Source: an uncultured Sphingomonadaceae bacterium (lineage in GTDB: Bacteria; Pseudomonadota; Alphaproteobacteria; Sphingomonadales; Sphingomonadaceae). From it: a stretch of 64,000 bases of DNA. Positions 1-64,000 of the stretch are shown here, in pieces. A program made the position numbers and the translations under genes. Numbering within the stretch: position 1 is the stretch's first letter; the number at the start of each line of letters is the position of its first letter. Location of the stretch: positions 186,001 to 250,000 of the forward strand of contig CAIQHF010000012.1 of assembly GCA_903871605.1 (NCBI GenBank), given 5' to 3'. Under the pieces are notes generated by a model. The model was given only the letters and a program-made list of their open reading frames with translations. It was not told the origin of the DNA and did not search any database.

Positions 1-925
1 GCGCCGAATAGAGCTGGACGAGGCTCGCCCCCGCCCGGATCCGCGCATAGGCGTCGGCCGCCGAGCCGATCCCGCCCGCGGCGACCAGCGGGATCGCGCC
101 GCCCGTCGCGTGGCGGAAGTCGCGCAGCCGCTGCAGCGCCAGCGGACGCAGCGGCTCACCCGACAGGCCGCCCTGCTCGCCGGCATGCAACGACGACAAT
201 GGCGGCCGCGAGACCGTCGTGTTGGCGACGATCAGCGCGTCGAGCCGGCGATCGACCACCACCTTCGCAAGCGCGTCGATGTCCTTGGAATCGAGATCGG
301 GCGCGACCTTGAGGAAGATCGGCGGCCCGCCCGGCCCCCGCGCCTCGATCACCGCCGCGAGCAGTTCATCGAGCGCGGCCGCCTCCTGCAGTGCGCGCAG
401 CCCCGGCGTGTTGGGCGAGGAGATGTTGATCGCCAGATAGTCGGCGACCGGCGCCATCATCGCGACGCCCTTGACGTAATCGGCGACGCGATCGGCCGAA
501 TCCTTGTTGGCGCCGACATTGACGCCGACGATCCCGCGCCGCGACCGTCCGGCCAATCGCGCATAGGCTGCGGCCTGACCGCCATTGTTGAACCCCATGC
601 GATTGATCACCGCATGATCCTCGGCAAGCCGGAACAGACGGGGCTGCGGGTTGCCCGCCTGCGGCAGCGGCGTCAGCGTGCCCACCTCGACAAAGCCGAA
701 GCCGAGCCCGAGCATCGCATCGGGGACGCGCGCATCCTTGTCGTAGCCCGCTGCAAGGCCGACCGGGGTCGGGAAATCGAGTCCGGCGACGCGCATGGCC
801 AGCCGCGGATCGCGGCGGGCCGGCTTGCGCACGGGCAGCCGCTCGAGCGCGGCGACCGACAGGCCATGCGCGCGTTCGGCATCGAGCCGGAAGAACAGCG
901 GGCGGATGAGCGGGTAGAGTGCCAT
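1..925 (-). CDS. pyrD: Dihydroorotate dehydrogenase (quinone), class 2, 3' end outside window
   Basis: Oxidises dihydroorotate to orotate in pyrimidine synthesis, passing electrons to membrane quinone. The gene runs leftward from an ATG at 923-925 and is still open at base 1, so 308 codons are visible; class 2 enzymes are usually about 340-350 residues, so roughly the last 30-40 are missing. Visible are an N-terminal membrane-association segment (MALYPLIRPLFFRLDAERAH), the flavin-binding stretch VGLAAGYDKDA, and NRMGFNNGG further on, all typical of class 2 PyrD. It is divergent from sufR with a 232-bp spacer. The assignment is secure; the C-terminus cannot be checked. Confidence 0.93.
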   Translation of the reverse strand, partial: MALYPLIRPLFFRLDAERAHGLSVAALERLPVRKPARRDPRLAMRVAGLDFPTPVGLAAGYDKDARVPDAMLGLGFGFVEVGTLTPLPQAGNPQPRLFRLAEDHAVINRMGFNNGGQAAAYARLAGRSRRGIVGVNVGANKDSADRVADYVKGVAMMAPVADYLAINISSPNTPGLRALQEAAALDELLAAVIEARGPGGPPIFLKVAPDLDSKDIDALAKVVVDRRLDALIVANTTVSRPPLSSLHAGEQGGLSGEPLRPLALQRLRDFRHATGGAIPLVAAGGIGSAADAYARIRAGASLVQLYSA

Positions 926-1098
926 GCCGTCCGGCTAAAGCTAAGGGCGCGCTCTGTCACCTGCCCCTTCCCCAAAGCGAGGGGTCTAGGATTGGATGCG
1001 CTGAGGCGGGCTGCGCGATCCGGGAACGAACCCGCTCCGACGCTCGCCTCCGACGGCACTCTCCACCCTTGACCCCGCCTCTCCGCAGGACCACATGG

Positions 1099-1125
1099 CA
1101 ATCCGGATCGAATCGATCCGGATTG
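1099..1125. promoter_or_regulatory. Perfect inverted repeat, probable SufR/Rrf2 operator of the suf operon
   Basis: Two perfect 12-bp arms, CAATCCGGATCG and CGATCCGGATTG, separated by AAT. The palindrome ends 32 bp before the chosen sufR start. Rrf2-type regulators such as IscR and SufR bind as dimers to inverted repeats upstream of their own operons, so this is a natural candidate for the autoregulatory operator. A weak -35-like TTGACC lies at 1069-1074. Which protein binds, and whether iron or oxidative stress is the signal, is inference. Confidence 0.6.
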
Positions 1126-1157
1126 AGAACGGATCGCAGAATGCGCCCGGTGCAGCG

Positions 1158-1669
1158 ATGAGATTGTCGAGCTTTGCCGATTATGCCGTGGTGGTGATGG
1201 CCGCGGCCGCGCGCCATGCGCCTGGCACGAAATTGTCGGCGACGATGCTGTCCGCCGAGACCGGCGTGCCGTTGCCGACCGCGCAGAAGCTGATGGGCAA
1301 GCTCGCCGGTGCCGGCCTGCTTGCCTCGACGCGCGGCGCCGCGGGCGGCTTCGAGCTCGCGCGCGCCACCGATGCGGTCAGCCTTGCCGACATCATCGAG
1401 GCGGTCGAGGGTCCGATCGCGCTGACCAGCTGCGTCGACGATCTCCGCCACGACTGCGCGCTCGAACAGGCGTGCAAGGTCAAGCCGCACTGGGGCGTGG
1501 TCAACGAGGCGGTACGCGGCGCTTTTTCGGCGGTCAGCCTTGCCAGTCTCAGTTCACCCTCCGCCGTTCGTGCCGAGCTTGTCGACGCACGTGCTCCGGG
1601 CGTTTCGACTGCAGCCCATCCATCGACGGGCTCGGGACGGACGGACATTCCCTCGATGAGTATCGCGTA

Positions 1670-1670
<1 letters not shown>
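1158..1670 (+). CDS. sufR: Rrf2-family SUF operon regulator
   Basis: Winged-helix Rrf2/IscR-family transcription factor that senses Fe-S status and controls the suf genes downstream. Residues 1-80 form the DNA-binding domain ([14 protein letters not shown], then a recognition helix in [15 protein letters not shown]). Three cysteines in CVDDLRHDC and ALEQACK have the C-X7-C-X5-C spacing expected for a [2Fe-2S] cluster in SUF-type Rrf2 proteins. The ATG at 1158 was preferred to the in-frame ATG at 1095 because the family normally begins [11 protein letters not shown] and the longer start would translate the operator. The last ~35 residues are encoded by a palindromic repeat (1564-1643), so the tail looks acquired. 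The stop overlaps the sufB ATG by one base. Confidence 0.9.
1564..1643. repeat. Palindromic repeat (GTTCG/GAGC type) inside the 3' end of sufR
   Basis: Imperfect inverted repeat with arms near CCGTTCGTGCCGAGCTTG (left, from 1564) and its approximate complement around 1621-1643. It belongs to the same family as the copies at 4424, 7449 and 7921. Here it lies within the reading frame and supplies a low-complexity C-terminal tail to SufR. Confidence 0.65.
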
Positions 1671-3156
<1,486 letters not shown>

Positions 3157-3160
<4 letters not shown>

Positions 3161-3644
3161 CGCTGACCCCTCGAGACGAGGCACGACGCCTAGACTCCCC
3201 TCCCCTTCAGGGGAGGGGCCGGGGGTGGGGCGTCTCCGCAAACGCCATCGCCGGCTTGCACGGGCATGCGCGGACCATGCGCAGCAATCCGACCGAGCCG
3301 GAGAAGCGCTTGTGGGCGCACCTCTCGCGCTCGCAACTTGGCGGCTTCAAGTTTCGGCGGCAGGCGACGATCGGTCGTGTTATCGCGGACTTCCTCTGCC
3401 CCGCAACCGGGCTGATCATTGAAGTCGATGGCGATACGCATATCGATGCGGAAGCGGACGCGCGCCGCGATGCGATGCTGGAATCGCTTGGCTATCGCGT
3501 AGTCCGCGTCAGCAACACCGATGTCATGCGCAACATCGAAGGCGTGTTGCAGCATCTGCTCACCACGCTTCAAGCCATGCCCCTGCGGCGGGCGCCCCAC
3601 CCCAACCCCTCCCCTGAAGGGGAGGGGCTTTCCGGACCCGTATC

Positions 3645-3651
<7 letters not shown>
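3157..3651 (+). CDS. DUF559 (VSR/REase-like fold) nuclease-family protein
   Basis: Endonuclease-domain protein of the DUF559 family, related to very-short-patch and PD-(D/E)XK nucleases. The conserved core is about residues 41-135: [43 protein letters not shown] and [11 protein letters not shown]. The D/E-x-D and E-V-D pattern fits the nuclease fold. The first ~30 and last ~20 residues are translated palindromic repeat, so the ancestral start may be the internal ATG at 3277, which has no clear ribosome site; the start here is coupled to sufB (ATGA). It sits between sufB and sufC, an unusual place, and its tail overlaps the sufC start. Activity and target are unknown. Confidence 0.8.
3197..3627. 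mobile_element. Inverted-repeat-bounded cassette carrying the DUF559 gene
   Basis: A unit of about 431 bp with near-identical ~35-bp inverted ends: left end 3197-3231 (starts CCCCTCCCCTTCAGGGGAGG) and right end 3593-3627 (its reverse complement with 1-2 differences). Each end is itself a palindrome. The interior codes for the DUF559 core. The same type of paired ends, with no gene between them, lies inside leuS. No clear target-site duplication was recognised, so calling it mobile is inference from structure. Confidence 0.5.
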
Positions 3652-4397
<746 letters not shown>

Positions 4398-4423
4398 GCG
4401 ATTTCCCGACCTTTCGCAAACAT

Positions 4424-4495
4424 CCGTTCGCACTGAGCGCAGTCGAAGTGCAGCCGCCGTACCGCGTGGCCTTCGACTGCGCTCAGGCCGAACGG
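4424..4495. repeat. Palindromic repeat between sufC and sufD
   Basis: Inverted repeat with ~25-bp arms, CCGTTCGCACTGAGCGCAGT.. (4424-4448) and its complement (4471-4495), separated by 22 bases. It fills the sufC-sufD gap and would fold into a strong hairpin in the operon mRNA. It is the same family as the copies at 7449 and 7921. Confidence 0.85.
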
Positions 4496-4509
4496 GAGTT
4501 GGAAGCCCG

Positions 4510-5595
4510 ATGACGCTCGCCCTCCCCTCCGCGCGCGACGAAGCCTGGCGCTGGTCCGACCTTGGGGCCCTTCCCGCGCTCGCCGACGCCCAGCCGAGCG
4601 GCCAGCCGCGCGCGATCGACGATCTGTGGATCGACACGCCCGGCCCGCGCCTGCTGTTCGTCGACGGCGCCTATGACACGACCCGCTCGAACCCCGGCCC
4701 CGTCCGGATCGGCTCCGCCAATCCCGACGCGTCGAAGCACGCGCTCGGCCGCCTCGCGGGCACGACCGGATGGTCGCTCACCCTCGGCCGCGACGCCGCG
4801 AGCGAGACGATCCAGATCGTCCATGTCGCGACCGGCGGCGCCAACCATCTCGCCGCCGAGATCGTCCTCGACGAGGACGCCACCGCCTCGATCGTCGAGA
4901 GTTTCGCGGGCGAAGGCTGGACCAACCGCGCCGCCTCGATCCGGCTCGCGCGCTCGGCGCGGCTGATGGTCGCGCGCCGCTTCGTGCAGGACGCGGGCTT
5001 CCAGTCCCACGCCGACACCGCCGAGATCGGCCAGGGCGCGAGCCTCGCCACCACGTCGCTGGTCGCGGGCGCCGCCGACAGCCGGCTCGACGGCCACCTC
5101 AGCATCAGCGGCATCGAGGCCTATGCCGAGGCCGGCGGCGCGCTGCTCGGCCGCGCGCGCCAGCGTCACGACGCGCAATTCGTCGTCCGCCACGCCGCCG
5201 CGAACGGCCAGAGCCGGCAAATCTGGCGCGCGGTCGCCGACGAACAGGCGATCGCCTCGGCCGCCGCCCGCGTCGAGGTCGCGCGCCATGCGCAGAAGAC
5301 CGACGGCGAGCAATCGCTGCGCGGTCTGCTGTTGACGCGCACCGCCGCGATCAACCTCAAGCCCGAGCTCGAGATTTTCGCCGACGACGTGAAGTGTGGG
5401 CACGGCGCCACCGTCGGCGAACTCGACAGGCAGGCGCTCTTCTATCTCGCCAGCCGCGGCATTGCGCCGCTCCCGGCGCGCGCGATGCTGACGCGCGCCT
5501 TCGTGGCGGACGCCGTCGCGCGGATCGGCAGCGAGGCGGTGCGCGAGGCGTTCGCCGACACCGCCGACGACTGGCTGCGGGGGACCATCGCATGA
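4510..5595 (+). CDS. sufD: Fe-S cluster assembly protein SufD
   Basis: Second scaffold subunit, paralogous to SufB, needed for iron entry into the SufBC2D complex. It is 361 residues starting MTLALPSARDEAWRWSDL; the N-terminal WRWSDL and the C-terminal beta-helix block with LKPELEIFADDVKCGHGATV (UPF0051 signature, near residue 285) are clear. The conserved Cys and His of the DDVKCGHG motif are present. The gene follows sufC after a 112-bp gap filled by a palindromic repeat, and its stop overlaps an ATGA from which sufS could alternatively start. Confidence 0.95.
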   Translation: MTLALPSARDEAWRWSDLGALPALADAQPSGQPRAIDDLWIDTPGPRLLFVDGAYDTTRSNPGPVRIGSANPDASKHALGRLAGTTGWSLTLGRDAASETIQIVHVATGGANHLAAEIVLDEDATASIVESFAGEGWTNRAASIRLARSARLMVARRFVQDAGFQSHADTAEIGQGASLATTSLVAGAADSRLDGHLSISGIEAYAEAGGALLGRARQRHDAQFVVRHAAANGQSRQIWRAVADEQAIASAAARVEVARHAQKTDGEQSLRGLLLTRTAAINLKPELEIFADDVKCGHGATVGELDRQALFYLASRGIAPLPARAMLTRAFVADAVARIGSEAVREAFADTADDWLRGTIA

Positions 5596-5612
5596 CGCAA
5601 AGCACGACGCTG

Positions 5613-5728
5613 CCCCCTCTCCCTGTGGGAGAGGGTCGGGGTGAGGGGATCCGCCCTTCAGGGCTTGGGATCCCCTCACCCTCCCACGCCTTCGGCGCGG
5701 GCCCCTCCCTCTCCCGCCGGGAGAGGGG
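5613..5728. repeat. Compound palindromic repeat at the sufD-sufS junction
   Basis: About 116 bp made of two facing palindromes. The left one reads CCCTCTCCCTGTGGGAGAGGG and continues to GGGGATCC; the right one is the inverse, ending CTCTCCCGCCGGGAGAGGGG. The overall arrangement matches the leuS and DUF559 elements, but the end sequence is a variant (CCCTCTCCC rather than CCCCTCCC). It stays open in the sufS frame and its last GGAGAGGGG lies 4-5 bases before the sufS ATG, so it seems to supply the Shine-Dalgarno sequence. Confidence 0.75.
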
Positions 5729-5732
5729 CGAT

Positions 5733-6926
5733 ATGCCGCTCGACCTGGTCGCCGACTTTCCCGCGATCCCGGCGGGCTGGGCCTATCTCGACACCGCCGC
5801 GACCGCGCAGAAGCCGCGCCCCGTGCTCGATGCGATCGCCACCGCCTATGGCGAGACCTACGCCACCGTGCATCGCGGCGTGTACCAGCGCTCGGCCGAC
5901 ATGACGCTCGCCTATGAGGCGGCCCGGCGGCGCGTGGCGCGGTTCGTCGGCGCGGCGTCCGAGCGCGAGATCGTGTTCGTGCGCGGCGCGACCGAGGCGA
6001 TCAATCTCGTCGCGCAAAGCTGGGGGCTCTCCCATCTCAAGCCCGGCGACCGCATCCTGCTCTCGACGCTCGAGCATCACAGCAACATCGTCCCATGGCA
6101 GCTGATCCGCGAGCGTAGCGGTCTGATCATCGACGTCTGTCCGCTGACCGAGGATGGCCGCATCGACCTCGACGCCGCCGAGGCGATGCTGACGCGAGAG
6201 CACAAGCTCGTCGCCCTCGCGCATGTCTCGAACGTGCTGGGCTCGGTGCTCGACGTGAAGCGCGCCGCCGATCTGGCGCATGCCGTCGGCGCCAAGCTCC
6301 TCGTCGACGGCTGCCAGGCGGTCGCGCGGCTGCCGGTCGATGTCGCGGCGCTCGGCTGCGACTTCTACGCCTTTTCGGGCCACAAGCTCTACGGCCCGAC
6401 CGGGATCGGGGTGCTGTGGGCCAAAGCGGAGATCCTCGACTCGATGCCCCCCTGGCAGGGCGGCGGATCGATGATCGACAAGGTGACGTTCGAGCGCACC
6501 ACCTATCTGCCCGCGCCGTCGCGGTTCGAGGCGGGAACGCCGCATATCGTCGGCGTGATCGGACTGCATGCCGCGATCGACTATGTCGAGGCGATCGGCT
6601 TGCCGGCCATCCATGCCCACGAGACCGCACTCGTCGCCGAGACGCGCGCGGCGCTGGCGGCGCTCAACTCGGTGCGGCTGTTCGGGCCCGAGGATTCGGC
6701 CGGGATCGTCAGCTTCGCGGTCGAAGGGGTGCATCCGCACGACGTCGGCACCATATTGGACGAGAGCCGCGTCGCGATCCGCGCCGGGCATCATTGCGCG
6801 CAGCCGCTGATGGCGGCGCTGGGCGTCGAGGCGACCGCGCGCGCGAGCTTCGGCGTGTATAACGGGCCGGCCGACGTCGCCGCGCTGGTCGAGGGCATCG
6901 CACGTGTTACGCGCATTTTTGGATAG
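5733..6926 (+). CDS. sufS: Cysteine desulfurase SufS
   Basis: PLP enzyme that removes sulphur from cysteine and passes it as persulfide to the SUF scaffold. It is 397 residues from MPLDLVADFPAIPAGWAYLD. The PLP lysine lies in SGHKLYGPTG, and the catalytic cysteine in RAGHHCAQPL near the C-terminus. The ATG at 5733 is preceded by GGAGAGGGG from a palindromic repeat. An in-frame ATG at 5592, overlapping the sufD stop, would add 47 residues of translated repeat and may be the original, now separated, start. No sufE or sufU sulphur-acceptor gene is in this operon. Confidence 0.95.
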   Translation: MPLDLVADFPAIPAGWAYLDTAATAQKPRPVLDAIATAYGETYATVHRGVYQRSADMTLAYEAARRRVARFVGAASEREIVFVRGATEAINLVAQSWGLSHLKPGDRILLSTLEHHSNIVPWQLIRERSGLIIDVCPLTEDGRIDLDAAEAMLTREHKLVALAHVSNVLGSVLDVKRAADLAHAVGAKLLVDGCQAVARLPVDVAALGCDFYAFSGHKLYGPTGIGVLWAKAEILDSMPPWQGGGSMIDKVTFERTTYLPAPSRFEAGTPHIVGVIGLHAAIDYVEAIGLPAIHAHETALVAETRAALAALNSVRLFGPEDSAGIVSFAVEGVHPHDVGTILDESRVAIRAGHHCAQPLMAALGVEATARASFGVYNGPADVAALVEGIARVTRIFG

Positions 6927-6954
6927 GATCAGACGGGTGAGCGGAAACGGGATC

Positions 6955-7428
6955 ATGGTCGAACCAGATGCAGCGACGCCGGAAAAGACGGAGCGGCCTC
7001 GCCTCGACGCCGCCGAGATCCGTGCCGACCTGCACGAGGACGAACGCTCGAGCTTCGAGCGCAAGAAGGATTATCTCGAGGGCTTCCTCGCGCAAAAGCC
7101 CGTCCCGCTTTCGGGCGAGGAACCGGGCGGCGCGCTCTACGAGGCGGTGATCGACGCGCTCAAGGACATTTACGATCCCGAGATCCCGGTGAACATCTAC
7201 GACCTCGGGCTGGTCTACAATGTCGAGATTTCGAACGCGCACGCGATCGTGACGATGACGCTGACCACGCCCAATTGCCCGGTCGCCGAATCGATGCCGG
7301 GCGAGATCGAGATGCGCGTCGGCGCGGTGCCCGGGGTCGGCTCGGCGGAGGTCAATCTCGTCTGGGAGCCCGCCTGGGATCCGCAGAAGATGTCCGACGA
7401 GGCCAAGCTCGAATTGGGGATGTTGTGA
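6955..7428 (+). CDS. sufT: SUF-associated MIP18/DUF59 protein SufT
   Basis: Small DUF59 (MIP18-family) protein found in suf operons, thought to help mature Fe-S proteins. The conserved domain is in the C-terminal two thirds: DALKDIYDPEIPVNIYDLGL, then TLTTPNCPVAESMP with the conserved cysteine. The N-terminal ~60 residues are charged and variable. The start is uncertain: an in-frame ATG at 6904 overlaps sufS, a GTG at 6937 has AGGA eight bases upstream, and this ATG at 6955 is the first one clear of sufS. It is co-transcribed with sufS. Confidence 0.88.
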   Translation: MVEPDAATPEKTERPRLDAAEIRADLHEDERSSFERKKDYLEGFLAQKPVPLSGEEPGGALYEAVIDALKDIYDPEIPVNIYDLGLVYNVEISNAHAIVTMTLTTPNCPVAESMPGEIEMRVGAVPGVGSAEVNLVWEPAWDPQKMSDEAKLELGML

Positions 7429-7448
7429 CGGAGCGCTCCATTTTTCCC

Positions 7449-7532
7449 CCGTTCGTCCTGAGCGCGGTCGAAGGACGGGTTGCGAGCGCTGCGTTCGTTA
7501 AGACGCACGTCGACTGCGCTCAGTGCGAACGG
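7449..7532. repeat. Palindromic repeat between sufT and sufA
   Basis: Inverted repeat with left arm starting CCGTTCGTCCTGAGCGCGGT (7449) and right arm ending GCGCTCAGTGCGAACGG (7532). It occupies most of the 121-bp intergenic gap and belongs to the GTTCG/CTGAGC family. Confidence 0.8.
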
Positions 7533-7549
7533 TGTTTTGAGGTGATCCG

Positions 7550-7909
7550 ATGACTATGACGACCGCTCGCCGCCCGCGCCCGGCCGCGCTCAACCTCACG
7601 CCGTCCGCGGAAGCGCGGATCGCCGGACTGATGGCGCGCGCGCCCGAAGGCGCGATCGGCGTCAAGCTGTCGACGCCACGCCGCGGCTGCTCGGGGCTGG
7701 CTTACTCGGTCGACTATGTCACCGATGCCGATCCGATGGACGAGCGGATCGAGACGCCGGGCGGCGTGCTGTTCGTCGACGGCGGCTCGATCCTCTATCT
7801 GATCGGCTCGACGATGGACTGGGTCGAGGACGATTTCACCGCCGGCTTCGTCTTCGCCAATCCCAATGCCAAGGGCAGCTGCGGCTGCGGCGAGAGCTTC
7901 ATGGTCTAG
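7550..7909 (+). CDS. sufA: A-type Fe-S carrier protein SufA (HesB/IscA family)
   Basis: Carries Fe-S clusters from the SufBCD scaffold to apo-enzymes. It is 119 residues with the three conserved cysteines of the family: one in RRGCSGLAY and two in the C-terminal SCGCGESF. The IscA fold segments VKLSTPRRGCSG and VFANPNAKGSCGCG are intact. It is the last suf gene; a palindromic repeat follows at 7921 and the next gene has a different function, so the operon probably ends here. Confidence 0.95.
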   Translation: MTMTTARRPRPAALNLTPSAEARIAGLMARAPEGAIGVKLSTPRRGCSGLAYSVDYVTDADPMDERIETPGGVLFVDGGSILYLIGSTMDWVEDDFTAGFVFANPNAKGSCGCGESFMV

Positions 7910-7920
7910 CCATCCCCTGC

Positions 7921-8000
7921 CCCGTTCGCACCGAGCGACGTCGAAGTGCGTGCTTCAGACGCCTGCAACACGTCCTTCGACTTCGCTCAGGACGAACGGG
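7921..8000. repeat. Palindromic repeat downstream of sufA
   Basis: Inverted repeat, left arm beginning CCCGTTCGCACCGAGCGACG (7921) and right arm ending CGCTCAGGACGAACGGG (8000), loop about 24 bases. The fourth copy of this family near the suf genes; as a hairpin it could also act at the operon 3' end. Confidence 0.85.
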
Positions 8001-8039
8001 TATTGGCGTAGCGGTGGGCGCCCGCTAACGCCCACCCCG

Positions 8040-8711
8040 ATGCTCCCCGCCTTCGCCCACATCCACGCCTGGATCTTCGATCTCGACAACACGCTCTACC
8101 CGGCGTCCGCCGACCTGTTCGGGCTGATGGACGTGCGGATGACCGCCTATGTCGCGCGGACGCTCGGGATCGGCGACCTCGTCGAGGCGCGGCGCATCCA
8201 GAAAAGCTATTTCCAGCAGCATGGCACCACGCTCGCCGGGCTGATGGCCGAGCACGCGATCGACCCGCATCACTATCTCGCCGACGTCCACGACATCGAT
8301 CTGGACGTGCTCGACGAAGATCGTCGCCTGGCCGGGCTGATCGCGCGGCTGCCCGGCCGCAAGCTGGTCTTCACCAACGGCGACGAGACCTATGCGCAGC
8401 GCGTGCTCGCCAAGCTTGGGCTCGACGAGACCTTCGAGGCGATCCACGACATCCACGCCTGCGCGTATCGACCGAAGCCCGAGGCGGCGAGCTACGCCTC
8501 GATGATCGAAGCGTTCGGCATCGATCCGCAGACGAGCGTCTTCGTCGAGGACATGGCGCGCAACCTCGCGCCCGCCAAGGCGCTGGGGATGACGACCGTG
8601 TGGATCGACAACGGCTCCGAGCAGGGCCACGACGCCGACCGTTCGTTCGTCGACCACATCATCACCGATCTCGCCGACTGGCTCCACTCGCTCCTCGGAG
8701 ACGCCCAATGA
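8040..8711 (+). CDS. HAD-family pyrimidine 5'-nucleotidase
   Basis: HAD hydrolase of the SDT1/pyrimidine 5'-nucleotidase type, predicted to dephosphorylate nucleoside monophosphates. It is 223 residues with all HAD motifs: motif [12 protein letters not shown], motif II VFTNGD, motif III lysine around YRPKPEA, and motif [11 protein letters not shown]. Start [11 protein letters not shown] at 8040 follows a palindromic repeat. Its stop overlaps the dapD ATG (ATGA), suggesting coupled translation with lysine synthesis, though the biological link is not obvious. Confidence 0.88.
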
Positions 8712-9550
8712 CCGCCGATCTCGCCGCGACTATCGACGACGCCTGGGAAAATCGCGCCCAGCTTGACCATCATGCCACCGGCCCGGTGCGCGAGGCGGTC
8801 GAGATCGCGATCCGCCATCTCGACGAAGGCACGCTGCGCATCGCCGAAAAGGGCGAGGATGGCGACTGGCAGGTGCACCAATGGCTCAAGAAGGCGGTGC
8901 TGCTGTCGTTCCGGTTACGCAATAACGAGCTTGTCCCTTATGGCGCGGGCGGCGCCCCGGCGTTCGACAAGGTCCAGTCCAAGTTCGACTATTGGACCGC
9001 CGAGACCTTCCACGCCGCCGGCTTCCGCGTCGTCCCGGGCGCGATCGTGCGACGCGGCGCGCATATCGGCAAGGGCGCGGTGCTGATGCCGAGCTTCGTC
9101 AACATCGGCGCCTATGTCGGCGAGGGCACGATGGTCGACACCTGGGCGACCGTGGGCAGCTGCGCGCAGATCGGCCGCAACGTCCATCTCTCGGGCGGCA
9201 CCGGGATCGGCGGCGTGCTCGAGCCGCTGCAGGCCGGCCCGGTGGTGATCGAGGATGGCTGCTTCATCGGCGCGCGTTCCGAGGTCGCCGAGGGCGTGAT
9301 CGTGCGCGAGGGCGCGGTGCTGTCGATGGGCGTCTATCTCGGCGCCTCGACCAAGATCGTCGACCGCGCCACCGGCGAGATCTTCATGGGCGAGGTGCCC
9401 GCCTATTCGGTGGTGGTGCCCGGCGCGCTTCCCGGCAAGCCGCTGCCCGACGGCACGCCCGGCCCGTCGCTCTACTGCGCCGTGATCGTCAAGCGCGTCG
9501 ACGCGCAGACCCGCGCCAAGACCGGAATCAACGAACTGCTCCGGGATTGA
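8708..9550 (+). CDS. dapD: 2,3,4,5-tetrahydropyridine-2,6-dicarboxylate N-succinyltransferase
   Basis: Succinylates tetrahydrodipicolinate in the succinylase branch of lysine and diaminopimelate synthesis. It is 280 residues, the normal length. The N-terminal helical domain leads to [20 protein letters not shown] and the hexapeptide repeats of a left-handed beta-helix ([32 protein letters not shown]). The substrate-binding region [18 protein letters not shown] is conserved. The gene overlaps the upstream nucleotidase by four bases and converges on the TlpA-like gene. Confidence 0.97.
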
Positions 9551-9691
9551 GTTCGACGCTTTGATTGCGGATCGGCTCGCTCTGCCCGATCGCGGAAGGG
9601 GTTGGGGTGAGGGGGAGCGACGCGTCGGCGTCGCATCGCACCGTCGAGGCTGGAAGCGCTCACCCAAGCGCTTCCCTCAAGGCAGGGGGCT

Positions 9692-10321
9692 CTACTTCGC
9701 CTCCGCCAGCAGCTTGGCCGCATCCGGTCCGCTCCAGTCCATCCCCCCGCTCGCACGCCACACTTCCTTGCCGTGCGAATCATAGAGGATCGTGGTCGGC
9801 AGCTCGGCGGCGCCTGTGGCGGTGAGCAGGCGGTTCTTGGCGTCGCTATAGGCGGTGAGCGCACGCAGGCCGTGGCTCTTCCAGAAGGGCTGGACCTGCG
9901 CGTCGCCCCCCATGTCCATGCTGACCGCGACCACCGCCATCCTGCCCGTCTCGCGCGCCGCCAGCGCATCCAGCGTGGGTAATTCCTTGACGCAAGGGGC
10001 GCACCAGGTCGCCCAGAAATTGACGAGCACGGGATGGCCGCGGAAGCTGCCCAGCGTCGCCGGTGCGCCGCCCGGCGCGGCGAAGGGCATGGCGGGCATC
10101 GTCTCGCCCTTGTGGCTGCGATCGAGCTTGCCGGCTTCGGGTGCGGCGGGTGCGGCGGGCGCCGCGGCCGACACCGTCGCGGCGGCAATATTGCCCTGGC
10201 CCGCGCCTTGCTCGTTCGACGGCTTGGCCTTATCGCACGCGCCGAGCGACAGCGCGGCGACGAGCGGGAGACAGGCGATCAGCGACGGGCGGGCCAGCGA
10301 CGAACAGAGAGACGGACGCAA
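9692..10321 (-). CDS. TlpA/ResA-type thioredoxin-fold lipoprotein
   Basis: Membrane-anchored thiol-disulfide oxidoreductase of the periplasm. A signal peptide ends in a lipobox (LSLGAC), an Ala/Pro-rich linker follows, and the thioredoxin domain carries [15 protein letters not shown] with the CxxC site and the cis-proline segment ELPTTIL. No ATG is available: TTG at 10321 is preceded by GGAG six bases upstream; a second in-frame TTG at 10333 is also possible. Its start is only 16 bp from the divergent argH start, so each promoter must lie inside the neighbouring gene. Candidate roles are cytochrome c maturation or general disulfide reduction. Confidence 0.87.
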
Positions 10322-10337
10322 GGACGGCTCCAATCAG

Positions 10338-11711
10338 ATGTGGGGCGGGCGCTTCGCCGAAGGCCCGGCCGCGGTAATGCGCGAGATCAATGCGTCGATC
10401 CCGTTCGACAAGAGGCTCTGGCGGCAGGACATAGCGGGCTCCAAGGCGCATGTCGCCATGCTTGGCGCGCAGGGAATCATCGCGCAGGAGGATGCCGCGA
10501 CGATCTCGGCCGGGCTCGATCGCGTCGCCGCCGACTATGCGGCGAACGGCGTCGCCGACGACCTGGCGCTCGAAGACATCCACATGGCGACCGAGAGCAA
10601 GCTCGCCGAGGCGATCGGGCCGGTCGCCGGCCGCCTGCACACCGCGCGCTCGCGCAACGACCAGGTCGCGACCGATTTCCGCCTGTGGGTACGCGACGCG
10701 ATCGACGCGGTCGATGCCGGCCTCGCCGCGCTCCAGCGGGCGCTGGTGACGCGCGCGGACGAGCATGCCGAAAGCGTGATGCCCGGCTTCACCCACTTGC
10801 AGGCCGCCCAGCCGGTGACGCTCGGCCATCATCTGATGGCCTATTACGAGATGATCACCCGCGACCGCTCGCGCTTCGCCGATGCGCGCGCGCGGATGAA
10901 CGAGTGCCCGCTCGGCGCCGCCGCGCTCGCCGGCACGGGCTTTCCGATCGACCGGCAGGCGACCGCGCAGGCATTGGGGTTCGACCGGCCGACCGCCAAT
11001 TCGCTCGATTCGGTGTCGGATCGCGACTTCGCGCTCGATTATCTGACCAGCGCCGCGCAGACTGCGCTGCATCTGTCGCGGCTCGCCGAGGAGATCGTGC
11101 TGTGGGCGTCGCAGCCCTTCGGCTTCGTCGCGCTGCCCGATCAATGGTCGACCGGTTCGTCGATCATGCCGCAGAAGCGCAACCCCGACGCCGCCGAGCT
11201 GGTACGCGGGCACAGCGGGCGGATCATCGGCTGCCTCACCAGCCTGATGATCACGATGAAGGGGCTGCCGCTTGCCTATTCGAAGGACATGCAGGACGAC
11301 AAGCCGCCGGTGTTCGAGGCGCACGACCTGCTCGCGTTGTCGATCGCGGCGATGACGGGCATGGTCGAGACGCTGACCTTCCGCACCGAGCGGATGCGTG
11401 CCGCCGCCGAGGCCGGCTTCTCGACCGCGACCGATCTCGCCGATCGGCTGGTGCGCGTCGCGGGCGTGCCGTTCCGCGAGGCGCACCATATCACCGGCGC
11501 GGTGGTGAAGCTCGCCGAGAGCAGAGGCGTCGCGCTGTCCGACCTCCTGCTAGGCGACCTGCAGGCGATCGATCCCCGCATCGACGTCGACGTCCAGTCT
11601 GCGCTATCGGTCGACGCATCGGTCGCGGCGCGGACCAGCGAGGGCGGCACCGCGCCGGTCCGCGTGCGCGCGGCGATCGCGGCGGCGCGTGCCCGCCTGG
11701 GAGACGAATGA
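10338..11711 (+). CDS. argH: Argininosuccinate lyase
   Basis: Final step of arginine synthesis: splits argininosuccinate into arginine and fumarate. It is 457 residues from [20 protein letters not shown]. The superfamily signature with the catalytic serine loop, [15 protein letters not shown], is near residue 275, and [25 protein letters not shown]-type [11 protein letters not shown] are intact. It begins a string of closely spaced genes with lptM, lysA and galU: its stop overlaps the lptM start. Confidence 0.97.
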
Positions 11712-11956
11712 TGCGGAGAACGGCGATCATCGCCGGCGTGGCGATCGCGCTGCTTGGCGGCTGCGGCAAGAAGAGCGAGCTCAGGCCCGCCGCGGGGCAG
11801 GCGCTTCCCGTCAAGCCGGCGACATCGCCATCGCAGCCCAGTGTCACCCAATTGCTGACGCCGGGCCCGCAGGCGAAGCCGGTGCGCGACGACGAGCTGG
11901 TCAACAAGTCGCGCCCGCTGCAGCCCGACCGCTTCGACCTGCCCCCCCCCGGCTGA
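11708..11956 (+). CDS. lptM: Small lipoprotein, LptM-like (YifL family)
   Basis: An 82-residue lipoprotein with a hydrophobic leader ending in the lipobox [11 protein letters not shown]. The lipobox followed by G-K-K-S/G-x-L-R-P is the hallmark of LptM/YifL, a chaperone for disulfide maturation of the LptD-LptE translocon in enterobacteria. As in many genomes it lies directly upstream of a diaminopimelate-pathway gene (lysA). The rest is a Pro-rich, low-complexity tail ending RFDLPPPG. There are two consecutive ATG codons (11708, 11711). Function in this organism is inferred from the motif and neighbours. Confidence 0.82.
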
Positions 11957-11972
11957 TCGGCGAGCGAGAATC

Positions 11973-13265
11973 ATGGATCATTTCGAGATACGCGACGGCG
12001 CGATGCACGCCGAGCAGGTGCCGCTCGCCGCCATCGCCGACACGGTCGGCACCCCCGTCTACGTCTATTCCGCCGCCACCATCCGCCGCCATGTCCGCGT
12101 CTTCCGCGACGCGCTCGCGGGGCTCGAGCAGGATGGCCTGCCGCCGCTCGTCGCGTTCGCGGTCAAGGCCAATCCCAATGCCGCGGTACTGTCGGTGCTC
12201 GCCGGGCTCGGCTGCGGCGCCGACGTCGTCTCGGGCGGCGAGCTGCGCCGCGCGCTCGCCGCGGGCATTCCCGCCGAGCGAATCGTCTTTTCGGGCGTCG
12301 GCAAGACCGCCGACGAGATGGCGCTCGCGCTCCAGCACGGAATCGGCCAGTTCAATCTCGAATCGGAGGAGGAGGCGGTAACGCTCTCCGCCGTCGCGAG
12401 CCGGCTCGCGCTGACCGCGCGCGTCGCGTTCCGCGTCAATCCCGACGTCGACGCGGGTACGCATGCCAAGATCTCGACCGGCCGCTCGGAGAACAAGTTC
12501 GGCATCGCCTATGACCTCGCGCCCGAGGCCTTTGCGCGCGCCGCGGCGCTGCCGGGGCTGACGATCGAGGGCGTCGCGGTGCATATCGGCAGCCAATTGA
12601 CCGATCTCGGTCCGCTCGAGACCGCATTCGGGCGGATCGGGACGCTGATCGCCGCGCTGCGCGCCGCCGGTCACGCGATCCGCACCGCCGATCTCGGCGG
12701 CGGGCTGGGCATCCCCTACGAGCCGTCGAAGCCGATCCCGCCATCGCCCGCCGCCTATGGCGAGATGGTGCGCCGTGCGACCAAGGGCTGGGCCGTGCGA
12801 CTGATCTTCGAGCCCGGGCGGCTGATCGTCGGCAATGCCGGCGTGTTGCTCGCCAGCGTGATCCGCGTGAAGCCGGGCAGCGCTTCGCCGTTCGTGGTCG
12901 TCGATGCGGCGATGAACGACCTGATGCGCCCCGCGCTTTACGACGCCTGGCATGATATCCGCGCGACGGCGCCGCGCGGCGATCGCTTCGTCGCCAACGT
13001 CGTCGGCCCGGTGTGCGAGACCGGCGATACCTTCGCCATGCACCGCGAGATGGACCGCGTCGCCGCCGGCGACCGCGTCGCGTTCATGACGGCGGGCGCC
13101 TATGCCGCGACGATGGCGAGCACCTACAACAGCCGCGCGCTGACGCCCGAAGTGATGGTCAGCGGTTCGAAATGGTCGATCGTCCGCGCGCGACAGCCTA
13201 TCGAGGCGTTGATTGCGGGCGACAGCGTGCCAGACTGGGTCCATGATCTCGCCGAGGGGGAATAA
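11973..13265 (+). CDS. lysA: Diaminopimelate decarboxylase
   Basis: PLP enzyme converting meso-diaminopimelate to lysine. It is 430 residues. The PLP lysine lies in FAVKANPNAAVLSVLAGLG near residue 60, the glycine-rich phosphate-binding loop in TADLGGGLGIPY, and EPGRLIVGNAG and the C-terminal VCETGDTFA (active-site cysteine) are typical of alanine-racemase-fold decarboxylases. It is co-transcribed with argH and lptM and its TAA shares a base with the galU ATG. Confidence 0.97.
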   Translation: MDHFEIRDGAMHAEQVPLAAIADTVGTPVYVYSAATIRRHVRVFRDALAGLEQDGLPPLVAFAVKANPNAAVLSVLAGLGCGADVVSGGELRRALAAGIPAERIVFSGVGKTADEMALALQHGIGQFNLESEEEAVTLSAVASRLALTARVAFRVNPDVDAGTHAKISTGRSENKFGIAYDLAPEAFARAAALPGLTIEGVAVHIGSQLTDLGPLETAFGRIGTLIAALRAAGHAIRTADLGGGLGIPYEPSKPIPPSPAAYGEMVRRATKGWAVRLIFEPGRLIVGNAGVLLASVIRVKPGSASPFVVVDAAMNDLMRPALYDAWHDIRATAPRGDRFVANVVGPVCETGDTFAMHREMDRVAAGDRVAFMTAGAYAATMASTYNSRALTPEVMVSGSKWSIVRARQPIEALIAGDSVPDWVHDLAEGE

Positions 13266-14125
13266 TGCCACAACGACTGCGCAAGGCCGTGTTTCCTGTG
13301 GGCGGCCTCGGCACCCGCTTCCTGCCCGCCACCAAGGCGATGCCCAAGGAGATGCTGCCGATCGTCGACAAGCCGCTGATCCAATATGCGGTGGAAGAGG
13401 CGCTCGAGGCGGGCATCGACCAGATGATCTTCGTCACCGGCCGCGGCAAGCACGCGATCGAGGACCATTTCGACATCGCCTTCGAGCTCGAGGCAACGAT
13501 GTCGGGCCGCGGCAAGTCGCTGACCGTGCTCGACGGGACGCTGCTGACACCCGGCAGCATCGCCTATTGCCGCCAGCAGGAGCCGATGGGGCTGGGCCAT
13601 GCGGTGTGGTGTGCGCGCGACATCGTCGGCGACGAGCCGTTCGCGGTGCTGCTCGCGGACGATTTCATGGTCGGCAAGCCTGGCTGTCTCAAGCAGATGG
13701 TCGAGGCCTATGAACAGGTCGGCGGCAACCTGATTTGCGCACAGGAGGTCGCCGAATCGCGCACCGATCAATATGGCATCATCACGCCGGGCGCGCGCCG
13801 CGGCGCGCTGACCGAGGTGAAAGGCCTGGTCGAGAAGCCCAAGCCGAGCGACGCGCCCTCCAACCTCGCGATCGTCGGCCGCTATATCCTCCAGCCGGGC
13901 GTGATGCGCGTGCTCGAGAGCCAGGAAAAGGGCGCCGGCGGCGAGATCCAGCTCACCGACGCGATGGCGCGGATGATCGGCGAACAGCCGTTCCACGGCG
14001 TCACCTTCGACGGCGTGCGCCATGATTGCGGCGACAAGGCAGGCTTCATCCAGGCCAATATCGCGGTCGCGCTGTCGCGTGACGATGTCGGGCCCGCGGT
14101 GAAGGCATTTATAGAGACGTTGTGA
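13265..14125 (+). CDS. galU: UTP-glucose-1-phosphate uridylyltransferase
   Basis: Makes UDP-glucose from UTP and glucose-1-phosphate for cell-surface polysaccharides. It is 286 residues with the nucleotide-binding signature GGLGTRFLPATKAMPKEML at the N-terminus, the catalytic region LADDFMVGKPG, and VKGLVEKPKPSDAPSN. Translation is coupled to lysA (one-base overlap). The product is a precursor for surface glycans such as those expected from the glycosyltransferase locus at the right end of the window. Confidence 0.96.
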   Translation: MPQRLRKAVFPVGGLGTRFLPATKAMPKEMLPIVDKPLIQYAVEEALEAGIDQMIFVTGRGKHAIEDHFDIAFELEATMSGRGKSLTVLDGTLLTPGSIAYCRQQEPMGLGHAVWCARDIVGDEPFAVLLADDFMVGKPGCLKQMVEAYEQVGGNLICAQEVAESRTDQYGIITPGARRGALTEVKGLVEKPKPSDAPSNLAIVGRYILQPGVMRVLESQEKGAGGEIQLTDAMARMIGEQPFHGVTFDGVRHDCGDKAGFIQANIAVALSRDDVGPAVKAFIETL

Positions 14126-14244
14126 TCCGCCCCGCGCACCGCGGGGAACGGGGGGCCGCTCGCGAAGCGAGGGGTGGAGGGGCGGCGCCACAAGCGATCG
14201 TCTTGCAGCCTTTCCTCTCCATCATCGCCTTCGGCGACGGTCTC

Positions 14245-14268
14245 CCTCCCCGCGTGAATTCGGGGAGG
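14245..14268. promoter_or_regulatory. Hairpin covering the ribosome-binding site of the CysG-N-like gene
   Basis: Perfect 8-bp stem, CCTCCCCG / CGGGGAGG, with an 8-base loop. The right arm contains GGGGAGG, the only good Shine-Dalgarno sequence ahead of the ATG at 14278, so folding would hide it. The hairpin resembles sphingomonad CCTCCCC..GGGGAGG repeats and may be of repeat origin. A regulatory effect is inference. Confidence 0.4.
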
Positions 14269-14277
14269 ACATAGTCG

Positions 14278-15051
14278 ATGCACAGCCTTCCCGTGTTCCT
14301 GCGCCTGTTGGATCGCCCGGTGATCCTCCTCGGCGACGGCGAGACGGCTGCGGCCAAGCGACGGCTGCTGGCGCGTGCGGGCGCCGAGATCGTCGGCGAG
14401 GAGGCCACCGCCGCACTCGCGATCGTCGCGATCGACGATGAGAATTCGGCCCGGGCTGCGGTGGCGCGGCTCAGGGCGCGCGGCATCCTCGTCAATGCGG
14501 TCGACCGGCCCGCGCTGTGCGACTTCACGCTGCCCGCGATCGTCGATCGCGATCCCGTGCTGATCGCGATCGGCACCGGCGGCGCGTCTGCCGGACTCGC
14601 CAAGGCGCTCCGCCAGCGGCTCGAGGCGGCATTGCCCGCACGGCTCGGCCGGCTTGCCGAGGCGCTTCACGCCGCGCGCGCCGCAATCCGTACCCGCTTC
14701 CCCGATCCCGCGGATCGCCGCCAAGCGATCGACGCGGCGCTGGAGCCGGGTGGAGCGCTCGATCCGCTGGCGGAGGCGTCGGGCGACGCGGTCGCGCTCT
14801 GGCTCGAGGCGGGCTCGGCGCCGCGCGTCCCGAGGCTGATCGATATCCGATTGCGGTCGCCGGATCCCGACATGCTCACGCTCGCCGAGGCGCGCTGGCT
14901 CGCGCAGGCCGACACCGTCGTCCACGCATCCGACGTTCCCGCCGCCATTCTCGACCGCGCCCGCGCCGACGCCGCGCGTCTGGCCGCGCCTGCGCCCGAT
15001 CCGCTCCCGGCCGGACTGACTATATTCATCCGCAATGCGGTTAATTCGTAA
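14278..15051 (+). CDS. Precorrin-2 dehydrogenase/ferrochelatase-like protein (CysG N-terminal type)
   Basis: Resembles the N-terminal half of siroheme synthase, which oxidises precorrin-2 with NAD and inserts iron to give siroheme for sulfite and nitrite reductases. It is 257 residues. The Rossmann motif is in VILLGDGETAAAKRRLLARAGA, with LVNAVDRPALCDFTLPAIVD and IGTGGASAGLAKALRQRLE as in CysG/Met8p. The C-terminal ~100 residues are not the SAM-methyltransferase domain of full-length CysG, and no other siroheme genes are nearby. Its ribosome-binding site sits in a hairpin. Confidence 0.82.
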   Translation: MHSLPVFLRLLDRPVILLGDGETAAAKRRLLARAGAEIVGEEATAALAIVAIDDENSARAAVARLRARGILVNAVDRPALCDFTLPAIVDRDPVLIAIGTGGASAGLAKALRQRLEAALPARLGRLAEALHAARAAIRTRFPDPADRRQAIDAALEPGGALDPLAEASGDAVALWLEAGSAPRVPRLIDIRLRSPDPDMLTLAEARWLAQADTVVHASDVPAAILDRARADAARLAAPAPDPLPAGLTIFIRNAVNS

Positions 15052-15100
15052 CTCAAGCGTCTAGTCAGCACGAGTCAGTCGTTTTCGCGTCGGAGCATCC

Positions 15101-16183
15101 ATGCAGACCCAGGCGTATATCAACCGAATCGGCACGGCGTTGCCGAAGCACGAGGCGCACGCCGCCTTCCTCGCCTGGGCGCAGAGTCGGATCGCCGACC
15201 GGCGCGACGGCGCGCTGTTCAAGCGCATGGCATCGCGATCGGGGATCGAGCGGCGCTGGACCGTGCTGCCTCCCGCCAATGACGGTGGCGACCAGACCTC
15301 GCCCGGCGCCTTTTACGACAGCGTCGATCCCGGCGTCGCGATGCCGCCGACATCCGCCCGGATGGCGATCTATGCCGAGGAGGCGCCCGATCTGTGCATC
15401 GCGGCGGTCGACGCGCTCGGCCGCCCCGAGGCAATCACGCATCTGGTGGTGGCGAGCTGCACCGGCTTCATCGCACCGGGGATCGACCAGATCGTCGCGC
15501 GGCGGCTCGGGCTCGCCGCCACGGTCGAGCGCGTGCTGATCGGCTTCATGGGCTGCTATGCCGCGGTCTCGGCGCTGCGCACTGCGCATCATATCGTGCG
15601 ATCGCAGCCGGCGGCGCGCGTGCTCGTCATCACGGTCGAGCTCTGCACGCTGCATCTCCAGCCCGACACCGCGCTCGAGCCGATCCTGGCGATGCTGCTG
15701 TTCGGCGACGGTGCCGCCGCGGCGCTGGTCAGCGCCGATCCGGTCGGGCTCGCCATCTCCGATCCCTTCGCGATGACGCTGCCCGACAGCCAGGAACTGA
15801 TCCGCTGGACCGTCGGCGACATGGGCTTCGCGATGCATTTGTCGGGCGCGGTGCCCGCCAAGATCGGCGAGGCGATCGCCGACCCCGCATTCCGCGCAGG
15901 CCTCGGCGACATCGCCGCGATCGATGGCTGGGCGGTCCATGCCGGTGGCCGGACCGTGCTCGATGCGGTCGAGCAGGGCTTCGCGCTCGCGCCCGACGCG
16001 CTCGCCGATTCGCGCGCGGTGCTGCGTGACTGCGGCAATATGAGCTCGGCGACGCTGATGTTCGTGTTCGAGCGTATCCTGCGCGACGCCCGCAACGGGG
16101 CCAAGCCGATCGGACATGGCCTTGCGATCGCCTTCGGCCCGGGGCTGGCCGCGGAGGGGTTCCGCTTCCGGTCGGCGGCATGA
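15101..16183 (+). CDS. Type III polyketide synthase (chalcone/stilbene synthase family)
   Basis: Condenses an acyl-CoA starter with malonyl-CoA units, usually giving alkylresorcinols, alkylpyrones or phloroglucinol-type products. It is 360 residues. The Cys-His-Asn triad is visible: Cys in VVASCTGFIAPG, His in WAVHAGGRTVLDAV, Asn in DCGNMSSATLMFV. The C-terminal GLAIAFGPGLAAEGF matches the family GPG loop. It opens a three-gene operon with a methyltransferase (four-base overlap) and a flavin oxidoreductase, implying a methylated and oxidised polyketide, perhaps a membrane lipid or quinone. The product cannot be named from sequence. Confidence 0.92.
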   Translation: MQTQAYINRIGTALPKHEAHAAFLAWAQSRIADRRDGALFKRMASRSGIERRWTVLPPANDGGDQTSPGAFYDSVDPGVAMPPTSARMAIYAEEAPDLCIAAVDALGRPEAITHLVVASCTGFIAPGIDQIVARRLGLAATVERVLIGFMGCYAAVSALRTAHHIVRSQPAARVLVITVELCTLHLQPDTALEPILAMLLFGDGAAAALVSADPVGLAISDPFAMTLPDSQELIRWTVGDMGFAMHLSGAVPAKIGEAIADPAFRAGLGDIAAIDGWAVHAGGRTVLDAVEQGFALAPDALADSRAVLRDCGNMSSATLMFVFERILRDARNGAKPIGHGLAIAFGPGLAAEGFRFRSAA

Positions 16184-16872
16184 TCAACCTGTCCTCGCGC
16201 ATCATCGCCGAGGAGCAGATGGACGCGGCCGACCTGCCGCCTGAGGACTATGCCGCGCTGCTGGCCGATCTGGCGCGGGTCAATCGCTGGACGATGGCGG
16301 CGCGGCCGACGATCGGCTTTCTCGATCGCGCCGTTCCGCGCGGCGGCACGCTCAAGCTGCTCGACGTCGGCTTCGGCCATGGCGACATGCTGCGCCGGAT
16401 CGCGCGCTGGGCGGTGCTGCGCGACGTCACCGCGCAGCTCGTCGGGATCGACCTCAATCCGCGATCGGCCGAGGTGGCGAGCACCGCGACCGACCCGACG
16501 CTGCCGATCCGCTTCCGCGCCGGCGACTATGCCGACTGCGCGGGGGAGGGCTGGGACGTCGTCACGTCGAGCCTCGTCGCGCATCATATGGACCATGCGC
16601 AGCTGATCGCCTTCCTGCGCTTCATGGAGGCCGAATCGGCGCGGGGCTGGCTGGTCAACGATCTGCATCGCCACCGGCTGCCGCATCTCGGCTTCCCGCT
16701 GCTCGCGCGGCTGATGCGCTGGCACCGGATCGTGCGCGAGGACGGCACGCTGTCGATCGCGCGATCTTACCGCCCCGCCGAATGGCCGCCGATCCTCGCC
16801 GAGGCGGGAATCGGCGCGGCCACAGTCAAACGTGTCTTCCCGTTCCGGCTATGCGTCGAACGGCTGCGCTGA
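16180..16872 (+). CDS. Class I SAM-dependent methyltransferase of the polyketide operon
   Basis: Rossmann-fold methyltransferase, 230 residues. The SAM-binding motif is LLDVGFGHGDMLRRIARW, with the acidic residue of motif II in LVGIDLNPRSAEVAS and motif III near RAGDYADC. The DLHRHRLPHLGF region resembles methyltransferases paired with type III polyketide synthases. It overlaps the synthase stop by four bases and the following flavoprotein start by 22 bases, so the three are translationally coupled. Predicted to O- or C-methylate the polyketide; the site is unknown. Confidence 0.88.
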   Translation: MINLSSRIIAEEQMDAADLPPEDYAALLADLARVNRWTMAARPTIGFLDRAVPRGGTLKLLDVGFGHGDMLRRIARWAVLRDVTAQLVGIDLNPRSAEVASTATDPTLPIRFRAGDYADCAGEGWDVVTSSLVAHHMDHAQLIAFLRFMEAESARGWLVNDLHRHRLPHLGFPLLARLMRWHRIVREDGTLSIARSYRPAEWPPILAEAGIGAATVKRVFPFRLCVERLR

Positions 16873-17933
16873 TCGCGGGCGGCGGGCCCGCCGGCGCGGC
16901 CGCAGCGATCGGCCTGACGCGCGCCGGCCTGCGGCCGCTGCTGATCGAGCGCGACGCCGAGACGCGCGACGCGCTGTGCGGCGGCTTCCTCAGCTGGGCG
17001 ACGATCGCGCGGCTGGCGGCGCTCGGCGTCGACCCGTTGGCGCTCGGCGCCCACCGGATCGACCGCGTCGCGCTGCTGCACGGGGCGCGCGAGGCCGCGG
17101 CCGCGCTACCCGCCACAGCCGCCGCCCTGTCGCGTCGATCACTCGATTCCGCGCTGCTCGCGGAGGCGCGGCGCGCCGGCGCGGCGATCGAACGCGGCGT
17201 CGGCGTGCGGGCGTTCGAGGCGGGATCGCTCAGGCTCGACGACGGGGCAACGATCGGCGGCGACGCGCTCGTCCTTGCCACCGGCAAGCATGAACTGCGC
17301 GGCGCCGCGCGCCCCAGGCCGGGGGCGAATGCCGCGATCGGTCTGCGCTGGCGGCTTGCACCGAGCGCGGCGCTGACCAGGCTGATCGCCGGGCGGATCG
17401 AACTCCACCTGTTTCGCGGCGGCTATGCCGGGCTCAACCTGCAGGAGCATGGCGGCGCCAATCTGTGTCTCGCGGTGCGGCCGTCGCGCCTGGCCGAGGC
17501 GGGCAACCGCCCCGATGCGCTGCTCGCGGCGCTGGCCGAGGAGGCGCCCGCGCTCGCCCGGCGGCTCGCGGCCACGGCGGGGATCGGGCCGGCGCAGGCG
17601 ATCGCCAACATCCCCTATGGCTGGCGCGCGCATCGCGGCGATGCGGGGGTCTATCGCGTCGGCGACCAGTGCGGCGTCATCCCGTCGCTCGCCGGCGAAG
17701 GCATGGCGATCGCGGTCGCGAGCGGCGTGGCCGCCGCCGATGCGATCGTGCGCGGCGAACCGTCGGCCGACTTCCAGCCGCGATTCGCGCGACGGCTGCG
17801 TCGTCCGCTATCGCTCGCAGCGGCGCTCTGGCATGCCGCCGAGCATCCGACCGGCGCACGCGCGCTGATCGCCGCGGTCGGCGTCGCGCCGGGGCTCGCC
17901 GCACTGGCCGCGCGGCTGACCCGGCTCGACTGA
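16851..17933 (+). CDS. FAD-dependent oxidoreductase of the polyketide operon
   Basis: Flavoprotein of the geranylgeranyl-reductase / aromatic-hydroxylase type. It is 360 residues from MRRTAALIAGGGPAG. The FAD-binding motif GGGPAGAAAAIGL is at the start, and the second FAD motif YRVGDQCGVIPSLAGEGMAIA near residue 270 contains the GD and the loop common to FAD monooxygenases. The upstream in-frame ATG at 16782 was rejected because it would bury the motif and overlap most of the methyltransferase end. Likely hydroxylates or reduces the polyketide chain. Confidence 0.85.
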   Translation: MRRTAALIAGGGPAGAAAAIGLTRAGLRPLLIERDAETRDALCGGFLSWATIARLAALGVDPLALGAHRIDRVALLHGAREAAAALPATAAALSRRSLDSALLAEARRAGAAIERGVGVRAFEAGSLRLDDGATIGGDALVLATGKHELRGAARPRPGANAAIGLRWRLAPSAALTRLIAGRIELHLFRGGYAGLNLQEHGGANLCLAVRPSRLAEAGNRPDALLAALAEEAPALARRLAATAGIGPAQAIANIPYGWRAHRGDAGVYRVGDQCGVIPSLAGEGMAIAVASGVAAADAIVRGEPSADFQPRFARRLRRPLSLAAALWHAAEHPTGARALIAAVGVAPGLAALAARLTRLD

Positions 17934-18015
17934 CCGGGCTCGAATGACCGATGCCCGCGATCCGCGCTGCGCGCTTGTGAGCGGACGCGCGACCGGCTAA
18001 TCGCTGGCACATCCC

Positions 18016-20217
18016 ATGGCTCGCCCGATCCGCCAGACCCCGCGACAGGCTCCCCCGCCCCCGCCGCCCGAACCGCCTCGCAGCCGACAGAGGAGTGGGC
18101 TCGTGACCGCGTTGCTGACGGTGATCAAGATCGGCGGCGCAGCCTTGGTCCTGGCGCTGATCGCGCTCGTCGTCGCGGTCGGCGTCTCGATGTCGTCATT
18201 GCCCAGCTTCGATTCGCTCAAATCCTCGCCCAACGGGCAGATGATCCGCGTCCACGCGGTCGACGGGACGGTGCTCGTGTCGCTGGGGCCGAGCTATGGC
18301 CAGTGGCTGCGATCGGACCAGATCCCGCAGGTGATGAAGGACGCGATGGTCTCGGTCGAGGACCGGCGATTCTACGAACATCCCGGCGTCGATCCGATCG
18401 GCATCATGCGATCGGTCGGTGTGCGCGCCAGGCAGGGCCATTGGACGCAGGGCGGCTCGACGATCACGCAGCAGCTCGCGCGCAACATCTTCCTCACCAG
18501 CAACAAGAATTTCGGGCGCAAGATCCGCGAGGCGATCATCAGCCTCGCGCTCGAGCGCAAATTCTCGAAGGACCAGATCCTCGAGCTCTACCTCAACAAG
18601 GTCTATTTCGGTGGCGGCAGCTATGGGATCGACGCCGCGTCGCGCAAATTCTTCGGTCATGGCGCCGACCATCTGAGCCTGCCCGAAGCCGCGATCATCG
18701 CGGGCCTGGTCAAGGCACCATCCAACTATTCGCCGACCGCGGACGTCCAGGCCGCGCGCGACCGTGCCGCCGTCGTGCTCGAGACGATGGTCGAGACGGG
18801 CAAGATCAGCCGCGCGCAGGCCGCCTCGGCGGACCCCGCCGGCGTCACGCTCGCGCCCGAGCCGAAGTCGAACAGCGTACGCTACTTCACCGACTGGGCG
18901 CTGCCCCAGCTCTCGTCGCTGATCGACGACCAGACCGATCCGCTCGACGTCTGGACGACGCTCGATCTCGGCATGCAGCGCCAGGCCGATCGCACGATCC
19001 AGGCCGACACGCCGGCCGGCCTGCAGGGCGCGCTGGTCTCGATGGAGCGCGACGGCGCGGTGCGCGCGATGGTCGGCGGCAAGGACTATATCACCTCCAA
19101 CTACAACCGCGCGGTGACCGCGCAGCGCCAGCCGGGATCGGCGTGGAAGCTGTTCGTCTATCTCGCCGCGATCGAGGCGGGCCACAAGCCCGACGAATCG
19201 ATCGTCGACGAGCCCGTCACGATCGACGGCTGGAGCCCGCGCAACGACGAGCGCCGCTTCTTCGGCACGATCAACATCCGCACCGCCTTCGCGCTGTCGC
19301 TCAACACCGTGGCGGCGAAGCTCGGCGAGCTGCTCGGCTTCGACACCGTCGCCGACATGGCGCGTCGCTTCGGCATCTCGACCCCGATCAACACGCATCC
19401 GTCGATGGTGCTGGGCACCTCCGACGTCGAGCTGATCGACATGACGCGCGCCTTCGCCGAGGTCGACAACAAGGGGGTGATGGTGTCGCCCTATGCGATC
19501 ACCAAGGTGGTCGGGCCCGACAACAAGCTGCTCTATCAGCATGCCGCGCCCGAGAATCGCGTGCTGGTGGCGCCCTGGGTCGCCGCCGAGATGACCGACC
19601 TGCTGCAGACCGCGGTCAACACCGGCACCGGCCGCGGCGCGCAGATCGGCCGCCCGGTCGCGGGCAAGACCGGCACCACTTCGACCAGTCGCGACGGCTG
19701 GTTCCTCGGTTTCTCGTCGGGGCTGACGACGGGCATCTGGATGGGGCGCGACGACGCCAAGCCCAATCCCGGCCTCTATGGCGGCCGCGCCCCGGCGCGC
19801 GCCTTTGCCGATTACATGAAGGTGGCGGTCGCCAATCGTCCGGTCGAGCAGTTCGACACCGCGGTGACGCTGCCGCAGCTCGAGCCCGACGACGAGGCCT
19901 ATTACGGCCAGCCCGACAATGGCATCCCGACGCTCGATGCGGACGGCAATCCGGTGCAGCCCTCGTCGGGCGCGGACGGCGATCCCGGCCAGGCCGACGA
20001 CAGCGGCGCGGCGCCGCCGCCCGCGGCGGCCAAGCGATCGCGGCCGTCTTCGGACGACGACGACGACTGGCGCGGACCGCCGCCGCCGCCCGTCCCCGAT
20101 TCGTCAGGCCCCCAGCCCGCGCAGGGGCAGCGGCTCGACCAACATTGGTTAGACGGCGTGCTCGGTCGCAAGAGCGGCACGACGCCACCGCATGGCGCTC
20201 AGCAACCGACCCAGTAG
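18016..20217 (+). CDS. Penicillin-binding protein 1A-type transglycosylase/transpeptidase
   Basis: Bifunctional class A PBP that polymerises and crosslinks peptidoglycan in the periplasm. It is 733 residues: a Pro-rich cytoplasmic tail, one transmembrane helix (about residues 30-60), a GT51 transglycosylase domain with the catalytic Glu in VSVEDRRFYEHPGVD and QGGSTITQQLARN, and a transpeptidase domain with SxxK in RQPGSAWKLF, SxN in ALSLNTV, and KTGTT. The last ~110 residues are Asp/Pro-rich and disordered. Its 3' end overlaps the convergent metallopeptidase gene by 19 bp. Confidence 0.94.
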   Translation: MARPIRQTPRQAPPPPPPEPPRSRQRSGLVTALLTVIKIGGAALVLALIALVVAVGVSMSSLPSFDSLKSSPNGQMIRVHAVDGTVLVSLGPSYGQWLRSDQIPQVMKDAMVSVEDRRFYEHPGVDPIGIMRSVGVRARQGHWTQGGSTITQQLARNIFLTSNKNFGRKIREAIISLALERKFSKDQILELYLNKVYFGGGSYGIDAASRKFFGHGADHLSLPEAAIIAGLVKAPSNYSPTADVQAARDRAAVVLETMVETGKISRAQAASADPAGVTLAPEPKSNSVRYFTDWALPQLSSLIDDQTDPLDVWTTLDLGMQRQADRTIQADTPAGLQGALVSMERDGAVRAMVGGKDYITSNYNRAVTAQRQPGSAWKLFVYLAAIEAGHKPDESIVDEPVTIDGWSPRNDERRFFGTINIRTAFALSLNTVAAKLGELLGFDTVADMARRFGISTPINTHPSMVLGTSDVELIDMTRAFAEVDNKGVMVSPYAITKVVGPDNKLLYQHAAPENRVLVAPWVAAEMTDLLQTAVNTGTGRGAQIGRPVAGKTGTTSTSRDGWFLGFSSGLTTGIWMGRDDAKPNPGLYGGRAPARAFADYMKVAVANRPVEQFDTAVTLPQLEPDDEAYYGQPDNGIPTLDADGNPVQPSSGADGDPGQADDSGAAPPPAAAKRSRPSSDDDDDWRGPPPPPVPDSSGPQPAQGQRLDQHWLDGVLGRKSGTTPPHGAQQPTQ

Positions 20218-20900
20218 AGGCTCGCGCCATGCTGCCGGAGCCAGCGACGCGCGGGCTCGGGATCGGTTCCCAGCAAGCGCGCTTCGGCGGCGCGGAACGC
20301 CGCGGAATGATCCATGTGCAGCCGATGCGCGACCTCGTGCGCGACGGTGGAGCTGAGCACATGAGGCGGCGCCAGGATGAGCCGCCACGCATAGCGGATG
20401 TCGCCCGCCGCCGAGCAGCTGCCCCAGCGCGACCGCGGGTCGCCGATCGCGACGCGGCCCACCGTCACCCCCGCCGCCGCCGCGACCGCGCGCGTCTCCG
20501 CTTCGAGCTGACGATGCGCCTCACGCTTGAGCCAGGCCAGGATACGGCGGGAGAGGCCTTCGGCGGGGCCGCCGACGACCAGCCGGTCGCCCGCGTGGTG
20601 AACGGTCCGCGAGCGCTCCGCCGACCAGTCGATGCGCAGATCCTCGCCCCGATAGGGGACGGTTCCGCCGGCCACGATCGGTCGCGGCGCGGGAAGACTT
20701 GCGAGCTGTCGCTCGATCCAGACGCGCTGAGTCTCCGCCCATGCGCGCGCGGCGCGCTCCGATCCGCGCCTGGGAAGCGTCAGCTTCACGCTGCCGTCGC
20801 GCGGGTCGACCGCCAGCCGCATCCGTCGCGCATTGGCGACGCGGCGGACGATCAGCGGCCGGCTGATCCCGCCATGCGCGAAGCACAGCTCAGAGCTCAC
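20199..20900 (-). CDS. YgjP-like (DUF45) zinc metallopeptidase
   Basis: Predicted zinc metalloprotease of the YgjP/WLM group. The active-site helix is [15 protein letters not shown] (HExxH with a following acidic or histidine ligand), preceded by the conserved [20 protein letters not shown]. It is 233 residues, no signal peptide, so cytoplasmic. Its start overlaps the YcgN stop by 11 bases, so it is likely the last gene of a leftward SCO1-YcgN-YgjP string. Substrate unknown. Confidence 0.88.
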
Positions 20901-21324
20901 GCTCGACGATATGATGTTCGAGGTCGCCGGCCTCGTCTTCGGAGACGGTCCAGCCGCGTACCGAGATCCCCGCGCGGTGCACCGATTCGGGATCGCCCGA
21001 GATCAGATGATGCCACTCGCGCAGCGGCTGGCCCTCGGCGAGCAGGCGATAGGCGCAGGTGCTGGGTAGCCAGTCGATCGTCAGCAGCGTGCGCGGCGTA
21101 AGGCGCACGCATTCGGGGACATAGGCATGGCGATGCTTGTAGTCCTTGCAGCGTCCGCTGCGGCCGTCGAGAAGCTTGCACGCGACGTTGGTCGGGTAGA
21201 TCTCGCCCGTAGTATCGTCCTCGAGCTTGTGGAGGCAGCATTTACCGCACCCGTCGCACAGCGATTCCCATTCCTCGCGGGTCATCGCCTCGAGCGGCTT
21301 GGTCTCCCAGAAGCGCTCGGCCAT
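20890..21324 (-). CDS. YcgN-family cysteine cluster protein
   Basis: A 144-residue protein of the UPF0260/YcgN family, which carries a conserved set of cysteines thought to bind a metal or Fe-S cluster. The cysteines are in [33 protein letters not shown] and STCAYRL. The start [11 protein letters not shown] overlaps the SCO1 stop (ATGA), so the two are coupled; a further in-frame ATG lies 12 bases upstream. Function of the family is not established. Confidence 0.9.
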
Positions 21325-21920
21325 CAGCGGACCCATTGCGACAGCGTGTCGGTGACCGCCTTGGCGCCCTGATCGGTCGGGACGAGCGCGATCGGCTGGC
21401 CTTGGGGTCCGAACAGGATCGCCTGGCTCGAATGGTCCATCAGATAGCCGCTGGCGCCGTCGGCTGCGGGACGCTTCTTGTAATAGACGCCATATTCCTT
21501 CGCCACCGCCGCGATCGCGCCGGGGCTGCCGGTCAACCCTTCGAGCTCGGGCCCGAAGGCGCCGACATATTGCTTGAGCACCGCCGGCGTATCGCGCGCC
21601 GGATCGATCGTGACGAAGATCGGCACCAGCTTTCGTGCGCGTGCCGGATCGGCGCCGGCGAAGCCGTGATAGCCCTGCATCAGCGCCTGCAGCGTTGTCG
21701 GGCAGACATCCGGGCAGAAGCTGTAGCCGAAATAGAGCACGCGGTAGCGTCCCGCGAAATCCTTGTCGGTCACCGCGCGGCCATCCTGGTCGGTCAGCGC
21801 GAATGCGCCGCCGATCGCGGCGCCAGCGAGCGGCGGCTGCGTCGCCGGCTCGCGGTGACACGCGGCGAGCGGCACCGTCGCCAGCAGGAACGCGGCGACA
21901 AAAGCGGTACGAGCGTTCAT
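21324..21920 (-). CDS. SCO1/SenC-family copper chaperone
   Basis: Periplasmic thioredoxin-fold protein that delivers copper to the CuA site of cytochrome c oxidase or acts as a thiol reductase. The N-terminus [20 protein letters not shown] with ACHR is a lipoprotein-like signal peptide. The copper ligands are visible: [11 protein letters not shown] (CxxxC) and the distal histidine in [16 protein letters not shown] (21920) was taken as start rather than the ATG 15 bases upstream because it puts the signal peptide at the terminus. Confidence 0.92.
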
Positions 21921-21989
21921 GACAAAGCCAGCCATGCTTTGCTATGCGCTGCGATGCAAGCGGGGCCTGCGGGCGGGGAGTGTCGATCG

Positions 21990-22604
21990 ATGGTGCGTCG
22001 TGTTGGAACCGTGGCAAGGACGGTGGTGGGGATCGTTGCGATGACGCTCGCCACCGCGCCGCTCGCTGCGCAATTTTCGTCGAGCAGCTCCGATTTCGTC
22101 AAGGCGGTGAAGGATCGCGACGGCAACAAGGCGACCGAACTGCTCGACAAGAATCCGGGCACGATCCTGCTCAGTCGTGACAATGACGGCGACAATACGC
22201 TCCACATCGTCACCAAGCGCCGCGATCTGACCTGGATGCAATTCCTGCTGAGCAGGGGGGTGGCGGTCGACGGCAAGGATCGCGACGGCAACACCGCCCT
22301 GGTCGATGCCGCGCGGATCGGCTTCGAGGACGGCGAGAATCTGCTGCTTCAGGTCGGCGCGTCGATCGATCTGGCCAATGGCCGCGGCGAGACTGCGCTG
22401 ATCGTCGCGACGCAGGCGCATGATCTGGGCTCGGTGCGGCTGCTGCTGCAATATGGCGCGGACCCGCACGCGACCGATCATGTCGCGGGCATGTCGGCGA
22501 TCGACTATGCCAAGCGCGACAACCGGTCGACGCAGATATTGGCGCTGCTCATGTCGGTGAAGCCGGTGGTCCACAAGGACGTCGCCGGCCCGTCGATCAA
22601 CTGA
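21990..22604 (+). CDS. Secreted ankyrin-repeat protein
   Basis: A 204-residue protein with an N-terminal signal peptide ([18 protein letters not shown]) followed by about four ankyrin repeats: [60 protein letters not shown] and [19 protein letters not shown]. Predicted periplasmic, with a protein-binding role. The ATG at 21990 has GGGGAG a suitable distance upstream; an ATG at 21954 is also in frame. It is divergent from SCO1 and convergent with mmcB. Confidence 0.83.
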
Positions 22605-22632
22605 GCCCCGGCGCCGGCCGAGGCGCCGCCGC

Positions 22633-23124
22633 TCAATCGAGCGCGTCGAGGCCGGGATCGAGCGCCGCCATGGTGCGCCGCGCTGCCCGTCTCGCGAAAC
22701 GCAGCGTCTCGGCCTTGCGGCGCGGCGCGGCAAGCGGCCGGTGCGCCGCCTCGCGGACGATGACCGCATCGTAGCGATCGGCGACGATCAGCCCAGCAAT
22801 GCCGGGGCGGAGCGCCTCGCGCTCGAACGGCGCACAATCGAAGCCGGCGGGCACCGCCCAGTAGAAGCGGTCGCAATAATCGAGATAGTCGGGCCATTTG
22901 GCGTCGCCTAGCAGATCGGCGCGCGACACCTTGATCTCGACGATGGTGACGCAGCCCTTGCCGTCGATCGCCATCATGTCGGCGCGTCGGCCATTGCCCA
23001 GCGGCACCTCGCACAGCGCCATCGTGTCGGCGCGGAACAGCAGCCGCGTGACGCCGCGCGCGACATCGACCGCCTGCGGCGGCGCATCGGCAAAACATTC
23101 GGGCAGGGATGCGCGAGTCGCCAT
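22633..23124 (-). CDS. mmcB: MmcB-family DNA repair protein
   Basis: A 163-residue member of the alphaproteobacterial MmcB (DUF1052) family, whose Caulobacter member is SOS-regulated and involved in resistance to mitomycin C. Conserved segments include RADMMAIDGKGCVTIVEIKV, which has the acidic-x-K pattern of restriction-nuclease-like folds, and KWPDYLDYCDRFYWAVP. No membrane or signal sequence. Gene is monocistronic or begins a short leftward unit. Nuclease chemistry is inference. Confidence 0.88.
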   Translation of the reverse strand: MATRASLPECFADAPPQAVDVARGVTRLLFRADTMALCEVPLGNGRRADMMAIDGKGCVTIVEIKVSRADLLGDAKWPDYLDYCDRFYWAVPAGFDCAPFEREALRPGIAGLIVADRYDAVIVREAAHRPLAAPRRKAETLRFARRAARRTMAALDPGLDALD

Positions 23125-23165
23125 GATCGCCTGACTAGAACATCAGGCGAACATGGAAAAGAGGC

Positions 23166-23843
23166 TCAGCGAAAGAAGATGTGGTTGCCGAGCGCGGCGA
23201 CCTTGATCTTGCCCCAGCCCGGCGAGACGCGACGGGCGTGGAAGAACAGCGCGGCGGGCGCGATCTGCTTCCACACGCCGTCCCGCGCGATCGTGGCGAT
23301 CGCGACGGCGCGCTTCCACGCGCTGCTGTCGTGCGGCGGCGTGGGGATCTCGCCGTGACGGAGGAAAGAGAATTGCCCCGGCTGGCGCACTACGCCGCAA
23401 ACCGAGCCCGGGAAGCGCCCCGACGTCGTGCGGTTGACGATCGTCTGAGCGACCGCGAGCTGACCGTCGAGCGGCTCGCCCTTCGACTCGTAGTAGACAG
23501 AGGTGGCGAGACAGTCGCCCTGCTCGTCGCCGGTCGTCGCAGCGGCGCGGTCGGCGACCAGATCGTCGAGCGAACGCGGCATCACCGCGGCGGAATCGGT
23601 GGGGCTGATCTGGGGGGCCTGGGAACCGTCGGTCGTGCCCGACGTTGAGAAATCCGGATGACGGGCCTCGAGAGCCCGGACATCGACGGCAAGGAGCGGT
23701 GCCGTGACCGCTGCCAGCATCGCCGTGGCGCTTCCCTGGGGAGCGTCGCCTTCGGCGGCGAAGGACGGCCCCGCGATGGTGGCCGTGCCGAGCAGGCAGA
23801 AAAATGACGCTACCGCGAGGGCAGCGCGCGTGAAATGGCGCAT
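23166..23843 (-). CDS. Cell wall hydrolase with SleB domain
   Basis: Predicted periplasmic peptidoglycan hydrolase. The N-terminal MRHFTRAALAVASFFCLLG is a signal peptide; residues ~120-225 form the hydrolase_2 (SleB) domain: ATSVYYESKGEPLDGQLAVA with the conserved YYE, and VCGVVRQPGQFSF, then SAWKRAVAIA and ALFFHARRVSPGW. It is 225 residues, typical of the sphingomonad 'cell wall hydrolase' group. The 146-bp gap to the DUF1491 gene contains no other gene. Confidence 0.9.
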   Translation of the reverse strand: MRHFTRAALAVASFFCLLGTATIAGPSFAAEGDAPQGSATAMLAAVTAPLLAVDVRALEARHPDFSTSGTTDGSQAPQISPTDSAAVMPRSLDDLVADRAAATTGDEQGDCLATSVYYESKGEPLDGQLAVAQTIVNRTTSGRFPGSVCGVVRQPGQFSFLRHGEIPTPPHDSSAWKRAVAIATIARDGVWKQIAPAALFFHARRVSPGWGKIKVAALGNHIFFR

Positions 23844-23989
23844 TAGAAGCCGCTAAACTGCGGTTGACCCCGCCGTCCCCCAAAACACCTAGGGCCGGTC
23901 TTGATCCCCCGACTACGGAACCGCCCTGAAAACACAGGCGGAGCCGTTCCGATCAATCCCCGTGCCTCTCCCCGAGGACAGGCGCGAGG

Positions 23990-24331
23990 TCAACCCATAG
24001 CGATCATTTCAGCGGTGAAGCGTTCGACTCCTGCGACGTCCAACTCGACGACCCAAAGATCGGCATCGACCCTGCGGCGATCCTCTATATAGGGGTTAAT
24101 CTCTTGGTAATCCGCAATATTTTGCGGTCCTGCGCGACGCCAGCCATAGTCGCCGGAGATCGTCAGCGCGCGTTCGAGCAGGGCGTGCGGGACGCCGCGC
24201 TCGGTGATCAGAAGCAGGATCGCACCCGCGTCGCCATCGCCCTTTGCCAGCACCATGCCATGACCGCCCCGCCCCTCGACGGTTCGGATGAGCGCCGAGA
24301 CCTCGATCCGCGAAGTCAGCCGGGGCGTCAT
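23990..24331 (-). CDS. DUF1491 family protein
   Basis: A 113-residue alphaproteobacterial protein of unknown function. It begins MTPRLTSRIEVSALIR, the family hallmark, and contains GGHGMVLAKGDGDAGAILLL and a tyrosine/acidic-rich central part (YQEINPYIEDRRRVDADLWVVE). Cytoplasmic, no recognisable catalytic motif. Its start overlaps the thioesterase stop by four bases, so they are likely co-transcribed with ptsN and hpf. Confidence 0.83.
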   Translation of the reverse strand: MTPRLTSRIEVSALIRTVEGRGGHGMVLAKGDGDAGAILLLITERGVPHALLERALTISGDYGWRRAGPQNIADYQEINPYIEDRRRVDADLWVVELDVAGVERFTAEMIAMG

Positions 24332-24828
24332 CCGGCCGGCGCCGGCGCCGTCGTCGCGACTGCATATCCGGACAGCGACGAAAGCGGAAAATGCGAACGC
24401 ATGAACGTGCCCGTCCCGCGCGCGACCTCCTCGCCGGATGCGTCGAGCATATGCGCGTCGGCAACCATCACGCGCCGCCGGCCACTCACCCAGCGCCCTT
24501 GCGCGACGGCGGGCCCCGCCTTCATCGGCCGCGTCAAAAGCAGGTTGAACGCGGTGGTCAGCAGGAAGCGGTCGCTGACCAGGCTGTTGGCGGCATAGAA
24601 GGCGGCATCGTCGAGCATCTTGAAGTAGATCGTGCCATGCGCCGCGCCTGCGGCGTGAAACACGCGCTCGTCGACGGTGAAATGGATCCGCGCAACGCCG
24701 GCCTCGACGATCTCGAGCCGAGAGCGGAAGAGGTGGTTGATCGGCGCGGCGCGATACAGGTTCTCGAGAGCAGCGAAGTGCGCGCGCTCGCCCGCCGACC
24801 CCGCGCCGTCCGGGCCGGCCCCGTTCAT
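24328..24828 (-). CDS. PaaI-type hotdog-fold thioesterase
   Basis: Single hotdog-domain acyl-CoA thioesterase, 166 residues from MNGAGPDGAG. Hallmark segments are FHAAGAAHGTIYFKMLDDAAFYAANSL with the active-site HG and D, and VARGTGTFMRSHFPL at the C-terminus. The ATG at 24828 was chosen because it lies just after the ptsN stop at 24839; the longer ORF would run into ptsN. Substrate unknown. Confidence 0.83.
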   Translation of the reverse strand: MNGAGPDGAGSAGERAHFAALENLYRAAPINHLFRSRLEIVEAGVARIHFTVDERVFHAAGAAHGTIYFKMLDDAAFYAANSLVSDRFLLTTAFNLLLTRPMKAGPAVAQGRWVSGRRRVMVADAHMLDASGEEVARGTGTFMRSHFPLSSLSGYAVATTAPAPAG

Positions 24829-24838
24829 CGCCCGGTCG

Positions 24839-25306
24839 TCATGCAGCGTCGCGCGATTCGCCGCCCGCGAACAGCGCGTAAAGTGCATCCGCCGAGCCCG
24901 CGCCGCGCAGTTTGGCGACGAACCCGCGATCGCGCAGCCGGCGGCTCACGCGCGCGAGCGCCTTGAGATGCTCGACGCCGGCATCGGTCGGCGACAGCAG
25001 CAGGAAGACGAGATCGACCGGGAGGCCGTCGATCGCGGCGAACTCGATCGGCTGGGCGAGCTTCGCGAACAGCCCGACGACGCGACCGAGCCCGTCGATC
25101 TTGCCGTGCGGGATCGCGACGCCGCCGCCGAAGCCCGTCGATCCCAACTTCTCGCGATCGGCGAGCCGCTTGGCGACCTCGCGCGCCTGAAGCCCCAATT
25201 GACGCTCGGCAAGACCCGACAGGGTCTGGAACAGCGCCTTCTTCGAAGACGCCGCCAGATCGTGGAACACCGCTTGCGGCGGCAGCAGGTCGCTGAAGTC
25301 GTCCAT
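24839..25306 (-). CDS. ptsN: Nitrogen PTS enzyme IIA
   Basis: Regulatory phosphocarrier of the nitrogen-related phosphotransferase system, linking carbon, nitrogen and potassium status. It is 155 residues; the phosphorylated histidine lies in GVAIPHGKIDGLGRVV near residue 70. Placement next to hpf is the classical rpoN-hpf-ptsN arrangement, although rpoN is not in the window (dnaQ lies on the other side). Confidence 0.94.
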   Translation of the reverse strand: MDDFSDLLPPQAVFHDLAASSKKALFQTLSGLAERQLGLQAREVAKRLADREKLGSTGFGGGVAIPHGKIDGLGRVVGLFAKLAQPIEFAAIDGLPVDLVFLLLSPTDAGVEHLKALARVSRRLRDRGFVAKLRGAGSADALYALFAGGESRDAA

Positions 25307-25327
25307 CGTCAGGGAGTTAACGCGCGA

Positions 25328-25909
25328 TCAGCCCAGCCGGTTCGGTTCGACCCAGCCGATCGTGCCGTCGTTTCTGCGATAGACCATGTTGAATGCCCCC
25401 GTACCCGAATTCTTGAACAGCAAGGCGCCGGTGTTGCGCAGATCGAGCATCATCACCGCATCCGACACGGTGGCATCGGGCACGTCGACGCGCGTCTCGG
25501 CGATGATCAGCGGGTGATCGGAAGGCTCCTCCTCCTCGCCGCCGACGTTGAACACGGTATAGCCGGCATTGGCGTCGATGCCGCCATCGACCTCGCCGCC
25601 ATGGCCGTTGCCGCTATGGCTGCGCAGCCGCTTCATATAGCGGCGCAGCTGCTTCTCGATCTTGGCGGCGGCCTCGTCAAACGCGGGATGCGCCTCCTGC
25701 CCCGATCCCGACGCCTTGAGCACGACGCCCTTCATCACGTTGGAGACGATGTCGCAGCTGAACGCGCCGTGCGGCGCGGTGCCGAAGGTCACTTGAGCGG
25801 AGATGGCGCGCGCGAAATACTTTTCGGCGATCCCACCCAGTCGATCGGACACATGCTCGCGAAGAGCCTCGCCGGTGTCGACCTGATGGCCGGATACGCG
25901 GATGTCCAT
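25328..25909 (-). CDS. hpf: Long-form ribosome hibernation promoting factor
   Basis: Binds the 30S subunit and, in the long form, dimerises ribosomes into inactive 100S particles in stationary phase. It is 193 residues with two parts: an N-terminal S30AE domain (MDIRVSGHQVDTGEALREHV...) and a C-terminal dimerisation domain (DHPLIIAETRVDVPDATVSD, DLRNTGALLFKNSGTGAFN, VYRRNDGTIGWVEP). A short variable Gly/Glu-rich linker separates them. It is 21 bp upstream of ptsN. Confidence 0.95.
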   Translation of the reverse strand: MDIRVSGHQVDTGEALREHVSDRLGGIAEKYFARAISAQVTFGTAPHGAFSCDIVSNVMKGVVLKASGSGQEAHPAFDEAAAKIEKQLRRYMKRLRSHSGNGHGGEVDGGIDANAGYTVFNVGGEEEEPSDHPLIIAETRVDVPDATVSDAVMMLDLRNTGALLFKNSGTGAFNMVYRRNDGTIGWVEPNRLG

Positions 25910-25944
25910 GTCTCGATCTCCTACTTGTTCTGCGGGCGGGCGGG

Positions 25945-26676
25945 CTAGGCCGGCCGTCCGGTTGCGTCAACCGCAGGGCCGGTGAGGGTCCAGACGGGAT
26001 TGATCAACGTCGCGACGAACGCTTCGTGCCGTTCGATCTCGTCGGGCGAAGCGGCGTGCGGCCGCGGCGGGCGGATCGCCCGGATGGCCGGCGCGGCGAT
26101 CGCGTCGGCCGCGGCGGCACGCGCGGCGGCACTGGCGACGGTCTCGCCCAGCCCGAGCCCGATCTGTCGGCCGCCGCACAGCTCGACATAGAGCTGCGCG
26201 AGCAGCTGCGCGTCGAGCAGCGCGCCATGCTTGATGCGGTGGCTGCGATCGATGCCGTAGCGCGTGCACAGCGCATCGAGGCTGTGCTTGGCGCCGGGAT
26301 GGCGGCTGCGCGCCATCGCCAGCGTGTCGATCATCCGCTCCATCGCGACGATCGACCGGCCGCACAGCGTCAGCTCGGCGTTGAGAAAGCCGACGTCGAA
26401 CGCGGCGTTGTGCGCGACCAGCGGCGCGTCGCCGAGAAAGGCGAGCAGATCCTCGACACCCTCGTGAAAACGCGGCTTGTCCGAGAGGAAGCCGATCGAC
26501 AGGCCGTGGACGCGCTCGGCCTCGACCGGCATGTCGCGATCGGGATGGAAATAGGCGTGGAAGGTCCGCCCGGTCTCGTTGCGGTTGATCAGCTCGATGC
26601 AGCCGATCTCGACCAGGCGGTCGCCGTTCTGGTGGCTCAGGCCGGTGGTTTCGGTGTCGAAGACGATCTCGCGCAT
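25945..26676 (-). CDS. dnaQ: DNA polymerase III epsilon subunit (proofreading exonuclease)
   Basis: 3'-5' DEDDh exonuclease of the replicative polymerase. It is 243 residues from MREIVFDTETTGL; ExoI is in FDTETTGLS, ExoII in VAHNAAFDVGFLN, and ExoIII around HSLDALCTRYGIDRSHRIKHG followed by ALLDAQLLAQLY. The C-terminal ~50 residues would bind the polymerase alpha subunit. Its start overlaps the coaE 3' end by 40 bases. Member of the origin-proximal ppsR-maf-aroE-coaE-dnaQ operon. Confidence 0.95.
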   Translation of the reverse strand: MREIVFDTETTGLSHQNGDRLVEIGCIELINRNETGRTFHAYFHPDRDMPVEAERVHGLSIGFLSDKPRFHEGVEDLLAFLGDAPLVAHNAAFDVGFLNAELTLCGRSIVAMERMIDTLAMARSRHPGAKHSLDALCTRYGIDRSHRIKHGALLDAQLLAQLYVELCGGRQIGLGLGETVASAAARAAAADAIAAPAIRAIRPPRPHAASPDEIERHEAFVATLINPVWTLTGPAVDATGRPA

Positions 26677-27278
26677 GCCCTGCAATATCGGACCCCGCGC
26701 GTCCGGAGGCAAGCGAGCAGATCGAGGACGTGACGGCGCGTCCGCGCGATGCCGACACCGGTCGGGATGATGAAATCGGCGCCGCGCCGCTTGGCGATGT
26801 CGGGTGTCTGCCGCGCGACGATCTGCGCGAATTTCCGCTCGGTCATCCCGGGCCGCGCGAGCACGCGCCGGCGCTGCATCCAGGCGGGCGCGGAGACCAC
26901 GACGATCGCATCGACGCGTGCTTCGCCATGCGTCTCGAACAGCAGCGGCACGTCGTCGACGACGATCCGGTGCGCGCGGTGACGGCGGATGAAGGCATCG
27001 CGCGCCTGCGCGACCGCGGGGTGGACGATCCGCTCGAGCCGACGCAGCGCGGCGTGGTCACCGAACACGGCTGCGCCGAGCGCGGCACGATCGACGCCGC
27101 GTGCGCCCGTCGTGCCGGGAAAGGCCGCCTCGATCGCGGGCAGCAACAGGCCGCCCGGCCCCTGCAGCCGATGCACCGCGGCATCGGCATCGAACACGGG
27201 AACGCCCGCGCCGCGAAACATGTCCGCGACGGTCGACTTGCCCATGCCGATCGATCCGGTGAGGCCGAGGAGGATCAT
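26637..27278 (-). CDS. coaE: Dephospho-CoA kinase
   Basis: Final step of coenzyme A synthesis, phosphorylating dephospho-CoA. It has 213 residues with the P-loop GLTGSIGMGKST at the N-terminus, FDADAAVH, and VDDVPLLFET as in the family. The extra ~20 C-terminal residues come from reading into dnaQ. It is ten bases from aroE. Confidence 0.95.
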   Translation of the reverse strand: MILLGLTGSIGMGKSTVADMFRGAGVPVFDADAAVHRLQGPGGLLLPAIEAAFPGTTGARGVDRAALGAAVFGDHAALRRLERIVHPAVAQARDAFIRRHRAHRIVVDDVPLLFETHGEARVDAIVVVSAPAWMQRRRVLARPGMTERKFAQIVARQTPDIAKRRGADFIIPTGVGIARTRRHVLDLLACLRTRGVRYCRACARSSSTPKPPA

Positions 27279-27288
27279 CTGCGCGGGA

Positions 27289-28155
27289 TCACGCGGTCAG
27301 CAATGCGCGCAGATCGGCGTCGCGGTCGCGCGGCGGATCGGCGTCGAAGAACAGCCGGAACGCGACCGCGGCCTGGCCGATCAGCATCTCGAGCCCGTCG
27401 ACCGTCTCGAGCCCGCGTGCGCGCGCCGTGCGCAGAAGCGGCGTCTCGATCGGTGCCGTCACGATATCATAGACGATGCTGCCCGGCGGCGCGTGGCTGA
27501 GATCGAAGCCCAGCGGTGGCTGGCCGAGCATGCCGAGCGAAGTCGCGTTGACCACCAGATCGAGGCAACCGGCACGATCGTCGAACGCGAAATCGGTCGG
27601 TTGCGCGAAATGATCGAGCCGCACCGCATGATGGTCGATCGAGGCGCTCGCCGGCGCAAGCTCGTCGAGCAGCGCCTGCGCCTTGTCCGGGTCGCGCCCG
27701 GCGAGCACCAGCGTCATATTCTGCCTCGCCAGCGCCGCGACGATCGCACGCGCCGCGCCGCCGGTGCCGAGGATGCGCGCCATGCGAAACAGATGGCGAC
27801 GGGCGAGCACCGCACGCAACGGCTCGAGAAAGCCCGCCGCATCGGTGTTATGCCCGCTCAGCGTGCCGTCGGGCTCGCGCACGATCGTGTTGACCGCGCC
27901 GATCGCGCTCGCCTCGCCGTCGAGCCGGTCGAGCAACGGCATCACCGCCTGCTTGTGCGGCATGGTGACGTTGCAGCCGCACCAGGCGGTATCGGCGCGC
28001 CGCACGGCCAGATAGTCGGCGAGACCATCGGCGCGGACATGGTAGGCACGATAGTCGGCCTCGATCCCCAGCGCGGCGAGCCAGAAACGATGAATGGCGG
28101 GCGATTTGGACTGCGCGATCGGATCGCCGATCACCTCGGCATAGCGAAGCGTCAT
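27289..28155 (-). CDS. aroE: Shikimate dehydrogenase
   Basis: NADPH-dependent reduction of dehydroshikimate in aromatic amino acid synthesis. It is 288 residues from MTLRYAEVIGDPIAQSKSP, with the substrate motif SKSPAIH, catalytic Lys in NVTMPHKQAVMPLLD, GHNTDAAGF, the NADP loop LGTGGAARAI, and VNATSLGM. The ATG overlaps the maf stop (ATGA). Confidence 0.95.
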   Translation of the reverse strand: MTLRYAEVIGDPIAQSKSPAIHRFWLAALGIEADYRAYHVRADGLADYLAVRRADTAWCGCNVTMPHKQAVMPLLDRLDGEASAIGAVNTIVREPDGTLSGHNTDAAGFLEPLRAVLARRHLFRMARILGTGGAARAIVAALARQNMTLVLAGRDPDKAQALLDELAPASASIDHHAVRLDHFAQPTDFAFDDRAGCLDLVVNATSLGMLGQPPLGFDLSHAPPGSIVYDIVTAPIETPLLRTARARGLETVDGLEMLIGQAAVAFRLFFDADPPRDRDADLRALLTA

Positions 28156-28745
28156 GCCGGCATCTCGCCGACGTCGCGCAACCAGCCGAGCAAGGGCAGC
28201 AACGGCATTCCCAGGATGGTGAACTGGCTGCCTTCGACCTTGGAGAAGAGCTGCACCCCCGGCCCCTCGATCCGGAAGCAGCCGACGCAGCCCGCGATCG
28301 CCGGCCATTCGGCATCGAGATAGGTTTCGACGAACGCGTCGGAGAAGGCGCGGACATGCAGACGGGCGGTATCGACATCCCGCCAGACCGGCACCCCGTC
28401 GCGCGCGGCCACCACCGCGCTGACCAGCCGGTGGGTGCCGCCGCGCATCATGCACAGCTGCTCGGCGGCGCGATCGCGGCTCTCGGGCTTGTCGAGCATG
28501 GTGCCGTCCGCCAGCGCGACGATCGAGTCGCTGCCGATCACGATCCGCCCGGGCTGGCGCCGCGACACGCTGATCGCCTTGAGTTCGGCGAGCGCATCGG
28601 CAAGCCCACGCGCTTCGATTCCTTCGGCCTTGAGCGAATCCTTGGCGGCGTCCTCGTCGACGTGCGGACGCACCACGTCGAACGCGACGCCCGCCGCCTC
28701 GAGCATCGCGCGGCGCGAGGCGCTTCCCGAGGCGAGGACGATCAT
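28152..28745 (-). CDS. Maf-family nucleotide pyrophosphatase
   Basis: Hydrolyses non-canonical or housekeeping nucleoside triphosphates to monophosphates; Maf proteins have been linked to septum inhibition and to house-cleaning. It is 197 residues starting MIVLASGSASRRAML, the Maf N-terminal S-x-x-R signature, with IVIGSDSIVALADG containing the catalytic aspartate. It overlaps aroE downstream and ppsR upstream by ATGA junctions. Confidence 0.93.
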   Translation of the reverse strand: MIVLASGSASRRAMLEAAGVAFDVVRPHVDEDAAKDSLKAEGIEARGLADALAELKAISVSRRQPGRIVIGSDSIVALADGTMLDKPESRDRAAEQLCMMRGGTHRLVSAVVAARDGVPVWRDVDTARLHVRAFSDAFVETYLDAEWPAIAGCVGCFRIEGPGVQLFSKVEGSQFTILGMPLLPLLGWLRDVGEMPA

Positions 28746-29578
28746 GCGCTGACCTTGTCGACGGCGCCGAGCTTGTCGCGCCGCTCGGTGGCCAGGTTGA
28801 TGATCGCCGCGGCGGTTTCCTCGATCGAGCGCCGCGTGACGTCGATCACCGGCCAGCCATGGTCCGAGAACATCCGCCGGGCATAAGCGAGCTCGCGCGC
28901 GACGCGTTCCTGGTCGACATAGGCGGTCTCGGTCGTCTGGTTGAGCGAGAGCAGCCGGTTGCGGCGGATCTGGATCAGCCGGTCGGGGCTGGTGGTGAGA
29001 CCGACGACGAGCGGCTTGACCAGGCGGAACAGAATCGGCGGCGGCGGGCTCTCGACCACCAGCGGGATGTTGGCGACGCGGAATCCGCGATTGGCGAGAT
29101 AGATCGACGTCGGCGTCTTGGACGAGCGCGACACGCCCGCGAGCACGATATCGGCCTCCTCCCAATCGTCCGAGGCGATCCCGTCGTCATGCGCGATGGT
29201 ATAATGGATCGCCTCGACCCGGTCGAAATAGGCGGCATCCAATGTATGCTGACCGCCGGGGCGCGTGATCGTCTCCTTGCCGAGCAGCCGCGACAGCGCA
29301 TCGATCACCGGATCGAGCGCGGAAACCGCGCGCAGGCCCAGCGCATGGCAGCGCGCCTCGAGCCGGCTGCGGACGGTCGAGTTGACCAGCGTGTAGATGA
29401 TCAGCCCGGGCTTGGCGGCGATCTCGACAAGGACGCGATCGAGATGACCCTCCGAGCGCACCATCGGCCAGAAATGCTTGACCGCCTCGACTCCCTCGAA
29501 CTGCGCCAGCCCTGCCTTGGCGACGTTCTCCAGCGTCTCGCCGGTCGAATCGGACAGCAGATGCAGGTGCAGACGCAT
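28742..29578 (-). CDS. ppsR: Pyruvate, water dikinase regulatory protein (bifunctional kinase/pyrophosphorylase)
   Basis: DUF299 protein that phosphorylates and dephosphorylates PEP synthase or pyruvate phosphate dikinase. It is 278 residues starting MRLHLHLLSDSTGETLENVA, with the ADP/P-loop-like motif GVSRSSKTPTSIYLAN. The shorter start at 29578 matches the family; the ORF extends further upstream into the origin region. It is the first gene leftward of oriC, the same position as in Caulobacter crescentus. Confidence 0.93.
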   Translation of the reverse strand: MRLHLHLLSDSTGETLENVAKAGLAQFEGVEAVKHFWPMVRSEGHLDRVLVEIAAKPGLIIYTLVNSTVRSRLEARCHALGLRAVSALDPVIDALSRLLGKETITRPGGQHTLDAAYFDRVEAIHYTIAHDDGIASDDWEEADIVLAGVSRSSKTPTSIYLANRGFRVANIPLVVESPPPPILFRLVKPLVVGLTTSPDRLIQIRRNRLLSLNQTTETAYVDQERVARELAYARRMFSDHGWPVIDVTRRSIEETAAAIINLATERRDKLGAVDKVSA

Positions 29579-29902
29579 GGTCGAAAACCCCCTGCCGAAC
29601 GGCCGCCCCGGCCGCTCGGGCAAAGTCTGTGGATAAGCATGCGCGCAGCCTGCCGACAAGCCGCGCGGATCGGGGCGCCGCGATTCCATGCCCATGATCC
29701 GCGGGTTGCCGACCGAATCGTCCACAGCCCGCGCGGATTGTCCACAGCCTGTGGATCATGGGAGCGGAGCCGATCGACTCGCGGTGCAGGCGTCGAGTCA
29801 ATCGGCGACGCAGATGTTGGCAATTGCGTGTCGCGCGCATAAACCCCGCTTCGCGCGGCCCTACTGACTCTCAACAACTCATCTTGAATCTAAAGGATAG
29901 AT
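29579..29902. other. Probable chromosomal replication origin (oriC)
   Basis: Non-coding 324 bp between ppsR and hemE, the locus of the origin in Caulobacter and related alphaproteobacteria. DnaA boxes: a consensus TGTGGATAA at 29628-29636; TTGTCCACA at 29738-29746 (one mismatch); TGTGGATCA at 29750-29758 (reverse of TGATCCACA, the Caulobacter G-box); TCGTCCACA at 29718-29726 (two mismatches). Six GANTC sites (29715, 29776, 29795, 29866, 29886, 29906) recall CcrM methylation sites at Caulobacter origins. The last ~25 bases before hemE are A+T-rich and could ease unwinding. Flanking genes are divergent and co-directional with outgoing forks. Confidence 0.8.
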
Positions 29903-30961
29903 ATGGAGTCCTCGCGTTCGGCGTCTCGTGCCCCTGAGCCGAACCGGCCGCTGCTCGCCGTGCTGCGCGGCGAACGGCGCGATCCGCCGCCGGTGTGGCT
30001 GATGCGACAGGCCGGGCGATACCTGCCCGAATATCGCGCGCTCAGAGCCGACAAGGGGGGCTTTCTCGCGCTCTGCTACGATCCGGCGAGCGCCGCCGAG
30101 GTGACGCTCCAGCCGATCCGTCGCTTCGGCTTCGACGGTGCGATCCTCTTTTCCGACATCCTCGTCATCCCGCACGCGCTCGGCCAGGATCTGAGCTTCG
30201 GCGCCGGCGAGGGGCCGCGGCTCGTGCCTCCGCTCAAGGACAGCACGCTGGAGGCGCTCCAGGCGGTCCCACAGCGGCTGCAGCCGATCTACGAGACCGT
30301 CAGGCGCGTCGCCGCCGCGCTGCCGCCTGAGACGACATTCCTGGGCTTTGCGGGCGCACCGTGGACGGTCGCGACCTACATGATCGCCGGCGAGGGTTCG
30401 AAGGACCATGGCGACGCCCGGATCATGGCCTATCGCGACCCCCTGGCGTTCGCTGCGATCATCGCCGCGATCGAGCAGGCCACGATCGACTATCTGTGCG
30501 GCCAGATCGAAGCGGGTGTCGACGCGGTGCAGATCTTCGACAGCTGGGCGGGAAGCCTCGCGCCCGATCAGTTCGATCGCTGGGTGATCGCGCCGACCGC
30601 GCGGATCGTCGCGGCGCTCAAGGCGCGCTACCCCGATACGCCGGTAATCGCCTTTCCCAAGGGCGCGGGCGGTCGTCTCCCCGCCTATGCCCGCGCGGTC
30701 GGCGCCGATGCGATCGGGCTCGACGAGACGGTGGATCCGGTCTGGGCGAACGACGTGCTGCCCGCAGGATTGCCGGTGCAGGGCAATCTCGATCCGCTTG
30801 CGCTGCTGGCGGGCGGAGAACCGCTCGAGGAGGGCGTCGCGCGCATTCGCCGGGCCTTTGCGAATCGCCCGCACATCTTCAATCTCGGCCACGGGATCGG
30901 TCAGTTCACCCCGATCGCGCATGTCGAGCGATTGCTCCAACTGGTGAGGGCCGAGAGATGA
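29903..30961 (+). CDS. hemE: Uroporphyrinogen decarboxylase
   Basis: Decarboxylates uroporphyrinogen III to coproporphyrinogen III in haem synthesis. It is 352 residues; conserved motifs are PVWLMRQAGRYLPEYRALR, GFAGAPWTVATYMI, FDSWAGSLAP and GNLDPLALLAG. It has a good Shine-Dalgarno sequence (AAAGGAT) and lies next to oriC, as in many alphaproteobacteria. The stop overlaps the hemJ ATG. Confidence 0.97.
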   Translation: MESSRSASRAPEPNRPLLAVLRGERRDPPPVWLMRQAGRYLPEYRALRADKGGFLALCYDPASAAEVTLQPIRRFGFDGAILFSDILVIPHALGQDLSFGAGEGPRLVPPLKDSTLEALQAVPQRLQPIYETVRRVAAALPPETTFLGFAGAPWTVATYMIAGEGSKDHGDARIMAYRDPLAFAAIIAAIEQATIDYLCGQIEAGVDAVQIFDSWAGSLAPDQFDRWVIAPTARIVAALKARYPDTPVIAFPKGAGGRLPAYARAVGADAIGLDETVDPVWANDVLPAGLPVQGNLDPLALLAGGEPLEEGVARIRRAFANRPHIFNLGHGIGQFTPIAHVERLLQLVRAER

Positions 30962-31413
30962 GCGGTTGGCTGGGGGATGCCTATTCCTGGGTGAAGGCGG
31001 CGCATCTGATCGTCGTCATCTTCTGGATGGCGGGGTTGTTCATGCTGCCGCGCTACTGTGTCTATCATCAGGAGGCGCTGGGGAATTCGGCGGAGGAGGC
31101 GCGCTGGGTCGAACGCGAATCCAAGCTGCGCCACATCATCCTGACGCCGTCGATGATCGCGGTGTGGGTGCTCGGCATCGCGCTTGCGATCAACGACGGG
31201 ATCGCGGATGGCGTGCCAGGGCTTGGCTGGCTGCACGCCAAGATCGCGCTGGTCGTGCTGCTGTCGGCTTATCATGGCTGGGCCGTCGGCTATGCCAAGA
31301 AGCTCGCGACCGGGCGCGCGACGATCGCCGGAAAGACGTTGCGGATGCTCAACGAGGTGCCCGGGGTGGCGACGATCCTGATCGTGATCCTGGCGATCGT
31401 CAAACCGTTCTGA
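30958..31413 (+). CDS. hemJ: Protoporphyrinogen oxidase HemJ (CopD-like membrane protein)
   Basis: Oxidises protoporphyrinogen IX to protoporphyrin IX in the membrane. It is 151 residues with about four transmembrane helices. The N-terminal VKAAHLIVVIFWMAGLFMLP and RYCVYHQEA carry the conserved histidines; HAKIALVVLLSAYHGW carries others that bind haem. Four-base overlap with hemE makes it part of the haem operon. Confidence 0.93.
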   Translation: MSGWLGDAYSWVKAAHLIVVIFWMAGLFMLPRYCVYHQEALGNSAEEARWVERESKLRHIILTPSMIAVWVLGIALAINDGIADGVPGLGWLHAKIALVVLLSAYHGWAVGYAKKLATGRATIAGKTLRMLNEVPGVATILIVILAIVKPF

Positions 31414-31717
31414 GCGGGCATGGTCGCGGTCCCCTTGTCTTCGTCATCCCGGACTTGATCCGGGATCCGGAGACGCTGCGTTCGATCGTCAGGCGCCGCG
31501 CGTATCGATGCCTGCCTCAGCGGGAAGGACGGCAAGCCCGCGACGGTCAAGCCCGCCACCCATCGCAACCCCGCTTGACTTGCCTCTCGCCGCGACCTAG
31601 CTCCCGACTCAAGGCCGTCCGCCTCCTGCGCGGACTCTCTTTCCCGACATCGACGTCCTGTCGTTTGCTCCCCGTCGCGAAGCCTCACTCCCGAACATCT
31701 CCCGTCCAGGACTCCTC
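31414..31717 (+). promoter_or_regulatory. rho leader region, C-rich and gene-free
   Basis: 304 bp between hemJ and rho. At 31443-31475 is a palindromic repeat around CCCGGACTTGATCCGGGATC. A promoter-like CTTGAC (31574-31579) and CTAGCT (31597-31602) are 17 bp apart. From about 31603 to the rho ATG the transcript would be rich in C and poor in G, with runs such as CTCTCTTTCCCG and CATCTCCCGTCC, resembling a Rho-utilisation (rut) sequence. Autoregulation by Rho is known in enterobacteria; here it is inference. Confidence 0.45.
31574..31602 (+). promoter_or_regulatory. Predicted rho promoter
   Basis: CTTGAC as -35 and CTAGCT as -10 with a 17-bp spacer, close to the alphaproteobacterial housekeeping pattern. 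A start about 7 bp downstream would leave a ~108-base leader before rho. Confidence 0.4.
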
Positions 31718-32974
31718 ATGCATCTCAAAGACCTCAAGAAGACCGCCCCCGCCGACCTCGTGACCATGGCCGAAGAGCTCGGCGTCGAGGGTGCCTCGAC
31801 GATGCGCAAGCAGGACCTGATGTTCGCCATCCTCAAGGAGCAGGCCGAGCAGGGCGAGCAGATCATGGGCGAGGGCACGATCGAGGTGCTCCCCGACGGC
31901 TTCGGCTTCCTGCGCAGCCCGCAGGCGAACTATCTCGCCGGCCCCGACGACATCTACATCTCGCCCAACCAGGTCCGCAAATTCGGCCTGCGCACCGGCG
32001 ACACCGTCGAGGGCGAGATCCGCGCGCCCAAGGACGGCGAGCGCTATTTCGCGCTGACCCGCCTCGTCTCGATCAATTTCGACGATCCCGATGCGGTCCG
32101 CCACCGGGTCAATTTCGACAATCTCACGCCGCTCTATCCCGAGCGCAAGCTCAGCCTCGACACGCTCGATCCGACCGTCAAGGACAAGTCGGCGCGGGTG
32201 ATCGACATCGTCTCGCCGCAGGGCAAGGGCCAGCGCACGCTGATCGTCGCGCCCCCCCGCGTCGGCAAGACGGTCATGCTGCAGAACATGGCCAAGGCGA
32301 TCACCGACAACCACCCCGAGGTGTTCCTGATCGTGCTGCTGATCGACGAGCGGCCCGAGGAAGTCACCGACATGCAGCGCTCGGTCAAGGGCGAGGTGAT
32401 CTCCTCGACTTTCGACGAGCCCGCGCAGCGCCACGTCCAGGTCGCCGAGATGGTGATCGAGAAGGCCAAGCGCCTCGTCGAGCACAAGAAGGATGTCGTC
32501 ATCCTGCTCGATTCGATCACCCGCCTCGGCCGCGCCTACAACACCGTCGTTCCCTCGTCGGGCAAGGTGCTGACCGGCGGCGTCGACGCCAACGCGCTGC
32601 AGCGTCCCAAGCGCTTCTTCGGCGCGGCGCGCAACATCGAGGAGGGCGGTTCGCTCTCGATCATCGCGACGGCGCTGATCGATACGGGCAGCCGCATGGA
32701 CGAGGTGATCTTCGAAGAGTTCAAGGGCACCGGCAACTCCGAGATCATTCTCGACCGCAAGGTCGCCGACAAGCGCATCTTCCCGGCGATCGACGTCGGC
32801 AAGTCCGGCACGCGCAAGGAAGAGCTGCTGATCGACAAGACCAAGCTCTCGAAGATGTGGGTGCTGCGCCGGATCCTGATGCAGATGGGCACCACCGACG
32901 CGATGGAGTTCCTGCTCGACAAGATGAAGGATTCGAAGACCAACGAGGATTTCTTCGACTCGATGAACTCGTAG
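31718..32974 (+). CDS. rho: Transcription termination factor Rho
   Basis: Hexameric RNA helicase that terminates transcription. It has 418 residues: N-terminal Rho_N helices ([20 protein letters not shown]), a cold-shock-like RNA-binding domain ([16 protein letters not shown]), the Walker A motif [12 protein letters not shown], Walker [16 protein letters not shown], and the Q-loop and R-loop segments. The gene follows haem genes near the origin, as in Caulobacter. A large inverted repeat follows it. Confidence 0.98.
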
Positions 32975-32993
32975 GACGGTCGCCGCTTCCCGT

Positions 32994-33067
32994 TTCCCGG
33001 CGAAAGCCGGGGCCCAGGGTTTCGGGCGCCGCGCTTGCGGCTCTGGGCCCCGGCTTTCGCCGGGGAA
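32994..33067. repeat. Large inverted repeat after rho (GGCGAAAGCCGG type)
   Basis: Arms TTCCCGGCGAAAGCCGGGGC.. (32994-33017) and CTGGGCCCCGGCTTTCGCCG.. (33043-33067), separated by ~25 bases. Each arm contains its own small hairpin (CCCGGCGAAAGCCGGG). A common sphingomonad type; here it may double as a terminator for rho. Confidence 0.8.
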
Positions 33068-33098
33068 CCGCATCGACCGTTATGCTAGGTCGCTCCGC

Positions 33099-33734
33099 AT
33101 GACCTACCTCGCCGATATCCTCTCCGCCGGCGGCCTCGCCGCGCTCGCGCAGGTGCTGGCGATCGACCTGATGCTGGCCGGCGACAATGTCGTCGTGCTC
33201 GGCACGCTGGCGGCAGGACTGCCCGCGGCGCAGCGCCGCCGCGTGCTCGGCATCGGCGTCGGGGTTGCGCTGGTCTTCCTGATCGGATTCGCGCTGATTG
33301 CGACGCAGCTGCTCAAGGTAATCGGGCTGCTGTTTGCGGGCGGTCTGCTGTTGCTGTGGGTCGCGTGGAAGCTGTTCCGCGAGCTGCGCGAGGCCGATCA
33401 TGCCGTGCACGCCGCCGAGAGTGTCCGGCCGGCGAAAGACTTCGGGCGAGCCGTGCTGCAGGTCGCGCTGGCCGATCTGTCGATGAGCCTCGACAATGTG
33501 CTCGCGGTGGCGGGCGCGGCGCGCGCGCATCCGGCGGTGCTGCTGATCGGGCTGGCGACCTCGGTGACGCTGATGGCGCTCGCCGCCAATCTGATCGCGC
33601 GCTTCATCGAGCGGCACCGCTGGATCGCCTATATCGGGCTGTGCGTGATCCTGTTCGTCGCGGGGCGGATGGTCTGGCAGGGGCTGATCGATGCCGATAT
33701 CGGCGTCCTGCGTCTGCTGCGCCCGTCCGTCTAG
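33099..33734 (+). CDS. TerC-family integral membrane protein
   Basis: Multi-pass inner-membrane protein of the TerC/YjbE group, linked to metal-ion (often Mn) export and metal loading of exported enzymes. It is 211 residues with about seven hydrophobic helices and two repeated D-containing motifs, AIDLMLAGDNVVVLGTL near the N-terminus and ALADLSMSLDNVLAVAGAA in the middle, diagnostic of the family. It shares its stop region with the convergent YggS-type gene (four-base overlap). Confidence 0.92.
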   Translation: MTYLADILSAGGLAALAQVLAIDLMLAGDNVVVLGTLAAGLPAAQRRRVLGIGVGVALVFLIGFALIATQLLKVIGLLFAGGLLLLWVAWKLFRELREADHAVHAAESVRPAKDFGRAVLQVALADLSMSLDNVLAVAGAARAHPAVLLIGLATSVTLMALAANLIARFIERHRWIAYIGLCVILFVAGRMVWQGLIDADIGVLRLLRPSV

Positions 33735-34414
33735 GCCGGTTGCCGCCCGCCAAACAGCGCGGTCCCGACCCGCACATGCGTCGCCCCCAGCATCGCGGCG
33801 GTCTCGTAATCGCCCGACATGCCCATGCTGAGCTGCGCGAGCCCATGATCCTTCGCCAGCTTGGCGAGCAGCGCGAAATAGGGCGCTGCCTCGGTATCGG
33901 CGGGCGGTACCGCCATCAGCCCCACCACCGGCAGCCCCGCGGCGCGCGCCTCGCTGAGCAGAGCGGGCAGCGCGGCGATCGCGCAGCCGCCCTTTTGCGG
34001 CTCGTCGCCGATATTGACCTGGAGGAAGCAATCGGGGCGCCGGTTGCTTGCGGCAAGCGCCTTGCCGAGCGCCTGCACCAGCGACGACCGGTCGATCGAA
34101 TGGATCGCATCGAAGAGTGCCACCGCGTCGGCCACCTTGTTCGACTGGAGCTGGCCGACGAGATGCAGCACGACGCCGGCGTAGCGATCGCGGAGCGCCG
34201 GCCATTTCACCTGTGCTTCCTGGACGCGATTCTCGCCGAACGCGCGCTGCCCGGCCTCGAGCAGCGGGACGATGCCGTCGGCCGGAATCGTCTTGGAGAT
34301 CGCGATCAGCGTCACCGCGTCGGCGGGGCGGCCGGCCAGTGCCGCGGCGCGGGCGAGCGTCTCACGGACGGCGGCGAGCCGCGTGGCGGCATCGGAAGCT
34401 TCGGTTTGGCGCAT
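33731..34414 (-). CDS. YggS-family PLP homeostasis protein
   Basis: PLP-binding, racemase-fold protein (PLPBP) that buffers pyridoxal phosphate. It is 227 residues: PLP lysine in LIAISKTIPADGIVPLLEAG, GENRVQEAQVKW, LVGQLQSNKVADAVA, LQVNIGDEPQKGG and the C-terminal MGMSGDYETAAMLGATHVR. No enzymatic activity is known for the family. Confidence 0.94.
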   Translation of the reverse strand: MRQTEASDAATRLAAVRETLARAAALAGRPADAVTLIAISKTIPADGIVPLLEAGQRAFGENRVQEAQVKWPALRDRYAGVVLHLVGQLQSNKVADAVALFDAIHSIDRSSLVQALGKALAASNRRPDCFLQVNIGDEPQKGGCAIAALPALLSEARAAGLPVVGLMAVPPADTEAAPYFALLAKLAKDHGLAQLSMGMSGDYETAAMLGATHVRVGTALFGGRQPA

Positions 34415-34493
34415 GCCGCGCTATAGGAGCGCCGATGCCCTGCCGCCAACCCCGTCTGTCCGGTGATCGAGGCGCCGGGCGTCGGCGCGGCGA

Positions 34494-35228
34494 CTAGAAG
34501 CGGAAGGCAGTGCCGATATAGACGGCCTGGCTGTCGCGGCGATTGTCGGACAGCTCCAGCAGGCGATCCTTCTCGCTGCGATAGCGGACCCCGCCGGTGA
34601 CATCGAGGCGGTTGCTGATCGAATAGGAGCCCCCGAGATCGACCGCAACGCCCGAGCGATCGGAATCGACGAGGCGATCGGTATCGCCGATGCTGCGATC
34701 GGCGGCGAGCGCGAGGCGCGTGCTCCAGCGGTGGCCCGCGTAGCTGACCGCGACGTCGGCCGCCTCGCGGCTGCCCGGCAGGCCGCCGAGATCGACCTTG
34801 CTGTAATCCGAGGTCACCGCAAAGCGCTTCCAGCCGACCGAAACGCCGAGATTATAGGCATAGGGCGTCAGACCGCTCAGCGAGCCGGAGAAGGCGCTGC
34901 GCTCGGCCTGCTCGGGAGTCGCCGCACGGGCGCGCACCGCGACCGTGACGCGGCGCGAGCCGCCCGGGGTCAGCGACGGCGTGAACCGGAAGCCCGACGA
35001 CGATCCAAGACCGGCGCGGCCAAAGCTCGATCCGAAATGCGCGTCGGCCGCGGCGGGCGTGAACGAGCCGATCGAATTGACGGCAAACGGCGCGATGCGC
35101 CCGATATGCTTTTTGTGGATCGGATGCTGGGTCTGCGCGGAATGCACCATCGTCGGGACGAGCCACAGCGCGAGCGTCGCCACGGCGACCCCCTTGCGCT
35201 TGATGCCTATCGTCCGACTCGCGTGCAT
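34494..35228 (-). CDS. Predicted outer-membrane beta-barrel protein
   Basis: Family not recognised. It is 244 residues: a cleavable signal peptide (GVAVATLALWLVPTMVHSA), then alternating hydrophobic/polar strands such as YNLGVSVGWKRFAVTSDY, ADVAVSYAGHRWSTRLALAA, VAVDLGGSYSISNRLDVTG, and a terminal phenylalanine in IGTAFRF. The strand pattern and C-terminal F suggest an outer-membrane barrel or porin-like protein. Function unknown. Confidence 0.65.
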   Translation of the reverse strand: MHASRTIGIKRKGVAVATLALWLVPTMVHSAQTQHPIHKKHIGRIAPFAVNSIGSFTPAAADAHFGSSFGRAGLGSSSGFRFTPSLTPGGSRRVTVAVRARAATPEQAERSAFSGSLSGLTPYAYNLGVSVGWKRFAVTSDYSKVDLGGLPGSREAADVAVSYAGHRWSTRLALAADRSIGDTDRLVDSDRSGVAVDLGGSYSISNRLDVTGGVRYRSEKDRLLELSDNRRDSQAVYIGTAFRF

Positions 35229-35439
35229 TTCGTCTTCTTATGTCCCTGTTGATCGCGCCTAGCATGAGCCAAACGCCGATGTCATCGGAAGGATCGGGTC
35301 CGTAACCGAATTGGCGACGCTGTTGCACGCGGTCCACAGCCGCGCCGCCGCGATCCGGCGCTCGGGGCGGCGCTCGGCGCTTGCGGGCGGCGGGCGAGCC
35401 TCTATAGATGCCCCATTCCCTGCGTTCCGAAGGCACCAG

Positions 35440-35892
35440 ATGATGCTGCTCCCTGCCCGCTTCCCGCGCCCGCTCGCCGGCGCTTTCGCCGCCGCCCTTC
35501 TGCTCGCGGGTTGCGCGCACAAGGACAAGAAGCCGATCATGGCCGATCTCGCGGCGTCCAAGGTGACGCAGATCGGCGTCAACGCCTATCTGTGGCGCGC
35601 CTCGCTCGATACCGTGTCGTTCATGCCGCTGGTCCAGGCGGATTCGAACGGCGGCGTGATCGTCACCGACTGGTATGCCAATCCGTCGACGCCGACCGAG
35701 CGGATGAAGCTCACCATCACGATCCTCGACCAGGATCTGCGCGCCGACGCGATCCGCGTCGCCGCTTCGCGCGAGATCAGCCAGAACGGCCAGTGGATCG
35801 AGGCGCCGGTTGCCGCGCAGACCGTGCAGAAGCTCGAGGACATCATCCTCGAGCGCGCCCGCGATCTGCGCCGCGGCGCGGTTTCGGGCTGA
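35440..35892 (+). CDS. DUF3576 lipoprotein
   Basis: A 150-residue alphaproteobacterial lipoprotein of unknown function. Signal peptide ending [13 protein letters not shown] (lipobox). The conserved domain includes [39 protein letters not shown] and [13 protein letters not shown]. Its fixed position just upstream of leuS-lptE in alphaproteobacteria suggests an outer-membrane role. Two consecutive ATG codons, 35440 and 35443. Confidence 0.88.
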
Positions 35893-35918
35893 TCCCGCCT
35901 AGGACCACCATAACGACG

Positions 35919-38519
35919 ATGGAACCGGATCGCCGCTTCAACCCGCTCGCCGCCGACGGCCGCTGGCAACAGGCGTGGGACGCGTGCCAGGCGTTCCGCG
36001 CCGACGACGCCAGCGCCAAGCCCAAGGCCTATGTGCTCGAGATGTTCCCCTATCCGTCGGGGCGCATCCATATGGGCCATGTCCGCAACTATGCGATGGG
36101 CGACGTGCTCGCGCGCTACAAGCGGATGACCGGCCACGAGGTGCTCCACCCGATGGGGTGGGACGCCTTCGGCATGCCCGCCGAAAATGCCGCGATGGAG
36201 AAGAAGGTGCATCCCGGCACCTGGACGCGCGCCAATATCGAGACGATGAAGGCGCAGCTCAAGCGGCTCGGCTTCGCGCTCGACTGGAGCCGCGAACTAG
36301 CGACCTGCGAGCCCGATTATTACGGGCACGAGCAGGCGCTGTTCCTCGACTTGATGGAAGCCGGGCTCGCCTACCGCAAGGAAAGCGACGTCAACTGGGA
36401 TCCGGTCGACATGACCGTGCTCGCCAACGAGCAGGTGATCGACGGGCGCGGCTGGCGCTCGGGCGCGCTGGTCGAGCGGCGCAAGCTGTCGCAATGGTTC
36501 CTCAAGATCACCGACTTCGCCGAGGATCTGCTCGACGGACTGGAAACGCTCGGCGACTGGCCCGACAAGGTCAAGCTGATGCAGGCGAACTGGATCGGAC
36601 GCTCGAAGGGGCTGCGGTTTTCGTTCGCGCTGGAAACTCCCCTCCCTGAAAGGGAGGGGCCGGGGGTGGGTTCGCCTGTGGCGGGCGTCGCTTCCGATAG
36701 AGACGAACCCACCCCTACCCCCTCCCTTTCAGGGAGGGGAATAGACACGATCGACGTCTATTCCACCCGCCCCGACACGATCTTCGGCGCGAGCTTCGTC
36801 GCGATCGCCGCGGATCATCCGCTCGCGCTCGCGCTCGCCCAGACCAACCCCGCGCTCGCCGCCTTCGCCGACGAGTGCCGCCACACCGGCACCGCCACCG
36901 CCGAGCTCGAGACCGCCGAGAAGAAGGGCTTCGATACCGGGCTGAACGCCGTCCACCCCTTCGATCCGAGCTGGAAGCTGCCCGTCTTCGTCGCCAATTT
37001 CGTGCTGATGGGCTATGGCACGGGCGCGGTGATGGGCGTGCCCGCGCATGACCAGCGCGATCTCGACTTCGCGCGCAAATATATGCTGCCGGTGCCGCGC
37101 GTCGTTGCCGCCGACGGCGAGGCGGACAAGCCGATCCACGACGAGGCCTATACCGGCCCCGGACGCTTGGTGAACTCGCGCTTCCTCGATGGCATGACCG
37201 TCGACGAGGCCAAGGCGGCGGTGATCGCGCGCGCCGAGGCCGGGGGTTGGGGCCAGGGCACCACGGTCTGGCGGCTGCGCGACTGGGGCGTCTCACGCCA
37301 GCGCTATTGGGGCACGCCGATCCCGATCATCCATTGCGCGACCTGCGGCCCCGTTGCGGTGCCGCGCGACCAGCTGCCCGTCGTGCTGCCCGAGGACGTC
37401 AGCTTCGACAAACCCGGCAATCCGCTCGACCATCATCCGACATGGAAGCATGTCGCATGTCCGACCTGCGGCGGCGCCGCGCGGCGCGAAACCGATACGT
37501 TCGACACCTTCGTCAATTCGTCCTGGTATTTCCTGCGCTTCGCCAGCCAGCCCGCGGACAGGGCGTTCGACCCGAAGGTCGTCGCGCAGTGGCTCCCCGT
37601 CGGCCAATATATCGGCGGCGTCGAGCATGCGATCCTCCACCTGCTCTACGCGCGCTTCTGGACGCGCGCGCTGCAGCGCGTCGGCAAGATCGGTTTCGCC
37701 GAGCCCTTCGCCGGACTCTTCACGCAGGGCATGGTCACGCACGAGACCTATCAGGCGCCCGACGGCCGCTGGCTGTCGCCCGAGGAAATCCGGGACGGCG
37801 TCGTGATCGGGACGGACGAGCCGGTGACCATCGGCCGCATCGAGAAGATGTCGAAGTCGAAGAAGAACACGGTCGATCCGACCGCGATCATCGACCAATA
37901 TGGCGCCGACGCCGCGCGCTGGTTCATGCTCTCCGACAGCCCGCCCGAGCGCGATCTCGAATGGTCCGAGGCGGGAATCGAGGGCGCGTGGCGCTTCGTC
38001 CAGCGCGTCTGGCGGCTGGCGAGCGATCGCGCGCCTGCAGAGGGGCGCGACATCGCGATCGACCGCCGGCTGCACAAGACGATCGCCGGCATCGCCACCG
38101 ACATCGAGGCATTGTCGTTCAACAAGGCGGTCGCCAAGCTGTTCGAGCTGGTCGGTGCGCTCGAGAAGGCGGCGCCGAGCGCCTCGCGCGCCGAGGCGAT
38201 CGACGGTCTGCTGCTGCTGGTCGCGCCGATGATCCCGCATGTCGCCGAGGAAGGCTGGCAGCTGCGCGGTCATGACGGCCTGATCGCGCTCGCCGCCTGG
38301 CCTGCGGTTGATCCCGCGCTGCTGATCGACGACGAGGTGACGATCGCGATCCAGGTCAACGGCAAGCTGCGCGACACGCTGACGGCACCCAAGGGCGCCG
38401 ACAGGTCGGTACTCGAGGCAATGGCGCGCGGATCGGACAAGATCGTCGCCTTCCTCGAGGGGCGCGAGCCCAAGAAGGTGATCGTCGTGCCCGACCGACT
38501 CGTGAATCTCGTCGCATGA
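35919..38519 (+). CDS. leuS: Leucyl-tRNA synthetase with repeat-derived insert
   Basis: Charges tRNA-Leu. It has 866 residues from [16 protein letters not shown]. Class I motifs HIGH ([13 protein letters not shown]) and KMSKS ([14 protein letters not shown]) are intact, as are the zinc-site cysteines (CATCGPV, CPTCGGA). At about residues 240-274, between SFALE and [16 protein letters not shown], lies a ~35-residue Pro/Gly/Glu-rich stretch encoded by a palindromic element. It sits just before the threonine-rich motif of the editing (CP1) domain. The frame is kept, so the enzyme is probably active. The gene overlaps lptE by ATGA. Confidence 0.96.
36639..36739. mobile_element. 101-bp inverted-repeat element inserted in frame in leuS
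   Basis: 36-bp inverted ends, CCCCTCCCTGAAAGGGAGGG.. (36639-36674) and its near-perfect complement (36704-36739), around a 29-base centre. The ends closely resemble those of the DUF559 cassette at 3197-3627, but there is no gene between them, as in a miniature (non-autonomous) element. The reading frame through it is open. No clear target duplication. Confidence 0.65.
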
Positions 38520-39022
38520 CGCGCGGCGCCGCGCTGCTGCTGCCGCTGCTGCTGGCGCCGCTTGCGGGGTGCGGGCTGCATCCGCTCTACGAGGGGGGCA
38601 CGCACGGGGTCGTCGCGCAGAAGCTGGCGCAGATCGAGATCGAGCCGATCGCGGGCCAGTCTGGCTGGCTTATGCGCAATGCGCTCTCCGACCGGATCGG
38701 GTCCGCGGGGCACGACACCGCGCGCTACAAGCTGATCGTCGAGCTCGACGACAAGATCATCGGGCTGGGTATCCGATCGGACAATACGGTGACGCGCGAG
38801 CGTCGGACGCTGCGCGCGCGTTTCCGGCTGGTGACGGCCGACGCCGAGGGCACGACGCTGCTCGACGCCAGCGCCGGTTCGGACGCGGGAATCGATGTGG
38901 TCAGCTCGGATTATGCGACCGTCGCCGCCGAGCAGACCGCGCTCGAGAATCTGACGAGCGAGGTTGCCGACCAGATCGTCGCACGCGTCGCGATCTTCGC
39001 GCGCCGCACGCAGGGCCGCTGA
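38516..39022 (+). CDS. lptE: LPS assembly lipoprotein LptE
   Basis: Outer-membrane lipoprotein that plugs the LptD barrel for LPS export. It is 168 residues with signal peptide and lipobox ([15 protein letters not shown]), the typical GC-G-x-x-P-L-Y start of LptE, and a segment [20 protein letters not shown] near the C-terminus. leuS-lptE-holA is a conserved order across proteobacteria. Together with lptM this window holds two LptD-partner genes. Confidence 0.92.
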
Positions 39023-39038
39023 GCGATGGACCGCTGAC

Positions 39039-40061
39039 ATGGCAAAGAGCGCCGCGATCGAGCGCGCGCTCGATCGCATCGATCCTGCGATCCGCTGCTA
39101 TCTTCTCTACGGCGCCGACGAATCGGGATCGCGCGCGCTCGCCAGGCGGCTCGAGATCGCGATGGGCGCCGAGGCCGAGCGGATCGACCTCGAGCCCACG
39201 CGGCTGGTCGCCGACACCGCGCTGCTCGCCGACGAGGCGGCGTCGATGTCGATGTTCGGCGGTGCGCGTCACATCCGCGTCGAGGGCGTCACCGATAGCT
39301 GCCTGGCCGCGGTCGAGGCGCTGATGGAGGCGCCCGCCGCGGGCAACCCCGTGGTGCTGATCGCGGGCGCGCTCAAGAAGGACGCCAAGCTGGTCAAGCG
39401 GCTCGATGCCGACAAGGCGGCGATGACCTTCCAGAGCTGGCCGCCCAGCGACGCCGATTTCGACCGGCTCGCGGTCCAACTCGGCCGCGAGCAGGGGCTG
39501 CGCATCGACGAGGACATTGCGCGGCGCCTGGCGGAATCCGCCGAGGGCGATCGCGCGGTGCTCGCCTCGGAGATCGTCAAGCTCGCGCTTTACGTCGATG
39601 CCGCGCCCGAGCGGCCGGTCGCCGTGACGCACGCGCAGTTTGACGCGATCACCGCGGGCAATGGCGAGGCGGATCTGTCGCGTTTCGTCGATGCGGTGAC
39701 GGGGGGAGATCCGGCCAGGCTCGAGGCAGAGCTCGCGCGGCTCGCGGGCGAGGGCCAGGAAGGCATCACGCTGGTCCGCGCGCTGTTGCGCCGGCTGCTG
39801 CCGATGGCGGCGGCGCGCGCCGAGCTTGACCGGGGCGCCTCGCCCGGCATGGCGACCGAGCGCCACGGCCGCGCGATGGCGCTCAAGGATCGCAAGGGGC
39901 TCGAACGCGATGTCGTGCGCTGGCCCGCGGCGCGGATTGCGCGTGCGATCGAGCGATTGGGAGCGCTCGATCGCGAGCTGCGCCACACCGCGGGCGCCGG
40001 CACGATCGCGGCGGACGCGGAGTTCTTCGCGATCGCGCGCGCGGCCGGCCGGCGGCGCTAG
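39039..40061 (+). CDS. holA: DNA polymerase III delta subunit
   Basis: Clamp-loader subunit that opens the beta clamp. It is 340 residues from MAKSAAIERALDRIDPAIRC. The N-terminal AAA-like domain lacks a functional P-loop as expected (YLLYGADESGSRALARRL), and the central VIAGALKKDAKLVKRLD and LASEIVKLALYVD regions match HolA. ATG at 39039 was chosen because the longer ORF overlaps lptE. Its stop overlaps that of the convergent parB. Confidence 0.92.
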   Translation: MAKSAAIERALDRIDPAIRCYLLYGADESGSRALARRLEIAMGAEAERIDLEPTRLVADTALLADEAASMSMFGGARHIRVEGVTDSCLAAVEALMEAPAAGNPVVLIAGALKKDAKLVKRLDADKAAMTFQSWPPSDADFDRLAVQLGREQGLRIDEDIARRLAESAEGDRAVLASEIVKLALYVDAAPERPVAVTHAQFDAITAGNGEADLSRFVDAVTGGDPARLEAELARLAGEGQEGITLVRALLRRLLPMAAARAELDRGASPGMATERHGRAMALKDRKGLERDVVRWPAARIARAIERLGALDRELRHTAGAGTIAADAEFFAIARAAGRRR

Positions 40062-40945
40062 ATCTTCTCGCCGCTCAGCCGCTGGCAGATCATGTCGAGC
40101 TGGTCGAGCGACGAATAGCCGAGCGTCACCACCCCGCCCTCGCCGGCATGGCTGATCCTGACGCTCAGCCCCAGCATGTCGCCGAGCTGGCGCTCGAGCG
40201 AGGCGATATCGGCATCCGCCGCCGGCGCCGCCTTTGGCCGTGCCGCGCCGCCTGCCGTCTTGTCCTTCGTCGCGCGTGCGAGCCGCTCGGTGTCGCGCAC
40301 CGACAGCCCGCGGCGGATCACCTCGGCGGCGAGCGCCTGCGGGTCGGCGGCGGTGATCAGCGCGCGTCCATGCCCCATTGAGAGCTCGCCCCGCGCCACC
40401 GCATCGCGCACCGACTGCGGAAGGTCGAGCAACCGCAACAGATTGGCGACATGGCTGCGCGACTTGTGGACGAGCTTGCCGAGCTCCTCCTGGCTATGCC
40501 CGAAATCAGAGATAAGTCTATGAAAAGCCTCGGCTTCTTCAATCGCATTGAGGTCCGCGCGCTGGATGTTCTCGACGATCGCTATCTCGAGCGTCTCGGT
40601 GTCGGTGAACTCGCGGACGATCGCGGGGATGTCGTGCAGCCGGGCGCGCTGCGATGCCCGCCAGCGGCGTTCGCCTGCGACGATCTGGTATCCGGTGCCC
40701 CGGCGGCGCACGACAATCGGCTGGAGCACGCCGCGTTCGGCGATCGATTGGGCGAGCTCGTCGAGCTTGTCCTCGTCGAAGTGGCGGCGCGGCTGGTCGG
40801 GATGCGGATGGATGTCGGCGATCGACAGCGTGCGGATGTTGAGCCCGCGCGGATCGCCGACCGAGATGCGATCGACCTCGCCCATCAGCGCCGACAGCCC
40901 GCGGCCGAGCCCCGCCGGCTTGCGGCGCGTCGGATCGAGGCTCAT
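40058..40945 (-). CDS. parB: Chromosome partitioning protein ParB
   Basis: CTP-dependent clamp that loads at parS. It is 295 residues: the N-terminal CTPase domain with LSIADIHPHPDQPRRHFDED and the GERRWRA box (VAGERRWRASQRA), the helix-turn-helix parS-binding domain (SQEELGKLVHKSRSHVANLL, LSMGHGRALIT), and a C-terminal dimerisation helix. Start at 40945 overlaps the parA stop. Matching parS sites lie at 42291, 44104 and 46028. Confidence 0.97.
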   Translation of the reverse strand: MSLDPTRRKPAGLGRGLSALMGEVDRISVGDPRGLNIRTLSIADIHPHPDQPRRHFDEDKLDELAQSIAERGVLQPIVVRRRGTGYQIVAGERRWRASQRARLHDIPAIVREFTDTETLEIAIVENIQRADLNAIEEAEAFHRLISDFGHSQEELGKLVHKSRSHVANLLRLLDLPQSVRDAVARGELSMGHGRALITAADPQALAAEVIRRGLSVRDTERLARATKDKTAGGAARPKAAPAADADIASLERQLGDMLGLSVRISHAGEGGVVTLGYSSLDQLDMICQRLSGEKI

Positions 40946-41727
40946 GCCGCCGCCCGCGTCGGCAGCGGCAGGCGCGCCATCAGTTCGCGCGCGAGACCGA
41001 TATAGGCCTCCGAGCCCGAGCAGCGGTGATCGTAGATCAGCGCCGGCATGCCGTGGCTCGGCGCCTCGGACAGGCGAACGTTGCGCGGGATCACCGTCTC
41101 GAACACCAGCTTGCCGAGACATGCGCGGACATCCTGCGCGACCTGTTCGGACAGACGGTTGCGGCGATCATACATGGTCAGCGCGACGCCGAGGATCTGC
41201 AGCGCGGGATTGAACCGCGCACGCACCTGCTCGATCGTCTGGAGCAGCTGGCTCAATCCCTCGAGCGCGAAGAATTCGCACTGGAGCGGGACCAGCAGCG
41301 AGGCCGCGGCGCTCATCGCGTTGATCGTCAGGAGCCCGAGCGACGGCGGGCAATCGATCAGCATGACGTCCCAACGCCCTGCCGGAACCGCGTCGAGCGC
41401 GAGATCGAGCCGGTGCGTGCGGCGCTCCATGTCGACCAGCTCGATCTCCGCCCCCGACAGGTCGACCGTCGAGGCGACAAGATCGAGCCGCGGCACCTTG
41501 GTGGCGATCGCCGCCTCGACGACGCTGCACTGGCCGACGAGCAGATCGTAGCTCGAGCGCAGCCGGTCGGCGCGGTCGACGCCCAGGCCCGTCGAGCAAT
41601 TGCCCTGCGGATCGAGATCGATCAGCAGCACCTTCCAGCCCATCGCCGCGAGCGCGGTGCCGATGTTGATCGCGGTCGTCGTTTTGCCGACCCCGCCCTT
41701 TTGATTGGCCACTGCGATACGAATCAT
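40942..41727 (-). CDS. parA: Chromosome partitioning ATPase ParA
   Basis: Walker-type ATPase that pulls the ParB-parS complex. It is 261 residues with the deviant Walker A KGGVGKTTTAINIG, Walker A' and B in VMLIDCPPSLGLLTINAM. No N-terminal extension, as in chromosomal ParA/Soj. It overlaps rsmG and parB by a few bases each, an operon. Confidence 0.97.
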   Translation of the reverse strand: MIRIAVANQKGGVGKTTTAINIGTALAAMGWKVLLIDLDPQGNCSTGLGVDRADRLRSSYDLLVGQCSVVEAAIATKVPRLDLVASTVDLSGAEIELVDMERRTHRLDLALDAVPAGRWDVMLIDCPPSLGLLTINAMSAAASLLVPLQCEFFALEGLSQLLQTIEQVRARFNPALQILGVALTMYDRRNRLSEQVAQDVRACLGKLVFETVIPRNVRLSEAPSHGMPALIYDHRCSGSEAYIGLARELMARLPLPTRAAA

Positions 41728-42329
41728 CGAGCCCGTCTCCGCCGAACGCCGGTCGCAAGCACGATGGCGGCCTCGGGATCCGTCCGGCTGGCAACGAGGC
41801 GAAAATCACCCTGCCATGTCTTGCGTGCCTCCGCCAGTTCGGATGCGGCGGATTGGCCCTTGGGAAGCACCCAAAGCGTCTCGTCGTCGGCCAAGTGGCT
41901 GGCCATCGTGAACAGCCGGTCGAGCGACGCGACCGCGCGCGCGGTGATCGCGGCGACGGGCGGAAGCGTGACGCGTTCGACCTTGCAGCCATGGACATGG
42001 ACGTGATCGCCGATGCCGAGCGCATGACGGGCACCGTCGAGAAAGGCGGCGCGCTTGGCGCGGGGTTCGACCAGATGGCAGGGATCGGCGCGGACGCATC
42101 CCAGGACTAGGCCGGGGAACCCACCGCCCGATCCGATGTCGACAAGGACGCCCGCCGGCAAAAGCGGGGCCAGCTGTAGCGAATCGGCGAGGTGACGCTC
42201 GTCGAACGCCACAACCGAACTTTCGGAAATCAGGTTTTGCTCGCGGGATTCGGCGAGGACGAGCGCCTTGAGCTGCGCCAGTCTCTCTTCGGTTTCACGT
42301 GGAACATCGCCGGGCATGTCAGGCGACAC
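41724..42329 (-). CDS. rsmG: 16S rRNA (guanine-N7) methyltransferase RsmG
   Basis: Methylates G527 of 16S rRNA (GidB). It is 201 residues with the SAM motif [15 protein letters not shown] and [20 protein letters not shown]. Near the N-terminus DVPRET is encoded by a parS site. The start overlaps the mnmG stop by 11 bases. Confidence 0.95.
42291..42306. promoter_or_regulatory. parS site in the 5' part of rsmG
   Basis: GGTTTCACGTGGAACA: 14 of 16 bases match the consensus TGTTTCACGTGAAACA. It is inside the rsmG coding region, about 1.3 kb from parB. Probable ParB nucleation site. Confidence 0.85.
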
Positions 42330-44091
42330 GGCGCTGGCTTGCGACGAGCAAGGCGGTTAGCGCGGCCGGCGTCACTCCGGGTATCCGCGCGGCCTGGTCG
42401 ATCGAGGCTGGCCGCGACAGGCTGAGCCGCTCGATCATCTCGCTCGACAGCCCGGGGATTGCGGCGAAGTCGAAATCGCGCGGGAGCGCGCGCGACGATG
42501 ACAGCAGCCGCTGGGCGGCCGCCTGCTCGCGCTCGACATAGGGGGCATAGCGGCGATCGATGCGAAGTTCGTCGACGATGTCGGCGCCTAGCGCGGCCCA
42601 AGCCGCGTCCTCGGCGATCCGCCGTTCCGCGGTCGCGTTGTCGATATCGCCCGCCGAGTCGATCAGCCCGCGCCCCGAGGCGCGGCGTTGTTGGCGATCC
42701 CGGAGCGCGTCGGCACGTGCATCGGAGAGCGCGCCGCTGGCCAGCGCGGCCGATCCGAGCCGCGCCTCGGCATTGTCGGCCCGAAGATGGAGGCGGTGTT
42801 CGGCGCGCGCGGTGAGCATCCGATAGGGCTCGGTCACGCCCTGGAGGGTCAGGTCGTCGATCAGCACGCCGATATAGCTGCTGCTTCGCGCGAAGCACAC
42901 CGCATCACGTCCCGACACGGCGGCGCCTGCGGAAAGGCCCGCGGCAAGACCCTGCGCGGCGGCCTCCTCATAGCCCGTCGTGCCGTTGATCTGGCCGGCA
43001 AGATAAAGACCGGGCAGCCGGTCGACCTCGAGCGAAGGCGAGAGCACGCGCGGATCGACATGATCATATTCGACCGCGTAGCCCGGGACCACGATCTCGG
43101 CCGATTCGAGCCCGTCGATCGTCCGGACGAAATGCTCCTGGACGTCCGCAGGCAGCGAGGTTGAGATGCCGTTAGGATAGATCAGGCGGCCGGAGCGCGT
43201 CTCGGGCTCGAGGAAGATCTGATGGCCATCGCGGTCGCCGAACCGGCGCACCTTATCCTCGATCGACGGGCAATAGCGCGGCCCCCGCCCCGCAATGTCG
43301 CCGCTGTAGAGCGGCGACCGGCCGAACGATTCGCGGATGACATCGTGCGTCGCGGCGTTGGTGCGGGTGATGCCGCAGAATAATTCGGTGCGACCCGCGG
43401 CCGGGCGGGGTTCGACCGATAGGGACCAGTTCGCGCGGTCCGAGGCTTGGCGTGTGAGTCGGCTCCAGTCGATGCTGCCCGCATCGAGCCGCGGCGGCGT
43501 GCCCGTCTTGAGCCGCGCGATCGGAAGCCCGAGATCGCGGACCTGGCGGGAGAGCCGGTGCGCGCCGGCTTCCCCGATCCGCCCGCCGTGCTCGCGATGC
43601 TCGCCGCGGAACAAGCGACCGCCGAGAAATGTGCCCGTGGCGAGGATGACCGCGCGCGCGGCAACCGATCGGCCATCGGCGAGCGCGACGCCGGCGATGC
43701 GATCGCCGCGCAGCGCGAGTCCGACGACCTCCCCCTCGCCGATCGTCAGCGACGGCAACGCACCGAGCCGCCGCTGGATCGAGGCGCGATAGAGATCACG
43801 GTCCGCCTGCACGCGCGGCCCATGTACGGCGGGGCCCTTGCTCGCATTGAGCATGCGGCGATGGATGGTGGCATCGTCGGCGGCCGGCGCGATCAATCCG
43901 CCGAACACGTCGACCTCGCGGACCAGATGACCCTTGCCGACGCCGCCGATCGCAGGATTGCACGACATGGCGCCGATGCCCGCGCGGTCGATCGCGAGCA
44001 ACAGCACCGAGCATCCCATGCGCGCGGCAGCGGCGGCCGCCTCGCAGCCGGCATGGCCTCCACCGACGACGATGATGTCGTACCGGTCGCT
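42319..44091 (-). CDS. mnmG: tRNA uridine-5-carboxymethylaminomethyl enzyme MnmG
   Basis: FAD enzyme that, with MnmE, modifies wobble uridine of tRNAs. It is 590 residues from [20 protein letters not shown] (FAD motif). Also present: the [20 protein letters not shown] segment and [20 protein letters not shown]. The ORF extends upstream as [20 protein letters not shown]; the 44091 start was chosen because the extension is encoded by the parS site and does not match the family. Confidence 0.96.
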
Positions 44092-44103
44092 CATGGCCGA
44101 TGC

Positions 44104-44119
44104 TGTTTCACGTGGAACA
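44104..44119. promoter_or_regulatory. parS site between mnmG and mnmE
   Basis: TGTTTCACGTGGAACA: 15 of 16 bases match the parS consensus TGTTTCACGTGAAACA. It lies in the 28-bp gap between the mnmE stop and the mnmG start and is the best of the three sites in the window. Confidence 0.9.
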
Positions 44120-45415
44120 TCATTTTCCCAAGCAGAATCGGCCAAATAGCGCGTCGAGCATGGCCTCTACATCGCCACCGCCGATTAGCCCACCCAGATG
44201 GACGCGCGCCAGCCTGACATGCTCGGCGACGATGACCGGATCGTCGGTTGCGCGGGCGGAGCCGAGATGGTCACGGACCTGAGCCAGCGCGTCGCGATAG
44301 CGGCGATCGAGCGCGACCTCGCCCTCCCCGGGAAGCAACGCCGCGCAGGCGGCGATCATCCGCGCACGCAGGGCATCGAGGCCATGCGGCGCAAGCGCGG
44401 AGACGGGCACGGCACCGGCTCGCGGCGGCGCGAGGTCGGCTTTCGCAGAGACCGCGATGATATGGCGCGCGTCGTCGCCGTCTCCTGCCAGATCGAGCAC
44501 GAGATCGGCGGTCTGTTGCTCGCGCCGGGCCCGGGCGACGCCGATCGCCTCGATCGGATCCGACGAATCGCGAAGCCCGGCGGTGTCGATCAGCACGATC
44601 GGCATGCCGCCCAGCGAGAGCGGCCGCTCGATCGCGTCGCGCGTCGTTCCTTCGATCGCGGATACGATCGCGGCCTCCGCGCCGACGAGCGCGTTGAACA
44701 GCGTCGACTTGCCCGCATTGGGCGGTCCGACGATGGCGACACGCAGGCCATCGCGCAGCCGCTCGGCGGGCGGCATCGCAAGCGCCGCACCGATCTCGCC
44801 GGCGAGCGAGGCGATCGCTGCGCGCTGGACATCGGTGTCGACGGCGACGTCTTCGCCATCATAGTCGATCCCGGCCTCTATCGCGGCGGCGAGCCCGGTC
44901 AGCCGGTCGAGCCATCCCGCCAGCTGGCGGCCGAGCACGCCGTCGGCGCGTCGCAGCGCCTCGCGATGCTGGCTTTCGGTTTCGGCGGCGAGCAAATCGG
45001 CGAGCCCCTCGACAGCGCTGAGATCGAGCCGGCCGTTGAACAGCGCACGGCGCGTGAATTCGCCGGGCTCGGCGAGCCGCAGACCGAGTGCCGCGAGCGC
45101 GGCGAGCGTTGCCGCGACGACGGCACGGCCGCCGTGAAGGTGGAGCTCGGCAATATCCTCGCCCGTCGCGGTGCCCGGCCCCGGCAGCCACAGCAGCATC
45201 GCATGGTCGAGCAGTTCGCCCTGCGAATCGCGGATCCGGCGGTGGCATGCCTGGCGCGGCGGCGGAAGGCGGCCGGCAAGCGCCTCGAGCGCGCGCGCGG
45301 CATCGGCGCCGCTGATCCGGACGATCGCGATCGCGGCCGGCGGCGCACCGCTCGACAGCGCATAGATGGTATCGCCGGCGGGGTCCGCCGAAGCCGCGCT
45401 ATTTGGTCGTGGCAC
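44120..45415 (-). CDS. mnmE: tRNA modification GTPase MnmE
   Basis: Partner of MnmG. It is 431 residues: an N-terminal folate-binding domain ([20 protein letters not shown]), a Ras-like G domain inserted in the helical domain with P-loop [15 protein letters not shown] and [16 protein letters not shown], and the C-terminal FCLGK matching the C-x-G-K motif. It is slightly shorter than the E. coli enzyme (454). Confidence 0.96.
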
Positions 45416-45632
45416 CCATATTGTCCAGCATCTGGCGCCACATCGACATGCCGGCCTCGCCCATTGGCGACCAGCTTTGCATCATCGACTGGATCGTCTC
45501 GGGTGTGATCCCCTGATCGATCGCGGCGCGCATCTTGGCGAGATAGGTCTCGTGCAACGGGCCGAGATCGGGAAGCCCCAGGAAGCGCCGCGCCTCCTCC
45601 GGCGTGCAGTCGACGTCGACCGTGATCTTCAC
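45399..45632 (-). CDS. DUF6489-type small protein
   Basis: A 77-residue acidic-basic protein beginning VKITVDVDCTPEEARRFLGL (GTG start at 45632 with GGGGAG about nine bases upstream). It contains LGPLHETYLAKMRAAIDQG and ends [14 protein letters not shown]. The pattern matches a small sphingomonad/alphaproteobacterial family found upstream of mnmE, reported as DUF6489. Function unknown. Overlaps mnmE by 17 bases. Confidence 0.75.
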   Translation of the reverse strand: MKITVDVDCTPEEARRFLGLPDLGPLHETYLAKMRAAIDQGITPETIQSMMQSWSPMGEAGMSMWRQMLDNMGATTK

Positions 45633-45664
45633 CGTTTGGTGCTCCCCAATGCGAGTGCCAGGAC

Positions 45665-46165
45665 TTAGACGATTTCGATCACCGCGTCCGCTGTCAAATC
45701 GGCGAGCAACGCGTGCATGGTCGCGCGCGGGATCGCGACGCATCCTTCGGTCGTGTCGCCGTCACGCAGGTGCAGGAAGATCGCGCTGCCTGCGCCGCTT
45801 TGCGGCGGCGAGTCATTGTGCCCAAGGACGAGGACGGCATCGTAGAGCGCGTCGTCGCGCCACAATCGCTCGGCGGAGTGCGGATGCGGATGATGGACGG
45901 GGCGATTATAGGCGGGATCGGCGGGCGCGTCGGACCAGCCATCCTCGGGCCGCAGCCAGCGCCACGGCAGCCAGGTGGGTGGCGCGAACCCGCGATCGGG
46001 TCGCAACAGTGCCGCGCGGATCGGCCATGTTCCACGTGGAGTATGTCCATCGCCCTCGATCTTGCGCGCCGCGTCGCACGGGCCTGTCCGCCCAATCGCG
46101 CAGGCGACCGAGACGTCGCCGTAGCGCAGCGTCAGCGCCTCGGTATCGACGACGATCCGCCTCAC
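45665..46165 (-). CDS. L,D-transpeptidase family protein (YkuD-like)
   Basis: Predicted to crosslink peptidoglycan or attach proteins to it. It is 166 residues. The catalytic Cys is in TTEGCVAIPRATMHALLADL and the conserved His in VLGHNDSPPQSGAGSAIFLH. No signal peptide is apparent, so the location is uncertain. GTG start at 46165 overlaps the ribA stop (GTGA). A parS-like site lies inside the gene. Confidence 0.85.
   Translation of the reverse strand: MRRIVVDTEALTLRYGDVSVACAIGRTGPCDAARKIEGDGHTPRGTWPIRAALLRPDRGFAPPTWLPWRWLRPEDGWSDAPADPAYNRPVHHPHPHSAERLWRDDALYDAVLVLGHNDSPPQSGAGSAIFLHLRDGDTTEGCVAIPRATMHALLADLTADAVIEIV
46028..46043. promoter_or_regulatory. Third parS-like site
   Basis: TGTTCCACGTGGAGTA; on the other strand TACTCCACGTGGAACA. 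The core CCACGTGG and one GAACA arm are conserved. Divergent from consensus at several positions, so a weaker ParB site at best. Lies within the L,D-transpeptidase gene. Confidence 0.5.
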
Positions 46166-47235
46166 AGCGCGTGGCCGGTGCGATCGCGCTTGGTGGCAAG
46201 ATAATCGGCGTTGAAGCGGTTCGCGGCGGCGCGATGCGGCACGCGCTCGGCGATCTCGATCCCGGCCTCGGCCAGCCCGGCCACCTTCGCGGGATTGTTG
46301 GTGAGCAAGCGGATGCGGGGCTGGCCGAGCAGATCGAGCATCCGCGCGGCGGCCCCGAAATCGCGCGCATCGATCGCGAAGCCGAGCCGGAGATTGGCAT
46401 CGACCGTATCGTAGCCCTGGTCCTGCAGCGCATAGGCGCGCAGCTTGTTGATCAGGCCGATGCCGCGCCCCTCCTGGCGCAGATAGAGCAATATCCCCCA
46501 TCCCTCCGCCGCCATCCGTTCCAGCGCGGCGTCGAGCTGCGGCCCGCAATCGCATTTGAGCGAGCCGAACACGTCTCCGGTCAGGCATTCGCTGTGCAGC
46601 CGCACCAGCGGCGGCCGGCCATTGGGTGCGCCGATGATCAGCGCGACATGTTCGACCGCCTCCTCGCTCGACCTGAACGCGACGATCTCGCTCGCGGCAT
46701 GCGCCGTCACGGGCAATCGCGCGCGCGACGCGATGCGCAGGTGCGAGGCGGCGTCATAGTCTCGGATCGCCGCGGCCGTGAGCGTTGGCGCGTCGACATG
46801 GAGCGGCGTGTCGCGCACGAAAAAGGCGGGGAGCAGCCCGGCGAGACGCGCAAGCTTGAGCGCGGCGGCGGCCTCTCCGGCGGCGGCGAGCGGCTGCGTC
46901 GCGAAGGGCCCCTTGAAGGGCGTCGACAAATCACGAGACGGATCGGCGAGCGCGGTCGCGGTGTCGAGATCGAGCCACGGCACCTGCGCGATCCGCACCG
47001 CGCCCTGCCCGGCGGATTCGGCTGCGGCGCGCTGGTTGTCGAGTCGCAGCGTCTGCGCGCGCTCGGGCGACAGCAGGATATCGTAGCGCGCGTCGGGTGC
47101 GAAATCGGCGAGACGCGCCGCATCGGCGGTCTCGATCGGCAAGAGCGCGAGGGCGGCTGTCCCCTCGCCTATCATGATCGGCCAGCCGCGCCGGAGTGCG
47201 TCGATCCCGCGGGCGACATCGCGCGCCGCGGTCAC
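46162..47235 (-). CDS. ribA: GTP cyclohydrolase II with N-terminal extension
   Basis: Opens GTP in riboflavin synthesis. The C-terminal ~200 residues are a full RibA domain: zinc cysteines in HSECLTGDVFGSLKCDCG, catalytic RQEGRGIGLINK, and TNNPAKV. The first ~150 residues (IDALRRGWPIMIGEGTA...) resemble a degenerate RibB domain or the alphaproteobacterial N-domain, with none of the RibB acidic motifs seen. GTG start at 47235 overlaps xthA (GTGA). Total 357 residues. Confidence 0.92.
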   Translation of the reverse strand: MTAARDVARGIDALRRGWPIMIGEGTAALALLPIETADAARLADFAPDARYDILLSPERAQTLRLDNQRAAAESAGQGAVRIAQVPWLDLDTATALADPSRDLSTPFKGPFATQPLAAAGEAAAALKLARLAGLLPAFFVRDTPLHVDAPTLTAAAIRDYDAASHLRIASRARLPVTAHAASEIVAFRSSEEAVEHVALIIGAPNGRPPLVRLHSECLTGDVFGSLKCDCGPQLDAALERMAAEGWGILLYLRQEGRGIGLINKLRAYALQDQGYDTVDANLRLGFAIDARDFGAAARMLDLLGQPRIRLLTNNPAKVAGLAEAGIEIAERVPHRAAANRFNADYLATKRDRTGHAL

Positions 47236-48023
47236 CAATCGAACTCGGTGACGAGCGGAACATGGTCGGATGGCCGTGTCCAGCTGCGGCAATCCTCATG
47301 GACGCGGTGCGCGACCGCGGTCGCCGCGACCTCCGGGCTCGCCCACATATGATCGAGCCGGCGCCCACGATCGGAGGCGAGCCAATCCTTCGCCCGGTAG
47401 CTCCACCATGTCCAAAGTCGTTGCGGAGCCGGCACGAAATGACGGCCGAGATCGACCCAGTTATGCGCCGCCTGCAGTCGTGCGAGCGCGGCGACCTCGA
47501 CAGGCGTGTGGCTGACGACGTCGAGCAGTTGCTTGTGGCTCCAGACGTCCGATTCGAGCGGCGCGATGTTGAAATCACCGACGATCAGCGTCGGCTCGCG
47601 CAGATCCGCCGACCAGCGCGTCATCCGCTCCAGAAACGCCAGCTTCTGCGCGAATTTGGCGTTGAGCGCGGGATCGGGGATGTCGCCGCCGGCGGGGACA
47701 TAGACATTCTCGAGCCGGATGCCGTTGGGCAGGCATGCGCCGACATGCCGCGCCTCGCCATTATCCTGCCAGTCGTGCCGGCCGTGCGCGTGCAGCGGCA
47801 GTCGGCTGAGGATCGCGACGCCGTGGTGCATGCGCTGCCCCGCGAGCAGGCGGTGGACATAGCCGAGATCGGCGAAGGGCGCGTGCGGGAAGGTCGGGTC
47901 GTCGACCTTGGTTTCCTGCAGGCACAGCACATCGGGCTGCTCGTCGACGAGAAATTGCCGCACGATGTCGATCCGCGCGCGGACCGAGTTGATGTTCCAG
48001 GAGGCGATCTTGGTGACGGGCAT
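47232..48023 (-). CDS. xthA: Exodeoxyribonuclease III
   Basis: Apurinic/apyrimidinic endonuclease and 3' exonuclease of base-excision repair. It is 263 residues from MPVTKIASWNINSVRARID, with CLQETKVDD, LIVGDFNIAPLE and the C-terminal SDHVPLVTEF catalytic motifs. The ORF is longer upstream, but 48023 matches the family. Confidence 0.95.
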   Translation of the reverse strand: MPVTKIASWNINSVRARIDIVRQFLVDEQPDVLCLQETKVDDPTFPHAPFADLGYVHRLLAGQRMHHGVAILSRLPLHAHGRHDWQDNGEARHVGACLPNGIRLENVYVPAGGDIPDPALNAKFAQKLAFLERMTRWSADLREPTLIVGDFNIAPLESDVWSHKQLLDVVSHTPVEVAALARLQAAHNWVDLGRHFVPAPQRLWTWWSYRAKDWLASDRGRRLDHMWASPEVAATAVAHRVHEDCRSWTRPSDHVPLVTEFDW

Positions 48024-48074
48024 TCGGCGCGATGTAGCCACTCGGTCGCCTCTCCGCCAGCCGATCCGGACATG

Positions 48075-48110
48075 GAAAGGCCTCCGTTCCGGGGGCATGG
48101 AACGGAGGCC
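48075..48110 (-). terminator. Rho-independent terminator downstream of lolA
   Basis: 12-bp perfect stem GGCCTCCGTTCC / GGAACGGAGGCC with an 8-base loop, followed on the minus strand by TTTCC. It is the strongest terminator-like hairpin in the window. Oriented to stop transcripts from lolA before xthA. Confidence 0.6.
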
Positions 48111-48230
48111 GACCTAGCGTTCGTCACGCAGGCGGGACACGAGGTGGGGTGCTCCGGACAACAGGGGGAATTCCGGAGCGACCTCGTGGCCGCAGGGACG
48201 GTTTAGGACCGCCTAGCTGTCGCTGCGATG
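48079..48230 (-). ncRNA. Candidate small RNA between lolA and xthA
   Basis: The 277-bp gap contains three hairpins in order on the minus strand: a small one (CGGT/ACCG, 48199-48211), a long two-part stem (CACGAGGT plus GCTCCGGA pairing ACCTCGTG and TCCGGAGC, 48138-48188) with a C-rich side (CACCCCACC as minus RNA), and the terminator at 48079-48110. This layout fits an sRNA or a processed 3' UTR of lolA. No convincing promoter was found. Speculative. Confidence 0.28.
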
Positions 48231-48300
48231 AACGACGCGGTTAAGGAATGTTCATGCGCGCGGGACACCGAGGCAGGCGCTCCGTTCGTCGTGCCCGGCG

Positions 48301-48921
48301 CTAGTGTCGCGGCCCCTGCTGGCGCGGATCGACCCAGCGGAACGCCGAATCATCGATCGGACCGTTGAATCGCTGGTTGGAGAGCCGCACCGTCGTCCGG
48401 TTGTTCTGCGCGTCCAGTACGGTCCAGCCGTCGAGCATCAGCGCGCCGGGGGCACCGGCCTGGCGGCGGAAGGCGACGGTGATGCTGCCATATTCGCGGT
48501 GCTTGGGGTCCTGGCCCGCGACCAGGATCAGCCCGGGGCTTCCGCTGGGGATCGTCCGCGCAACCCGGCCGATATCCTTGTTCGGATCGAGCAGCAGCGC
48601 GAGCGGCGTGTTGCCGATCGGCCAGCGCGACACCTGCTTGACCGAGTAATCGATCATCGTCAGCGCCTTGCCGTCGCCGACGACGAGCAGCGGCACACCC
48701 TGCTGATATTGAAAGCGCACCTTGCCCGGCTTCTTGAGCTGGAGCGTGCCGGTCAGCGTGCGGCCGTTGCGATCGGTCTGGGTGAAGTCGGCGGTCATCG
48801 TCTGCACGCCGCGCAGATGCGCCTGTACGGCCATGAGGTCCGGGGATAGCGCTTGCGGCGGCGCGCTGGCGATAAGCGCCGGGGCAACTAGCATTGATGA
48901 GGCAAGCGGCGGGACGCGCAT
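48301..48921 (-). CDS. lolA: Outer-membrane lipoprotein carrier protein LolA
   Basis: Periplasmic chaperone that ferries lipoproteins from LolCDE to the outer membrane. It is 206 residues from MRVPPLASSMLVAPALIAS (signal peptide; GGAG six bases upstream). Conserved: MTADFTQTDRNGRTLTGTLQLKKPGKVRFQY and the LolA-type beta sheet. In sphingomonads it usually adjoins ftsK; here two small genes intervene. Confidence 0.93.
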   Translation of the reverse strand: MRVPPLASSMLVAPALIASAPPQALSPDLMAVQAHLRGVQTMTADFTQTDRNGRTLTGTLQLKKPGKVRFQYQQGVPLLVVGDGKALTMIDYSVKQVSRWPIGNTPLALLLDPNKDIGRVARTIPSGSPGLILVAGQDPKHREYGSITVAFRRQAGAPGALMLDGWTVLDAQNNRTTVRLSNQRFNGPIDDSAFRWVDPRQQGPRH

Positions 48922-48983
48922 GAGGTGCTCCAAGAAGGTTAGGGAATTGTTCAAGCGCCGAAGCGTTTGAACCGACCGTGAAT

Positions 48984-49401
48984 TCAGCCGAACGTTAGCC
49001 GACCGTATCTACTTCGATCGAGCTTGAGATCGCAAAGGGAGAGGATATCCATGCCTAGGATAGCGTCTTGGGGGAAGCTGTCCTTCAGTTCGAAACCGTC
49101 GGTTTCGGGGAACGTAGGGAAAGCGTGGCGGCTCGTCCGGATCGATGTCCGGCATCAGCGCGATTCGGAAAATGAAGCGGTACGCGTGGCCCTCCCCGTG
49201 TGCGGAGAGTAGCGGTCGCTTACCGGTTGCAATGAGACCAAGCCGTTCCGCTACCGATATCTTAATGCCGCTTGTTGTCGCGCTGGTGTCAATAAGCGCG
49301 CGACCATTGACACCCTCAACGACAAGTCCGGCGTCTGGCGGAAGAAGCGTGACCGGGATTAGAATACGTCGATTGGACCGGGTCAGCTCAATGCTGAACA
49401 T
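48984..49401 (-). pseudogene. Frameshifted retropepsin-like aspartic protease
   Basis: The first ~95 codons (from 49401, MFSIELTRSNRRILIPVTLL) read as a retropepsin-fold domain with ALIDTSATTSGIKISVAERLGL; the canonical active site DTGA is DTSA here. Around 49113 one extra base shifts the frame; in the next frame the expected end continues (FELKDSFPQDAILGMDILSL, the second retropepsin motif) and stops at 48984. As it stands, the unshifted ORF ends at 49009 with an unrelated tail. Both lesions argue for a decayed gene, barring sequencing error. Confidence 0.72.
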
Positions 49402-49639
49402 GCGACCATAGACCTAAGTCAATCGGTTCGTCGGTAACTTCCTGGATCGAGAACAAGCCGTCGGGAAACTGGGCCCGAGCCGCTCTGAGTGCGTCGCCCG
49501 GCTGAATGAAAAATCCGATAATTTCGCGCGATCTCATCAACGCATATTCGCCGGCATGATCCGGCAACCATGCCGCCAATCCGCGCTGAAAGGCATCGTA
49601 ATTCTCGTCGACTTCCCGCGCCTGTGCGGATTGCGGCAT
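49388..49639 (-). CDS. Small conserved hypothetical protein partnered with the retropepsin
   Basis: An 83-residue protein from MPQSAQAREVDENYDAFQRG (GGGAG about seven bases upstream). Contains HAGEYALMRSREIIGFFIQP and FPDGLFSIQEVTDEPIDLGL, a pattern seen in small proteins encoded directly upstream of retropepsin-like proteases. It overlaps the decayed protease gene by 14 bases. Function unknown; possibly left without its partner. Confidence 0.65.
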   Translation of the reverse strand: MPQSAQAREVDENYDAFQRGLAAWLPDHAGEYALMRSREIIGFFIQPGDALRAARAQFPDGLFSIQEVTDEPIDLGLWSHVQH

Positions 49640-49725
49640 GGCGATCTCCCGAAACGAGAGTCTCATATCAGGCAACGCGGCTCGATCCCGATGAGTCGAC
49701 CGTGCAAACAGCGAGTCGAACCGAG

Positions 49726-52083
49726 CTACACCGCCTGCCCGTCCCGGTCGATCAGCACCTCGCGGCGGCCGACATGATCGGGCGCGCCGACCTTGCCGTC
49801 CTTCTCCATCCGCTCGATCAGCCGCGCCGCCGAGTTGTAGCCGATGCGCAGCTGGCGCTGGACGTAGCTGGTCGACGCCTTTTGCGACGAGGCGACCACC
49901 TCGACCGCCTTGCGGTAGAGCGCGGCATCGGGCGAATCATCGTCGGCGGGCTGGCCGTCGAGCGCGAAACCGCCGTCCTCGGGCTCCTCGGTGACCGCAG
50001 AGATATAGTCGGGCGTTCCCTGCCCGCGCCAGTGATCGGCGACCGCGCGGACCTCCTCGTCGCTGACGAACGGGCCGTGGACGCGCGCGATCTGCTTGCC
50101 GCCTGGCATGTAGAGCATGTCGCCCTTGCCGAGCAGCTGCTCGGCGCCCTGTTCGCCCAGGATCGTGCGCGAATCGATCTTGCTGGTGACCGAGAAGCTG
50201 ATTCGGGTGGGCAGGTTGGCCTTGATCACGCCGGTGATGACGTCGACCGACGGGCGCTGCGTCGCCATGATCAGGTGGATGCCGGCGGCGCGCGCCTTCT
50301 GCGCCAAGCGCTGGATGAGGAATTCGACCTCCTTGCCCGCGGTCATCATCAGGTCGGCGAGCTCGTCGACGATCACCACGATCTGCGGCAGCGGCTCGAA
50401 CTCGAGCTCTTCCTCCTCGTAGATCGGATGCCCCGAATCGGCGTCGTAACCGGTCTGCACGCGCCGCCCGAGTTTTTGACCACGCGACTTCGCCGCCCGC
50501 ACCTTCTCGTTGAACGAGGCGAGGCTGCGCACTCCCACCGACGACATCTTGCGGTAGCGCTCCTCCATCTGCTCGACCGCCCATTTGAGCGCGCGCACCG
50601 CCTTGGCGGGCTCGGTGACGACCGGCGAGAGCAAATGCGGGATGCCGTCGTAGATGCTGAGCTCGAGCATCTTGGGATCGATCATGATCATCCGGCACGT
50701 CTTGGGCGAATGCCGGAACAGCAGCGACATGATCATCGCGTTGAGGCCGACCGACTTGCCCGAGCCCGTGGTGCCCGCGATCAGCAGATGCGGCATCGGC
50801 GCCAGATCGGCGATCACCGGATCGCCCGCGATATTCTTGCCGAGGATGATCGGCAGCTGCGCCGAATGATCCTCGAAGGCGGGATCGCCGACCAGTTCGG
50901 ACAGCACGACCGATTCGCGCTTCACATTGGGCAGCTCGATGCCGATCACCGAGCGGCCGGGGATCGTCGCGATGCGCGCGGACAGCGCGGACATGTTGCG
51001 CGCGATATCGTCGGCGAGCGCGATCACGCGGCTCGCCTTGATGCCTGCGGCCGGCTCGAGCTCGTACATCGTCACCACCGGGCCGGGGCGCACCGCGCCG
51101 ATCTTGCCCTTGACGTGGAAGTCGTCGAGCACGGTGACGAGCAGCTGCGCGTTGCGCTCGAGCGCGGCCTTGTCGATCGCCTTGCCGGTGTTGGGCGGCG
51201 GCGGCGCGAGCAGGTCGATCGAGGGCAGGACATATTCGTCGCGCAGATCGAGCGAGGCCTGACGCGCAGCCTCGGGCTTGCGCGGAGCCGCCGCGGCGGA
51301 ACGGTCGGCGATGATCGGGCGCGACGGCGCGCGCGTCGGCTCGGCCGCTGCGCGGACCTTGGGCGGGGCGACGAAGTCGTCGTCGTCGTCGTCGTCGAAG
51401 TCGTCGTCGCTCACGGCCGTCTCGCGGCGCGGCGCGCGGACCTTGGCGACGCGGACGACCGGTCGCGCGGTGCTCCGTCCGGCGCGCGCGAGCCAGGCGC
51501 GCTCGTCCGCCTCGAGCCCGATCGCGACGATCCACAGCCACAGCCCGATCCCCGTCGCGATCAGCTCGATCGCGTAGCGCAGCGGCACGGCGAAGCCGTG
51601 CGCGGGGAGCAGCGCGATCCCCGCCTCGATCGCGCGGCTGCCGAGATAGCCGAGAGCGCCGCCCCAGCCCGCGGGCAGCCACAGGCTCGTTTCTTCGCGA
51701 AACAGCGCCATCGCGGTGCCGACGAGCAGCGTCGCGAGCACCGTCAGCAGCGCCGCCCTGCCCCACCGCCCCGAATCGCGTCCCCGCACCAGCCGCAGCC
51801 CGGGCACGAACACGATCGGCACCCAGGCGGCGGCGGCAGGCCCGAACAGCGTCAGCCCGAGATCCGCGATCCATGCGCCCGGTCCGCCGATCCAGTTGAG
51901 CGGCGCGCCGCCGGCGACCGTGTTGAGCGCGGAGTCGCTGCGATGATAGGTGGCGAGCGCGATCGCGCACAATATGGCGGATGCGATCAGCACGATGCCC
52001 GCTGCGATCCCGCCGCTGCGCGCGACCGCGGACGCAATCCGTTCGCGCCAGGGTGCGCCGCGCACCGCCATGTTGCTCGCCAT
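49726..52083 (-). CDS. ftsK: DNA translocase FtsK
   Basis: Septal motor that clears chromosomes and activates XerCD at dif. It is 785 residues: four N-terminal transmembrane helices, a short linker with a (GAC)n-encoded Asp run (DDDFDDDDDDDF), the alpha domain, the RecA-like motor with Walker A GTTGSGKSVGLN and Walker B IVVIVDELADLMM, and a C-terminal gamma winged helix (RQLRIGYNSAARLIERMEKD) that reads KOPS. Short linker compared with E. coli. Confidence 0.97.
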   Translation of the reverse strand: MASNMAVRGAPWRERIASAVARSGGIAAGIVLIASAILCAIALATYHRSDSALNTVAGGAPLNWIGGPGAWIADLGLTLFGPAAAAWVPIVFVPGLRLVRGRDSGRWGRAALLTVLATLLVGTAMALFREETSLWLPAGWGGALGYLGSRAIEAGIALLPAHGFAVPLRYAIELIATGIGLWLWIVAIGLEADERAWLARAGRSTARPVVRVAKVRAPRRETAVSDDDFDDDDDDDFVAPPKVRAAAEPTRAPSRPIIADRSAAAAPRKPEAARQASLDLRDEYVLPSIDLLAPPPPNTGKAIDKAALERNAQLLVTVLDDFHVKGKIGAVRPGPVVTMYELEPAAGIKASRVIALADDIARNMSALSARIATIPGRSVIGIELPNVKRESVVLSELVGDPAFEDHSAQLPIILGKNIAGDPVIADLAPMPHLLIAGTTGSGKSVGLNAMIMSLLFRHSPKTCRMIMIDPKMLELSIYDGIPHLLSPVVTEPAKAVRALKWAVEQMEERYRKMSSVGVRSLASFNEKVRAAKSRGQKLGRRVQTGYDADSGHPIYEEEELEFEPLPQIVVIVDELADLMMTAGKEVEFLIQRLAQKARAAGIHLIMATQRPSVDVITGVIKANLPTRISFSVTSKIDSRTILGEQGAEQLLGKGDMLYMPGGKQIARVHGPFVSDEEVRAVADHWRGQGTPDYISAVTEEPEDGGFALDGQPADDDSPDAALYRKAVEVVASSQKASTSYVQRQLRIGYNSAARLIERMEKDGKVGAPDHVGRREVLIDRDGQAV
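51376..51396. repeat. GTC/GAC trinucleotide tract in ftsK
   Basis: A run of GTC units (reading GAC on the coding strand) followed by an interrupted second run to about 51409, encoding an Asp stretch in the linker. Prone to slippage but always by whole codons. Confidence 0.8.
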
Positions 52084-52145
52084 GCCCGTTGCTCCCCGGC
52101 GGGGCGCTCGGCGTACCGGCGTGCCCCAAATGTTCCGCGGCAGGC

Positions 52146-52174
52146 AACATGTCTTTGGGTTTCCAACAAGTCAA
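52146..52174 (-). promoter_or_regulatory. Predicted ftsK promoter
   Basis: On the minus strand TTGACT, 17 bp, CATGTT, with an unusually A+T-rich spacer for this genome. It would give a leader of about 55 bases before the ftsK ATG at 52083. Confidence 0.4.
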
Positions 52175-52211
52175 CTTTGTCATCGCGTCGCGTCGGGGCT
52201 AGAGCGTTCGG

Positions 52212-53444
52212 ATGACCGATATCCGCTCCAGCATTCCCCGCGCCGACGTGATCATCCTGGGCGCCGGGCTTGTCGGCTGCGCGTTGGCGCTCGCGCTGGC
52301 GAGGGGCGGCGTGACCAGCATCCTGGTCGATCCCGCCGACCCCCAGGCGATCTACGGCGCGACCAGCGACGGGCGCGCGTCGGCGGTATCGAGCAGCACG
52401 TGGCGGATGTTCGACGCGCTCGGTCTGAACGATCGCTTCGCGCCCCATGCCTCGCCGATCGAGCGGATCGAGGTCGGCGAGCAGGGCGCGCAGGGGCTGC
52501 TCGTCTTCCAGCCCGATCTCGCCAACGACGGCCCGCTCGGGATGATGGTTGAGAACCGGACCTTGCGGGTCGGCCTGCGGGAAGCCGCCGCGGCCGCCGA
52601 GGGTGTCACGCTGCTGATGCCCGCCAAGGCCGACGCCGTCGTGCGTGATGCCGACGGCGTCAGCGTCACGCTTGCCGACGGGCGCCGGATCGCGGGCGCG
52701 CTGCTGGTCGGCGCCGAAGGCCGCCGCTCGCCGACGCGCGACGATGCCGGCATCGCGGTCGCGCGGTGGAGCTACGATCATGTCGCGATCGTCGGGATGC
52801 TCGATCACAGCGTCGATCACCGCAATATCGCGCACGAGCTCTTCTACACCGCCGGGCCGTTCGCGCTGCTGCCGATGCAGGGCGGGCATCGCTCGGCGCT
52901 GGTGTGGACGGTGTCCGAGGCCGACGCGCCCGCGATGCTGACGCTCTCTCCGCGCGCCTTCCTCGCCGAGGCCGACAAGCGGATGCAGGGGCTGCTCGGC
53001 ACGCTGTCGCTGGTCGGTCCCCTGTCGAGCTATCCGCTCGGTTTCCATCATGCCGCGCACATTGTCGCCGCGCGGCTCGCGCTGGTCGGCGACGCCGCGC
53101 ACGGCATCCATCCGATCGCCGGCCAGGGCGTCAATCTCGGCTTCCGCGATGCCGCGGCGCTCGCTGAGGTGCTCGTCGAAGGCGTGCGGCTCGGGCTCGA
53201 TCCGGGCGATGCGCAGCTGCTCCAGCGCTACGAGCGCTGGCGCGGGCTCGACACCTTCACGGTGGCCGCGGCGACCGACGGTCTGACGCGGCTGTTCGGG
53301 GTGCCGGGGCGGGCCGCGTCGCGGGTCCGGCGGCTGGGCATCGGCATCGTCGAGCGCGTGCCGCCGCTCAAGGATTTCTTCATGGCCGAAGCGCGCGGCG
53401 AGAGCGGCGCGCTGCCTAGGCTGTTGGCGGGGCAGGCGATCTAA
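52212..53444 (+). CDS. UbiH/UbiF/COQ6-family FAD-dependent ubiquinone hydroxylase
   Basis: Flavin monooxygenase that hydroxylates the ring of ubiquinone intermediates. It is 410 residues: FAD motif VIILGAGLVGCALALAL, the DG motif GALLVGAEGRRSPTR, and the second FAD motif ALVGDAAHGIHPIAGQGVNLG characteristic of UbiH. Which ring position it acts on cannot be told. Divergent from ftsK. Confidence 0.91.
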   Translation: MTDIRSSIPRADVIILGAGLVGCALALALARGGVTSILVDPADPQAIYGATSDGRASAVSSSTWRMFDALGLNDRFAPHASPIERIEVGEQGAQGLLVFQPDLANDGPLGMMVENRTLRVGLREAAAAAEGVTLLMPAKADAVVRDADGVSVTLADGRRIAGALLVGAEGRRSPTRDDAGIAVARWSYDHVAIVGMLDHSVDHRNIAHELFYTAGPFALLPMQGGHRSALVWTVSEADAPAMLTLSPRAFLAEADKRMQGLLGTLSLVGPLSSYPLGFHHAAHIVAARLALVGDAAHGIHPIAGQGVNLGFRDAAALAEVLVEGVRLGLDPGDAQLLQRYERWRGLDTFTVAAATDGLTRLFGVPGRAASRVRRLGIGIVERVPPLKDFFMAEARGESGALPRLLAGQAI

Positions 53445-53565
53445 GAGGCACGCGGCAAATGCAGGCAAGCGCTGGCGCCCGGATGGCTCCTGGGGGTCGC
53501 CTTTCGCACCTGCCGATCGGTTGATTTGGCCCCCGGTGGACGCGCATCGCGAGAGCGGTTTTCTC

Positions 53566-56500
53566 CTATGAGAGCGTGATCAGCCGGCCGATCTCTTCGG
53601 TGGAATCCATGGTCTGCCGCCGCGCCGCCAGCAGCGCCCGCTGGGCGCGCTGCACTTTGCTCCATGCGTCGCCATCGTCGGCCAGCCGATCGAACCAAGC
53701 GCCATACGTCTCTTCGCCATCGGCCCCTCCGGCGATCGCCAAGTCTTCGATCACGGCGCCATCTTCGCGGAGCGCCTCGGCGAGCCGTCGCGACAGGATC
53801 ACAGGAACCTCGAACGCCATCGCCTGTAAAACCTCGGGCAGCGAACGCAGGAACGGCGGCGCCACCGCGACGAGGCAGCGATCGTGGAGCGCACGCAAGG
53901 CCGACGCGTTCTTGGGTGCGACGATCTCCGGCGTGATCTCGGGCGCCTCGCCTGCGATCCGCAATGCGAGCCGGGTCTGCCAGCCCCCGCAGACGAGGAT
54001 TGGCGCGCTGCGGCATTGCGGCATATGCTCGGCAAGCCACGAGAGAGCCTCGGGGCTCGTGCGCGCGCCGCCCAGCAGCAGCAGCTCGTTGCGATCCGCC
54101 CGGTCGGGACGCGTCGTCGCCTCCAACGGCGGCGTCGCGATCGCGATCGCCCTCCCGAGCCCCGCCGCTTCGATCAGCCTACGCTCGCGTTGATCGCAGG
54201 CGATCCAGAGCGACACCACCGTCGAGGTCCGCAATTCGAGCCTGATGCCGTCGAGCAGCGCGTCAAGCGAAGCCGAGCCGCCAAGTAGGCCTGGTGTCTG
54301 GAGGCCGCCGGTGTCGCAGAGGATCCGCAGACCGGTCTTCTGCCGCACGGCCTCGAGCAGCGGCGCGAAACGCGCGAGTTGATCCCGCCCGAGCAACAGC
54401 ACATGCGAGAAGCGCCGACCGATGTCCGCCAAGATATGCCCGGGGTCTTCGCCCGGCATCCACCCGCGTCTGACCGTGACCATCGGGTCCTCAAATTCGT
54501 CGACGTCGGGATCGGGGCGCAGCACCAGCAATTCGAAAGCCAGGCCGGCGGTTGCGATCGCGGCGATCGTCGCGACGCCCGAGCCCGCACTGCCGGAATG
54601 AGGAATGGTTTCGGCGATCACCAGCATGCGGTGGCGCCCGATCGCGGTCGTGCTGGCGAGACCATTTGGTGCAAGAGCGCTCGCTGTCGGTCGATCGCGC
54701 AAGGCGTCGCTATGCTTCCCGGCGAACAGCGTGCGATTGCGCTCGATCGCGGCAAAGGCGCTGGACGGCGGACGCCCCTTGCCGAAGCTCGCATGCTCGA
54801 AATGGACGACCTGCACGTCGGCGATCACGACCGCCCGCTTGCCGAGCTGCGCGCGCATCCGGAAACTGAGATCTACGTCCTCATAATAGCCCGGCGAAAA
54901 GGCCTCATCGAGGCCACCGATCGCGCGTAGATCGTCACGCCGGAAACCGAAGAAGCAGCCGGCACAATAATCGGCGTCGATCGGGTTCCCGAAATAGGCA
55001 TCCCACGGATTCTCGAATCGACCCAGATTGACGATGCCGCCGTTCCTATCGACGAACGAGCCCGCCTCCTGCAGTGTTTCGTTGGGCAGTATCACGAGCG
55101 GTCCGAGCACGCCGATCGAATCGTCCGCCTCGAGCTCGGCCACCATCCGCCCGAACGCGTCAGGTTGAAACGACACGTCGTTGTTGGCGACGATGATGAA
55201 CTCGCCCGACGCCACTGCCAGCCCCGCCTCGATCGCTCGCGGATAGCCGATTGGCATCTCGAACTGGACCGACGTCACGCCGTTAGACCGTTCGATCAGA
55301 GGGGCCGTCGGATCGGTGCTGCCATTGTCGACGACGATCACTTCGACGCCGCCTGCATCCGACTGGACCATATGCGCGGCGGCAAAATAGGCGCATTCCA
55401 GAAACATCGCGGTGAACGGCGCTTCGTTGCACACCGGAACGATCACCGACAGTTTTGGATTGGCTGCGGCGAAGGGCCGAAAATCGAGCGGCACCCGTCT
55501 CTGCTTGTCGAGGCTCCGCAAGGCGCGGCGGTAAAATATCACCTTGGCCTCGTCGAGTAGCGGCTGTCGTTCGGCCAGCGGCGGCTCCGCCTTGAAGCCG
55601 CGCATACGCCCGACGAGCAGGAAATGTTCGAGCGACGACGCGATCCCGAGATACGCCATCTCGGCGGCGACGTGCGGCTGGCGCTGGGCGTAATAGTGCG
55701 GATCGAAATAGCGGTTGGGCCGACGGCCTTCGATGAGGCCGCGGTGAAGAAAGTGCCAGCTTGCCGACGGCACTTCGCCCGACGCGACCTTTTGGACGAC
55801 GTCGGGATAGAGTTCGAGATAATATCCGATGTCGACGTCCGGCGAAAAGGCGAGGTCCTGATAGATGCCGACCGTCAGGAAATGATGGAGCGCATCATGG
55901 TGCGTGCCGCGCAGCAGCGCGAAGCGGGCAATCGAGTGTAGCGCGAGATAATAATCGGGATCGAACAAGATGCTCGTGCGGCATCCCTCGAACATGCCGC
56001 GGACCAGATAATCCTCGAATGCCGGGCGCCCATCCGTGAGCGCGTTGAGCAGCCGGTAGGCGTGATGGCAAAAAAGCGGGTGCGGCGCCCATTGCTGCCG
56101 GTCGCCATCGAGCAGGAACTGCAGGTAGGAGATGGGGGCGCCCGTGAGGCCGCCGCCCCCCTTATGCCGGATACGAATCTGGCGGCAGAAATCGGCGGCG
56201 AACAGCCAATGACCGGTCTCGCCCCGCCCAGCGGCTTCGACGACGGCATCGACGTGCGCGCGCAACGAAGAGCGCCGCTCGCTCGCCAGCGCGGCATAGA
56301 TTTGCGGCATGTTCTCGCTAAACGCGGCAAGCAGCTGGCAACCGTGAAGGCGGCCGGCCGAGAGGAAATAGCGCGCGGGCGAAACAGCTGCCCCCGCCGA
56401 AAAGGTCGCGATCGCCTGGGCGTGCGCGCGTGCGAACCAGTCCGGATCGAAGGCCATACCTGATTGCATCCGGACGAGCGTCGATTTGTCCTCGTCCGCA

Positions 56501-56910
56501 CGCAGGGCGACGAGCGCCGCATAGTCGTTCAATGCCGCCTCGACGTCTCGCCCCAAGCCGGCGCGCCAGAGCCCGTTCACGAACCGATCGATCAGCAGCC
56601 ACCAGCTTGCCGACGCCTCGAGGGTGACGTCATCGATCTCGGCGCCAAGCCACGCCGCCGCGTGGCCGAAATCGGCGGCGGTCAGCCGGATCGGATGCAG
56701 AATGGCGCCGTTCGCCAGCGTATCCGCTACAGCTTGCGTCATCTCCGCGGAGCAGAGGAACTGGGAGATCACGTCGCCGATGCTTTTCCCGAGATATGTC
56801 TCGATCGCGGCGTCGCTTTCCGGATTGCGTCCAAGCACGATCTGATAAACCGCGACGACGTCGGCTGTTTCAGCCGGCCTCTCGTCGGATATCGATCGGT
56901 CTCCTCTCAA
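53566..56910 (-). CDS. Large multidomain glycosyltransferase with N-terminal DUF4214-like module
   Basis: 1114 residues. N-terminus: a DUF4214-like segment (VYQIVLGRNPESDAAIETYL). Middle (~residues 490-730): a GT2 (GT-A) domain with KLSVIVPVCNEAPF, VEVIVVDNGSTDPT, the metal-binding NNDVSF, and PGYYEDVDLSFRMRAQLGKR. C-terminus: a GT-B-like region (ELLLLGGARTSPEALSWLAE, VPVILSRRLAEALRE). Start is TTG at 56910 (no ATG or GTG suitable); AGAGGAG lies just inside. Probably acts on surface glycan or glycoprotein. Acceptor unknown. Confidence 0.82.
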   Translation of the reverse strand: MRGDRSISDERPAETADVVAVYQIVLGRNPESDAAIETYLGKSIGDVISQFLCSAEMTQAVADTLANGAILHPIRLTAADFGHAAAWLGAEIDDVTLEASASWWLLIDRFVNGLWRAGLGRDVEAALNDYAALVALRADEDKSTLVRMQSGMAFDPDWFARAHAQAIATFSAGAAVSPARYFLSAGRLHGCQLLAAFSENMPQIYAALASERRSSLRAHVDAVVEAAGRGETGHWLFAADFCRQIRIRHKGGGGLTGAPISYLQFLLDGDRQQWAPHPLFCHHAYRLLNALTDGRPAFEDYLVRGMFEGCRTSILFDPDYYLALHSIARFALLRGTHHDALHHFLTVGIYQDLAFSPDVDIGYYLELYPDVVQKVASGEVPSASWHFLHRGLIEGRRPNRYFDPHYYAQRQPHVAAEMAYLGIASSLEHFLLVGRMRGFKAEPPLAERQPLLDEAKVIFYRRALRSLDKQRRVPLDFRPFAAANPKLSVIVPVCNEAPFTAMFLECAYFAAAHMVQSDAGGVEVIVVDNGSTDPTAPLIERSNGVTSVQFEMPIGYPRAIEAGLAVASGEFIIVANNDVSFQPDAFGRMVAELEADDSIGVLGPLVILPNETLQEAGSFVDRNGGIVNLGRFENPWDAYFGNPIDADYCAGCFFGFRRDDLRAIGGLDEAFSPGYYEDVDLSFRMRAQLGKRAVVIADVQVVHFEHASFGKGRPPSSAFAAIERNRTLFAGKHSDALRDRPTASALAPNGLASTTAIGRHRMLVIAETIPHSGSAGSGVATIAAIATAGLAFELLVLRPDPDVDEFEDPMVTVRRGWMPGEDPGHILADIGRRFSHVLLLGRDQLARFAPLLEAVRQKTGLRILCDTGGLQTPGLLGGSASLDALLDGIRLELRTSTVVSLWIACDQRERRLIEAAGLGRAIAIATPPLEATTRPDRADRNELLLLGGARTSPEALSWLAEHMPQCRSAPILVCGGWQTRLALRIAGEAPEITPEIVAPKNASALRALHDRCLVAVAPPFLRSLPEVLQAMAFEVPVILSRRLAEALREDGAVIEDLAIAGGADGEETYGAWFDRLADDGDAWSKVQRAQRALLAARRQTMDSTEEIGRLITLS

Positions 56911-57123
56911 CGCCTCGCCTCATCTTGTTGGCGCTGAGGCGTCTGGTCGATCGAACCAGCAACCGCTCGACGCATTTATCACGTTGTTCAGGGGATATGC
57001 CGCAGCACCTGCTCTGGCAAGCGTGCTACGCACCGGGTATCGAAGCCAGGATATGCCGGCCGCGCAATTGACCTTCCCTTCCATCGCCCGCGCCGCCACA
57101 CAGACGCGCGCAGCCAGGCGCGA

Positions 57124-57161
57124 GTTGCGCGCCAGCAGCTCGCAGCACGTTGCGCGCCAGC
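57124..57161 (+). repeat. Two direct repeats upstream of the GT2-GT4 gene
   Basis: GTTGCGCGCCAGC occurs at 57124-57136 and 57149-57161, start to start 25 bp, in the divergent promoter region, 20 bp from the GTG at 57182. Could bind a regulator; no family is recognised. Confidence 0.4.
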
Positions 57162-57181
57162 GGGGAAGGATCTGACAGTCG

Positions 57182-59845
57182 GTGTCCGAACATGTGCAGC
57201 TCGACAGGTCTCCCGCCCCTGCGGGGGTGATTATCGCCATCCCGCTCTACAAGGCGGCCGAACTCATACCCGGCCTGTTCGCCGCGCTGATACGATCGGC
57301 GGACGAGATACGGTGGCTCTCGGCGACGGTGCTGCTGATCAACGATTCACCGGATGATCTCCCGTTGTCGGCTATGCTGGAGGCCGAACTACCGGCATTG
57401 CGCGAGGCGATCGACGTAGAGCTGCTGACCAATCCAGAAAATCTAGGTTTCGTCCGCACCGCCAACCGGGCATTCGGGATCGCGATCGAGCGGCGGCAGG
57501 ATGTGATCCTGCTGAACTCGGATTGCCTGCCGACGGCTGGGGCTTTCGCCGAGATGGCGGCGGTGGCGGCACTCGATCCGATGATCGGCTTCGTCAGCCC
57601 GCGGTCCAACAATGCGAGCATCTGCAACTCGCCATGGCCCGATCAATTTCGCGGACGCGACGCGGCGCAGTCCTTGGCCGATCATCAGGCGATCGCGACT
57701 CTACTTCCGCGCTATACGTTCGTGCCCACGGCGGTCGGCTTCTGTCTGTACGTCCGCCGCCTGATGCTGGTGGAGTTCGGTCTCTTCGACGAGATTTATG
57801 GCGAGGGGTATAATGAGGAGAATGACCTCATTCGGCGATGCAACCAGCGCGGCTTCCGCCCGGTGCTCGCCAACCACGCGTTCGTCTATCATATCGGCGG
57901 CGCATCGTTCCTGCATTCGTCGGTGTCGGCGTATGAGCGCGAACTGGTCAATGGCGCGATCCTATGCGAGCGATACCCCGAATATGACACGGCCTGTCTG
58001 CGCTATTTCGCCGGCGCCGACCACAGGACAGAACGCCTGCTCGCCGGTCTGATACCGACCGCCGAGGGAAAGCTGCGTATCCTGTTCGATTGCGATACGC
58101 TCAAGCCGTCGTTCAACGGCACGTTCGAGCTTGCCAGGAAACTGATCGCGGCGTTCGCGGAGCGATATGGGAGGCGTTACGAAATCTGCGTCGGCAGCGA
58201 CGCGCGTGCGTTCCGGTTTCACGGGATGGACCGGATTCCAGGGCTGCGGCGCTGCGACGAGCATGAGGTGCGCGACCTGCCCTTTGCCGTCGCATTCCGA
58301 CTTTCGCAACCCTTCACGCTCGACGATGTGACGAGGCTGCCCGCGCTGGCGCCGGTCACCGGATCGCTCATGCTCGACACGATCGCGCTCGACTGCCAGC
58401 AGATCGATCCCAGCGATCTCGCGCTGCTGTGGCAGCTGATGGCGGAGACGAGCGATATCATCGGATACATAAGCGATTTTTCACGAGACCAATTCAGGCG
58501 ACGCTTCGCGCTGCCCGACACGATCGTCGAATTCGTTGCGCGGTGTTCGACCGACATCGCCGACTACGCGCCCATGCCGCACGCTGAGCCGCAGGTGCCG
58601 GCGCGGTCCACGATATTGCTCGTAGGAAACCATTATCCGCACAAGCATGTGCGCGAGACACTCGCGGAGATCCATCGGATTGCGCCCGATCGGCATGTCT
58701 CTTTGCTCGGTGTGGAAACCGAAGGCTCGGAAAACGTCGCCAGCCACGTCGCCGGGCTGCTCCCCGAGGCATTCGTCGATTCGCTTTACGCCGATGCCGA
58801 CGTGGTATTGTTTCCGAGCCATTATGAGGGGTTCGGTTTGCCGATCATGCACGCGCTTGCTCGGGGGAAACGCGTCGTTGCACGCGATCTTCCTCCGGCG
58901 CGCGAGATAAAGGAACGGACGGCGCTCGGGGACAATATTCACCTGGCCGCCACGACCGAGGAACTCGTCCGGCTGGCGCTCGCACCGCCGGATTGGCGTC
59001 CGGCTCGCCCTCAACCCGAAGGCGCGCAGGGATGGGATAGCGCGGCGGACGCCCTTGCCGCTGCGTTTGCCGATGCGCTGGGGCGCGTCACGTATGAGCA
59101 GTGCAAGACGCACCAGGCGCGTATTTCTGCGCAACGTTCACAAGCCCTCGACGCGCGCATCACACAAGCCGAGGCGCGTGCATCGGCGGCCGAGGACCTC
59201 CTTGCGCTGCTCAACCGGGGCCGCCCGACGCTGGGGCATGACCTGGTCGACAAGCTCGATCTCTGCGCCGTGCACGCGGAGACGCCGAACAGCGCCCGGG
59301 TGATCACCACCGCGCTAGACGCTCCGATCCCCGACGACGGGGGCGAACCGATCACCAGCCTGATCATGACCGACGGTCACGCCGAGGCCGATTTCTCGAT
59401 CGCCGGCGACCGGATCCTGCGTTGGGCGCCACACCTGGCGCTCGGCGGCAGCCTTCGTATGGATCTTGGTGCGCGCACATTGGTCGATCCCGCATTTCCC
59501 GGCCTCTCGGCAGCAAAGGTTGCCAAGGTGCTGTTGCTCAACGCCGGTTTTGCGCCGCTCGGGCTTGCGGAGCATGACGGGCGGCTCGTCGCCGAGGCGA
59601 CCCGGATCGTCGACTGGCGCGGCCTGCTGCCCGGCCCGGATGCGGACAGCCAATTTCTCCGGCTGGTCTATCGCCACGTCCTTGGTCGCGACCCGGACCC
59701 GCATGGCGAAGCGACGTTCATGGGCCTTCTGGCGCAGGGCAATGATCGCGAGACCGTCCTCCGCTCGATCTATGGATCGCTGGAGCGCCGGGCCTATGTC
59801 TTGACGCGTATCTCCGCTCGGGCTCGCGCGTCGGACGCCCGGTAG
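57182..59845 (+). CDS. Bimodular glycosyltransferase (GT2 + GT4) with C-terminal DUF4214-like module
   Basis: 887 residues from a GTG (MSEHVQLDRS; AAGGA upstream). Residues ~15-260: a GT2 domain (GVIIAIPLYKAAEL, ENLGFVRTANRAFG, ILLNSDCLP, NEENDLIRRCNQRGF). Residues ~300-620: a GT4 domain (STILLVGNHYPHKH, DADVVLFPSHYEGFGLPIMH, E-x7-E). C-terminus: a DUF4214-like segment (LVYRHVLGRDPDPHGEATFM). Divergent from the other large glycosyltransferase; the DUF4214 module is at the opposite end. Likely assembles a surface glycan. Confidence 0.85.
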   Translation: MSEHVQLDRSPAPAGVIIAIPLYKAAELIPGLFAALIRSADEIRWLSATVLLINDSPDDLPLSAMLEAELPALREAIDVELLTNPENLGFVRTANRAFGIAIERRQDVILLNSDCLPTAGAFAEMAAVAALDPMIGFVSPRSNNASICNSPWPDQFRGRDAAQSLADHQAIATLLPRYTFVPTAVGFCLYVRRLMLVEFGLFDEIYGEGYNEENDLIRRCNQRGFRPVLANHAFVYHIGGASFLHSSVSAYERELVNGAILCERYPEYDTACLRYFAGADHRTERLLAGLIPTAEGKLRILFDCDTLKPSFNGTFELARKLIAAFAERYGRRYEICVGSDARAFRFHGMDRIPGLRRCDEHEVRDLPFAVAFRLSQPFTLDDVTRLPALAPVTGSLMLDTIALDCQQIDPSDLALLWQLMAETSDIIGYISDFSRDQFRRRFALPDTIVEFVARCSTDIADYAPMPHAEPQVPARSTILLVGNHYPHKHVRETLAEIHRIAPDRHVSLLGVETEGSENVASHVAGLLPEAFVDSLYADADVVLFPSHYEGFGLPIMHALARGKRVVARDLPPAREIKERTALGDNIHLAATTEELVRLALAPPDWRPARPQPEGAQGWDSAADALAAAFADALGRVTYEQCKTHQARISAQRSQALDARITQAEARASAAEDLLALLNRGRPTLGHDLVDKLDLCAVHAETPNSARVITTALDAPIPDDGGEPITSLIMTDGHAEADFSIAGDRILRWAPHLALGGSLRMDLGARTLVDPAFPGLSAAKVAKVLLLNAGFAPLGLAEHDGRLVAEATRIVDWRGLLPGPDADSQFLRLVYRHVLGRDPDPHGEATFMGLLAQGNDRETVLRSIYGSLERRAYVLTRISARARASDAR

Positions 59846-60015
59846 GTCGCGGCGTCACGCACAAGCGGAGCGCGGCCGATTTTCGGCCGATCGCGTCGCG
59901 CAATGCCGCATCATCATCATCGGGCGTCGCTTCGGGCTTTGTTGCGACGATTGATAGGGGTCCGCTGGCGGCCGATCATCGGTTGCGATAAGCGCGGCGA
60001 GAAAAGGGCGTTGCG

Positions 60016-60741
60016 ATGAAGCATTTCCAGTTCTGGCACGCCGATCCGCCGGAAGACGTCCATGCCTTCATGGAGGATGCCCGCGTGCTGGCGGGGTTCG
60101 ACTATGCCCGCTTCGACCGGCAATCGGGACGCGCATTCGTCGCGGCGCACTATGGCAGCCGGGGCGTCGCGGTGTGGGATGCGTTGCTTCTCCCCGCCAT
60201 GCACGCGGACTTCCTCCGCTTGCTGCTGCTCGACACCTATGGCGGCCTCTACACCGACGCGAGCTACCGGTTCATCGGCGATCTGCCCGCCTTCATTGCC
60301 GAAGCGCCCACCGCACAAATGCCATGGTGGAATCAGATCGTGAATACCAACTACATGATGTTCCGCGAGCCGGGGCATCCCTTCCTTCGCACCTGCATCG
60401 CGATGCTGATGGACAATGTCGAACATCGCCGTTTCGACAGCGTCCTGATGGCGACAGGCCCCGGCGTGATCAACAGCGTGCGATGCGTCCTGTCGCCCGA
60501 CGAGCGGGCCGGGATCGGCGTCGTGGCAAGGATGGCGGACTGGCCGCGATGGGGCTGGGCGGAATCGCTGGAGATCGCCGAGCGCCTGATCGAGCCCACC
60601 GCGGATCTCGTCGACGCCTATCGCGCGATGTCGCTGGTCAACATCGACGACCTGCACAAGGTCGCCTTCGCTCATCTCGGCGCCTCGCACCGGAAGAGGG
60701 ATGATTATTGGTATGCCTGGAAGGGCAGTATCTATACCTGA
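60016..60741 (+). CDS. GT32-like glycosyltransferase (capsule/LPS sugar transferase type)
   Basis: 241 residues with the Gly_transf_sug (DXD) pattern: FQFWHADPPEDVHAFMEDAR at the start and ADFLRLLLLDTYGGLYTDAS, where the usual D-x-D of GT32 is T-D-A-S. SD AAGGG upstream. Follows the GT2-GT4 gene by 170 bp, same strand. Substrate unknown. Confidence 0.78.
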   Translation: MKHFQFWHADPPEDVHAFMEDARVLAGFDYARFDRQSGRAFVAAHYGSRGVAVWDALLLPAMHADFLRLLLLDTYGGLYTDASYRFIGDLPAFIAEAPTAQMPWWNQIVNTNYMMFREPGHPFLRTCIAMLMDNVEHRRFDSVLMATGPGVINSVRCVLSPDERAGIGVVARMADWPRWGWAESLEIAERLIEPTADLVDAYRAMSLVNIDDLHKVAFAHLGASHRKRDDYWYAWKGSIYT

Positions 60742-60768
60742 CGATGGTCCGACCGCGCGAAGGCGAAC

Positions 60769-61611
60769 TCAGGGCTCGTCCTCGCGCGACCAGGCGATGT
60801 TGTCGCGCACCGCGCGCGCCGGCCGACCCACGCAGATGCTGTTGCCGGGCAGCGAACGACCCGTGACGAGCGAGCCCGCGCCGACGACGGTCCCCTCGCC
60901 GATCCTGCAGCTGCCCATGATCCTGACCGTTTCGGCGAGCCAGACATGCGCGCCTATGACGACGCGGCCGCCCCTCTTGTTCAACCGCTTACCGGTAGCA
61001 CGATCCCGGATCGCATGCATGTCGTCGGTGATGATGCGGATGCCCGAGCCCCACATGCCGTCCGCGCCAACATAGATGGAGCCACCGTTGCGCGCATCGA
61101 GCGACGCATCGAGCGTCGCCGTCGTATGATCCCCGATCATCACCGTTGCGACATCGATCAAGCCGATCGCGGCGCCCCATAGATTGACCCCCGCGCCGAT
61201 CACCACCCGTCCGCCGTCCAGCATGCAGACCAGCCGGTGGATGCGCGCCTGTCGACCGAGGATCGCCAGGCAATTGGTTGCGTGCTGCCCGAGGAAGGAA
61301 AGCTCCGGCACGATCGGACCGGCATCGTCGGCTGCGAGCAGGAGATTGCCACCGGCCGCCCACCAGTCGGGCATGCCGTCGAGCCGAACCGTCAGTTCGC
61401 GGAGCCCGATCGTCGGCACGGTCGTGCCGCCGGCGGCGATCGCATCGGCGAGCAGCTCGCCCTCGAACCAGGGTATCAGGCCATCGGGTATCGCATCGCC
61501 ATGACGGAGGGCGCGCAAGCTCTCGGGAAGCGGCGCCCGGGCGGGCGTAGGCGGCAAAATCGGATCGACCGGATCGATCGCTCCGCTGCGACCACGCAAC
61601 CGCCAATTCAT
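60769..61611 (-). CDS. Left-handed beta-helix acyltransferase, paralogue A
   Basis: 280 residues. The C-terminal half has hexapeptide repeats (VVIGAGVNLWGAAIG, VMIGDHTTATLDAS, VVIGAHVWLAETVRIM, IGEGTVVGAGSLVTG) of an O-acetyl/acyltransferase and ends SICVGRPARAVRDNIAW. The N-terminal half has the motif GMPDWWAAGGNLLLA shared with the next gene. Likely modifies a sugar of the surface glycan. Overlaps its neighbour by four bases. Confidence 0.82.
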   Translation of the reverse strand: MNWRLRGRSGAIDPVDPILPPTPARAPLPESLRALRHGDAIPDGLIPWFEGELLADAIAAGGTTVPTIGLRELTVRLDGMPDWWAAGGNLLLAADDAGPIVPELSFLGQHATNCLAILGRQARIHRLVCMLDGGRVVIGAGVNLWGAAIGLIDVATVMIGDHTTATLDASLDARNGGSIYVGADGMWGSGIRIITDDMHAIRDRATGKRLNKRGGRVVIGAHVWLAETVRIMGSCRIGEGTVVGAGSLVTGRSLPGNSICVGRPARAVRDNIAWSREDEP

Positions 61612-62501
61612 GGCAGGTCCTGCCGGCTCCAGGTGATCCCGCTTCGCCGCGGCCTGGCCGGACGGCCGGCGGAGACGGTCTGCGGCGGCAACACCATGTT
61701 GCTGACGAACGATCCCTGTCCGATCACCGAATCGTGGCCGATATAGCTATGCCCCATCAATTGGACGCTGTTGCCGATCCAGACATGGCGTTCGATCACG
61801 ATCTTGCCGCCGAACTCGTTGATGCGCCTGTCGGTGACGGCATCGCGGATCGCGTGCGTGTCGTCGCTCATCAACCCGACACCCATCGCCCACATATTGT
61901 CGTCCCCGACGACGACGATGCCGCCATTCCGGACGTCGATCGATGCCATATGGGTCGCGGTGCTGTTCTCACCGATCAGGATCGTGCTCTCGCCGGTAAT
62001 ATTGAATCCGCTGTTGATGATCCGGCAGCCGTCGCCGATCACGACCAGCCCGCCTTCGCCCTCGAATATGAGCCGCGGTGGCGCGGTGTCCGAGCCGATG
62101 ACGGCGAGGCAATTGCGGCATGGAGTCTGCCAGAAACCGAGACCGATATTGACCTCGGTATCGGCTCCGCAGACCAGCAAATTGCCATGAGCATGCCACC
62201 AGTCGGGTAGCCCCGTATGGCGCACCACGAGATCGGTGATGCCCGGATCGGCTGGCCCCGCGAGCGTTCCCGTGATCGTTCTCCGCCGGGTGATCTCGGC
62301 GGTGATTGCAGCGAGCAACGGAGCACCGCACGGCGTGCCGTCCGTCAGGGCCCGCGCGTCCTCGATCAGCGGACGATAAGCGTCCACCATGTCTGCGGCG
62401 CTGCCCGGAAAGAAGGGCCGCTCGACGCGCTGAGACGCGTCGGCCGCCGGCGGTCCACGCCACGCCTTGCGAAACCACGACCATAACGGTGACAGCGCCA
62501 T
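61608..62501 (-). CDS. Left-handed beta-helix acyltransferase, paralogue B
   Basis: 297 residues with the same layout as paralogue A: N-terminal GLPDWWHAHGNLLVCG and C-terminal hexapeptide repeats (LVVIGDGCRIINSGFNITG, ILIGENSTATHMAS, IVIERHVWIGNSVQLMG). The C-terminal TVSAGRPARPRRSGITWSR parallels the other protein. A tandem duplication that has diverged; catalytic histidine candidates differ in position. Predicted to acetylate a surface polysaccharide. Confidence 0.82.
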   Translation of the reverse strand: MALSPLWSWFRKAWRGPPAADASQRVERPFFPGSAADMVDAYRPLIEDARALTDGTPCGAPLLAAITAEITRRRTITGTLAGPADPGITDLVVRHTGLPDWWHAHGNLLVCGADTEVNIGLGFWQTPCRNCLAVIGSDTAPPRLIFEGEGGLVVIGDGCRIINSGFNITGESTILIGENSTATHMASIDVRNGGIVVVGDDNMWAMGVGLMSDDTHAIRDAVTDRRINEFGGKIVIERHVWIGNSVQLMGHSYIGHDSVIGQGSFVSNMVLPPQTVSAGRPARPRRSGITWSRQDLP

Positions 62502-62508
62502 GTCTCCG

Positions 62509-64000
62509 TCAGCCCGGCTTGCGTGCGACGACAGCCCGCACCTTGGGCATGAACGCGTCGAGCTTGCGCTGGATACGCATGCCGTCGCGCCCCTTGAGCA
62601 CGCCGTGCCATGTCTTCGCCCAATTATCGAGCGTGGGATGCGAGCCTTCGCCGAGCGGCAAGCCGGTCTGCCAGAAGAACAGCCACCACATCGACCAGAA
62701 GAAGCTCATCGGCATACGCCGTTCGATGATCAGGCCAGCATCTTCGATCAGAGCCTCAAACGCTTCCGCGGTGAAGACGCGAATATGATTGGGTTTCTGG
62801 AAATAGACGTCGGGCGCTATGCCCTGCTGCAATTTCTCGTGTTCGCCACCCGGCACCGAGATCAGGTACAACGCCCCGGGCCTGCCGACACGGACAAGCT
62901 CGCCCATCAACTGAACTGGATCGTCGACATGCTCGAGCACCTCGGTGCACAGCACGCGGGTCGCGATACCATCGTCGACCGGCAACGGATTGCCGTCGGT
63001 CACATGCGCATCGACCCGACTAGGGCCAAATTGATCGATCTTGTTGGCCGCCGCCGCCACCTTTTGCGCATCGATATCCGCAAGGATGATATGCGCGCCT
63101 TGCCCCGCACAGAAGCCGACCACGCCGCCGTCGCCGCAACCGACATCGATGACGATATCCTCGGCTGACACCGGAAAACCTGGCGCCAGTTCGCCTGCGC
63201 CCTTGTTGTACCAGCCGTTGATCATCACGTCGTGAAGGCCGAGATCGAACGAACTGAGCTCTCTCTCTACGGGTGTCGGAGCCTCGGCGGGGGGGGCGTC
63301 ATCCGCTATGCCGGCATGCGCCAATACTGCGTGCAGTCTCGCGCGCGCGATATCGTCCGAACAGAAGCCCTCCAGCGCGGCGGTGGCGGCCGACGACATC
63401 GCCGCATAGCGATCCGGATCGTGGCGCGCGACGCGGAAACTCTCGCGCAGTTGGTGGACGTAGCTGCTGAAGCTGATCTCGTGGCGCAGGCACCGCGTCG
63501 CCTGGCGCTCGTCGTGCGGCCAGAAGCTGGGGCGCTCGTGGCTGTCGATCACGAATGCATCGTCGATCGAGATATAGTCGGCCATCGCGCTGTGCCGGGG
63601 TGCCACGGCGGGGCGACCGGCCGACATATATTCCATTAACGGCAGGCACTGGCCCTCGCCATCCGAGGTGTTCACGACGAAGCTGGTCGCCTCGAGCAGC
63701 GCGCCATAGGCTTCGTCGGACATCATCCCGTGGACCAACATGATTCGACAGGAAAAGCCGCCGAGCTTGCTGACATGCTCGAGGATTCCCTGGACGGATT
63801 CGTGCAGGTCCGCATGCGTGAGCTTAAGCACCAGCACCGCGTCGCGATCGTGCCGGAAAGCCCAGATGAACCCGGCCGTCATGTCGAGCCAGTTCTTGCG
63901 GCCGTCCGCGGGATTGAACACCGCGGTGTAGACGACCCCTCTTAACGACAGGCACTGTGGCGACCGCCCGGGATCGGATAGCGAACGGTTCAGCAGGTGC
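62509..64000 (-). CDS. Glycosyltransferase-methyltransferase fusion, 5' end outside window
   Basis: Open to base 64000, so 496 codons are visible and the start lies beyond the edge; the GTG at 63921 is not the true start because GRSPQCLSLRGVVYTAVFNP continues in frame upstream. N-terminal visible part: a GT4-type C-terminal domain (FVVNTSDGEGQCLPLMEYMS). C-terminal part (~residues 235-480): SAM methyltransferase, VIDVGCGDGGVVGFCAGQGA and CTEVLEHVDDPVQLM. Eight bases from paralogue B, so the three probably form an operon. Confidence 0.85.
   Translation of the reverse strand, partial: HLLNRSLSDPGRSPQCLSLRGVVYTAVFNPADGRKNWLDMTAGFIWAFRHDRDAVLVLKLTHADLHESVQGILEHVSKLGGFSCRIMLVHGMMSDEAYGALLEATSFVVNTSDGEGQCLPLMEYMSAGRPAVAPRHSAMADYISIDDAFVIDSHERPSFWPHDERQATRCLRHEISFSSYVHQLRESFRVARHDPDRYAAMSSAATAALEGFCSDDIARARLHAVLAHAGIADDAPPAEAPTPVERELSSFDLGLHDVMINGWYNKGAGELAPGFPVSAEDIVIDVGCGDGGVVGFCAGQGAHIILADIDAQKVAAAANKIDQFGPSRVDAHVTDGNPLPVDDGIATRVLCTEVLEHVDDPVQLMGELVRVGRPGALYLISVPGGEHEKLQQGIAPDVYFQKPNHIRVFTAEAFEALIEDAGLIIERRMPMSFFWSMWWLFFWQTGLPLGEGSHPTLDNWAKTWHGVLKGRDGMRIQRKLDAFMPKVRAVVARKPG

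Follow-up and report, generated by a model that had tools for sequence, protein, structure and literature searches.

DUF559 (Vsr-like) nuclease genes recur in bacteria between two inverted ends that carry an intrastrand triplex motif. The motif itself, known as TM or PIT, has been described before; what is added here is its pairing with a DUF559 gene as that gene's own ends. We read the gene and its two predicted triplex-forming ends as one selfish element, in which the nuclease would recognize the ends, repair would copy the element, and the dispersed TM pairs found elsewhere would be its gene-less derivatives. We give this reading a probability of about 0.55. Four sets of observations bear on it, namely the bracketing of the gene, mirror covariation within the ends, co-occurrence of gene and repeats, and insertion polymorphism.

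The cassette that serves as the reference lies between sufB and sufC in a stretch of 64,000 nt from an uncultured Sphingomonadaceae bacterium (hereafter ‘the window’). Gene names in this source genome (suf, leuS, fabI, aroC, and car) were read from translations rather than from database annotation. At positions 3197-3627, a DUF559 gene is flanked by two inverted ends, as the preliminary description of this DNA had proposed. The profile match (111.4 bits, E = 2.6e-32, against a cut-off of 20.6) places the product in DUF559 (PF04480), and the inverted arms, at 3197-3240 and 3584-3627, are 44 nt long with a complementarity of 80%. Of the conserved D, ExDG, and H of the family, the E, D, G, and H of the ExDG..H motif are invariant in alignments of 24 and 39 sequences. 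The same description had taken the ends for palindromic repeats of ~35 bp, which was right about the palindrome and wrong about its extent: each end is made up of a palindrome of 21-22 nt, followed by a short linker and an inward-facing third G tract of 9 nt. It had also seen that the cassette splits sufB from sufC, and the junctions are tight, with the first ATG of the reading frame overlapping the sufB stop (ATGA) and its stop overlapping the sufC ATG at 3645. The palindrome pattern of these ends, hereafter type A, has two matches in the window at up to three mismatches vs. none in 100 shuffles. The features of the cassette are as follows:

3157-3651, plus strand: open reading frame of 164 amino acids containing the DUF559 nuclease; the frame crosses both ends, and the start codon is inferred
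3197-3218, plus strand: left end hairpin, CCCCTCCCC-TTCA-GGGGAGGGG (arm comparison, pattern and hairpin scans)
3222-3230, plus strand: left end third tract, GGGGTGGGG, mirror of the purine arm (9/9 triads)
3265-3570, plus strand: DUF559 (PF04480) domain (profile match, alignments)
3595-3603, minus strand: right end third tract, GGGGTGGGG on that strand (triad scoring)
3606-3627, minus strand: right end hairpin (arm comparison, pattern and hairpin scans)

Paired ends with no gene between them had been noticed earlier in leuS (36639-36739) and at the sufD-sufS junction. A hairpin scan recovers both, the latter at 5615-5727:

5615-5727, no strand assigned: gene-less pair at sufD-sufS, hairpins 5615-5635 and 5707-5727; the left end is simple and the right end has a hairpin linker
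36639-36739, no strand assigned: gene-less pair, an in-frame insert in leuS, hairpins 36639-36659 and 36719-36739

Hairpins with G/A arms of at least seven pairs occur in only three places in the window scan, i.e., the sufB-sufC cassette, sufD-sufS, and leuS. The palindrome of the leuS pair is the same as that of a cassette of the same genome (locus L003), and positions 5615-5648 are identical at 33/34 nt to E. coli TM no. 20. Each of the five simple ends in the window gives 9/9 triads in its best register; the sixth end (5727, minus strand), whose linker is itself a hairpin, was judged by eye. A second inverted repeat family (CTGCGCTCAG and CGAACGG) lies at 4419-4500, between sufC and sufD. 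Two relatives have repeats like it at sufB-sufC, and a third has them in the same loop of leuS (L113, L114, and L167), so the two repeat families seem to use common insertion hot spots.

In its general layout, an end opens with a hairpin whose 5' arm is pyrimidine and whose 3' arm is purine; a linker of 2-3 nt or a second hairpin follows, and then a G-rich tract facing the gene. For the asymmetric arm types whose linker is short (26 in all), the third tract mirrors the purine arm in 18, copies it directly in two, and ties in six; counted by arm type and not by independent event, the mirror score is 1.006 against a null of 0.784 (sd 0.039), and none of 5000 shuffles of tails among arm types reached it. 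A plain direct repeat of the purine arm was rejected, as the direct score is not raised in the short-linker arm types (p = 0.58). Ends with a hairpin linker (18 arm types, again not independent events), scored at the best position within 55-60 nt, have a mirror score of 1.117 vs. a null of 0.901 (p printed as 0.0000 of 2000). Tallied by end, the mirror is better in 38, the direct copy in 12, and 30 tie; the direct score, too, lies slightly above its null (p = 0.0065). An initial and simpler tally of 214 distinct asymmetric ends had the mirror better in 112, the direct copy in 35, and a tie in 67; the arm-type tests were run because many of its ‘direct’ rows seem to stem from arms that were set wrongly or from hairpin linkers.

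In the antiparallel purine triplex code, G is placed on GC pairs and A or T on AT pairs. Across 125 distinct ends, the third-tract base opposite A agrees with this code, being A in 96 cases, T in 81, G in nine, and C in none. All five simple ends in the window have the composition that defines a TM/PIT, with a C arm, a G arm, and a third strand reading G-GC, A-AT, and T-AT. The TM_ECO consensus, with a second loop of 2-3 nt allowed, occurs within 250 bp of the gene at 26/97 and 19/75 loci, and the window cassette is another variant. Judged by their sequence, the cassette ends are the known intrastrand triplex (TM/PIT) motif, which is more than a palindrome, and they are predicted to fold. A G-quadruplex was considered as the common feature and thought unlikely: arms like GGGGGAAGG with the third tract GGATGGGGG, quoted as examples and not as a count, lack four G3 runs. 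Triplex folding in solution is reported for TM_ECO single strands; in the text available for that study, Holder et al. describe double-stranded TM as giving a duplex, not a triplex, with no footprint in vivo (PMC4666352).

Bracketing was scored as inverted repetition around the gene, with a threshold of 36. The source genome has five DUF559 genes, all five with palindromes of differing types on both sides by eye; four pass the threshold, and the fifth (L001) scores 25. A scan of 147 genomes of the bacterial order yielded 197 DUF559 matches, of which 97 loci were scored, namely the top match from each of 30 genomes, the five own loci, and 62 further, mostly strong ones; some of the matches listed, several of them at contig ends, were left out. 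In this sample, 79/97 loci score at least 36 vs. 0/1283 shifted placements of the same shape in the same loci (control maximum 34), leaving 18/97 below the threshold. For named genomes, the best 80 loci were taken and 77 could be scored; one (L239) was dropped as an N-run artefact, and another (L193) duplicates a locus of the order sample (L007). Here 61/76 loci pass vs. 2/986 controls (control maximum 68), and 15/76 fall below. Under the stricter requirement of a simple inward-facing TM on each side, 44/97 and 29/75 loci still qualify, against 1/924 of the control positions. Titles among the best 80 named loci include Alpha-, Beta-, Gamma-, and Deltaproteobacteria, Helicobacter sp., Gastranaerophilales, Dehalococcoidia, and Planctomycetes, host labels that are uncertain since many are metagenome-assembled genomes (MAGs). 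The presence of a recurrent nuclease-plus-triplex-end unit in several phyla is well supported.

A plasmid collection gave nine loci from 44 records, and two of the nine pass the threshold, from S. meliloti (score 208) and Deinococcus (41). The former (L323, pSymB) has its DUF559 gene between TM motifs within a 114-nt inverted repeat, where the scan finds two TM hairpins to the left and a single one to the right. On cyanobacterial plasmids (L321, L322, and L324), DUF559 genes lie beside DUF1156 or PglX methyltransferase genes, and TM ends are weak or absent; these genes perhaps represent another role of the family. In N. gonorrhoeae (L319), TM-like hairpins follow the DUF559 gene at intervals of 281 nt, three of them in the stretch read. 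The phage records searched gave three matches.

Nuclease and ends also go together. The class of the ends follows the nuclease tree, with 28 changes vs. 63.5 when shuffled and none of 200 shuffles as low, in a tree built on few columns for 123 rows and with near copies adding to the signal. Of the ten genus genomes, three contain 14, 13, and six type-A palindromes, respectively, and each of these three has a type-A cassette; the other seven contain zero; the zeros are partly circular because a cassette would itself count, so the claim is limited to there being no genus genome with gene-less type-A ends alone. Across the order, one repeat type reaches at least three copies in 29/72 genomes with DUF559 vs. 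0/75 without (Fisher 2.7e-11), a count that contains the cassettes' own ends and in which genomes are not independent, being related. When two own ends are deducted for each DUF559 gene, an excess of at least three remains in 15/72 vs. 0/75 (p = 9.8e-6), and when four are deducted, in 11/72 vs. 0/75 (p = 2.6e-4). For an excess of at least one, the link is weak, with 16/72 vs. 7/75 (p = 0.04), or 11/72 vs. 7/75 with four ends subtracted (p = 0.32). Fewer than three copies of the one counted repeat type are present in 43/72 genomes with DUF559, one or two matches occur in 7/75 genomes without, and one fragmented assembly (G152) has gene-less copies with no DUF559 found.

The preliminary description had asked whether the ends might occur independently of any DUF559 gene; the type-A counts in the genus and the co-occurrence across the order speak against this. 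Its picture of an autonomous-looking unit with gene-less derivatives agrees with the bracketing by eye of the five own genes and with gene-less type-A ends found only alongside a type-A cassette (3/10 genus genomes). As a whole, that description is partly supported, having missed the third tract, the wide spread of the unit, the TM/PIT link, and E. coli ycjD.

Insertion is polymorphic within the genus, with filled sites and, in relatives, empty ones at sufB-sufC, leuS, and fabI-aroC. The sufB-sufC junction is readable in six genus members, own genome included, of which two have the cassette and four do not; four others were unread. The gene-less copy in leuS is present, in frame, in the source genome only; seven relatives are without it, one has an unrelated repeat there, and one is unreadable. 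At fabI-aroC, three of the ten genus genomes are filled, six have a junction of 8-25 nt, and one has a different insert. No clear target duplication was found at leuS or fabI-aroC. Copy number in the genus ranges from 0 to 12 per genome, at scattered sites.

Compared between the source genome and the relative nearest to it, the sufB-sufC nuclease gives a dN/dS of 0.174 at a dS of 0.51, by which measure this copy is under purifying selection. The ends of the same cassette are identical at 45/45 and 64/64 sites, vs. 27/36 in the adjoining flank. For the fabI-aroC cassette, dN/dS is 1.05, which is uninformative on selection because it counts only two synonymous and six nonsynonymous changes. A swapped nuclease inside conserved ends was considered for fabI-aroC in one genome (G154) and is not claimed.

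In E. coli, ycjD is an annotated DUF559 gene, matched in 3365/5426 complete genomes. Two ycjD loci from the plasmid collection (L298 and L299, 2501-2806) have TMs 3' of the gene and none 5'; the gene-adjacent TM is intact and gene-facing in one and degraded in the other. One Klebsiella copy of DUF559 likewise has TMs on the 3' side only, the intact one facing away from the gene. In nine E. coli genomes lacking ycjD, efflux-pump and regulator genes lie upstream of fabI, the arrangement described for eefRABCD in PMC12817139. Such ycjD-less genomes still give extra match places, probably TMs, which suggests that old TM copies outlive ycjD or have another source. DUF559 adjoins fabI both in the source genome (fabI-aroC, named from translation) and in E. 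coli (sapF-ycjD-fabI), which may be chance.

The reading that we prefer can be laid out as a series of steps. DUF559, which is related both to Vsr and to the EDxHD homing endonucleases, would most likely recognize the folded ends, i.e., the hairpin with its reverse-Hoogsteen third strand, when replication or transcription leaves these single-stranded. It would nick or break the DNA there, and host repair would then copy the element, or just the pair of ends, to junctions between genes and to coding loops that tolerate an insert, so that the dispersed TM pairs would be gene-less derivatives. Recognition and cleavage by DUF559, and the copying by repair, are steps that we infer. Hydrolytic nucleases of this kind are not known to rejoin ends, and a homing-like route is proposed for that reason; purifying selection on one copy and the conservation of the ends fit such a route. 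On balance, the odds slightly favor the nuclease as the driver of the TM repeats.

The TM pairs may instead have spread by other means (another enzyme, replication slippage, or template switching), the nuclease gene being a passenger captured between two of them. Gene-less pairs do exceed cassettes in the source genome, TMs are present where no DUF559 was detected (G152, 7/75 genomes of the order, and ycjD-less E. coli), the copies in E. coli and Klebsiella are flanked by TMs on a single side, and the cassettes' own ends account for part of the co-occurrence. However, capture does not readily predict that the class of the ends tracks the nuclease tree, that gene-less type-A ends are found solely alongside a type-A cassette, or that none of 75 genomes without DUF559 has three or more copies, and we consider it rather unlikely. 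Chance deserves next to no credence. Most sampled hosts are presumably GC-rich, and GC-rich genomes could yield such palindromes near any gene, but the controls already refute this: none of the 1283 shifted placements passes, the reversed pattern has no match in the own genome, and similar ends occur at loci of 35-38% GC (e.g., L267, L203, and L205).

A different possibility is that DUF559 is a host nuclease for Vsr-type repair or quality control, acting on TM structures or T-G mismatches, and that the ends are regulatory hairpins or insulators rather than mobility signals. This is consistent with the purifying selection on the sufB-sufC copy, with the detection of Vsr by a YcjD profile (PMC1189080), and with the Caulobacter DUF559 protein VsrA, which is needed for a DNA-damage response, is read as mismatch repair, and lends nuclease activity support of a genetic kind (PMC12907096). 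Against it stand the inverted bracketing, the sharing of the same ends by gene-less derivatives, the scattered sites with 0-12 copies per genome in one genus, and earlier work cited by Holder that found no promoter or terminator activity of TMs (PMC4666352, available text); on this evidence, a host role of that kind is improbable. Mobilization of the ends in trans by a RAYT, as REPINs, with DUF559 incidental, would agree with the inverted palindrome pairs of ~100 nt, which is the layout of a REPIN. It was nevertheless rejected as very improbable: PF01797 (RAYT) has no match in the source genome and no significant association with repeat copies in 147 genomes (Fisher p 0.07-0.20), and the 17 genomes with PF01797 and without DUF559 have 0 copies.

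Returning to the selfish element, a nuclease gene whose own ends are a motif of this kind, with an end class that tracks the nuclease, is a concrete candidate for the source of the TM repeats, and ycjD makes that candidate testable in laboratory E. coli. Since the same pairing of gene and ends recurs in many distant bacteria, DUF559 genes may be what drives a widespread family of bacterial repeats that has lacked an explanation. A bolder proposal, which we advance tentatively and at somewhat under even odds, is that DUF559 and TM repeats make up a new class of mobile element whose enzyme recognizes a DNA triple helix folded at its ends, and that much of the bacterial TM/PIT repertoire descends from it in gene-less form, the TMs of E. 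coli K-12, which has ycjD, among them. If true, DUF559, a family whose Pfam name marks its function as unknown, would gain a job and would be unusual as a protein matched to a DNA triplex.

Full-text searches, with subscription literature mostly outside them, gave among the papers listed no title or abstract opening that links DUF559 with palindromic or triplex repeats. Among known systems, TM_ECO/PIT repeats share with the present ends the hairpin with a mirrored G tract and the purine-motif code, and inverted pairs also occur. They were reported at 3610 copies in 262 proteobacterial genomes and linked with genome instability, their source not being known (PMC4666352). As far as the available text of Holder et al. 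(2015) goes, no mobility genes lie near E. coli TMs, and the word endonuclease is absent from the main text (PMC4666352). The present elements differ in enclosing a nuclease gene and in having an end class that tracks the nuclease tree.

REPIN/RAYT systems (REPtrons) are alike in placing an enzyme gene between palindromic repeats, in having gene-less inverted dimers, and in inserting at gene junctions (PMC3733652, available text). The RAYT/REP analogy drawn in the preliminary description is limited to the layout; the enzyme here is DUF559 (Vsr-like) and not an HUH tyrosine transposase, for which the PF01797 search of the source genome gave zero matches, and the ends are triplex motifs without the GTAG tag at the hairpin foot, where linkers read by eye are mostly TT, CC, TC, CT, or TTA. 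The CGTC REPs of Alphaproteobacteria also form inverted dimers, are mostly alphaproteobacterial, and have no known transposase (PMC3733652). Membership in this group was rejected, as the present ends have no CGTC tag and a different stem; the third tract is, in the available text, not part of the published description of CGTC REPs. Compared with an insertion sequence, the cassette contains no transposase, and the leuS and fabI-aroC sites have no clear duplication.

The remaining likeness is that of the enzyme. A DUF559 profile (A1) matches 3R3P, a ‘mobile intron protein’, at E = 1.7e-4, a sequence relation to a homing endonuclease that we take to be I-Bth0305I, and the solved structure closest to the DUF559 profile is 3HRL. 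The EDxHD family of homing endonucleases has been described (PMC3943268), and by published profile comparison YcjD is related to Vsr (PMC1189080). Unlike the intronic homing endonucleases, the present gene is free-standing among suf genes and carries its own inverted ends.
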